Program-made: the position numbers and the translations under genes
The notes under the pieces: model-generated
What the model was told of the DNA's origin: nothing
What the model saw: only the letters and a program-made list of their open reading frames with translations
The model's database searches: none
In this document: piece by piece, positions 1-29,448 of the stretch
Layout: each line of letters opens with the position of its first letter
Position numbering within the stretch: position 1 is the stretch's first letter
IMG/VR virus record: IMGVR_UViG_3300046373_000251
Span: 1-29,448 of that record
Reading direction: 5' to 3' (one strand)
DNA length: 29,448 bases
Source of the DNA: a virus

Positions 1-558
1 TGTTGTAGCCCCTGTCAATGTATTATCGAAAACATTACCGTTTGCCATGTCAAGCGTAACTGCACCTGTAGCTGCTGCATTAGTAGAAACAACCTCAGAA
101 TAATCTTTAATTTTAGGCTGCTGCAGCTCGTTTCGGCCGTAAGCTACAGCACCTGTCATAGTTCCACCAGACAAATTCAATTTTAACGCAGCTACCGCAT
201 CCAATTCCGCTTGTGTGGCAATAGCGAAGGCTAGCTTCGCTTCGCTTATCGAAGCATCTGGAATGAGTCCTAATACCAACCCCGTGAGCTGCGCCTTTAG
301 GTCTGCGATCTGCGCATGCACATTCGCCCCTGTAACTCCTGTAATTGGTGCTGAACCGATTTTATGCGCTCCGCTAGAACCAGCTGCTATAGCCTCTAAC
401 TCAGCTAATAGCGTGCTGTTGAGATAGATTTTAATCAGAGTAGCCGCTACGTCAAACCTGGCTTTGAATTCCGCTGCCGTTAATCCGCTTGTATCGTTGG
501 GTAAGTCCGCTAAAGCTGCGACAATGGCTACATTATCCGTAAATTGAGTAAATCGCAT
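1..558 (-). CDS. Phage tail fibre / appendage protein, N-terminal part (truncated by window edge)
   Basis: An open frame starts with ATG at 558 and runs to base 1 without a stop, giving 186 visible residues; the rest is outside the window. A good ribosome binding site (GAGGTG, five bases before ATG) overlaps the stop of the upstream nozzle-like gene three bases away, so the two are translationally linked. The start MRFTQFTDN is followed by Ala/Leu-rich helical sequence. The motif LSGGTMTGAV lies near residues 130-140 and is characteristic of phage tail fibres and side-tail proteins. It is followed by a beta-rich segment (LDMANGNVFDNTL). Being last after adaptor and nozzle fits an adsorption role at the tail tip. 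The family is inferred from the motif only; the receptor-binding C-terminus is not visible. Confidence 0.7.
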   Translation of the reverse strand, partial: MRFTQFTDNVAIVAALADLPNDTSGLTAAEFKARFDVAATLIKIYLNSTLLAELEAIAAGSSGAHKIGSAPITGVTGANVHAQIADLKAQLTGLVLGLIPDASISEAKLAFAIATQAELDAVAALKLNLSGGTMTGAVAYGRNELQQPKIKDYSEVVSTNAAATGAVTLDMANGNVFDNTLTGATT

Positions 559-561
559 GGT

Positions 562-2343
562 TCACCTCGCTTTCCCGCCATATCGAGCAGGTAAATTTAT
601 TGATAAAATCGTTAAATCCTCATTTAGTGCAGCATTTGTTAAAATAAGTTTGAAAAAGACAAATTTCTTCGCCTTGGCTGGAAAATAAAATGGCTGTGGA
701 TTATAACTGGTCAAGAAACTCCATGCCCCAAAATTGGCATGAGCAAATGTAGCCAGGTTATACCTTGCCGTTCCGATTGTCGTTATCGGGTCCTTGTCTG
801 TTTGGAATTGAATCAATACGCTTGATCTCGCCTCAGGCTTCAAGGACACCCACATTTCGTTAATGAACTTTTGTAGGTACTCCGCTTTAAAATCATAAAA
901 GTTCATCTCCCACGCAGAGCTTATTATTGTTCCATTGTCGCTCTGCTTAGTTGAATCAAATTTCATGATTTGTCCGTTAGGTGTGCCAAAATACAACACA
1001 TTATCTGCTACTATAAAACACGTGACTTCATGCGCCAAAGAAAAACGGTACCATACATCCAATCGGTAGTTGTATATCCATACATTCTTTCCGACAGACA
1101 ACCAATACTCACGTTTGGCTTCCCAATCGACGGAGATTGCTTGAGTGAGATCTACTGTGGCTAATGATGGTTCAACACGTTTTGACTTGTAATTCGCATT
1201 ACGTTCGTCGCGGACATTTGTGGCCACCCATTCATGGACTCCATTTTGAATAGTGAACGGATTATTTTCTATCAGCTGCGCTTGGCCAAATGCAATGTTA
1301 CCAATCGCATCATTCAATGGAAATGTGGGAAAGTCCGGGACTGTCACACCGTTGACTGTGATTGGGTCATAATAAGAATAGTGTGTTTCTCTTCCGTTGG
1401 TACAAATCAATTGGCGATCATACTGCCGAACAATGTCGGTAACAGCAAACTCAGCCGACCCAACTTCTCGATAATTGAGAGCTGGACAATATTCTGCAGA
1501 CGGAACACCATCGGCCAGACCGGAATAGTAATAACGGTTTGTGCCATCTCCATAGAAGAACACCCTTGTATCATTTCGACCACCAAAGAGCATAGCAAAG
1601 AAATTGGCGGTAATCTCTGCACGGCTTCCAGTGCCTTTAGTCCAATAAGTCTGAATGTTATTAACTCCGGATGTGAAATTGGCGGGAACGACAGGAATAA
1701 CTCGTCCTAATACTAAGTCAACTGTGTAATCCGTTGTCAGTGTTTTTAGAACACCATCGACATATACCTGGTCAATACTAGTTAAAGTTGTTTCGGCGCA
1801 TTGATAGAAAGTGGCTGTTGCATTACCACTAAATTTCTGGCGTTTCTTTCCTGTGAGTAGATTAATTTGTTCATCCGCTACCCCTCCGCCGCCTGGAGGT
1901 GTAGCTGTGGCAATCAATGGAATGTAGCCAGCTACGGTTTCAAACGTGGTACCGTCAAAAGATTTGTAATCCACACCATTTAATATATATACTTTGGAAC
2001 TGAACGAAAAAAAGAATGTTTTCGCGTCCGCGATTGCGCCGAGCAAAGTATTAACCCCTGCAACATGTTTATATACATTGCCATTATAGGCAAAGAGAAA
2101 ATAGTATGTTCCAGCAAGCTTGCCATACCACATACCCCGAATGTTATGAGCGCCTAAACTAGCGAATAACTGAATGTACCCCTCGCGTTTCTTAGGTTTA
2201 TATTTCTCAGTTAATCGAAAATTTGGCATTCTTGGACTTTCTCCAAGCAATAATTGGGTTTCGGATGCTGTATCTTCGTTTAGCCCTAGAAACTTTTCAA
2301 TTGTGGTTGGTTTCGGATCTCTCGGAACTTTAATAGAGGCCAT
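562..2343 (-). CDS. Tail nozzle / hub-like virion protein
   Basis: A 593-residue protein starting MASIKVPRD. I chose ATG 2343 because GGAGG lies eight bases upstream; an in-frame ATG at 2364 lacks such a site. The start overlaps the end of the adaptor gene by 14 bases. The sequence is beta-rich with repeated Tyr/Phe/Gly blocks: YFLFAYNGNVYKH, KVYILNGVDYKSFDG, and near the middle RVFFYGDGTNRYYYSG followed by LNYREVG. Such repeats are seen in propeller-like tail hub proteins of short-tailed phages (P22 gp10 and T7 gp12 class). Position directly after the adaptor and before the tail fibre supports a nozzle role at the bottom of a short tail. It could instead be a generic virion stabilisation protein; the family was not confirmed by search. 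Confidence 0.55.
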   Translation of the reverse strand: MASIKVPRDPKPTTIEKFLGLNEDTASETQLLLGESPRMPNFRLTEKYKPKKREGYIQLFASLGAHNIRGMWYGKLAGTYYFLFAYNGNVYKHVAGVNTLLGAIADAKTFFFSFSSKVYILNGVDYKSFDGTTFETVAGYIPLIATATPPGGGGVADEQINLLTGKKRQKFSGNATATFYQCAETTLTSIDQVYVDGVLKTLTTDYTVDLVLGRVIPVVPANFTSGVNNIQTYWTKGTGSRAEITANFFAMLFGGRNDTRVFFYGDGTNRYYYSGLADGVPSAEYCPALNYREVGSAEFAVTDIVRQYDRQLICTNGRETHYSYYDPITVNGVTVPDFPTFPLNDAIGNIAFGQAQLIENNPFTIQNGVHEWVATNVRDERNANYKSKRVEPSLATVDLTQAISVDWEAKREYWLSVGKNVWIYNYRLDVWYRFSLAHEVTCFIVADNVLYFGTPNGQIMKFDSTKQSDNGTIISSAWEMNFYDFKAEYLQKFINEMWVSLKPEARSSVLIQFQTDKDPITTIGTARYNLATFAHANFGAWSFLTSYNPQPFYFPAKAKKFVFFKLILTNAALNEDLTILSINLPARYGGKAR

Positions 2344-3262
2344 AAGATGATCCTCCGTACACATCCGTTATTTTTTCAAAAGATGCCGGTCCCTTCTTAG
2401 ACGCTTCTGCTTTCAATTCTTCATATCGCCCATTAAAGTAACTTGCTTTACTGTCGTTTTCTCCTATTAGCAAGTGAGCTGCAAGCCCATAAGGAATTAC
2501 CTTAACAGCCGTTACGTCATCCACTTGCATATCATTCGTTAAAGCCGTAATTGGGATTGGAACAGGACGGTATTGAATCCTTATGTTTCCTTTATAGTAA
2601 TAATCAATATATAGATTCCTGCGGCCTTCCCATTTGTACTTTGCATCCCTAGTGTAGCTTGACGACTCCTCTTTGATGATTTCATCCACGCTTTTAAAAT
2701 CAATTGGCATGGCTTTCTTCACCCAAGGGCGGTAAACAGGGACATCGGTATCTGCAGCAAACGGGATAGAAAATAAAGCTCTATTCACTGTACGATAGTA
2801 ATATGAACCGGCAAACCTTAAACGGGATCGTGTGGCTCCGCTCGTTGGTGTGACAACTCCTTTGTATGCTGTAAATCCATCTGGTGTTAATGTGGTATTA
2901 ATGGTTTTTAAAGTGTTCCAAGCTGTGGTGTAGTCCTCTACATAGACGACTCCGACTCGATCCGCTTCAAAATAGTAGGCCTTTGCACTCCCCTTGCATT
3001 CAATAGTGAACTCTGCGCCTTCAAACTCACGAATATCGTACTCAGTTCTATTCCCCAATAGATTTGCGATTGGACTGTTTGATATCTCGTAAGTGCTGAA
3101 CATATCGCCTTGTTTGATTAGTTCAGCCTGTAGGAGAGTCAGAAGTTTAGGGGTCTTTGCGTTATAGGTTACGGTGTTCGGAATGCTTATTGTTCCATCA
3201 TCCATAACTTCATCGATCAGCGCCATTGTGATATCAAATACTTGTTGTGCTGTTGTGGGCAT
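2330..3262 (-). CDS. Head-tail adaptor-like protein
   Basis: A 310-residue protein beginning MPTTAQQVFDITMALIDE. ATG 3262 is preferred over an upstream in-frame ATG at 3286 because GGAGG stands six bases before it. The N-terminal helix (AQQVFDITMALIDEVMDDG) and the C-terminal helix (GLAAHLLIGENDSKASYFNGRYEEL) bracket a beta-rich core. This is the plan of head-tail connector proteins that dock on the portal (P22 gp4, T7 gp11 and related families). The next gene overlaps its end by 14 bases, so both are made from one message. It lies downstream of the HEPN insertion and of a minus-strand terminator-like hairpin, so its expression may need read-through or a local promoter. The adaptor assignment is inferred from layout and helix pattern. 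Confidence 0.5.
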   Translation of the reverse strand: MPTTAQQVFDITMALIDEVMDDGTISIPNTVTYNAKTPKLLTLLQAELIKQGDMFSTYEISNSPIANLLGNRTEYDIREFEGAEFTIECKGSAKAYYFEADRVGVVYVEDYTTAWNTLKTINTTLTPDGFTAYKGVVTPTSGATRSRLRFAGSYYYRTVNRALFSIPFAADTDVPVYRPWVKKAMPIDFKSVDEIIKEESSSYTRDAKYKWEGRRNLYIDYYYKGNIRIQYRPVPIPITALTNDMQVDDVTAVKVIPYGLAAHLLIGENDSKASYFNGRYEELKAEASKKGPASFEKITDVYGGSSYGLY

Positions 3263-3273
3263 GTTACACCTCC

Positions 3274-3297
3274 AAATAAAAGACACCCGAAGGTGTC
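3274..3297 (-). terminator. UUCG-loop hairpin with T-rich tail before the adaptor gene
   Basis: On the minus strand GACACC and GGTGTC form a six-base-pair stem closed by a TTCG tetraloop (stem 3282-3297), followed by TTTTATTT. This looks like an intrinsic terminator. It lies between the inverted HEPN gene and the start of the adaptor gene. It would stop or weaken transcripts coming from the capsid side, or it may be an RNA-processing site. Confidence 0.5.
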
Positions 3298-3323
3298 CTT
3301 GTTAAACTATTGAACTTCGTTAG

Positions 3324-3352
3324 TTGAATTAATCTTCATAATAATTTATCAT
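3324..3352 (+). promoter_or_regulatory. Candidate sigma-A promoter of the HEPN gene
   Basis: TTGAAT at 3324-3329 and TATCAT at 3347-3352 are separated by exactly 17 bases, matching the -35 and -10 consensus at 4/6 and 5/6. The start codon of the plus-strand HEPN gene is 35 bases downstream, with AAGAGG just before it. This lets the inserted gene be expressed independently of the phage late operon, for instance in the lysogen. Confidence 0.5.
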
Positions 3353-3386
3353 AGGTTAATAAATAAATTACAAAAAAGAGGTTCTT

Positions 3387-4595
3387 ATGAGTGAAATTTC
3401 CAAAAAAATAAATGTTTCAAATTACGATCGCGATGAACTATTGATCATTCTTTCAGAACCTTACCCTTATCAGGCATACACTGCTAAATACGAAATCTCA
3501 ATGTATTTAAGTGAACTTGATAAAAATAAAGATAACTATGGTATCAAATGTACGTTTTCAAAAAATGATGGAAGCATTTTAACAATTAAAACAGGTAATG
3601 CATTTCCAAAAGGACAGAAATCGATTGATGCCCTTATAGATAAGCTAGAGATTAATTTGTGCAATAATAGTACGTTTGTAAAAAGTGAAGTAGTTTTTAG
3701 TTACCTTAAAATCAATGGTGCATACTCAAGTAAAGGTTTTTTCCAAATCATACCACCACCAGAAAATGCACCCCAAACAAATCAATTTGGCCTTAACAAA
3801 CCATTGATTATACAATTTCCGGTGTTTTCAAGTCCTAATATACTTATTCGTCAATTACGAAACAATAATAAATTTGAAGAAATATATTTGTTATTAACTG
3901 TGTTCCTAAATTTTAACCTGGAGCGTGTCGACACTTCTGCACGCAGTCATTGGGTAGCAATTTTCGACGAAAAAAATCCACAACCTAATATTAAATACTA
4001 TCAAAGTTGTTATACTATTGATGGATTTAAACCAGAACAAGAAGAATATGATAACATCAACAACTACAACGATCTTGAGAAAAGGGACCACAATGATTAC
4101 TATGGATTATCTGTCGATCCCGATTCTTTCTTTACTTTACCTTTAAATATTGATGAATTATTCGAAAAATATTATTCATTACCCTTAAATCTGCAAAGAA
4201 ATTTTAAAAGATCAGCGTATTGGTATAACCATTCCAGAGATACCTACTCACTTTCAAAATCTGCTTCATATATCTCGTTAATAAATTCAATTGAAACTCT
4301 TTCTTCGAAACGATTATTTGAAAAAAAATGTAAAACTTGTGGTAAAACTCCTGATGATGGACCGACAAAACAATTTATCAATTTTATTGAACGATTTTCA
4401 CCCAATATGGCAAATAAAGCTAGTGAATTATATAGATCGAGGTCAGAATTAACTCATGGGCAATCCTTATTTGAGAGCGACTCCAGTAGCTCAATGTTCT
4501 CATTCACTTCAAATAAGGCTAAAGAATGGCTAGATTACCGAGAAACTCGTATCGGAGTTCAAATTGCATTGATAAATTGGTTGCTTTCAAATTAA
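3387..4595 (+). CDS. ApeA-like HEPN-domain protein, candidate abortive-infection gene
   Basis: A 402-residue protein encoded opposite to all surrounding structural genes, clearly more AT-rich than they are, with its own promoter at 3324-3352. The first 240 or so residues are a beta-rich domain I cannot name. The C-terminal part (about 280-402) looks like an ApeA-type HEPN domain: a helix with SASYISLINSIETLSS, a CxxC pair (C315, C318), then LYRSRSELTHGQ. The last contains the R-x4-H signature (R352, H357) of HEPN ribonucleases. HEPN proteins of this type act as abortive-infection toxins that cleave RNA after phage infection. Prophage cargo genes (morons) placed between late genes often protect the lysogen, so an anti-phage role is a reasonable inference. 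No antitoxin gene is adjacent. The HEPN call is fairly secure; the trigger and target are unknown. Confidence 0.75.
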   Translation: MSEISKKINVSNYDRDELLIILSEPYPYQAYTAKYEISMYLSELDKNKDNYGIKCTFSKNDGSILTIKTGNAFPKGQKSIDALIDKLEINLCNNSTFVKSEVVFSYLKINGAYSSKGFFQIIPPPENAPQTNQFGLNKPLIIQFPVFSSPNILIRQLRNNNKFEEIYLLLTVFLNFNLERVDTSARSHWVAIFDEKNPQPNIKYYQSCYTIDGFKPEQEEYDNINNYNDLEKRDHNDYYGLSVDPDSFFTLPLNIDELFEKYYSLPLNLQRNFKRSAYWYNHSRDTYSLSKSASYISLINSIETLSSKRLFEKKCKTCGKTPDDGPTKQFINFIERFSPNMANKASELYRSRSELTHGQSLFESDSSSSMFSFTSNKAKEWLDYRETRIGVQIALINWLLSN

Positions 4596-4621
4596 AAACG
4601 TCAATTCATTTGTTGAAGAAG

Positions 4622-4774
4622 CTAATCCACTAACTCCGCTGCATAACAACCGCCGTTAGTCGCTTGTAACTTTTCTACTTCCTTCTGCGCTTGGCTCTGC
4701 TCTTCGACTTCGAAAGTATCGCCAGTTAAGGAAAACTCCCCATTTACTTCCTTTAATACATTGTACTTGAACAT
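4622..4774 (-). CDS. Small late-operon protein, 50 residues
   Basis: A short frame with an excellent ribosome binding site (GGAGGGG, six bases before ATG 4774). It encodes MFKYNVLKEVNGEFSL followed by a Glu/Gln-rich helix and ending CYAAELVD. It starts 17 bases after the stop of the decoration-like gene and is the last late gene before the HEPN insertion. Small proteins at this position are common in phage head operons and are usually unnamed. I see no recognisable domain, signal peptide or membrane segment. Its reality rests on the ribosome binding site and tight spacing. Confidence 0.6.
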   Translation of the reverse strand: MFKYNVLKEVNGEFSLTGDTFEVEEQSQAQKEVEKLQATNGGCYAAELVD

Positions 4775-4790
4775 GTTGGACCCCTCCTCA

Positions 4791-5783
4791 TTATGCAGCT
4801 TGGTACCCTTGTGTATTGATGAAAGTATTCGTTCCTGTGGTTATAATTTGGACATTCATACCAGTCGCGGCTGTTCCCCTAAGTGGCGTATTGAAATGAA
4901 TGACAGCCGGTATCGTCATGTTTGGAGGTGCGTACCCTCTCCAAATAACGGTAGCTCCATCTAATACTTGAATCTCAGAACCGACCGTAGCGTGTGAATT
5001 CTGATATTGAAGATCAGTTAGGTAGTTTCTTACACCTGCCGCTCCTGCTGCCTTAACATTGAATACAACTGTATCTGTTCTTAACCCTACGTTCTGCCAG
5101 TCTGTCTCTGGTAGACCATAAGGTTTAACTAATGTTTGCATGTCCGAGGTTTGCGTAGTCATTTGTGCATCACCAGCAACAAATGTTGTATCTACTGCTG
5201 TTCTTACCTTTCCTGCACTTATCTGCGCATTACCAGTGATTCCAACTGAATCTTGATTATTAGGAATTGGGGCGATCGTTGGTACAGAGCAAGCCCGAAG
5301 GTATCCATTTGCTGTTACTGTTCCTGATCCATAAGTGGATACTCTAACTCTAAAGTATCTTAAAGTGCAGTTGAGTACATAAGAACCAGCTTGTGTTTGT
5401 GTAGTTGCTGGTGGTGAGAAACCAGTACTGTTTGCGTTATATCCAGAAGCTGGAGTCCAGTTAGTGTTGTCATTACTTACTTCGAAAGTAAGTGTATTAC
5501 CAGAACCTATAGAAGTAACTTGTACTCCTATGGCATCCCAACCTGCACAATCTTGGGAAAATATTATTGCTGCTGATGAGACACTCGCAGAAGGTATAGT
5601 AAAGTCGGGATAAACCGTCTTTAAGCTTCCTTGTGCGTCTACCTGAAACGCTTGAATCTTTGTGCCATCACTACCACCTACTAAATTTGCTTTTGTGGGT
5701 TGGGTGGTGTTTAATATTCCTTCAACATTACTCCCCGTTAGTTGAGAATATAGCGGTTGCATCTCGTCGTTACTAACTTTCAT
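4791..5783 (-). CDS. Virion structural protein, possible capsid decoration or head fibre
   Basis: A 330-residue protein preceded by GAGGAGG seven bases before ATG. It is rich in Thr, Ser, Gly and Asn and almost entirely predicted beta structure. Around residues 95-115 the segment NTLTFEVSNDNTNW resembles beta-sandwich modules of phage surface proteins. The C-terminal third (SEIQVLDGATVIWRGYAPP and on to NTFINTQGYQAA) is also typical of head-associated or appendage proteins. It follows the major capsid gene, separated by a 47-residue gene and a hairpin terminator, so it may be tuned to a different copy number from the capsid protein. Decoration, head fibre or adsorption protein are all possible; the structural role is likely and the exact function unknown. 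Confidence 0.55.
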   Translation of the reverse strand: MKVSNDEMQPLYSQLTGSNVEGILNTTQPTKANLVGGSDGTKIQAFQVDAQGSLKTVYPDFTIPSASVSSAAIIFSQDCAGWDAIGVQVTSIGSGNTLTFEVSNDNTNWTPASGYNANSTGFSPPATTQTQAGSYVLNCTLRYFRVRVSTYGSGTVTANGYLRACSVPTIAPIPNNQDSVGITGNAQISAGKVRTAVDTTFVAGDAQMTTQTSDMQTLVKPYGLPETDWQNVGLRTDTVVFNVKAAGAAGVRNYLTDLQYQNSHATVGSEIQVLDGATVIWRGYAPPNMTIPAVIHFNTPLRGTAATGMNVQIITTGTNTFINTQGYQAA

Positions 5784-5797
5784 CGTGAAACCTCCTC

Positions 5798-5837
5798 AAA
5801 ATAAAAATAGTAGGCAAGGTTTTATCCTTGCCTACTA
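5798..5837 (-). terminator. Strong intrinsic terminator between capsid and decoration-like genes
   Basis: On the minus strand a perfect 12-base-pair stem (5808-5819 with 5826-5837, TAGTAGGCAAGG type) with a six-base loop is followed by TTTTTATTTT. This is the best-formed terminator in the late region. It lies 15 bases after the stop of the 47-residue gene and just before the ribosome binding site of the decoration-like gene. Genes further down need read-through, antitermination or another promoter. Confidence 0.75.
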
Positions 5838-5851
5838 TGGTTGGTAGACTA

Positions 5852-5995
5852 TTATTCTGTTGGTGGATCTTCTTTTGGTGCCTTATCTTTTTTTGGTTTT
5901 TCTTCGACAGGCTTTAACCCTGCATTTTTAAAAGCTGATGCTTGGGTCTCGTCCCTCGCAGTGATTTTATGTCCATTCTCGGCTACAAATTCCAT
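5852..5995 (-). CDS. Small charged protein after the major capsid gene, 47 residues
   Basis: ATG 5995 is preceded by AAAGGAGG at six bases, a near-perfect ribosome binding site. The product begins MEFVAENGHKITARDETQ and ends in a Lys/Pro/Glu-rich, probably disordered tail (EEKPKKDKAPKEDPPTE). The N-terminal half looks like a short beta-hairpin plus helix. It lies between capsid and terminator, so it is probably made at late times at a level similar to capsid. Genes of this size and composition are common next to phage capsid genes; their role is not known to me. Confidence 0.65.
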   Translation of the reverse strand: MEFVAENGHKITARDETQASAFKNAGLKPVEEKPKKDKAPKEDPPTE

Positions 5996-6034
5996 ATGGA
6001 ACCTCCTTTAAAGTCTGACATTATGAAAAAAATA

Positions 6035-6862
6035 CTAAAGGATTTTATGAATGAACAATGCTCTCGATTTGTTTGAAAGAACAAAGGCATCATAAATGAT
6101 TCGACCTTCAACCAACCAACCATTAATACCTGGAGGGTTGTCATGTGTTTTATAATCTTCCATCTTATCAGCAGCAACCGTTGCAGCTGGGTGAACCATA
6201 ATAAATGCTGTGTTAACAGGGAAATAAGATGAAGGGCAGACAATAATTTTTACATTGTCCACAGTGCCGACTTCCCCTGTTATCAGCATCTTTTGGCCTG
6301 TATCGCTTGCTTTGATGAAGGAATTATCCAACTTAAGGAATGAGTAAAAGGCAGGAGTTACAAAGGCTACGCGTCTTGCTAAAGGAACTTTGTAATCACT
6401 CATGTACTCACAAGCGGTGAGGAATTTAGCATAAGCATTTGCCGCTGTAATAGCTACAGTAGCCGTTCCTCCGGCTGCGATGGCGGCAGCGGACATGGCT
6501 GCTAAGCGATACACGTCAACCTCAGGAACAACAACTTCATCAATCTGGCGAGCAAGAGCTTTGCCGGCGTTTTTCACCATCATTTGCTCATCGTTGTTTC
6601 CTTTGTCGATTGTGAACGTGAACGAGCGGTCTTTTGTCAGGGTCATATCTTGCTTAGTGTCTTGTAGCTCTGCTGGTACGCCGTAACGTGTAGTTCCTGT
6701 TCGCGCGTAATCACCCATTGCAACGGTTGAAATGCCGTAAGCACTGACTGTTTTAACACCGGTCCACTCATACTCACGGTTAATACCTGCTTCAGTGAGA
6801 GATTTCAGCTTGAATCTCTCGTCTACCTTTTTTGAATACTTAGTCGCTAAATTAACTGCCAT
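6035..6862 (-). CDS. Major capsid protein
   Basis: A 275-residue protein in the position expected for the coat protein, directly after the scaffold gene. It starts MAVNLATKYSKKVDERF. A central block (KDRSFTFTIDKGNNDEQMM, then RQIDEVVVPEVDVYR, then an Ala-rich stretch and ACEYMSDYKVPLARRVAFV) fits the E-loop, spine helix and P-domain order of HK97-fold coat proteins. The C-terminal part (HDNPPGINGWLVEGRIIYDAFVL) matches the usual ending of this group. AAGGAG lies 11 bases before the ATG, slightly long. No N-terminal scaffold domain is fused; a separate scaffold gene supplies that role. The call rests on gene order and sequence character together. Confidence 0.85.
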   Translation of the reverse strand: MAVNLATKYSKKVDERFKLKSLTEAGINREYEWTGVKTVSAYGISTVAMGDYARTGTTRYGVPAELQDTKQDMTLTKDRSFTFTIDKGNNDEQMMVKNAGKALARQIDEVVVPEVDVYRLAAMSAAAIAAGGTATVAITAANAYAKFLTACEYMSDYKVPLARRVAFVTPAFYSFLKLDNSFIKASDTGQKMLITGEVGTVDNVKIIVCPSSYFPVNTAFIMVHPAATVAADKMEDYKTHDNPPGINGWLVEGRIIYDAFVLSNKSRALFIHKIL

Positions 6863-6883
6863 GTTTTATATTTCTCCTTCTTG

Positions 6884-7651
6884 TTAGATAGAGTCGAACC
6901 CTTCCATAAAAGCATCGGATACAGCGGTTTCTACACTACCATGTTCAGATACACCCTTAATGGGTGCTCGGTCTTGATTGGCTTTGTTTTGTTCCAATAC
7001 TTTGATTTTGTTGAGTAATTCGGTTTTTTCCTGCTCCATGTAGGCGCGAATCAACGGTGTGCCATCCTTTACCTTGAGCCATGTTTCAGGTTTTATGCTG
7101 GAGCCGTCAACACCGGGGAAGGCTTCAACAAATTCTTCCATCTGTTTATCATCATTTGTTTTCACTTCATCCTGCTGTTGTTGATTCTGCTGTGCTCTTT
7201 CAGTTTTACGGCTTTTAATTAGTTCCCTGGCGTATTCTTCAGGAACATTTTGTTTGGTCAACTCAATAATCTCTGCTTCGTCCTCATTTGCTTTCCATGA
7301 CTCGATGAATTGTTCAGGGGTCATGTTAAACTTCTTCGCCTGTTCATTGATGAATGATAGAGTGGGGTTACTCTTCAGTTCATTGAGCTGCTCTTGAAGT
7401 TTGTCGTAGTTCTTGCCTTTTTGAGCAAGTGTAATGGCCTCATCAAGTGTGATCTCTTGTTCTTCGTGGTTGTATTTGATTTTCACTTTTACTGGCTCAT
7501 TTACGACTTCTGTACCAGGTGTAACAGTTGGTTTGGTATCCTCTACTGTTGTAACCTCTTCTTTCGTTTCTTGCTCAGCCTGTGGTGCGGCTGTTTCTTC
7601 TGCAGCTGTTTCTACAAAATCATCAGGCAAAATCATGTCTTCATCTAGCAT
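6884..7651 (-). CDS. Capsid scaffolding protein
   Basis: A 255-residue, very acidic and Glu/Gln-rich protein between portal and capsid genes. The N-terminal 55 residues are low complexity (EEVTTVEDTKPTVTPG). A motif at about 56-75 (VKIKYNHEEQEITLDEA) is followed by a predicted coiled coil (KNYDKLQEQLNELK). More helical Gln/Lys/Glu sequence follows, including QQNQQQQDEVK, and a helical C-terminus that would contact coat protein. This composition and position are standard for phage scaffolds that assemble the procapsid and then leave it. GGAGG lies seven bases before ATG. I see no protease motif. The 21-base gap to the capsid gene supports co-transcription. Confidence 0.85.
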   Translation of the reverse strand: MLDEDMILPDDFVETAAEETAAPQAEQETKEEVTTVEDTKPTVTPGTEVVNEPVKVKIKYNHEEQEITLDEAITLAQKGKNYDKLQEQLNELKSNPTLSFINEQAKKFNMTPEQFIESWKANEDEAEIIELTKQNVPEEYARELIKSRKTERAQQNQQQQDEVKTNDDKQMEEFVEAFPGVDGSSIKPETWLKVKDGTPLIRAYMEQEKTELLNKIKVLEQNKANQDRAPIKGVSEHGSVETAVSDAFMEGFDSI

Positions 7652-7690
7652 TTTAAATCCTCCTTCGCTATGGTTGGCGAATTATTTGGC

Positions 7691-7724
7691 ATAACAAAGG
7701 GCACCCCACGACTGGAAGTGCCCT
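7691..7724 (-). terminator. Terminator-like hairpin at the portal stop codon
   Basis: AGGGCAC and GTGCCCT (7698-7704 with 7718-7724) form a seven-base-pair stem on the minus strand, followed by TTTGTT. The upstream arm includes the portal stop codon. It could reduce transcription into scaffold and capsid or stabilise the portal message 3' end; the short T tract makes it a weak terminator. Confidence 0.45.
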
Positions 7725-9480
7725 AACTGGCTAACGGTTGATTAGCTTGCTGCATCATTTCTCTGACTTGTTCTTCCATTTGTGCATCCGGCAAGCTCTG
7801 AAGCTTTTGTTTTATATCATCCGGCAAAGTTTGAAAGAACTGCATCATTTGTTCATATTCCGCTTGACTGTTCTGCTGCTGTAGCGCAGCATCCTCCTCC
7901 TCTTTAATTTTTTCTTTTATCTTGTTGATTAACTCTTGGCGCTGAGGTATATAGCCATCTGGAAGCCTTTCGAGATAATCAACGAATTCAATCAATTGTT
8001 TATCAAGAAGATTGTCTAATGTCTGCAGAGAAGCAATTTCACTCCAATAGGAAGCTTCACCCACATCGACCTTCGTTTTCAACCATAGATCCTTGAGTTG
8101 CGTAAAGTCGTATTGCTCAACGACCTCTTTGCCATCCCTAGATATAACGATAGGGCGCGTACCGTAGTAGGTTCCCATCATGTCTAAGAGGATCTTTCCT
8201 TGTTCTTCATTCCATTCGTATTCATTGGCTCGAATGTTTTCCAAAGGAATAACCGTGGATTTTGATACCGCTATAATGGCACTGGTGTTTGTAGGTGTGA
8301 CGTTACCCAGAGCGGCATCCGAAACACCCAAGCATTCCTTTGTCATCGACATAGCCATTTGAATGACTCCTGTAATCTCCGTGCTCATGTTGCCTGATTC
8401 CAAGTAACCCGCCAAATTTTTAATGTTTGTGTTGGTGTCCGCGCCTTTTACACCTATGGAAACGCCGATTTCATTCGACATGCCACTGATATAATCAGCA
8501 TTGTATATCCCTTTTGGAAAGGCTGTCATCATGAGGTTATACATCACCATAGCAAACATTTTGTTAATGAATATCTGGTTAGGAATGATCCCCGTGCAAG
8601 CAGCTCGTCCGTGATATTGGTTCTCTTGCTTTTCCCAAGCTAACCATGCTATTGGGTAATAACTTAATTCGGTATCAACATCCTTGTAGATATAGGCGTT
8701 CTTGACAGATTTACTGGCCTTGATCCTGCCTGTCTTCTTGTCTCGCTCATACTTGATAACATATAAGGCTTTGCCGTAATCATCTGCCTCGACTTCGATC
8801 TGGCCGCCTTCGCCTGTCTCATCAGTAAAATCGTTATCTGCTACGATCTCGCCATTTTCATTGCTAACTTTGTTCTTTTTGTTATATCGCTCGGCTTCTT
8901 CCTTAAGGTTGTCAACCATATCACGTCCAGAGACAAGAATATAAGGTTGAATGTCAACGATGTGGTTATTTGCATTGCCAAAGAATATATTCGAACCACT
9001 GACCAACTCGAAACAAATTTCACCTTCGATTCCTTCTCCGATTTTACCTAAGTAAGGCTTCTTGGACGGGTCCCAATAGTAATGGGCAGCAACGTCGCCT
9101 TTAATCGCAGCTTGAAATAACGCATCCCTTCGTCTGTTGGGCATGTTGAATTTCTCAAAGAGGTTTTTCACTTCTGCATTTGCTATCTCAGCTCCCGTTG
9201 TGCCTGTTGTGTTATCTTTATTACCAGCAAGGGCCAAAGGTTCAAAATTAATGGCGACATTGGATGCAGTAATAGAAGCGACTTGGAACGAGATAACACG
9301 CTTAATAATGTTAAAAACAGGTTTCATGAGTCCGCCAGTATCGCCGCTGTTGTGCCACTGATCATCAGCGAAAAATCTAATGTTCATATTGACTGTTTCG
9401 TAATAGTTAGGCTTTAGTCGGTTGTTGTAGTTCTTCCCTGATTGGTAAAGGCTCCAATCCTTTACGATATTATCGCTCAA
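7723..9480 (-). CDS. Portal protein
   Basis: A 585-residue protein following TerL and a small membrane gene. Its start is TTG at 9480, overlapping the previous stop as TTGA, with GGGGG eight bases upstream. The N-terminal segment (NNRLKPNYYETVNMNIRFFADDQWHN), the motif QVASITASNVAINF and the central stretch TGIIPNQIFINKMFAMVMYN are typical of portal proteins of P22-like and related Gram-positive phages. The C-terminus is Gln/Glu-rich and helical (KIKEKIKEEEDAALQQQ and beyond), as in portals with a barrel. The protein forms the dodecameric DNA entry vertex, binds the terminase and later the adaptor. Length is in the usual 450-720 range. The assignment is well supported by order and sequence. 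Confidence 0.85.
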   Translation of the reverse strand: MSDNIVKDWSLYQSGKNYNNRLKPNYYETVNMNIRFFADDQWHNSGDTGGLMKPVFNIIKRVISFQVASITASNVAINFEPLALAGNKDNTTGTTGAEIANAEVKNLFEKFNMPNRRRDALFQAAIKGDVAAHYYWDPSKKPYLGKIGEGIEGEICFELVSGSNIFFGNANNHIVDIQPYILVSGRDMVDNLKEEAERYNKKNKVSNENGEIVADNDFTDETGEGGQIEVEADDYGKALYVIKYERDKKTGRIKASKSVKNAYIYKDVDTELSYYPIAWLAWEKQENQYHGRAACTGIIPNQIFINKMFAMVMYNLMMTAFPKGIYNADYISGMSNEIGVSIGVKGADTNTNIKNLAGYLESGNMSTEITGVIQMAMSMTKECLGVSDAALGNVTPTNTSAIIAVSKSTVIPLENIRANEYEWNEEQGKILLDMMGTYYGTRPIVISRDGKEVVEQYDFTQLKDLWLKTKVDVGEASYWSEIASLQTLDNLLDKQLIEFVDYLERLPDGYIPQRQELINKIKEKIKEEEDAALQQQNSQAEYEQMMQFFQTLPDDIKQKLQSLPDAQMEEQVREMMQQANQPLAS

Positions 9481-9686
9481 TTTTGGGTCCCCCTCGCCTT
9501 CTCCATGCTGTAGCTCATCATCTCATCAAATCCTTTCTTCATTTGTTCCGCTTTCCTTCGTTCCTCCTCTGAAGGCGGACTCACTGTTTGATGAGCTGGT
9601 TTGTTATACCTGGTACCTGCATAAAACGATGCACCCATTAACACAAATAAGACTAAGCCAGAGGCTAGCCCGATTAAATATTCCAT
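9477..9686 (-). CDS. Small single-pass membrane protein between terminase and portal
   Basis: A 69-residue protein with one hydrophobic N-terminal segment (about residues 4-25, IGLASGLVLFVLMGASFYAG). A short basic and Pro-rich linker and an amphipathic helix with EEERRKAEQMKKGFDEMM follow. GAGG lies six bases before ATG. It starts two bases after the TerL stop and its own stop overlaps the portal TTG start, so it is embedded in the packaging operon. Small anchored proteins with this helix recur at this position in Gram-positive phages. The role is unknown; tethering of assembly or packaging to the membrane is only a guess. Confidence 0.65.
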   Translation of the reverse strand: MEYLIGLASGLVLFVLMGASFYAGTRYNKPAHQTVSPPSEEERRKAEQMKKGFDEMMSYSMEKARGTQN

Positions 9687-9688
9687 TG

Positions 9689-11092
9689 TTAACCTCCTCT
9701 AAAGAAGCTTTTGTCTATTGACCCGCCCGTTACCGATTTGACCATCTTGTTGTATTTATCCTGTGGTGTTGGCTCGTCCTCATCATATGGCTTAGGCGTA
9801 ACACTTGGTAATAAGCGCATTATGGTGAAGTAACGCAAAGCGTCCGGGGCATGTGTGAGCTCATGCGGTTCCGTTCTGCAATCGTTCGGATCTACTTCAT
9901 CATGTTGGATTTGTGGAAGTGTCCGAATGAGATTGACACAATTCTTGAATATTTTAAGTCTTGCTGTAATCTTGGTTTCGCCTGTTTGTTCATCCTTTAT
10001 TTCAAAAGGAGCTAACCATTCTTTCATGCTCAACCATCCGTCAACACGATCGTTGTTTGATCTAGTTAGCATGATGCCATTTTCTCGGAATATATCAGCT
10101 GCAGCTTTACCCGTTTCTGTATTACGCTTCCATAGATCGGGTGGGGCGTATGTGAGTTTAATTGTCTCGTTGGTCATAGCTTTGATCTTCTTACAAGCTG
10201 CGCTGATAATTACATTAGGTTCATATATTTCCTTGTAGATATAGGCAAAACCTTGGGTATCGATAGCCCCCCAGTAATGAGCTAACATATCCAGACCATA
10301 ATCCAAGAATCTGAACCGCTGCCAGTGGGCTGGTAGAACAAACGGATCAATAACATGAATGTCTGTTCTAAATTCTTCGAAGAATGTTCCGCCTGGTATG
10401 CCGTAATCCCCTAGACCAACGACTTTATAGCGTTCGGGATTGGTTGTGGCTAGCGCTTCGATCTTGGATCTATCTTGATCATCCAGCCATTCATTGCATT
10501 TGTAGGTTGTGGTAAGTGTGAATGCGTTCGGATCTGTGTTATCCCAGAATCGTTCCTTTGTCCAATGAGAATTTACCCAAGGGTTGTATGTTAGCGTGAG
10601 TTGCTTCCACAATCCTTCTGGCATTTCTCCGCGTATGCTCTCATCTACGGTGTCGAAGTCCGATTCTTTTTCAATTTCATAGACTTCCTCCCACCATACC
10701 CAACACAAAACACCTGTATCCACAGTCATGGATGTTAGTTTTAAAGGATCGTCCAGACCTCGGAATAATATTTTCTGTCCAGTGGCTAAATAAGTCGCTT
10801 CCAAAGGGGAAACAGTAAATTTCCATTTATCAAAAACACCCAGTTTTTTTGCTGCCCATTTCAATTGTGCAAATGTACTGTCTTTATGGGTGCTAAAGGT
10901 TTTTCTGATTACAACCGCATTTGCTTGCTTATATTTCATGATGTTATAGATGTACCAGAACCCGGTTGTTGCCGACTTCTTAGATCCTCGACCACCTTTA
11001 AGCACGCGATAACGCTTCTTAGAGTGCCAGAATGAAGCATATCCCTTACCAATTACATCCGGAAGGTTTATCTCAACTTCGTTAGTCTTCAA
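9689..11092 (-). CDS. terL: Terminase large subunit (TerL)
   Basis: The packaging motor ATPase and nuclease. I place the start at TTG 11092, giving 467 residues, because AAGGGGGA lies eight bases upstream. An in-frame ATG at 11146 would overlap terS by 65 bases and has no such site. Walker A is at about residues 32-40 (KGGRGSKKS), the hydrophobic strand plus acidic pair of Walker B is at about 129-136 (LCWVWWEE), and the coupling region contains LTYNPW. The C-terminal nuclease begins with the Asp-bearing strand RFLDYGLDMLAHYWGAID. The layout matches the PBSX/Terminase_3 family that cuts concatemers and pumps DNA through the portal. The gene overlaps terS by 11 bases. Confidence 0.92.
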   Translation of the reverse strand: MKTNEVEINLPDVIGKGYASFWHSKKRYRVLKGGRGSKKSATTGFWYIYNIMKYKQANAVVIRKTFSTHKDSTFAQLKWAAKKLGVFDKWKFTVSPLEATYLATGQKILFRGLDDPLKLTSMTVDTGVLCWVWWEEVYEIEKESDFDTVDESIRGEMPEGLWKQLTLTYNPWVNSHWTKERFWDNTDPNAFTLTTTYKCNEWLDDQDRSKIEALATTNPERYKVVGLGDYGIPGGTFFEEFRTDIHVIDPFVLPAHWQRFRFLDYGLDMLAHYWGAIDTQGFAYIYKEIYEPNVIISAACKKIKAMTNETIKLTYAPPDLWKRNTETGKAAADIFRENGIMLTRSNNDRVDGWLSMKEWLAPFEIKDEQTGETKITARLKIFKNCVNLIRTLPQIQHDEVDPNDCRTEPHELTHAPDALRYFTIMRLLPSVTPKPYDEDEPTPQDKYNKMVKSVTGGSIDKSFFRGG

Positions 11093-11846
11093 GGTTGTTG
11101 TCCCCCTTAAAGATAACTGTGACCTCAGAGCTCTTGCCCTTCTCAATATTGGCTATTTCAACCTTTGTCTTGTCTATGTTGAGTTGCATTGCTTGAAGCT
11201 TTAAAAGCCTCTCGTCATTTTCAGGCGCCGCCGCTTGGAATGATCTAACCGCTGCCCTAAACTCACGGGATGCTGTGGCCAGAGATTTCATAGTGCTGTT
11301 TTCTTTATCCCAAGCGTGCTGATATTCCCATTCTTCTTCAATATAGGTTTCGAAGGTTTCTATTCTTTGGTTTTCTCCCTTACCTACCTTTTCGCTATCC
11401 ATTTGTCGTTTATTTTTTTTAAGCACCTTTGTTTCATCCAGCTTATCTTTAACAAAAGTAATTTTCAACGAGTAGATAATCTTTGTGTGCCAGATAACCA
11501 CCATATCCCATAGCATATCAATAGGGTCTTTGTCCTCAAACTCTTCTGCCATATCGATCAACTCTTCTGGCATAAACCTACGAAATAGGCCATGCGTAAC
11601 CGCAAAGCCATTCTCAGGAGGTGCGCCAGTTCCGCCGCTATTACCAACAGCGTTCTTATTTCCTTTAGGAGCTCCCTTTGGTTTCTTGATTGGTTCAGCA
11701 TCCCAGTTATATTCATGCTTCCATTTGCGAATCATTCCCGGACTAATACCCAGCTCGTCCGCTATATCGACTAACTTCTTTTTCTTACCACTTTTGATCC
11801 ATATCTTTAGAGCTTTATCCCTTAAAGGGCTCGCTGATCTTGACAA
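11082..11846 (-). CDS. terS: Terminase small subunit (TerS)
   Basis: The DNA-recognition subunit of the packaging enzyme. Residues 10-55 hold a helix-turn-helix (LVDIADELGISPGMIRKWK), followed by a basic Gly/Pro linker with GAPKGNKNAVGN and a segment AVTHGLFRRF typical of PBSX-type small terminases. The C-terminal part is helical and mediates oligomerisation and TerL contact. The best start is TTG 11846 (MSRSASPLRDKALKIW, 254 residues) with GAGGTG six bases upstream; a GTG three codons earlier is the alternative. A 7-base inverted repeat 53 bases upstream may be part of the packaging recognition region. Confidence 0.88.
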   Translation of the reverse strand: MSRSASPLRDKALKIWIKSGKKKKLVDIADELGISPGMIRKWKHEYNWDAEPIKKPKGAPKGNKNAVGNSGGTGAPPENGFAVTHGLFRRFMPEELIDMAEEFEDKDPIDMLWDMVVIWHTKIIYSLKITFVKDKLDETKVLKKNKRQMDSEKVGKGENQRIETFETYIEEEWEYQHAWDKENSTMKSLATASREFRAAVRSFQAAAPENDERLLKLQAMQLNIDKTKVEIANIEKGKSSEVTVIFKGDNNLED

Positions 11847-11898
11847 GCATTTCACCTCACCCCCAAATATATAATTTTTGTCATATTTAATGTATTAT

Positions 11899-11945
11899 CC
11901 CCGCAAAGGTTAAATTGATTTCCGTTGCCATCGGTCAGTGCGGGG
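11899..11945. repeat. Inverted repeat in the leader of terS
   Basis: CCCCGCA (11899-11905) and TGCGGGG (11939-11945) form a seven-base-pair stem enclosing a smaller CCG/CGG hairpin around 11922-11934. The gap 11847-12020 has no convincing gene. Packaging sites (cos or pac) often lie next to terS, so this may be part of one, or it may be an RNA structure in the late leader. Confidence 0.35.
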
Positions 11946-12020
11946 TAGCGTATCCATGTTTATAGAGTCGCCCCCACTTTACCGCTCTCTATCAGCCATA
12001 ACAGCTTTCCACCCTTTTTA

Positions 12021-12572
12021 TTAATTCCTTGCAATACTTGCATTAGCCCAAAAGCTCGCTGTTTCCAGCTCAGTCATTGCAACGGATCGTTCGCGACTTG
12101 CCGGACACAATTCATCAATAAGATAAGCAAGATCCTTAAAAGCTTCTCGAACCCTATTATATTTCTCAGGTTGTCCCTCTTTTGGAGGATGGTAACTAAA
12201 GTTATTCTCAATTAGTTGGATTGTGCTTCTTGCAGCAGCCCTGTTTGCATCCACCACCGCTTTAAATAAATAATCCTTTGTTCGTTGATTCAAAGGTAGC
12301 TGATTGTAAGGAACCAGACATGGGTGCTCTTTCTTATCGGGATCTTTAACCGGTCCGTAAACCCATCCATCGGCAATTTTATCCTTTGACCAATTTTCAT
12401 GTGTTTGCTCCGGTGTCGCATCTCCGGATAAACAAAATTCAACGCCTTTAATTGCACTGTCCCTCTGCCATTGTTCAGCGTCTTCCCAGCTTGCTTGCGA
12501 GTTATCGCCGATACTAATACAATAAGCTCTGTTTACTTCATGACACAATTTAGCAATTACATTTGAACTCAA
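12021..12572 (-). CDS. RyR-domain protein fused to an Acb2/Tad1-type hairpin; likely cyclic-nucleotide sponge
   Basis: A 183-residue protein with two modules. Residues about 5-105 match the RyR domain found in phage and bacterial proteins (AKLCHEVNRAYC, then WEDAEQWQRDSAIKGVEF, HENWSKDKIADGW, YGPVKDPDKKEHPCLVPY and LPLNQRTKDYLF). The C-terminal 45 residues (FKDLAYLIDELCPASRER, then VAMTELETASFWANASIARN) match the helical hairpin of Acb2/Tad1 proteins. Those sequester the signals of CBASS and Thoeris immunity. RyR-type domains are themselves linked to nucleotide-signal systems in comparative genomics. The combination suggests a counter-defence protein. I favour TTG 12572 as start (AGAGG ten bases upstream); ATG 12581 is too close to that site. 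It lies downstream of the ArpU-like gene and upstream of terS. Confidence 0.75.
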   Translation of the reverse strand: MSSNVIAKLCHEVNRAYCISIGDNSQASWEDAEQWQRDSAIKGVEFCLSGDATPEQTHENWSKDKIADGWVYGPVKDPDKKEHPCLVPYNQLPLNQRTKDYLFKAVVDANRAAARSTIQLIENNFSYHPPKEGQPEKYNRVREAFKDLAYLIDELCPASRERSVAMTELETASFWANASIARN

Positions 12573-12605
12573 AATAACCATTCCTCTCTTATTTGTAATT
12601 GCTTA

Positions 12606-12944
12606 TCAGATATAAATTAATCGCGGCAGGCTATATTGCTTTGCATAATACTTCCGTGTTGCTCTGTCGAGAATAACTCCAAAATCCTTCATTATTGCTT
12701 TAGATACAGCTGATAAGCCAATTGACCCGGGAATGTACTTGCCGGTTCGTTTTGACGTTGTTGCTACAATTCTCCTGACCATCCGATCCAATATTGCTGG
12801 CTGCTTACCCATCCCAGCTGTTGCTGTAGCATGAATAGCAACTCGCTTCCGCGACTTAGGTTTGATATATATCCTCCATATCACGACATATAGAACCAGG
12901 AGTAAAACAGCGAATAAGTAATGACCTAGGCTTAGTGTTAGCAT
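12606..12944 (-). CDS. Small membrane-anchored basic protein, function unknown
   Basis: A 112-residue protein. ATG 12944 is preferred because GAGAGG lies nine bases upstream; a TTG three codons earlier is too close to that site. One hydrophobic segment covers about residues 5-25 (SLGHYLFAVLLLVLYVVIW). It is followed by a very basic stretch (KPKSRKRVAIH) and a soluble part with RKYYAKQYSLPRL at the end. The positive-inside rule places the C-terminus in the cytoplasm. It lies 33 bases upstream of the RyR-Acb2 start and 31 bases after a terminator, so it may be read from read-through or its own promoter. I do not recognise the family. Confidence 0.55.
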   Translation of the reverse strand: MLTLSLGHYLFAVLLLVLYVVIWRIYIKPKSRKRVAIHATATAGMGKQPAILDRMVRRIVATTSKRTGKYIPGSIGLSAVSKAIMKDFGVILDRATRKYYAKQYSLPRLIYI

Positions 12945-12975
12945 TGTTATCAACCTCTCATATTGGATTTATGTC

Positions 12976-13007
12976 AAAGAAAAAGCCACTACTCATTTGT
13001 AGGGGCT
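12976..13007 (-). terminator. Intrinsic terminator after the 78-residue gene
   Basis: On the minus strand a nine-position stem with one mismatch (12984-12992 with 12999-13007, AGCC.CTAC type, six-base loop) is followed by TTTTTCTTT. It sits 18 bases after the stop of the upstream small gene, as expected for a transcription end. Confidence 0.65.
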
Positions 13008-13024
13008 AGATCGATTATATTTAT

Positions 13025-13261
13025 TCACGCCTTAACTTCTTTCACTTCCTCAAACAGTTTCACACTTGGCATCTGTTCATTTACCATCTTAATCAGCCAA
13101 TTTCCTATCTCACTAGTATCCACTCTTCCTATGTACCATGCTGCGCTGTATCCATTCATTTCATCACCTAACTTTATTGTCCAGCCTGCGTCCCATTCGC
13201 TGTATATCAGGCAATTAATTTCGTGCTTGTATAGTTCAGCAAGGACTTGTTCAAGTGTCAT
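13025..13261 (-). CDS. Small phage protein, 78 residues, unknown function
   Basis: I start the gene at ATG 13261 (MTLEQVLAELYKHEINC) because GGAG lies about ten bases upstream; the longer frame back to 13342 has no such site. The product is acidic with a compact alpha-beta pattern: an N-terminal helix, a strand with DAGWTIKLGDEMNGY, then a helix with EIGNWLIKMVNE. Short proteins with the pattern W-D-x-G-W-T-x-x-L-G-D-E-M-N-G recur in Gram-positive phages and are unnamed. It is followed by a good terminator. No function can be inferred from the neighbours. Confidence 0.6.
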   Translation of the reverse strand: MTLEQVLAELYKHEINCLIYSEWDAGWTIKLGDEMNGYSAAWYIGRVDTSEIGNWLIKMVNEQMPSVKLFEEVKEVKA

Positions 13262-13517
13262 TTTCTTCACACTCCGAAATGTATTTGAGTTAGTTAGTAC
13301 GCTTGTTTCCCGTGTGCAACAAACGTTACTAATGAAAACCAACTAATTTTTCGAGGCTAATTTTTATTATCTGTGCAGATTATCCTAAATAATGTTAATT
13401 GAATTCCTTTCAGTATATATTGACGGTAATTCGTAAAATGTCCTTGAAAAGCGTCATTATCAATAATTCTGCACTTGCCTATTTTTGAATGCATTATGAG
13501 CCTAACGAAGGGAATTA

Positions 13518-14078
13518 CTACAGATTACTACCCAATCTAGCCTCGTCTAAGGTATCCTGTTTGATCCCTAAATAGCGCTTTGTGATCGATTCTTCGCTAT
13601 GATTGTACAGGTCCATTAGTAACGCTATGTTCTTCGTGCGGGCGTAATAATGATAACCGAATGTCTTTCTTAATGAATGTGTGCCTATTTCGTAAACGCC
13701 ATGCTTATGAGCAACCTTGCTGATCATTTTATAGGCCATGCTGCTGTCTATTGGCTGTTGCTTTAACCCTGATTTTTTCTTTTTATTTCGACTTGGAAAG
13801 AGGTAATCATTATCCAACAGGTTTTTAATGTAAGGATCAAGTGCTTTTCGAAGAGAGTCATTTATTATGATGTGTTGTGCTTTGCCGGTCTTCTGCTCAA
13901 TAAGATCGATGTACTCGCCTCTTGTCATCCCGGCTTTGATGGGGAGGATATCTGATATTCGTAATCCAGTGTTAATGCCTAGCATAAATAATACATAGTC
14001 GCGTTGGCTTGTTTGCTTTAAATATCGTTTTATAGCATCTAGTTTATGTAAGTCTCGTATGGGTTGGACGAATTTCAA
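13518..14078 (-). CDS. Catalytic-domain-only tyrosine recombinase (second integrase-family protein)
   Basis: A 186-residue member of the phage integrase family lacking arm-binding and most of the core-binding domains. Catalytic residues are visible: R40 in TGLRISD, a lysine near 64-66, H134 and R137 in THSLRKTF, H160 in YNHSE, and Y169 in KRYLGI. The start is TTG 14078, with GGAGG eight bases upstream. It lies between a Cys-rich protein and the packaging region, about 13 kb from the full-length integrase at 26497-27723, so it is unlikely to be the main integrase. Similar short recombinases occur near terS in several Bacillales phages. They may resolve multimers or act on replication products, but the role is not established. 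Confidence 0.85.
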   Translation of the reverse strand: MKFVQPIRDLHKLDAIKRYLKQTSQRDYVLFMLGINTGLRISDILPIKAGMTRGEYIDLIEQKTGKAQHIIINDSLRKALDPYIKNLLDNDYLFPSRNKKKKSGLKQQPIDSSMAYKMISKVAHKHGVYEIGTHSLRKTFGYHYYARTKNIALLMDLYNHSEESITKRYLGIKQDTLDEARLGSNL

Positions 14079-14208
14079 TGTGATTGCCTCCTTCCTGTTT
14101 TTTTACACATTTAGGCATACTGCAATATTGCTTGGTGTCTTGCCATCTGCCCCATATACAAGTTCTGCAGGGTATAGGCTGAATGATTGGTTCTTTTTTA
14201 TTTTCCAT
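14044..14208 (-). CDS. Small Cys-rich zinc-ribbon-like protein, 54 residues
   Basis: ATG 14208 has GGAGG five bases upstream; the longer frame to 14292 runs back through a terminator and is not credible. The product MENKKEPIIQPIPCRTC... contains two Cys pairs (CRTC and, 12 residues later, CSMPKC), arranged like a zinc ribbon, then a basic Lys/Gly/His tail. It overlaps the start of the recombinase gene by 35 bases in another frame, so the two are co-translated. Small zinc proteins next to late regulators are frequent in phages. The metal binding is inferred and the function unknown. Confidence 0.55.
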   Translation of the reverse strand: MENKKEPIIQPIPCRTCIWGRWQDTKQYCSMPKCVKKQEGGNHIEIRPTHTRLT

Positions 14209-14220
14209 GCCTACCTCCGA

Positions 14221-14256
14221 GCAAAACGAAAGAGCCGCCCGTTTTGGACGACTCTT
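14221..14256 (-). terminator. Intrinsic terminator after the ArpU-like gene
   Basis: An 11-base-pair stem including two G-T pairs (14230-14240 with 14246-14256) with a five-base AT-rich loop is followed on the minus strand by TCGTTTTGC. It lies between the ArpU-like gene and the Cys-rich gene. The late regulator message could end here unless read-through occurs. Confidence 0.55.
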
Positions 14257-14298
14257 GCTATTTGGGATATTTCCACAAACACAATATAGCATGTTTTA

Positions 14299-14688
14299 TC
14301 AAGCCTGTGTTTGCATTCTTTTTGCACTATTTATTTTTACACTTACTTTTGATATGTAACTGTAAGTAAACTTTGTCTCACTGGCAATCTCTGTTAGGGT
14401 TTTCCCTTCAATATCACGCATAAAAGCAACGGTATATTCGATACCTTTAAGGTTTTTTATACCAGCTTCTATTTTTGAAGCAAGCTCTTTTTTTAGATCG
14501 ATTTCTTCTTCGATAGCTTTCATGCGTTCTATGATATTATCATATTTTGACACTGATTTATCCAATGGCATAGAGTGTCCCCACACTTCAGCCTTATTAC
14601 GTTGAAGCTGCCTTATTAAATCTTCATGCAGCCAATCTAATAACACTATTTCCTCCAACAAATCTTTATAAGATTCGACAATTACCAT
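14299..14688 (-). CDS. ArpU-like late transcription regulator (sigma region 4-like HTH)
   Basis: A 129-residue protein. The first 80 residues form a long helical, partly coiled-coil region (DLLEEIVLLDWLHEDLIRQL and on). The C-terminal 45 residues contain KGIEYTVAFMRDIEGKTLTE and IASETKFTYSYISKVSVK, a sigma-70 region-4-like helix-turn-helix. This arrangement is that of ArpU/RinA-type phage regulators, which switch on packaging and structural genes. Its position at the junction of early genes and the terminase genes fits. AGGGG lies about eight bases before ATG, and a weak promoter-like sequence stands 21 bases further upstream. The target late promoter is not identified in this window. Confidence 0.75.
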   Translation of the reverse strand: MVIVESYKDLLEEIVLLDWLHEDLIRQLQRNKAEVWGHSMPLDKSVSKYDNIIERMKAIEEEIDLKKELASKIEAGIKNLKGIEYTVAFMRDIEGKTLTEIASETKFTYSYISKVSVKINSAKRMQTQA

Positions 14689-14708
14689 TCCCTACACCCC
14701 TCACAGAT

Positions 14709-14737
14709 GATATAATACAGGAAATGATATATGTAAA
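14709..14737 (-). promoter_or_regulatory. Possible promoter of the ArpU-like gene
   Basis: On the minus strand TTTACA (14732-14737) and TATATC (14709-14714) are 17 bases apart, a 5/6 and 4/6 match to sigma-A elements. The start codon lies 21 bases downstream. The -35 box overlaps the arm of a hairpin, which could couple termination and initiation here. Confidence 0.35.
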
Positions 14738-14774
14738 CCCTCGGCACGCTATCCCCATAGATCCGAGGGTTTTT
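14735..14774 (+). terminator. Hairpin between early and late regions, T tract on plus side
   Basis: AAACCCTCGG (14735-14744) pairs perfectly with CCGAGGGTTT (14763-14772) around an 18-base loop, followed on the plus strand by two more T. It is one of two back-to-back hairpins in the 200-base gap before the DUF4406 gene. It could act on plus-strand antisense transcripts; on the minus strand the tail is TTTACAT, a weak terminator. Confidence 0.4.
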
Positions 14775-14830
14775 GCTGTATTCTTTGATATTATGTGATA
14801 TACTAATTTTTGGAATTATTATGTTTTATG

Positions 14831-14873
14831 CAAAGCCCCCGCCAGCTTTAGCCAAAGGCAACCGGGGGCTTTG
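14831..14873 (-). terminator. Large GC-rich hairpin after the DUF4406 gene
   Basis: CAAAGCCCCCG (14831-14841) pairs with CGGGGGCTTTG (14863-14873), with an inner CTTT/AAAG pairing. It begins 16 bases after the DUF4406 stop on the minus strand. It probably marks the 3' end of the long early transcript, although no long T run follows the stem. Confidence 0.5.
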
Positions 14874-14888
14874 TTATGTCTGCTTAAA

Positions 14889-15206
14889 TCAATCCTTGAC
14901 TATATTCATTACCGGCTGCAACGTTCGGACATCAACTATATCCATTCCTAGCTCTAACGCTAGATTGACTTCTATTCTTGCCCCTTTTGACTTCTGCCAA
15001 CCTGGTAATACAGCCACTTTATGTGCGAACATCATTTCTCTTATATCTCTTCGCATGCAGGATTCCCAATCTTTGATGGGTTGTTCAATCTCAGCAGGGC
15101 TGATTACTTCATATCCCTTTGATCTTAGATTAGAAGCAGCTGAATGGAATGCCGGGAAGTTTAATTCTTCATATCCTGTCATGGGTCCTGAGATGTAAAC
15201 TATCAT
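14889..15206 (-). CDS. DUF4406 protein, nucleoside 2-deoxyribosyltransferase-like fold
   Basis: A 105-residue protein starting MIVYISGPMTGYEELNFPAF, the diagnostic opening of DUF4406. The N-terminal strand plus Gly-Pro loop resembles the nucleotide-binding loop of nucleoside 2-deoxyribosyltransferases. The second block (LRSKGYEVISPAEIE) and a later WQKSKGARIEVNLALELG complete a Rossmann-like half. The Glu in GARIEVNLA lies where the deoxyribosyltransferase catalytic Glu is found; that equivalence is inference. Substrate is unknown; a nucleotide or base-modified nucleoside is plausible. Its ATG follows the previous stop with no gap (TAAATG), so translation is coupled. It is the last early gene before two hairpins. 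Confidence 0.75.
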   Translation of the reverse strand: MIVYISGPMTGYEELNFPAFHSAASNLRSKGYEVISPAEIEQPIKDWESCMRRDIREMMFAHKVAVLPGWQKSKGARIEVNLALELGMDIVDVRTLQPVMNIVKD

Positions 15207-15617
15207 TTACCTTTCTCCTTCCTGTAAGCCTAGTTTGTATGCATGGTGCAGATCGTTCGTTAATTGGTGCGAGTCGGTTAGATCAACTTTATTACCGAAA
15301 CAAGATAGTTCAATTTGGTAAGCTTCAAACGTTTTAATTAGTGCATTTCGCAATGCTTCTGTCTCGCGTTGTTCCCGGCCTATTTGCTCACCTAACTCTG
15401 TCCAGTGTTTGTCCATTCGTTTTTCTTCTTTTTTTATCAGTGATTTTATAACAGCTTTCGGAGCGAAAGATAATTTGCAAAACTCGTAAATATCACGATT
15501 TAATTGACATCCCGCATCACTTTCACCCCAATAGTCAGTACTGGACCAGAATGCAGGGCAGCTACCACACCGGCCATATCCGACTTGCTTTATTTTATCG
15601 ACAACACTATTTATCAT
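15207..15617 (-). CDS. Early phage protein with Cys pair and coiled coil, unknown
   Basis: A 136-residue protein. The N-terminal 55 residues contain four or five Cys (GRCGSCPAFW, then DAGCQLN and YEFCKL) that could hold a metal, followed by a helical region with KKEEKRMDKHWTELGEQIGR. The C-terminal 40 residues (TDSHQLTNDLHHAYKLGLQEG) resemble the end of several unnamed phage proteins. AGGAG lies nine bases before ATG. Its stop touches the DUF4406 start. No catalytic motif is visible. Confidence 0.6.
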   Translation of the reverse strand: MINSVVDKIKQVGYGRCGSCPAFWSSTDYWGESDAGCQLNRDIYEFCKLSFAPKAVIKSLIKKEEKRMDKHWTELGEQIGREQRETEALRNALIKTFEAYQIELSCFGNKVDLTDSHQLTNDLHHAYKLGLQEGER

Positions 15618-15655
15618 TGATCTAATCTCCTATTCTGTACTATGATCCGACACTA

Positions 15656-15907
15656 TTAAAATGTTTCATTTTCAGTTTCGTCCGTTGTAATGGTTGCCAT
15701 TCCGTCCCACTGTTCACGAATTTCGATTGCTTTTGCAATAACAGCAGTTTTTTGTTTTTCAGTTAAAACAATGCTCATTGCTTCTCCATAATGTCTTTCA
15801 GCTGCTGCATATGCTCTGGTGTGCAGAACATTCATCGCTTCCCAAAACTTCTCATGTGATAGGGATTTAATTTTTTGGAAAAACCGACGTTTATTATCTC
15901 GGTTCAT
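15656..15907 (-). CDS. Small early phage protein, 83 residues, unknown
   Basis: A helical, moderately basic protein (MNRDNKRRFFQKIKSLSHEK, then AYAAAERHYGEAMSIVLTEKQ) with an acidic Thr-rich tail. It overlaps the end of the upstream 164-residue gene by 14 bases and has GAGG about ten bases before ATG. The tight packing with neighbours supports a real gene. I do not recognise a family. Confidence 0.6.
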   Translation of the reverse strand: MNRDNKRRFFQKIKSLSHEKFWEAMNVLHTRAYAAAERHYGEAMSIVLTEKQKTAVIAKAIEIREQWDGMATITTDETENETF

Positions 15908-16388
15908 GTTGATCCATCCTCAATTCCGGACTACATCCGCCATATCTATGAATATCTTGATCCCCAGGCGGAATCATCTTACTACAAGCAATACAAAATT
16001 TCCCTTCCTGTACAATTTGAAGAATTGGAGAATAAACATAGATAATGTCGCCTGGAGCAAAATCAAATCCTAAATCGCTACCGTGAACATCCGGATCATA
16101 TCCTTCTTTTATTAATAATCCATGTTTTACACCGAGATCCTGAATTTCTGCACCATCGTATTGTCCACCTTCCCATGCAGCATATATGATTTGCTTAGCG
16201 AATGCGGAAAGTGCTGTTTTCTCATTCTGTAAGGATTCTAGTTGCTTCTCAGCTGCAATAGCTCTATCTATAGCATGTGAAGCAATTGTTACTGATTCAT
16301 GAATAAAATGAACATGCCCCCAACTACCAGGGATAGCTAAATCAACTTTCTTTTTATCTTCTAATAGGTTCCGGTTTTCTATAATCAT
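15894..16388 (-). CDS. Early phage protein with C-terminal metal-binding motif, unknown
   Basis: A 164-residue protein. The middle contains a helix of Ala/Glu (IDRAIAAEKQLESLQNEK) and then IIYAAWEGGQYDGAEIQDLG followed by VKHGLLIKEGYDP, a phrase seen in many small phage accessory proteins. The C-terminus has CIACSKMIPPGDQDIH and a later Cys, arranged like a small zinc site. AGGAGG lies eight bases before ATG, a strong site. It belongs to a run of small early minus-strand genes. The function is unknown; such proteins vary strongly between related phages. Confidence 0.65.
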   Translation of the reverse strand: MIIENRNLLEDKKKVDLAIPGSWGHVHFIHESVTIASHAIDRAIAAEKQLESLQNEKTALSAFAKQIIYAAWEGGQYDGAEIQDLGVKHGLLIKEGYDPDVHGSDLGFDFAPGDIIYVYSPILQIVQEGKFCIACSKMIPPGDQDIHRYGGCSPELRMDQHEPR

Positions 16389-16410
16389 TGATCTATCCTC
16401 CTATTCATTA

Positions 16411-17007
16411 TTAAACCGTCACTGGTTCTTGGGTGGCAGCTATTCTTAATTGTTCCGACGCCATCTTTAAGCCTATTAGATATGATTGCAGTCTCATTGG
16501 CATTTCATCTCCGGAAGAGTACGTCCATTCCCAGTGATCAATATCCAAATCGCTAATCCAATCGTGACTATTAATGATGTGCGCCCATTCACTTCTTGAA
16601 GAACAACCTCTCGCCTGTTCAAATAAATCTTTCATTTCATCATGATCATAATTGGTTCCGTATTTCTTCAAGTCATTAACCCATTCGCGCAATCTACTCA
16701 CCGCAACATCTGAGTTAAAGGATCTGCGATCTTCATGGTATGCCCGGAGCTTTTCTTCAAAATATCCCAAATCATAATCACTAAAGGTGTGAACCTCTGC
16801 CAATTCAGTAAAGCAGAACAGCGCTTCTCCTAAATCACCTGTTACATACATTCTCGATCCGTCGAAAACATACCTGATATAATAACAACGGGTGCCTTCT
16901 CTCTTCCAAGTAAGAACCTTGAAATCACCATTTTCTGTATATGTTGCTTCATGCTCCGAGAACCATTCATTTCGAATGATTGATTCAGCATTAGTTGATG
17001 TCCTCAT
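16411..17007 (-). CDS. Early phage protein, 198 residues, unknown
   Basis: A protein rich in Trp, Tyr and acidic residues. An N-terminal beta-rich part (GDFKVLTWKREGTRCYYIRY, then DGSRMYVTGDLGEALFCFTE) reads like a compact beta domain. It is followed by a helical part with YFEEKLRAYHEDRRSF and a C-terminal helix (MRLQSYLIGLKMASEQLRIA). GGAGG lies eight bases before ATG. Length and mixed fold resemble unnamed early proteins of Paenibacillus and Brevibacillus phages as I remember them, but no name or catalytic site can be assigned. Confidence 0.65.
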   Translation of the reverse strand: MRTSTNAESIIRNEWFSEHEATYTENGDFKVLTWKREGTRCYYIRYVFDGSRMYVTGDLGEALFCFTELAEVHTFSDYDLGYFEEKLRAYHEDRRSFNSDVAVSRLREWVNDLKKYGTNYDHDEMKDLFEQARGCSSRSEWAHIINSHDWISDLDIDHWEWTYSSGDEMPMRLQSYLIGLKMASEQLRIAATQEPVTV

Positions 17008-17026
17008 ATTGAATACCTCCGATTAT

Positions 17027-17218
17027 TTATTCCATTTCAATTCCTAGATGTCCTAGAGCAATTTCAATATGCTCTGCTGCTAGGCCGACATTTGCTATGT
17101 CCTCTGGATCTCGATTATTGGTTGTTAGATAGAGCATAGCGACTCTGGCTTTCTCTTTTGCTCTATTAAGTGATGCGATCAAGTCTTGCTTACGTTGCAG
17201 ATCGTGTTTGTTGGCCAT
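17027..17218 (-). CDS. Small helical early protein, 63 residues, unknown
   Basis: Starting at ATG 17218 the product is MANKHDLQRKQDLIASLNRA followed by further helical sequence ending in HIEIALGHLGIEME. An in-frame TTG three codons upstream is possible. The start sits immediately after the DUF3102 stop (TAATATG), so translation is probably coupled and the ribosome binding site is weak. The whole protein is predicted to be two or three helices. No family is recognised. Confidence 0.55.
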   Translation of the reverse strand: MANKHDLQRKQDLIASLNRAKEKARVAMLYLTTNNRDPEDIANVGLAAEHIEIALGHLGIEME

Positions 17219-17219
17219 A

Positions 17220-18212
17220 TTACACAACCATTCCCTTTAGCCTGTCGCACAGTATGGGAATGTCCGATTTGAACTTTGCTTTCTCATCTTGATTTTTCAC
17301 TTCTTCAACTGCAGCAAGCAGTGCTTTGAAGTTATCTACCAATGCAGCAAGTGAAACTTTTACTTTAATGGTTTCGGTGTTGTTGTTCTTGGCCAACTGC
17401 TCCTGCATTGCTGCAACCTGTTGTGCAGCTTCTTCTTCCTTCTGTTTAAGCTGAGCTGCATGATCCTCTTGCGCTTTACGGAGTGTTTCTAATTCTTGTT
17501 TAGTGGCTTCCGGAATAACTTCTATAGTCGTTGTTGCTGGAATATCAATCGGTTTCTCTTTTAGCTGCTTTTCCAATTCCTTGATTTTCTTGACCGAAGC
17601 AGCATGATCTTCATTTGCTTTATCCAATGATGCCTTTAGCTTTTTTGCCGTTGAGTTCTCTCCAGCTGCTTGAGCTGTTTTAAGTTCTTCATTCAGCTTA
17701 TTAACCAATCCCTCTTGTTCCGCCAACTTGAATGTTAGCTCGTCATGATCAGATTGACCGGTTTCAATTTGTTCTTGAACTTCCTCTAATCGTTTCTTAA
17801 GTTCCTTATTATCTTTGATTGCTTGGGCCAATTCTCTGGATGTCATTTCCTCAATATTGTTCTCTTTTGCAAAGTCTTCTCTTTCCTCTGAGGGCACGCC
17901 CAGCAAGGCAACTGCCTGTGAATAACTCAAATTCGCAAACGTTTGGGAATTTGAATTATCTCCAAAAATAACAAGTTGATTTGATCCAAATTCTTCAAAT
18001 ATATTCATAAAATTTGTAGCTGTGGATTGTGAATAATTCACATTTTCTTTTAACCATTCCGCCCATTTCCCGTGATTAACCATTTCCTTAGCTTCTTTAA
18101 GCTTTCTACCAATCTCAATAGAATTGTTTAGTACCATCTTACGGGTTTGGTCTGTAATACTATTAATTTCAAATGCAATTACTTGAGGCGTTCTTTTAAT
18201 TATTGCTGTCAT
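17220..18212 (-). CDS. DUF3102 coiled-coil protein
   Basis: A 330-residue protein. The N-terminal 80 residues match DUF3102 (EINSITDQTRKMVLNNSIEI, then GKWAEWLKENVNYSQSTATN and FMNIFEEFG), a domain often found in phage and plasmid proteins. Residues about 125-270 are a long Glu/Lys/Gln-rich coiled coil (ELKKRLEEVQEQIETGQ and more), and the C-terminus is a short helical domain (LAALVDNFKALLAAVEEVKN). GGAGG precedes ATG by seven bases, and the start overlaps the PcfJ stop as ATGA. The role is unknown; a DNA-organising or structural function would fit a coiled coil, but that is a guess. Confidence 0.8.
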   Translation of the reverse strand: MTAIIKRTPQVIAFEINSITDQTRKMVLNNSIEIGRKLKEAKEMVNHGKWAEWLKENVNYSQSTATNFMNIFEEFGSNQLVIFGDNSNSQTFANLSYSQAVALLGVPSEEREDFAKENNIEEMTSRELAQAIKDNKELKKRLEEVQEQIETGQSDHDELTFKLAEQEGLVNKLNEELKTAQAAGENSTAKKLKASLDKANEDHAASVKKIKELEKQLKEKPIDIPATTTIEVIPEATKQELETLRKAQEDHAAQLKQKEEEAAQQVAAMQEQLAKNNNTETIKVKVSLAALVDNFKALLAAVEEVKNQDEKAKFKSDIPILCDRLKGMVV

Positions 18213-19813
18213 ATTGCTACCTCCACTCGATTATTGTTCTTGATCCTCACTTTAGCTCGTTTCTTAGGCTTTAATTTTTTCTCTTGAAATGTATCAACAA
18301 AGGATTTGACCTGTGATGTCATTCCGCAATTCTCTTTTCCTCGGCATTGAACGATTTTATACAAGAAACCCTGACTGATCTTTTCAATTTTCAACTCTAA
18401 CGTAAAGAAAGGTTTTTCGGGTTTGGCCTTTTGACGAATAAAAAATATGGTTGTTTCTCCTTCAGCATGCCTTTTTGCATAACTGCCGACACAGTGCTTC
18501 AGTTCTTTCCCTTCTGCGATGAGCTCTTCACCCGTCGATGCAGGCCTAATAAATAACTCATTGTGCTCAAAACAGAACTCTTTCAATATTTTTTCCCTTT
18601 CTTTGATTTGTGCCGCAACCTTTTCGTCTCTGATGTGCTTGATTCTTTGGGATGTTTCTTGATGCGCGGCATGCAGATCACGGGGTAAAAGTATAGATTC
18701 TTTTGTTATATCGATTCCCAGTTCATTGCACTCCTTGATGTAATCTCTCCAATCTCTAAATATTGTCATGCCCGAGGTGTAGGTTCTTCTTTTTTTCTCA
18801 TTATCACGTTGTAATTGTTTTGCGAAATATTTTTTCATTTCTGGAATGGTTAGGTGTTGCGTCAATTTTTGAACATCATCTAGATTGTGTTTTTCGATCA
18901 AATCCGAAAGTGTCGCTGCATCCTGCCAAGATAATTTTGAACCGTCTTTTTGTGATATTTGGAAGCTTCGAAGCGCTCTTGCTCCAATGGGAGCAGCTTT
19001 TCGCATCTCTTTAATCTGTGACATAGATAGACGCAATATCTTCTGTGGTGTTTGTCCATTCCAATTTATCGCGCCATATGTAGCTTGTCCGGTGAGTTTG
19101 GAAACCACAATACAGCCAAATCCGATTTTTGTAATGAATTCAATGCTTTTGTAGCGACAAGCAAGATTAATTACATCAAGATAATCCGAATGATCGTATT
19201 GTTCCCATGTGCAGTATTGCAGGAAAGTTCCGTGAACTGCTTCCTTCAAGCTTTGCTTGTTGTGATAGCAAGCTTTGTTTTTCATAGAGTGCTTGGCTTC
19301 TGAGTATACGTTTCTTCGTTCAATGAACCTTTTATAATTTCCGTAATATTCCCTACTCATCATCGATCCTCCACCAGGCTGGAAGAGATATAGGGCTGTT
19401 ACCTTAAATTCAGTGTGGGTTTCCCTGAAATTTTTAGTATAATCTCTTATGGCATAAAAACCGCGAGCAATAATAACATTGGAATCGGAGGTAGACTTTT
19501 CGTACCAAAGGGTATAAGTTTCATCTGATAAAGTGCTTCTACCTCTTCCACTCGATCTCACATGACATGAAGAGTTGCAATGTGGACATTCAGCTATTTT
19601 CCCATGTTTTAAGGTTTGTTCCGTTGGATGCTCCTGTCTACAATGTGTGCAATATCCCCATTGTTTCTTGCCTTCTCTGTGCGTGAAAATATAACGGCTC
19701 CAATCCATGACCTTGTTAGTTATATAGTTTTGAATTTCCTCGCTGATATCTAAGGGGAAGTTTTTAAAATAATCCTTCTCATCGTTTGGAACTTCGTAAT
19801 CATATATTTCCAT
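18209..19813 (-). CDS. PcfJ-like protein
   Basis: A 534-residue protein. Cys pairs C55/C58 and C76/C79 (CTHC and CPHC) form a zinc ribbon near the N-terminus. The C-terminal third carries the PcfJ signature: FIRPASTGEELIAEGKELKH, then CVGSYAKRHAEGETTIFFIR, PFFTLEL and a later QCRGKENC. PcfJ was named from the conjugative plasmid pCF10, where it accompanies PcfK, but such genes are common in Gram-positive prophages and their biochemistry is not settled. The next upstream gene is the PcfK/AcrIIA9-type protein, reproducing the PcfJ-PcfK pairing. GGAGG lies eight bases before ATG. Confidence 0.82.
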   Translation of the reverse strand: MEIYDYEVPNDEKDYFKNFPLDISEEIQNYITNKVMDWSRYIFTHREGKKQWGYCTHCRQEHPTEQTLKHGKIAECPHCNSSCHVRSSGRGRSTLSDETYTLWYEKSTSDSNVIIARGFYAIRDYTKNFRETHTEFKVTALYLFQPGGGSMMSREYYGNYKRFIERRNVYSEAKHSMKNKACYHNKQSLKEAVHGTFLQYCTWEQYDHSDYLDVINLACRYKSIEFITKIGFGCIVVSKLTGQATYGAINWNGQTPQKILRLSMSQIKEMRKAAPIGARALRSFQISQKDGSKLSWQDAATLSDLIEKHNLDDVQKLTQHLTIPEMKKYFAKQLQRDNEKKRRTYTSGMTIFRDWRDYIKECNELGIDITKESILLPRDLHAAHQETSQRIKHIRDEKVAAQIKEREKILKEFCFEHNELFIRPASTGEELIAEGKELKHCVGSYAKRHAEGETTIFFIRQKAKPEKPFFTLELKIEKISQGFLYKIVQCRGKENCGMTSQVKSFVDTFQEKKLKPKKRAKVRIKNNNRVEVAI

Positions 19814-19825
19814 GAAATATACCTC

Positions 19826-20149
19826 CTAAAATAAATCATCTAGTTTGATATCATCCACTTTTGAAGCAACTGCAGAAGCTTGTCCATCAATGCCGAAATA
19901 ATTCAAAACAATTGCGTAAGCTTCTGGATCGGTCAACATCGCCCGACCATTCTTTTGCTTTGCTTTAGCAGCTGTGGCCATAGCGTCAATGCTCTTTGCA
20001 ATGGTTTTATCTGCAGCAAGGATCTTATCAGCATCTTGATGGTTTTTTCCGAGGTGGAGGATCAGATATTCACCTATAACTTTGGTATAAGCATCGTTAT
20101 TGCTGGCAGTTATTTCAGCTTGAAGTTTTTGTATCGCGTTTGTTGGCAT
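19826..20149 (-). CDS. AcrIIA9/PcfK-family protein, possible Cas9 inhibitor
   Basis: A 107-residue protein. The sequence AIQKLQAEITASNNDAYTKV, then GEYLILHLGKN, then ILAADKTIAKSIDAMATAAK and MLTDPEAYAIVLNYFGIDG follows the pattern of the AcrIIA9 family, which overlaps the PcfK family. AcrIIA9 was described as an inhibitor of type II-A Cas9. Many homologues exist in phages and plasmids whose hosts lack Cas9, so inhibition is not guaranteed for each member. The C-terminus is acidic (VDDIKLDDLF). It is directly followed by PcfJ, 12 bases away. The spacing of its ribosome binding site (AAGGA, about 12 bases) is slightly long. The family call is strong; the activity is inferred. Confidence 0.75.
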   Translation of the reverse strand: MPTNAIQKLQAEITASNNDAYTKVIGEYLILHLGKNHQDADKILAADKTIAKSIDAMATAAKAKQKNGRAMLTDPEAYAIVLNYFGIDGQASAVASKVDDIKLDDLF

Positions 20150-20177
20150 TTCTAGCTACATCCTTTCTATATCTTGG

Positions 20178-20423
20178 TTAGCTTGATTTCTGCATCCGTG
20201 TAGATGCGGTACAATACTGGCACTCGTGATAATGATAGAATCCTAATTCGATAGTAACGCCTGATATATATAGCGTTTGGCTACCGGAGGGAATGATAGA
20301 TCTACATACTCCACAGATGTGTGCTGCGCGAGTGCATTTAGTTTGGCGTATTCTTTGGAATTCAACGTGAATGTAGTTAGGAAGGGGACACTCCAGATTA
20401 AAGGTAAGGTGATCGTTTATCAT
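20178..20423 (-). CDS. Small zinc-binding protein, 81 residues
   Basis: Cys and His residues are arranged CTRAAHICGVC, then HYHECQYC, giving a probable treble-clef or zinc-ribbon site. The middle (GSQTLYISGVTIELGFYHYH) looks like a beta hairpin carrying the His ligands. Proteins of this pattern are common small phage proteins and may bind nucleic acid. The ribosome binding site is modest (AAGGTG). It lies between a larger zinc protein and AcrIIA9/PcfK in the early run. Confidence 0.6.
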   Translation of the reverse strand: MINDHLTFNLECPLPNYIHVEFQRIRQTKCTRAAHICGVCRSIIPSGSQTLYISGVTIELGFYHYHECQYCTASTRMQKSS

Positions 20424-20432
20424 CCTTACACC

Positions 20433-20951
20433 TTAAAACTCCATGATTTCATGGGGTTCTAATGATTTTCGTTCGATATTCCCACTTAGATAAAACTCTG
20501 TGCGGTCATATAGTGGGACGTAGCAATATTTACCTATTGGTGATCTTGCATAGCGATATGCACTCGGTTTTTCTTTACCCTTACTCAAAATTGGGCATTT
20601 CAGCTTTTGACATCTTGTTTTGGAAAGAAGTACAGCGAATGAAAAGGCTTTGCTGGACCATCCGCCTATATCATCCTTTACAGAATAGTAAGGCAATCCT
20701 GTTGCAAGCACTTCTTCTTTGGACAGCCATCCATATTTATTGGGCATTGTTACCGTCCCCTCTCGAATTAACAACTTTCCAAGCTCTTGAAGTGCTTTTC
20801 CAGTTTCACATTTTTTATTGCAATAGGGATCGAAACTGGCATAAAGCCTGGTCTTCTTTTGGTTGAACTGCTTTTTCAAATTACAGGAATTGCATTTTTG
20901 GTCTAGCAGCTGATTGATCTTTATGAGAGGAATTTTGGATTGTAGCGCCAT
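20433..20951 (-). CDS. Phage zinc-finger protein (zf-C2HCIx2C-like N-terminus)
   Basis: A 172-residue protein. The N-terminal 60 residues hold CNSCNLKKQ and PYCNKKCETGKALQELGKLL, the spacing of the small zinc finger found at the start of many Bacillales phage proteins. A second part has YGWLSKEEVLATGLPYYSV, which may be a short helix-turn-helix, and a C-terminal region with more Cys (KTRCQKLKCPILSKG). It probably binds nucleic acid. GAGG is ten bases before ATG. Neighbours are a replication initiator upstream and small zinc proteins downstream, so an early regulatory role is possible. Confidence 0.65.
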   Translation of the reverse strand: MALQSKIPLIKINQLLDQKCNSCNLKKQFNQKKTRLYASFDPYCNKKCETGKALQELGKLLIREGTVTMPNKYGWLSKEEVLATGLPYYSVKDDIGGWSSKAFSFAVLLSKTRCQKLKCPILSKGKEKPSAYRYARSPIGKYCYVPLYDRTEFYLSGNIERKSLEPHEIMEF

Positions 20952-20953
20952 GA

Positions 20954-21328
20954 TTACACATCCTCTTGTTGGATTAATTCAAACCATTTTCTAAAATGGG
21001 CCGCATAAGGCATTAGGTATTGCTTCATTTCCTCGTAGAGCTCTTTGCTCTCCCAGTTTCCAAAGTCATAAAGTGGAGTAAGTTTATATCCATAGTTCAT
21101 ATCCCATCGGATTATTGTTCCTATGCTGCGCAGTGAATGCAGAGCGCTTAAAGCGCACAGATCCATTCCGGTATGAATATGTCTTGGGATTCTTCTGAGC
21201 CATTTTGACCAAAGTTCGGTATCGAATAGATCAGGACGCGGATCCAGTCTGAGCGTTTCATACAAGGTCATTTTTGGGAGGTAATTACCTGTTAAGTACC
21301 CCTTCGGTTTCTCCAGCAGACTCTGCAT
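20954..21328 (-). CDS. Early phage protein after the DnaD-type initiator, unknown
   Basis: A 124-residue protein with many Trp and Leu (DTELWSKWLRRIPRHIHTGM, then CALSALHSLRSIGTIIRWD). It overlaps the end of the DnaD-type gene by 44 bases. The start is uncertain: ATG 21328 has only a weak site (GAGA), and ATG 21271 lacks one. Its place beside the initiator hints at a replication-linked role such as a loader or accessory protein, but no motif supports that. I report the longer form. Confidence 0.5.
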   Translation of the reverse strand: MQSLLEKPKGYLTGNYLPKMTLYETLRLDPRPDLFDTELWSKWLRRIPRHIHTGMDLCALSALHSLRSIGTIIRWDMNYGYKLTPLYDFGNWESKELYEEMKQYLMPYAAHFRKWFELIQQEDV

Positions 21329-22241
21329 CAGCTATTCTCGCTTTCTCCTTTAGGGCTTCTAATTCTTCGTAAGTGATTGGAGCGCCATCAAGTGATCGCG
21401 CTAAGGCATCTCTCCACGCTTGGTACTCTGGTGATCTTGGTTTAGATGGTGTGTTACTGTCTTGAATGATGGGTATATGCTGTTTTCCGCTTGATCCTTT
21501 ACCTTGAGATCCTCGATTATAATTACTATGTTGCTTCGTTTGCATCTGTTGTGGATTTTCTAACGTCCAAGGTTCCGGATGATTCGATAGTTTCCACTTT
21601 CGCAAAGTACCCTCGATGTATCTCATCTTCTTTTCTCCTGCGAATACAGCTACACTAATTGCTCTCTTTGTCCATTCTTCCGAGTAGGTAAGCTCTAAAT
21701 CTATGAGCTTTTCGCAGATAATATTTCCCAATGAGCCAATTTCTCGTTCATAGACTCCAAAAACATTTTGGCGACTATGATTACCATTACTACTTTCTTT
21801 TAAAGAATCCGAAGGATTGTTTAATTTAGTTTCGTTTAGTTTAATAATGGAGGTGTCTTGTGGCGTTAGTTGTTGCGTGCCTTGTGCGTGCTTTGTGGTG
21901 TCATTTGCTTCTGTTAAAACGACACTAATATCTGAATTGCTAGTTTGTGTCGGTTTAAACGACTCAAAAGGAATGATGGTGTAAACGGCACTTTGTTGAC
22001 CTGATCGACTTCTAAAATCAATCCTATTGACTTGCTGTAGCCTATGACGCGCTCCGGTTATTGCATCCTTCTTTAGACCTGTCTTATTTTCTAAGGTTGA
22101 TATAGCTACAGTAAACTCCGTGATCCATCCCGTTTTATTATTTAAATGCATAAGTGCATGCCATAAATTAATAGCAGAATGAGAAAGAGGGTTTGTTTCG
22201 AGCCAATCATAGAAGGCATTCAATTCTTTGATGTAATTCAT
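21285..22241 (-). CDS. DnaD-domain replication initiation protein
   Basis: A 318-residue protein with DnaD/DnaB-type organisation. Residues 1-90 form a winged helix (YDWLETNPLSHSAINLWHAL, then TVAISTLENKTGLKKDAITG, ARHRLQQ) that binds DNA. Residues 95-157 are a Thr/Ser/Asn-rich linker. Residues 158-220 form the DnaD domain, with the hallmark YIEGTLRKW at 208-216. The C-terminal tail is basic and low complexity, then helical. Such proteins open the phage origin and recruit the host helicase loader. The linker-coding DNA contains an AT-rich tract and TTGTG repeats, a probable internal origin. GAGGTG lies five bases before ATG. No phage helicase is evident, so host helicase is probably used. Confidence 0.82.
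   Translation of the reverse strand: MNYIKELNAFYDWLETNPLSHSAINLWHALMHLNNKTGWITEFTVAISTLENKTGLKKDAITGARHRLQQVNRIDFRSRSGQQSAVYTIIPFESFKPTQTSNSDISVVLTEANDTTKHAQGTQQLTPQDTSIIKLNETKLNNPSDSLKESSNGNHSRQNVFGVYEREIGSLGNIICEKLIDLELTYSEEWTKRAISVAVFAGEKKMRYIEGTLRKWKLSNHPEPWTLENPQQMQTKQHSNYNRGSQGKGSSGKQHIPIIQDSNTPSKPRSPEYQAWRDALARSLDGAPITYEELEALKEKARIADAESAGETEGVLNR
21818..21901. other. Candidate phage replication origin inside the initiator gene
   Basis: A short AT-rich tract with repeated GTTTA units (about 21818-21848) lies beside three related repeats: CTTGTGGCGT at 21857-21866, CTTGTGCGT at 21881-21889 and TTTGTGGTGT at 21892-21901. An AT-rich unwinding element next to short repeats within the initiator linker is the plan of the lambda O origin. 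This is pattern evidence only. Confidence 0.45.
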
Positions 22242-22281
22242 ATAAGCACCTCATGACTATTAGATGCCATCGCATCATCCC

Positions 22282-22614
22282 CTATTGCGCTTTTGCTTTG
22301 TTAATAACCGCCTTTTGAAAACTACGCATCCACTTTCGCCCAGCAAGACAAGAGTCTGCCCAGGTATGACACCACTTGCATAAATCAATGACATCCTCAG
22401 CTGTTGGTGGTTTTGTAGAATTCCAGCGCCGTTCGACATGTGCCTTCTCAGTTGCCCTATGACTATCACAACGTTCACACACGCCATTAGAACGCAATCG
22501 CAATCGCGCAACCTCTTTTACGGACAATTCACTTAAAGTTCTACGCTTAGGCTTATTGCGTCCAAAGGAAGGCTTGGGAACGGCGCGAACAGGTTGATCC
22601 GCTAAATTATTCAT
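22282..22614 (-). CDS. HNH-fold zinc-binding protein
   Basis: A 110-residue protein. The core matches a small HNH/treble-clef fold: C46 and C49 (VCERC), H59 in TEKAHVERRW, then C79, C82 and H83 (LCKWCHTWAD). These are the two zinc knuckles and the beta-beta-alpha metal site of HNH-like phage proteins. Whether the nuclease is active is unclear: the canonical His is placed in AHV, but the final Asn/His helix is less typical. The basic N-terminus (GRNKPKRRT) suggests nucleic-acid binding. The start overlaps the previous stop by eight bases. It sits far from terS, so a packaging nickase role is less likely than a recombination or small accessory role. Confidence 0.65.
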   Translation of the reverse strand: MNNLADQPVRAVPKPSFGRNKPKRRTLSELSVKEVARLRLRSNGVCERCDSHRATEKAHVERRWNSTKPPTAEDVIDLCKWCHTWADSCLAGRKWMRSFQKAVINKAKAQ

Positions 22615-22960
22615 CTTTTATGCCAACACATATCTTTTTAAATTTTCCAAAAACAAAATAAGGGACTCCCCTGTAAAGCGGTCTTTCTGGATCAGACGGG
22701 TCGTGTTGAAAAAAATGACAACGTAGTGATCCACGACCTCTGCCACTCATGAATCGCTCTCTTGAGACAATGGTCACTGAGTATATCCGGTAGTTTGAAT
22801 TAACAGACGGATATTCAATATTAAATCGCTCGATCGTACTCGCAAAGCCATGATTCTCTGAATCACATTCTAATTTAATTTTTTTAACAAATGCCGAGCT
22901 TGTCAGTGCTTCCATAGCTTCATAATCAAAAGGGATAAATTTATTTTTAGTAGCAACCAT
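22607..22960 (-). CDS. Early phage protein, 117 residues, unknown
   Basis: ATG 22960 is preceded by GGAGG at seven bases; the preceding TTG codon is less likely. The product is beta-rich and basic (FVKKIKLECDSENHGFAST, then YRIYSVTIVSRERFMSGRG, RGSLRCHFF) and ends with PYFVFGKFKKICVGIKDE. It is the first gene of the early run that includes HNH and DnaD. A short inverted repeat (ACCGC...GCGGT) lies about 25 bases upstream and could be an operator. I do not recognise the family. Confidence 0.6.
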   Translation of the reverse strand: MVATKNKFIPFDYEAMEALTSSAFVKKIKLECDSENHGFASTIERFNIEYPSVNSNYRIYSVTIVSRERFMSGRGRGSLRCHFFQHDPSDPERPLYRGVPYFVFGKFKKICVGIKDE

Positions 22961-23037
22961 CAAAGCTCCTCCTCATTGCCATAACCGCGTTATTGCGGTA
23001 TAATTGCTATATTGCTTTTCTTAAATTATTAACGTGT

Positions 23038-23063
23038 GGCAGCCCCCGAAGGCTGTCATTTTT
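23038..23063 (+). terminator. Plus-oriented terminator-like hairpin
   Basis: GGCAGCC (23038-23044) pairs with GGCTGTC (23051-23057), including one G-T pair, around a six-base loop, then ATTTTTC follows on the plus strand. No plus-strand gene precedes it within 1 kb, so it may end an antisense or RNA transcript. It lies in the 22961-23353 gap, which otherwise holds a microgene and the structured element described separately. Confidence 0.4.
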
Positions 23064-23068
23064 CTGTT

Positions 23069-23104
23069 TAAAATAGCTTGGCCGGTCCTTAAACCGACCA
23101 AGCT
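23069..23104 (-). terminator. Terminator after the 23-residue microgene
   Basis: AGCTTGG (23075-23081) pairs with CCAAGCT (23098-23104) and CGGT with ACCG inside, one mismatch between, six-base loop. ATTTTAAAC follows on the minus strand. It starts 15 bases after the microgene stop, as a transcription end would. Confidence 0.5.
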
Positions 23105-23118
23105 GCACGCAGTGAAAA

Positions 23119-23190
23119 CTACTCGCCCTCTTCTTCTGTCCCAACTTCTTCTGATTCCTCAGCTGCAACAACCGAATACAATTTCAACAT
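23119..23190 (-). CDS. Microgene, 23-residue acidic peptide
   Basis: ATG 23190 has GAGGTG six bases upstream. It encodes MLKLYSVVAAEESEEVGTEE and ends EGE before TAG. A hydrophobic N-terminus is followed by a strongly acidic tail. The frame is flanked by a structured element upstream and a terminator downstream, so it looks like a self-contained unit rather than chance. Peptides this short cannot be assigned by similarity by eye. It could be a leader peptide, a regulator or a non-functional frame. Confidence 0.45.
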   Translation of the reverse strand: MLKLYSVVAAEESEEVGTEEEGE

Positions 23191-23252
23191 ATGTATCACC
23201 TCACTTTGAGATATCGGAGCATAATTAGAACCGTGAATTCAATCAGCCCTCG

Positions 23253-23352
23253 GATGCTTGTCCGCATCGCTGAGAGTACACACCAAACGGTAGAAGGGGG
23301 AGGACTACTTGGCTAAGTGAGTACTCTCAGCGACAAGGAAAAACCCTTGTCG
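23253..23352 (-). ncRNA. Highly structured element with C-rich loop, candidate regulatory RNA
   Basis: Three hairpins lie in 100 bases. CGACAAGG/CCTTGTCG (23331-23338 with 23345-23352) is a perfect eight-base-pair stem. A perfect 12-base-pair inverted repeat (23268-23279 with 23321-23332) encloses a 41-base loop. A small GATGC/GCATC hairpin follows. Read on the minus strand, the large loop carries CCTCCCCC, complementary to Shine-Dalgarno sequences. It lies between the stop of the membrane-protein gene and the microgene. On the plus strand the same loop gives GGGGGAGG followed by TTG and a stop three codons later. Confidence 0.4.
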
Positions 23353-23353
23353 G

Positions 23354-23671
23354 TTAAATATGATCTTGCTTATTTAGATCCCATTGAGCTATACTGGGTC
23401 TAATCACATTTTGGAACGGTTCAATCGGATGGTGACCTGACGGGGTTGCCATCTTTTCTATTTCCTCATAATGGTCCAATATTTCGGGTGTCCACCATTC
23501 GCAAAATTCTGCCGTTGCTGCACGCGCTGGAGCTATCTTGTAATTACTGACAGGTGTTTCTAGTAAATCTTCATCCGGAAGCCTGTCCGACCAGGTTGCA
23601 AAAAGTAAAAATATTAAAAGAAATACAACAGTGGTAACAATTAATGATGGTGCAGATAATTCAGTAGGCAT
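23354..23671 (-). CDS. Small single-pass membrane protein, unknown
   Basis: A 105-residue protein with an N-terminal hydrophobic segment (about residues 8-25, SLIVTTVVFLLIFLLFATW), then a soluble acidic part with EFCEWWTPEILDHYEEIEKM and a hydrophilic tail. GGAGGGG is six bases before ATG. It follows the XRE gene 23686-23988 by 14 bases and is probably in the same transcript. Small membrane proteins beside phage repressors can act in exclusion or lysis timing, but nothing here shows it. Confidence 0.6.
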   Translation of the reverse strand: MPTELSAPSLIVTTVVFLLIFLLFATWSDRLPDEDLLETPVSNYKIAPARAATAEFCEWWTPEILDHYEEIEKMATPSGHHPIEPFQNVIRPSIAQWDLNKQDHI

Positions 23672-23685
23672 TCAAGCCCCTCCTC

Positions 23686-23988
23686 TTAAATAGAAATTTC
23701 TAACATGTCTATCCCTGACTTGATTTGCATAAAAGCCATTTTATACACAGCATTTCTTTTCCATACCTCGCTACTGTCCCCAACCACATCAATGCCGATT
23801 AACTCAGAGCGGTTTGTCGCTATTCCCCACCTCTTCACAAAGTCGTAACTCAGAGTTGGTACGCGGCCATTCTCCACCTTGGATATGTACGAGCGATCTA
23901 CAAACATTTTGTCCGCAAGCTCTTCTTGCGATATGTTTGCCTCTTCCCGACACCGTTTCAACAACTGATGCAAATGAAGGTTTTTCAT
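23686..23988 (-). CDS. XRE-family HTH regulator
   Basis: A 100-residue protein. The N-terminal 60 residues are a helix-turn-helix (LLKRCREEANISQEELADKM, then VDRSYISKVENGRVPT). The remaining 40 residues are helical with no recognisable protease or dimerisation motif. GGAGG lies ten bases before ATG. Upstream (24019-24079) are a GTCAC/GTGAC inverted repeat and one or two LexA-like boxes, so it may be controlled by its own product or the SOS response. It lies between the excisionase-like gene and the early genes, as expected for an early switch regulator. Confidence 0.75.
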   Translation of the reverse strand: MKNLHLHQLLKRCREEANISQEELADKMFVDRSYISKVENGRVPTLSYDFVKRWGIATNRSELIGIDVVGDSSEVWKRNAVYKMAFMQIKSGIDMLEISI

Positions 23989-24018
23989 GTCGTTTTCACC
24001 TCCATCTTTGCTTGATTC

Positions 24019-24034
24019 GTCACTACTATGTGAC
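24019..24034. promoter_or_regulatory. GTCAC/GTGAC inverted repeat, possible operator
   Basis: GTCAC and GTGAC are separated by six bases (24019-24034), 31 bases upstream of the XRE start codon on the minus strand. The position suits an autoregulatory operator for that protein. Confidence 0.35.
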
Positions 24035-24052
24035 TGAAATATGATGTAATAT

Positions 24053-24079
24053 GAACATATGTTCTAAGAATGTTTGTTC
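24053..24079. promoter_or_regulatory. Tandem LexA/DinR-like boxes
   Basis: GAACATATGTTC (24053-24064) is a perfect match to the Gram-positive SOS-box core GAAC-N4-GTTC. GAATGTTTGTTC (24068-24079) is a one-mismatch copy three bases further on. They lie 65-91 bases upstream of the XRE gene on the minus strand. I see no clear -35/-10 pair overlapping them, so the regulated promoter is uncertain. Confidence 0.5.
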
Positions 24080-24161
24080 TACTTCGCAACACCCCTCTCA
24101 AAGTTTCTCGCTTGTACCCCTCACTTATGGCCTGCTGCCACCCAGCGGCAGGCTACTTTCC

Positions 24162-24368
24162 TTAAGAAGTTTGCGCGAGTGAAATCTTGTTTAACCATCG
24201 AACGAAATCTTCTTTTTTGACCCTGATTGATGCCCCGATCTTGAATACCTTAAGACCTCCTGCATCCTCCTTCAATTGGAACAATTCATAAACACGTCTA
24301 CGAGAGATTTGAAGATATTTTGCAACGTGGGCTGCTGTCAGGATTTCGGGTAGTTGATCTAAGTTCAT
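24162..24368 (-). CDS. Excisionase-type HTH (MerR-like HTH_17) protein
   Basis: A 68-residue protein starting at ATG 24368, with GGGGGG eight bases upstream; the longer frame to 24407 lacks a site. The sequence PEILTAAHVAKYLQISRRRV, then YELFQLKED, then FKIGASIRVKKEDFVRWL is a winged-helix DNA-binding domain of the excisionase family: helix-turn-helix followed by the wing IGASIRV. It could bend att DNA for excision or act as a small transcription regulator. Its location about 2 kb from the integrase in the switch region suits a recombination directionality factor, but its role is not proven by sequence. Confidence 0.75.
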   Translation of the reverse strand: MNLDQLPEILTAAHVAKYLQISRRRVYELFQLKEDAGGLKVFKIGASIRVKKEDFVRWLNKISLAQTS

Positions 24369-24420
24369 GTCTAACACCCCCCCTCTTTTAATAAATAAAT
24401 TCCACACCCAGTAACTTTAT

Positions 24421-24654
24421 TTAACCAGTGTTAACAATTTTAAGCGTAACGCTTAGTTCTTTTGAAAAAAATAATTCTGGTTTTTCATGAAGAGCATCCG
24501 CCACGGAGAACAAGTCATCAACGCTTAATCTATTTTTCCCTTTAGTGATATCACCGTACCAGGAAGGAGTCTTATTGCAATGCTTGGCTATATGCGTCTT
24601 AGTGACACCTTTGCTTTTTCTAACTATTTCTATGTTTGAAACAACAATATTCAA
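24421..24654 (-). CDS. XRE-family Cro-like regulator
   Basis: A 77-residue HTH protein (IEIVRKSKGVTKTHIAKHCN, then WYGDITKGKNRLSVDDLFSV). The start is TTG 24654 with GGAGG ten bases upstream. It is transcribed divergently from the CI-like repressor at 24810, from a strong promoter (24701-24729) whose spacer carries an operator. This is the Cro or early-gene side of a classic lysis-lysogeny switch. One perfect copy of the operator lies inside its own coding sequence near the 3' end (24441-24455), which could support DNA looping or roadblocking. Confidence 0.75.
   Translation of the reverse strand: MNIVVSNIEIVRKSKGVTKTHIAKHCNKTPSWYGDITKGKNRLSVDDLFSVADALHEKPELFFSKELSVTLKIVNTG
24441..24455. promoter_or_regulatory. 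Perfect operator copy inside the cro-like gene
   Basis: TAAGCGTAACGCTTA is a perfect 15-base palindrome, the same as the copy at 24675-24689 except for the central base. It lies 234 bases away within the coding sequence of the XRE gene, a position that suits looping between repressor-bound sites or a block to elongation. Confidence 0.65.
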
Positions 24655-24674
24655 CTTGCTTACACCTCCTTTAT

Positions 24675-24774
24675 TAAGCGTTACGCTTACTCTTATACAT
24701 AATATAAACTAAGCTTTACGCTTAGTCAAGACCTATTTTGTGCTTTTCGCTTAATATGTTATCCGTTCCGCTTA
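24675..24774. promoter_or_regulatory. Operator array between divergent repressor genes
   Basis: Four sites related to TAAGCGTNACGCTTA stand in the divergent region: 24675-24689 (perfect), 24710-24724 (one mismatch), 24739-24753 (11 of 15) and 24760-24774 (12 of 15). The right half-site CGCTTA is conserved in all four. The first lies just downstream of the minus-strand -10, the second fills its spacer, and the last overlaps the plus-strand -35 region. This is the repressor-binding region of the genetic switch; graded similarity suggests ordered occupancy. Confidence 0.75.
24701..24729 (-). promoter_or_regulatory. Early (PR-like) promoter of the cro-like gene
   Basis: On the minus strand TTGACT (24724-24729) and TATATT (24701-24706) are exactly 17 bases apart, a strong sigma-A promoter. 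An operator occupies the spacer and another follows the -10, so repressor binding would block it directly. Confidence 0.8.
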
Positions 24775-24787
24775 ATGTTGTTATACT
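24759..24787 (+). promoter_or_regulatory. Repressor-maintenance (PRM-like) promoter
   Basis: TATACT (24782-24787) is a good -10, with only a weak -35 (TTATCC, 24759-24764) 17 bases upstream. The weak -35 overlaps operator 24760-24774, so repressor could activate or repress its own gene here. The GTG start follows 22 bases later. Confidence 0.5.
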
Positions 24788-24809
24788 ATATATAAAGGGG
24801 GGTTGATCG

Positions 24810-25154
24810 GTGGAAACACTTGGATCGAGATTGCGTAAGGCAAGGGATAACAAACACTTAAAACAAACTGATGTGGCTAAAATGTTAGAGGTTGAAGGGG
24901 GGACAATTTCGGGTTACGAGAGGAATTATAGAGATCCAGATACTGCTACTTTAGCAAGATTAGCAAAGATATATGGAGTTTCAACTGACTATCTAACTAC
25001 CGGAAAAGAAAATAATGACTTTACTGGTGAGGACGATGAAAAAGAGTTAATTATTAAAGAAACGAATGAAATCATGAGGGAATACGGAACAATTGAACAA
25101 GCTAGGGCGATGTTGGAACTGGCGAAATCTACGTTTAAAAGGAGTGAAAAATGA
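24810..25154 (+). CDS. CI-like XRE repressor
   Basis: A 114-residue protein starting with GTG, with AAAGGGGGG about seven bases upstream. Residues 1-65 form an HTH (LGSRLRKARDNKHLKQTDVA, then VEGGTISGYERNYRDPDTAT, LARLAKIYGVSTDYL), strongly like the small repressors of Bacillales phages. The C-terminal 45 residues are acidic and helical (ELIIKETNEIMREYGTIEQA). There is no LexA-type self-cleavage domain, so induction must use another route, such as the SOS-controlled small gene at 25373-25498. It reads away from the cro-like gene and overlaps the membrane-protein gene as ATGA. Confidence 0.82.
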   Translation: METLGSRLRKARDNKHLKQTDVAKMLEVEGGTISGYERNYRDPDTATLARLAKIYGVSTDYLTTGKENNDFTGEDDEKELIIKETNEIMREYGTIEQARAMLELAKSTFKRSEK

Positions 25155-25342
25155 AGCGTGATTTAATTCGATTTTTTGGTATTCTTATAACAATTATATT
25201 TTTTAGTTTATTTGTGTACCCCACCCCATACTACTATTCATATTATGAAAGCAGTCATTTTATTGTAAAGATCAATAGGTTTACAGGCAATGCTTATATA
25301 TTGAATCCATCATTAAAAGAATGGACAAAAATAGCAAAATAA
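25151..25342 (+). CDS. Small membrane protein co-transcribed with the repressor
   Basis: A 63-residue protein with one hydrophobic segment (about residues 6-24, IRFFGILITIIFFSLFVY). An exported or cytoplasmic tail contains IVKINRFTGNAYILNPS, a short beta motif I associate with small Bacillales membrane proteins. The start overlaps the repressor stop (ATGA), so it is expressed in the lysogen. That makes it a candidate for lysogenic conversion or superinfection exclusion, but this is inferred from position only. Confidence 0.6.
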   Translation: MKRDLIRFFGILITIIFFSLFVYPTPYYYSYYESSHFIVKINRFTGNAYILNPSLKEWTKIAK

Positions 25343-25364
25343 AAAAACGCCGGCGAAGGCGCTG
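25341..25364 (-). terminator. Terminator of the SOS-controlled small gene
   Basis: On the minus strand AGCGCC pairs with GGCGTT (stem 25347-25364, with wobble pairs) and is followed by a run of seven T. It starts nine bases after the 41-residue gene stop and faces the convergent end of the membrane-protein gene. Confidence 0.65.
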
Positions 25365-25372
25365 CAATTCTT

Positions 25373-25498
25373 CTATGTAAAGTTTTTAACAGTTTTTTTA
25401 AGCAAATTTAAATATATTATTAGTTCTTCCTTAGACCCTTTTTTCATTAAATCATTGATTTCCATAATAATTTTTCTCACCGTCTGATCATCGTCCAT
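25373..25498 (-). CDS. SOS-controlled 41-residue peptide, candidate antirepressor
   Basis: I choose ATG 25498 (MDDDQTVRKIIMEINDLMKK, then GSKEELIIYLNLLKKTVKN) because GGAG stands eight bases upstream and the promoter lies 38 bases further up. The longer frame to 25597 would run back through that promoter. The peptide is predicted to be two amphipathic helices and has no Cys or membrane segment. Its promoter has a LexA-like box in the spacer, so it should be made after DNA damage. Because the neighbouring repressor lacks a cleavage domain, a small helical protein that inactivates it is an attractive guess. No known antirepressor family is recognised. Confidence 0.6.
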   Translation of the reverse strand: MDDDQTVRKIIMEINDLMKKGSKEELIIYLNLLKKTVKNFT

Positions 25499-25535
25499 TA
25501 ATTCATCTCCCGAATTGTATTGCACCCGTGTTCTT

Positions 25536-25564
25536 ATTATATGAGAACATACGTTTGCTTTCAA
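25536..25564 (-). promoter_or_regulatory. LexA-controlled sigma-A promoter
   Basis: On the minus strand TTGAAA (25559-25564) and a perfect TATAAT (25536-25541) are 17 bases apart. The spacer holds a GAAC-ATAC-GTTT box (25545-25556 on the plus strand), a one-mismatch match to the Gram-positive SOS consensus. LexA there would occlude RNA polymerase. Confidence 0.75.
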
Positions 25565-25609
25565 GTTGTATTTTTCGACAAATAACGACATATACATGAA
25601 AGGTGATCT

Positions 25610-25846
25610 ATGGCTCTCCGGATAGGGAGAAGCCTTTTGCTAAGACGTTTGAAGGAATCAGGATTAACTCAAAGAGAGTTTGCGGACCGTCTTGGAGTTT
25701 GGGAATCCGTAGTATCTATGTGGATCAGTAGAGAAAGAACCATGTCCCTAGAAAAAGCACTTAATGCTGCTCATATCTTAGGTTGCGCGGTTGAAGATCT
25801 ACATGAAACAGAAGTTGTTCCTTTAAAAAAACGCAAAGGGCAATGA
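25610..25846 (+). CDS. XRE-family small HTH protein
   Basis: A 78-residue protein with one HTH (RRLKESGLTQREFADRLGVW, then ESVVSMWISRERTMSLEKAL) and a basic C-terminus (VPLKKRKGQ). AAGGTG is five bases before ATG. It is divergent from the SOS-controlled peptide and reads toward the riboswitch region on the opposite strand, so transcripts from that element would be antisense to it. The HTH resembles those of small phage repressors and activators; its operators are not obvious. Confidence 0.7.
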   Translation: MALRIGRSLLLRRLKESGLTQREFADRLGVWESVVSMWISRERTMSLEKALNAAHILGCAVEDLHETEVVPLKKRKGQ

Positions 25847-25877
25847 GGGGTTTTTCACTCTCTCCCGCCGAAATAAC

Positions 25878-25898
25878 TTCACGAATACGTGAAATTTT
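25878..25898 (+). terminator. Short hairpin after the small XRE gene
   Basis: TTCACG (25878-25883) pairs with CGTGAA (25888-25893) around AATA, followed by ATTTT on the plus strand. It lies 32 bases after the stop of the XRE gene and is a plausible weak terminator for it. Confidence 0.4.
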
Positions 25899-25903
25899 GA
25901 GAC

Positions 25904-26009
25904 AGAAAAAACCGCTAAATAAGGCAGCTCGTCCACCGTAGCATTCGCCCCAGGCCGTAGCTTTCCGTCCATGTCTTTCAACATGTTTGGCGTATCATAT
26001 AAAGCGGTT
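25904..26009 (-). promoter_or_regulatory. c-di-GMP-I (GEMM) riboswitch with terminator, apparently orphan
   Basis: On the minus strand the segment 25994-25922 reads GCC-AAAC, a CATGTT-GAAA-GACATG hairpin, GGACGGAAAGC, CTACGGCC, a middle loop, CTACGGTGG, and GAGCTGCC. These are the ordered conserved blocks of the c-di-GMP-I aptamer: AAAC, the GAAA-capped stem, GGACG-AAAGC and the repeated CGG arms. An outer stem (AGCGGTT with AACCGCT) then leads to a run of six T (25905-25910), a terminator-like expression platform. The next minus-strand frame is the 41-residue gene at 25498, which has its own promoter, so no sense gene is evident. Confidence 0.68.
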
Positions 26010-26114
26010 GTTGTTATTTGATAAACATAGCATAATTTAGCAAAATTCGTAAATGAACCAAAGGTCTCACTAATTAGTTATAAAGAACTAGGCAGTTAGC
26101 AAATACCTCAGCCG

Positions 26115-26450
26115 ATGAGGATTGAAAAAGAGGTTTTTAAATTGTTGTTAACCGCACTATCTATTTCATATTTTATTTTACACGGTTCGGTTGTGAAGTC
26201 TTCACAAGTGAGAAAAATGGGGGTAGGCAAAGTTCCACTTTTATACAAATCCATCATAGTTGAATTTTTGTTGAATATTTCAATTATATTCTATCTGGGG
26301 TTAGGTGTTTATTTATTATTCTTTTACAGTTGGAAGGTATTTATAATTCTTTTTATTTCAGGGGCACTCCTTGCTAATTTAATAATAATACCGATAATCG
26401 AAAGGATTTTTTATTATCCTATTTATCGTATTACCAAGGATTTTAGATAA
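26115..26450 (+). CDS. Multi-pass small membrane protein, unknown
   Basis: A 111-residue protein with three or so hydrophobic segments (about residues 9-24, 46-70 and 74-97; LLNISIIFYLGLGVYLLFF is the clearest). It is AT-rich in codon use, like the HEPN gene. The start is uncertain: ATG 26115 has no ribosome binding site, while TTG 26142 has AAAGAGG eight bases upstream. It lies between the riboswitch and the integrase and could be lysogenic cargo. No family is recognised. Confidence 0.45.
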   Translation: MRIEKEVFKLLLTALSISYFILHGSVVKSSQVRKMGVGKVPLLYKSIIVEFLLNISIIFYLGLGVYLLFFYSWKVFIILFISGALLANLIIIPIIERIFYYPIYRITKDFR

Positions 26451-26496
26451 ATATTAAACAATCCTTAATGTCTATTTATAGAAAGAAGGAAAGAGA

Positions 26497-27723
26497 ATGC
26501 AAGGACACTTCTATAAACCAAATTGTAAGTGCATAGATTCTAAGGGGGAAAGTAAGAAATCAAAAAAATGTTCTTGCGGAGCCACCTGGTCCTATATTTT
26601 AGATGTTGGTTTTCAAGCAACCGGCAAGCGTAAGCAAAAGAAAAAAGGCGGATTTCGAACTAAGGGGGACGCGGAAGAAGCAGCTGCACTACTTGTTGCT
26701 GAGTTGGCCAAAGGAACCTATGTTGAAGAATCGAATATCAACTTCAAAGAATTCTCGCAAGTGTGGTTAGATGCCTATATAAACAAAGGCAAGGTGAAGA
26801 ATGGTACAATCCGGGTGAGGAAACATGAAATAGGTAACCTAATGCCTTATTTTGAATTTTTAAAAATGAAAGAAATTACACGACAACAATATCAAGATGC
26901 ATTAAACGATCTTAAAAAACGGCTTGCTGATAATACTGTAGACGGTATCCATTCCACTGGAAGAACTATATTTAAATATGCGGTAGAGATCGGAAGCATC
27001 AGAACGGATCCTACTCAATATACTTATGTCCCAAAGGTACAAAAAACACTTGAGCAAGTAGAACAAGAAAAAATAAATATTAAATACCTCGAAAAAGAAG
27101 AATTGGCGCTGCTTCTGAAAACAGCCAAAGAAAAAGGGATGTCCGATGATTATCTTATTTTTTTAATACTCTCTTACAGCGGATTACGAGTTGGGGAATT
27201 ATGCGCCCTTAAAAGAACGGATTTTGATTTCAAGGAGCATAAAGTGAATGTAACAAAGACTTACTATAACCCAAATAACAATACAGTCGAATATGTTTTA
27301 GGAACCCCGAAAACAAAAAAATCTGTTAGAAAAATAGATCTAGAACCTATCATATTCGATGAATTAGAAAAACATTTCAAGCAACAAGATGATTATAAAA
27401 GAGACCAAGGAGATAATTATTACGACAAAGATTATGTGTTCGTTAGCACTGAGTATCCAGGTTATCCTTACTACATTAAAAAAATTCAAAATCGGTTTAA
27501 ACTGTTGTTGAAGCTAGCTGGGCTAAATCAAGAGCTCACCCCACATTCCTTGCGACATACTCACACATCGCTTCTCGCTGAAGCAGGAGTAGGTTTAATT
27601 GACATTATGGATCGACTAGGGCATGAGGATGATGAAACAACAAAATACGTTTATCTGCACGTTACAAAGGCTAAAAAGAAAGAAGCCTCCCAAAAGTTCG
27701 GAGAACTCATGAGAAGCTTCTAA
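26497..27723 (+). CDS. int: Phage tyrosine integrase
   Basis: A 408-residue site-specific recombinase of the Tn916/phage type. The N-terminus has four Cys (C10, C12, C25, C27) and a basic arm-binding region (GKRKQKKKGGFRTKGDAEEA). A SAM-like core-binding domain covers about 83-180. The catalytic domain holds R231 (GLRVGE), Lys near 272-275, H350 and R353 (HSLRHTH), H376 (LGHEDD) and Y386 (VYLHVT). A good ribosome binding site (AAGGAAAGA) precedes ATG. It is the last prophage gene before host groEL, reads toward it, and is followed by repeats that suit arm-type binding. It should integrate and, with the excisionase-like protein, excise the phage. Confidence 0.93.
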   Translation: MQGHFYKPNCKCIDSKGESKKSKKCSCGATWSYILDVGFQATGKRKQKKKGGFRTKGDAEEAAALLVAELAKGTYVEESNINFKEFSQVWLDAYINKGKVKNGTIRVRKHEIGNLMPYFEFLKMKEITRQQYQDALNDLKKRLADNTVDGIHSTGRTIFKYAVEIGSIRTDPTQYTYVPKVQKTLEQVEQEKINIKYLEKEELALLLKTAKEKGMSDDYLIFLILSYSGLRVGELCALKRTDFDFKEHKVNVTKTYYNPNNNTVEYVLGTPKTKKSVRKIDLEPIIFDELEKHFKQQDDYKRDQGDNYYDKDYVFVSTEYPGYPYYIKKIQNRFKLLLKLAGLNQELTPHSLRHTHTSLLAEAGVGLIDIMDRLGHEDDETTKYVYLHVTKAKKKEASQKFGELMRSF

Positions 27724-27735
27724 TTTTTTAATCCT

Positions 27736-27755
27736 AATGTTACCCAAATGTTACC
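27736..27755. repeat. Direct repeats, candidate integrase arm sites
   Basis: AATGTTACC occurs at 27736-27744 and again at 27747-27755, an 11-base period. Short direct repeats just after the integrase gene and beside the host junction are typical arm-type binding sites. The attachment core itself cannot be fixed because the other prophage end is outside the window. Confidence 0.5.
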
Positions 27756-27775
27756 TTTTTGAAGTAATTAAGCTT

Positions 27776-27810
27776 ACGAACCCTTATTGTATAAGGCGTC
27801 GTAGGTTTTT

Positions 27811-27812
<2 letters not shown>
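27776..27812 (+). terminator. Terminator of the integrase gene overlapping the groEL end
   Basis: CCTTAT (27782-27787) pairs with ATAAGG (27791-27796), flanked by ACGA/TCGT pairing (27776-27779 with 27799-27802), then seven T at 27806-27812 on the plus strand. The T run covers part of the groEL stop codon on the other strand, so this sequence is shared between host gene end and phage transcript end. Confidence 0.5.

Positions 27813-29448
<1,636 letters not shown>

Follow-up and report, generated by a model that had tools for sequence, protein, structure and literature searches.

A prophage-encoded fusion of an RyR domain with an Acb2/Tad1-type hairpin, and the recurrent linkage of these modules in phages: a putative two-module counter-defence protein

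The link between RyR-domain proteins and immune evasion dates only from May 2026, when phage members were reported to cleave or sequester the 2'/3'cADPR signals of Thoeris (PMC13232231). One of these, RyDEP, is gp78 of phage DyoEdafos (PDB 35TM) and a two-fold dimer; it inactivates the 2'/3'cADPR signals, and the residues mutated in it include Q54, H75, W78, H100 and D117 (PMC13232231). Of eight RyDEP homologs tested, six bound 2'/3'cADPR and none was seen to cleave it; the noncleaving homologs are highly conserved in sequence, and two homologs were shown to be sponges in vivo (PMC13232231). More generally, R12 domains bind adenine nucleotides, as in the structures of RyR3 with ATP and ADP. 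The Acb2 and Tad1 sponges have been studied as separate families, and the RyDEP paper makes no mention of them or of their hairpin. In both families the hairpin is the hexamerisation element, and the pockets of the hexamers hold cyclic di- and trinucleotides (PMC12043709); each hexamer is assembled from dimers. The Acb2 protomer has been published as a short N-helix and two long helices (PMC12043709, PMC10419184), and in T4 Acb2 the Y8A mutant is binding-deficient while T68M weakens binding (PMC12657230).

The window, by which we mean the whole 29,448-base stretch of DNA analysed here, is a prophage record that at its integrase end runs into a groEL gene lying outside the phage genes. This groEL is 83% identical to that of Bacillus canaveralius and 73% identical to that of Sporomusa silvacetica, and the host therefore probably belongs to the Bacilli. 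The fusion gene lies directly upstream of the gene for the terminase small subunit (TerS), 165 bp from it (Table 1). Its open frame extends over 12021-12581, giving 186 aa from an alternative ATG start at 12581. However, a Shine-Dalgarno-like AGAGAGG precedes the in-frame TTG at 12572 by 10 nt and the ATG by only 1 nt, which makes the TTG the likelier start. Residue numbers throughout are those of the 186-aa ATG form. The plus strand of 12021-12572 contains stops, a promoter scan gave no excess over shuffled sequence, and neither NCBIfam nor PADLOC had a family for the fusion protein.

Table 1. Position of the fusion gene, its domains and other genes of the window, with the loci of an associated small protein
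Feature	Position	Strand	Evidence or remark
RyR-hairpin fusion CDS	12021..12572	minus	183 aa, probable TTG start at 12572; from ORF
RyR/R12 domain, residues 9-112	12246..12557	minus	PF02026, RyDEP alignments, AF2, Foldseek
Inter-domain linker, residues 113-121	12219..12245	minus	AF2 model
Acb2/Tad1-type hairpin, residues 122-186	12024..12218	minus	PF24729, T4 Acb2 alignment, PDB profile, AF2
Shine-Dalgarno-like AGAGAGG	12583..12589	minus	sequence
Terminase small subunit (TerS), next gene downstream	11082..11855	minus	Pfam PF10668, PHROG 509
Terminase large subunit	9689..11146	minus	PHROGs 3717 and 2
115-aa gene, next upstream of fusion gene	12606..12953	minus	no known family
402-aa ORF	3387..4595	plus	
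Second tyrosine-recombinase-like gene	13518..14078	minus	PHROG 216 integrase
ArpU-like gene	14299..14688		
DUF4406 gene	14889..15206	minus	PHROG 355
Main integrase	26497..27723		
groEL	27811..29448	minus	
About 75-aa protein, locus L176	4759..4992		
About 75-aa protein, locus L177	2920..3153		
About 75-aa protein, loci L183, L184, L189, L197			
About 75-aa protein, loci L166, L167, L180, L188, L196			

Both domains are shown by profile matches. Residues 57-103 match Pfam RyR (PF02026) with E=1.3e-13 and 51.4 bits against a curated cut-off of 27.4, and residues 129-185 match Acb2_Tad1_hairpin (PF24729) with 88.2 bits against a cut-off of 27. Phage RyR relatives align over window residues 9-112. 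RyR and hairpin were modelled in two separate AF2 runs, not from one mixed alignment, because MAFFT misplaced the hairpin rows when the two were combined. In the full-length model (24 RyR-family rows) residues 11-110 take up an RyR fold at pLDDT about 92-97, and a single long helix (97-130) is predicted to run from the last RyR helix through the linker towards the hairpin. The hairpin itself is of low confidence in that model (pLDDT 48-77), since the alignment held RyR rows only and none covered it. When the RyR model was compared with the PDB by Foldseek the best match was 6UHI (E=2.4e-4), nearly all of the top 50 being RyR domains, and models of several phage RyR proteins superpose on that of the window at 0.6-1.0 A over about 107 residues. 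Modelled alone (pLDDT 83.5), the hairpin is predicted as a short N-helix followed by two long helices (H2-15, H24-44, H49-71), in agreement with the published Acb2 protomer. A Foldseek search with the hairpin model alone returned no Acb2/Tad1 structure among the rows shown; short helices give noise in such searches.

An earlier, sequence-only reading of this gene had proposed an RyR domain fused to an Acb2/Tad1 hairpin, and this held, on Pfam matches far above the cut-offs. So did 12572 as the end of the gene, which on the minus strand is the probable true start. The first two thirds had been assigned to RyR; in phage relatives that domain extends over about residues 9-112. The hairpin had been placed in the C-terminal 45 residues; the match stands but the length does not, as all 58 Pfam positions are covered and stand-alone relatives have about 68 residues. 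Two tests had been set, a profile match to the hairpin family and a predicted helical hairpin with its oligomeric pocket: the first was passed strongly (E=4e-25), and for the second the helical hairpin is present in the AF2 model, the pocket lying outside what that model covers. The gene had further been placed beside an ArpU regulator and the terminase, which is correct for TerS, but about 1.7 kb with three ORFs separates the fusion gene from the ArpU-like one.

The RyR half resembles RyDEP in its R12/PF02026 domain, in being phage-encoded and in its pocket residues. We confirmed the RyDEP residue numbering against the gp78 sequence, and in the alignment H61 (12399-12401), W64 (12390-12392), H86 (12324-12326) and D103 (12273-12275) correspond to RyDEP H75, W78, H100 and D117, with identical spacing. 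All four are invariant in the 117 unique relatives. It differs from RyDEP in having only 27% identity with it, in the presence of the hairpin, which RyDEP lacks, and in the residue at the position of Gln54, which is Ser in the window, in all 117 relatives and in the homologs from Ruegeria and Pectobacterium phages. This last alignment is less sure, as there are gaps nearby, and the residue concerns the glycosidase subtype only. Identity of the window RyR is higher to the Pectobacterium phage homolog (52%) and to that of Ruegeria (41%). The two published sponge examples come from phages of these same host genera, although it is not established that the accessions compared here are the same. An RyR sponge is likelier than a glycosidase because the Ser in place of Gln54 is shared with phages of sponge-type host genera, and the RyR half is likely to bind cADPR signals, sequestering rather than cleaving them; this is inferred from sequence, without binding data.

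The hairpin half was compared with Acb2 (T4 Vs.4, PDB 7UQ2; homolog 43, PDB 9PTQ) and with Tad1 (PDB 7UAV, 8SMD and others). A hairpin-family profile matched Acb2 homolog 43 in the PDB with E=1.4e-8, the Tad1 entries with 0.11 and T4 Vs.4 with 0.36, so that the matches to Tad1 and T4 Acb2 are individually weak. With Acb2 it shares the PF24729 hairpin, the short N-helix and the positions of Tyr8 and Thr68: in the alignment with T4 Vs.4, in which the residues were checked, Y130 (12192-12194) corresponds to Y8 and T170 (12072-12074) to T68, while R145 (12147-12149) aligns with Lys23. Among 64 unique hairpins Tyr is found at the first of these positions in 54 and Thr at the second in 62. Acb2, however, is a free protein of about 70-90 aa, whereas here the hairpin is the C-terminal half of a fusion, and a stand-alone Acb2 identity was rejected because of that fusion to RyR. 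Tad1 shares PF24729 and a similar order, with an N-terminal ligand domain and then a C-terminal two-helix hairpin, but its N-terminus is a four-stranded antiparallel sheet (beta1-beta4) and not a helical RyR domain. Membership of Tad1 was rejected since this beta domain is absent, and within the earlier label of Acb2/Tad1-type the Tad1 likeness therefore holds for layout only. The protein AGH07415.1 of Sulfitobacter phage phiCB2047-B (UniProt M4PQN8) likewise has RyR and then hairpin, both over the Pfam cut-offs, and is 40% identical to the window protein over 95% of the length. It differs in its more divergent, proteobacterial-type hairpin, and is annotated only as a hypothetical protein.

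A survey of 146 loci with RyR and 86 with the hairpin showed that the two have been linked repeatedly, either fused, in one order or the other, or lying close together as same-strand genes. Besides the window, fusions were found in phiCB2047-B, in the same order, and in a third locus (L013) in which the hairpin precedes RyR; close same-strand pairs occur in loci L081, L032, L023, L203, L211 and L225 and in the L176-L197 group, where one extra small gene lies between hairpin and RyR. The neighbouring hairpins in linked loci pass the Pfam cut-off. In L081, from Bacillus canaveralius, the hairpin precedes RyR, its last sense codon being separated by 18 nt from the ATG that follows, and the pair sits between portal-like and scaffold-like genes (judged by ORF order and sequence, without a family search). 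In L225, found by a hairpin-to-RyR junction pattern, the two genes are coupled by the stop-start overlap ATGA and follow a terminase-like gene; junction patterns for more RyR-to-hairpin fusions in viral contigs found none. A terminase match was present in 23 of the 86 hairpin loci.

In a tree of RyR domains, whose resolution is limited by few columns, the window is placed beside L081 (support 99/89), and the label 'linked' requires eight changes, at least six of them forced by well-supported branches. The independent linked examples include Bacillus, Sulfitobacter and uncultured phages. A hairpin lies within 600 bp in seven of eight lineages against 0.8 expected were the hairpins placed at random within these loci; the resulting P of about 5e-7 is indicative only, as the test was post hoc and the queries used to collect the loci contained both domains. 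RyR is rare in Bacilli (2 of 400 genomes) and the hairpin uncommon (13 of the 400 genomes have one over the cut-off, and BLAST found it in 318 of 50,697 phage records), and chance neighbourhood is therefore unlikely. When RyR sequences from viral contigs were clustered at 90% identity, a hairpin was fused or within 600 bp in 6 of 86 clusters; the other 80 had none nearby, so that the partnership is optional. The recurrence of the linkage supports a functional partnership.

From these comparisons we favour, with moderate confidence, the view that the fusion is a counter-defence protein with two separate signal-binding modules; its ligands, its oligomeric state, its sponge mode and its anti-defence role are all inferred. 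The RyR half would take up 2'/3'cADPR Thoeris signals in an R12 pocket formed by H61, W64, H86 and D103, and would more probably hold than hydrolyse them. The hairpin half would form a hexamer as in Acb2 and Tad1, with pockets for cyclic di- or trinucleotides, the signals of CBASS, and such a hexamer would put more RyR pockets on each particle. In principle the two modes of assembly do not conflict, since RyDEP forms a two-fold dimer and dimers are also the units of the Acb2/Tad1 hexamer. Placement in the late region may mean that the sponge is supplied while capsid proteins, which are reported Thoeris triggers, are being made. The previous suggestion of an anti-CBASS or anti-Thoeris sponge is thus supported, with RyDEP as a precedent that sharpens its anti-Thoeris part, though binding, hexamer and activity remain inferences; that the fusion could bind two ligands is supported, again by inference, by the ligand residues kept in both halves. 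A bolder reading, which we consider slightly less likely than not, is that RyR and hairpin constitute a modular two-component anti-signalling cassette, shuffled between fused and paired-gene forms, and that the fusion particle with its separate pockets would block Thoeris and CBASS at once.

The alternative that survives best is that only RyR binds a signal, the hairpin being an oligomerisation scaffold that raises avidity without a cyclic-nucleotide ligand of its own. This is possible, given that the hairpin is the hexamerisation element of Acb2 and Tad1 (PMC12043709), and it fits the Tad1-like layout of N-terminal domain and C-terminal hairpin. Against it, the hairpin retains the ligand positions Y8 and T68 of T4 Acb2, stand-alone hairpin genes are widespread without RyR, and several phages encode the two modules separately. 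It is unlikely that the RyR half is a true RyDEP-type glycosidase, yielding ADPR from 2'/3'cADPR, while the hairpin serves separately as a CBASS sponge. The catalytic His/Asp dyad of RyDEP is present (H61/D103), but the conserved residues are not diagnostic, because highly conserved homologs did not cleave when tested (PMC13232231); in addition, Ser replaces Gln54, homologs from sponge-type host genera are by far the nearer ones in sequence, and none of the window genes scanned was recognised as NARP1. Less likely still is a phage-side or lysogenic role, in which the protein binds ATP, ADP, ADPR or a phage-made cyclic nucleotide and regulates the late programme rather than host immunity. The binding of adenine nucleotides by R12 domains, and the position of the gene adjoining TerS and of the L081 pair among structural genes, could be read in this way, but there are direct counter-defence precedents for both modules (PMC13232231, PMC12043709), and, unlike core phage regulators, the genes have moved among different types of phage and different sites. 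A chance fusion of unrelated neighbours by loss of a stop codon, without joint function, is very unlikely. In its favour, most linked phages have two separate genes, which in L081, the sister of the window, are adjacent. Against it, simple read-through cannot suffice when the gene order in L081 is opposite to that of the window and fusions occur in both orders, and the linkage has been repeated independently.

For the preferred reading of two signal-binding modules, what is novel is the recurrent RyR-hairpin linkage; the sponge and RyDEP families themselves were known. No paper found describes the pairing, although mention of it in key subscription papers is not excluded. A natural fusion together with repeated gene pairing suggests that phages combine signal-disposal modules, and the fusion offers a compact, testable candidate for one protein defeating two signalling immune systems. 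The pairing also suggests that one toolkit includes many of the hairpin and RyR genes that stand alone, unexplained, in phages.

Some further observations concern the surroundings of these genes. No TIR_2 was detected in the genome of Bacillus canaveralius, the bearer of the sister gene pair; this was the only family searched. In the window, the ArpU-like regulator is adjoined by a DUF4406 gene resembling nucleoside 2-deoxyribosyltransferases, and there is a second tyrosine-recombinase-like gene in addition to the main integrase. The 402-aa ORF, which runs opposite to the structural genes, had no match in Pfam, PHROG or PADLOC; it contains an R-x4-H motif (RSELTHG) resembling the one in HEPN ribonucleases, and could possibly be a defence or moron gene carried by the prophage. 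In other loci a conserved protein of about 75 aa (MSTRIYLVTDVETNKHRLIRAGNQAQAIRHAAQ...), without a Pfam match, is encoded immediately upstream of RyR in each of the 12 loci in which it was detected, and between hairpin and RyR wherever a hairpin is present; it may be a third member of the cassette. Finally, the Gordonia phage ChisanaKitsune (NC_071006 / MZ820089) has a stand-alone hairpin at about 10.6 kb and, far from it at 49.3 kb, a stand-alone RyR adjoining holin and endolysin.
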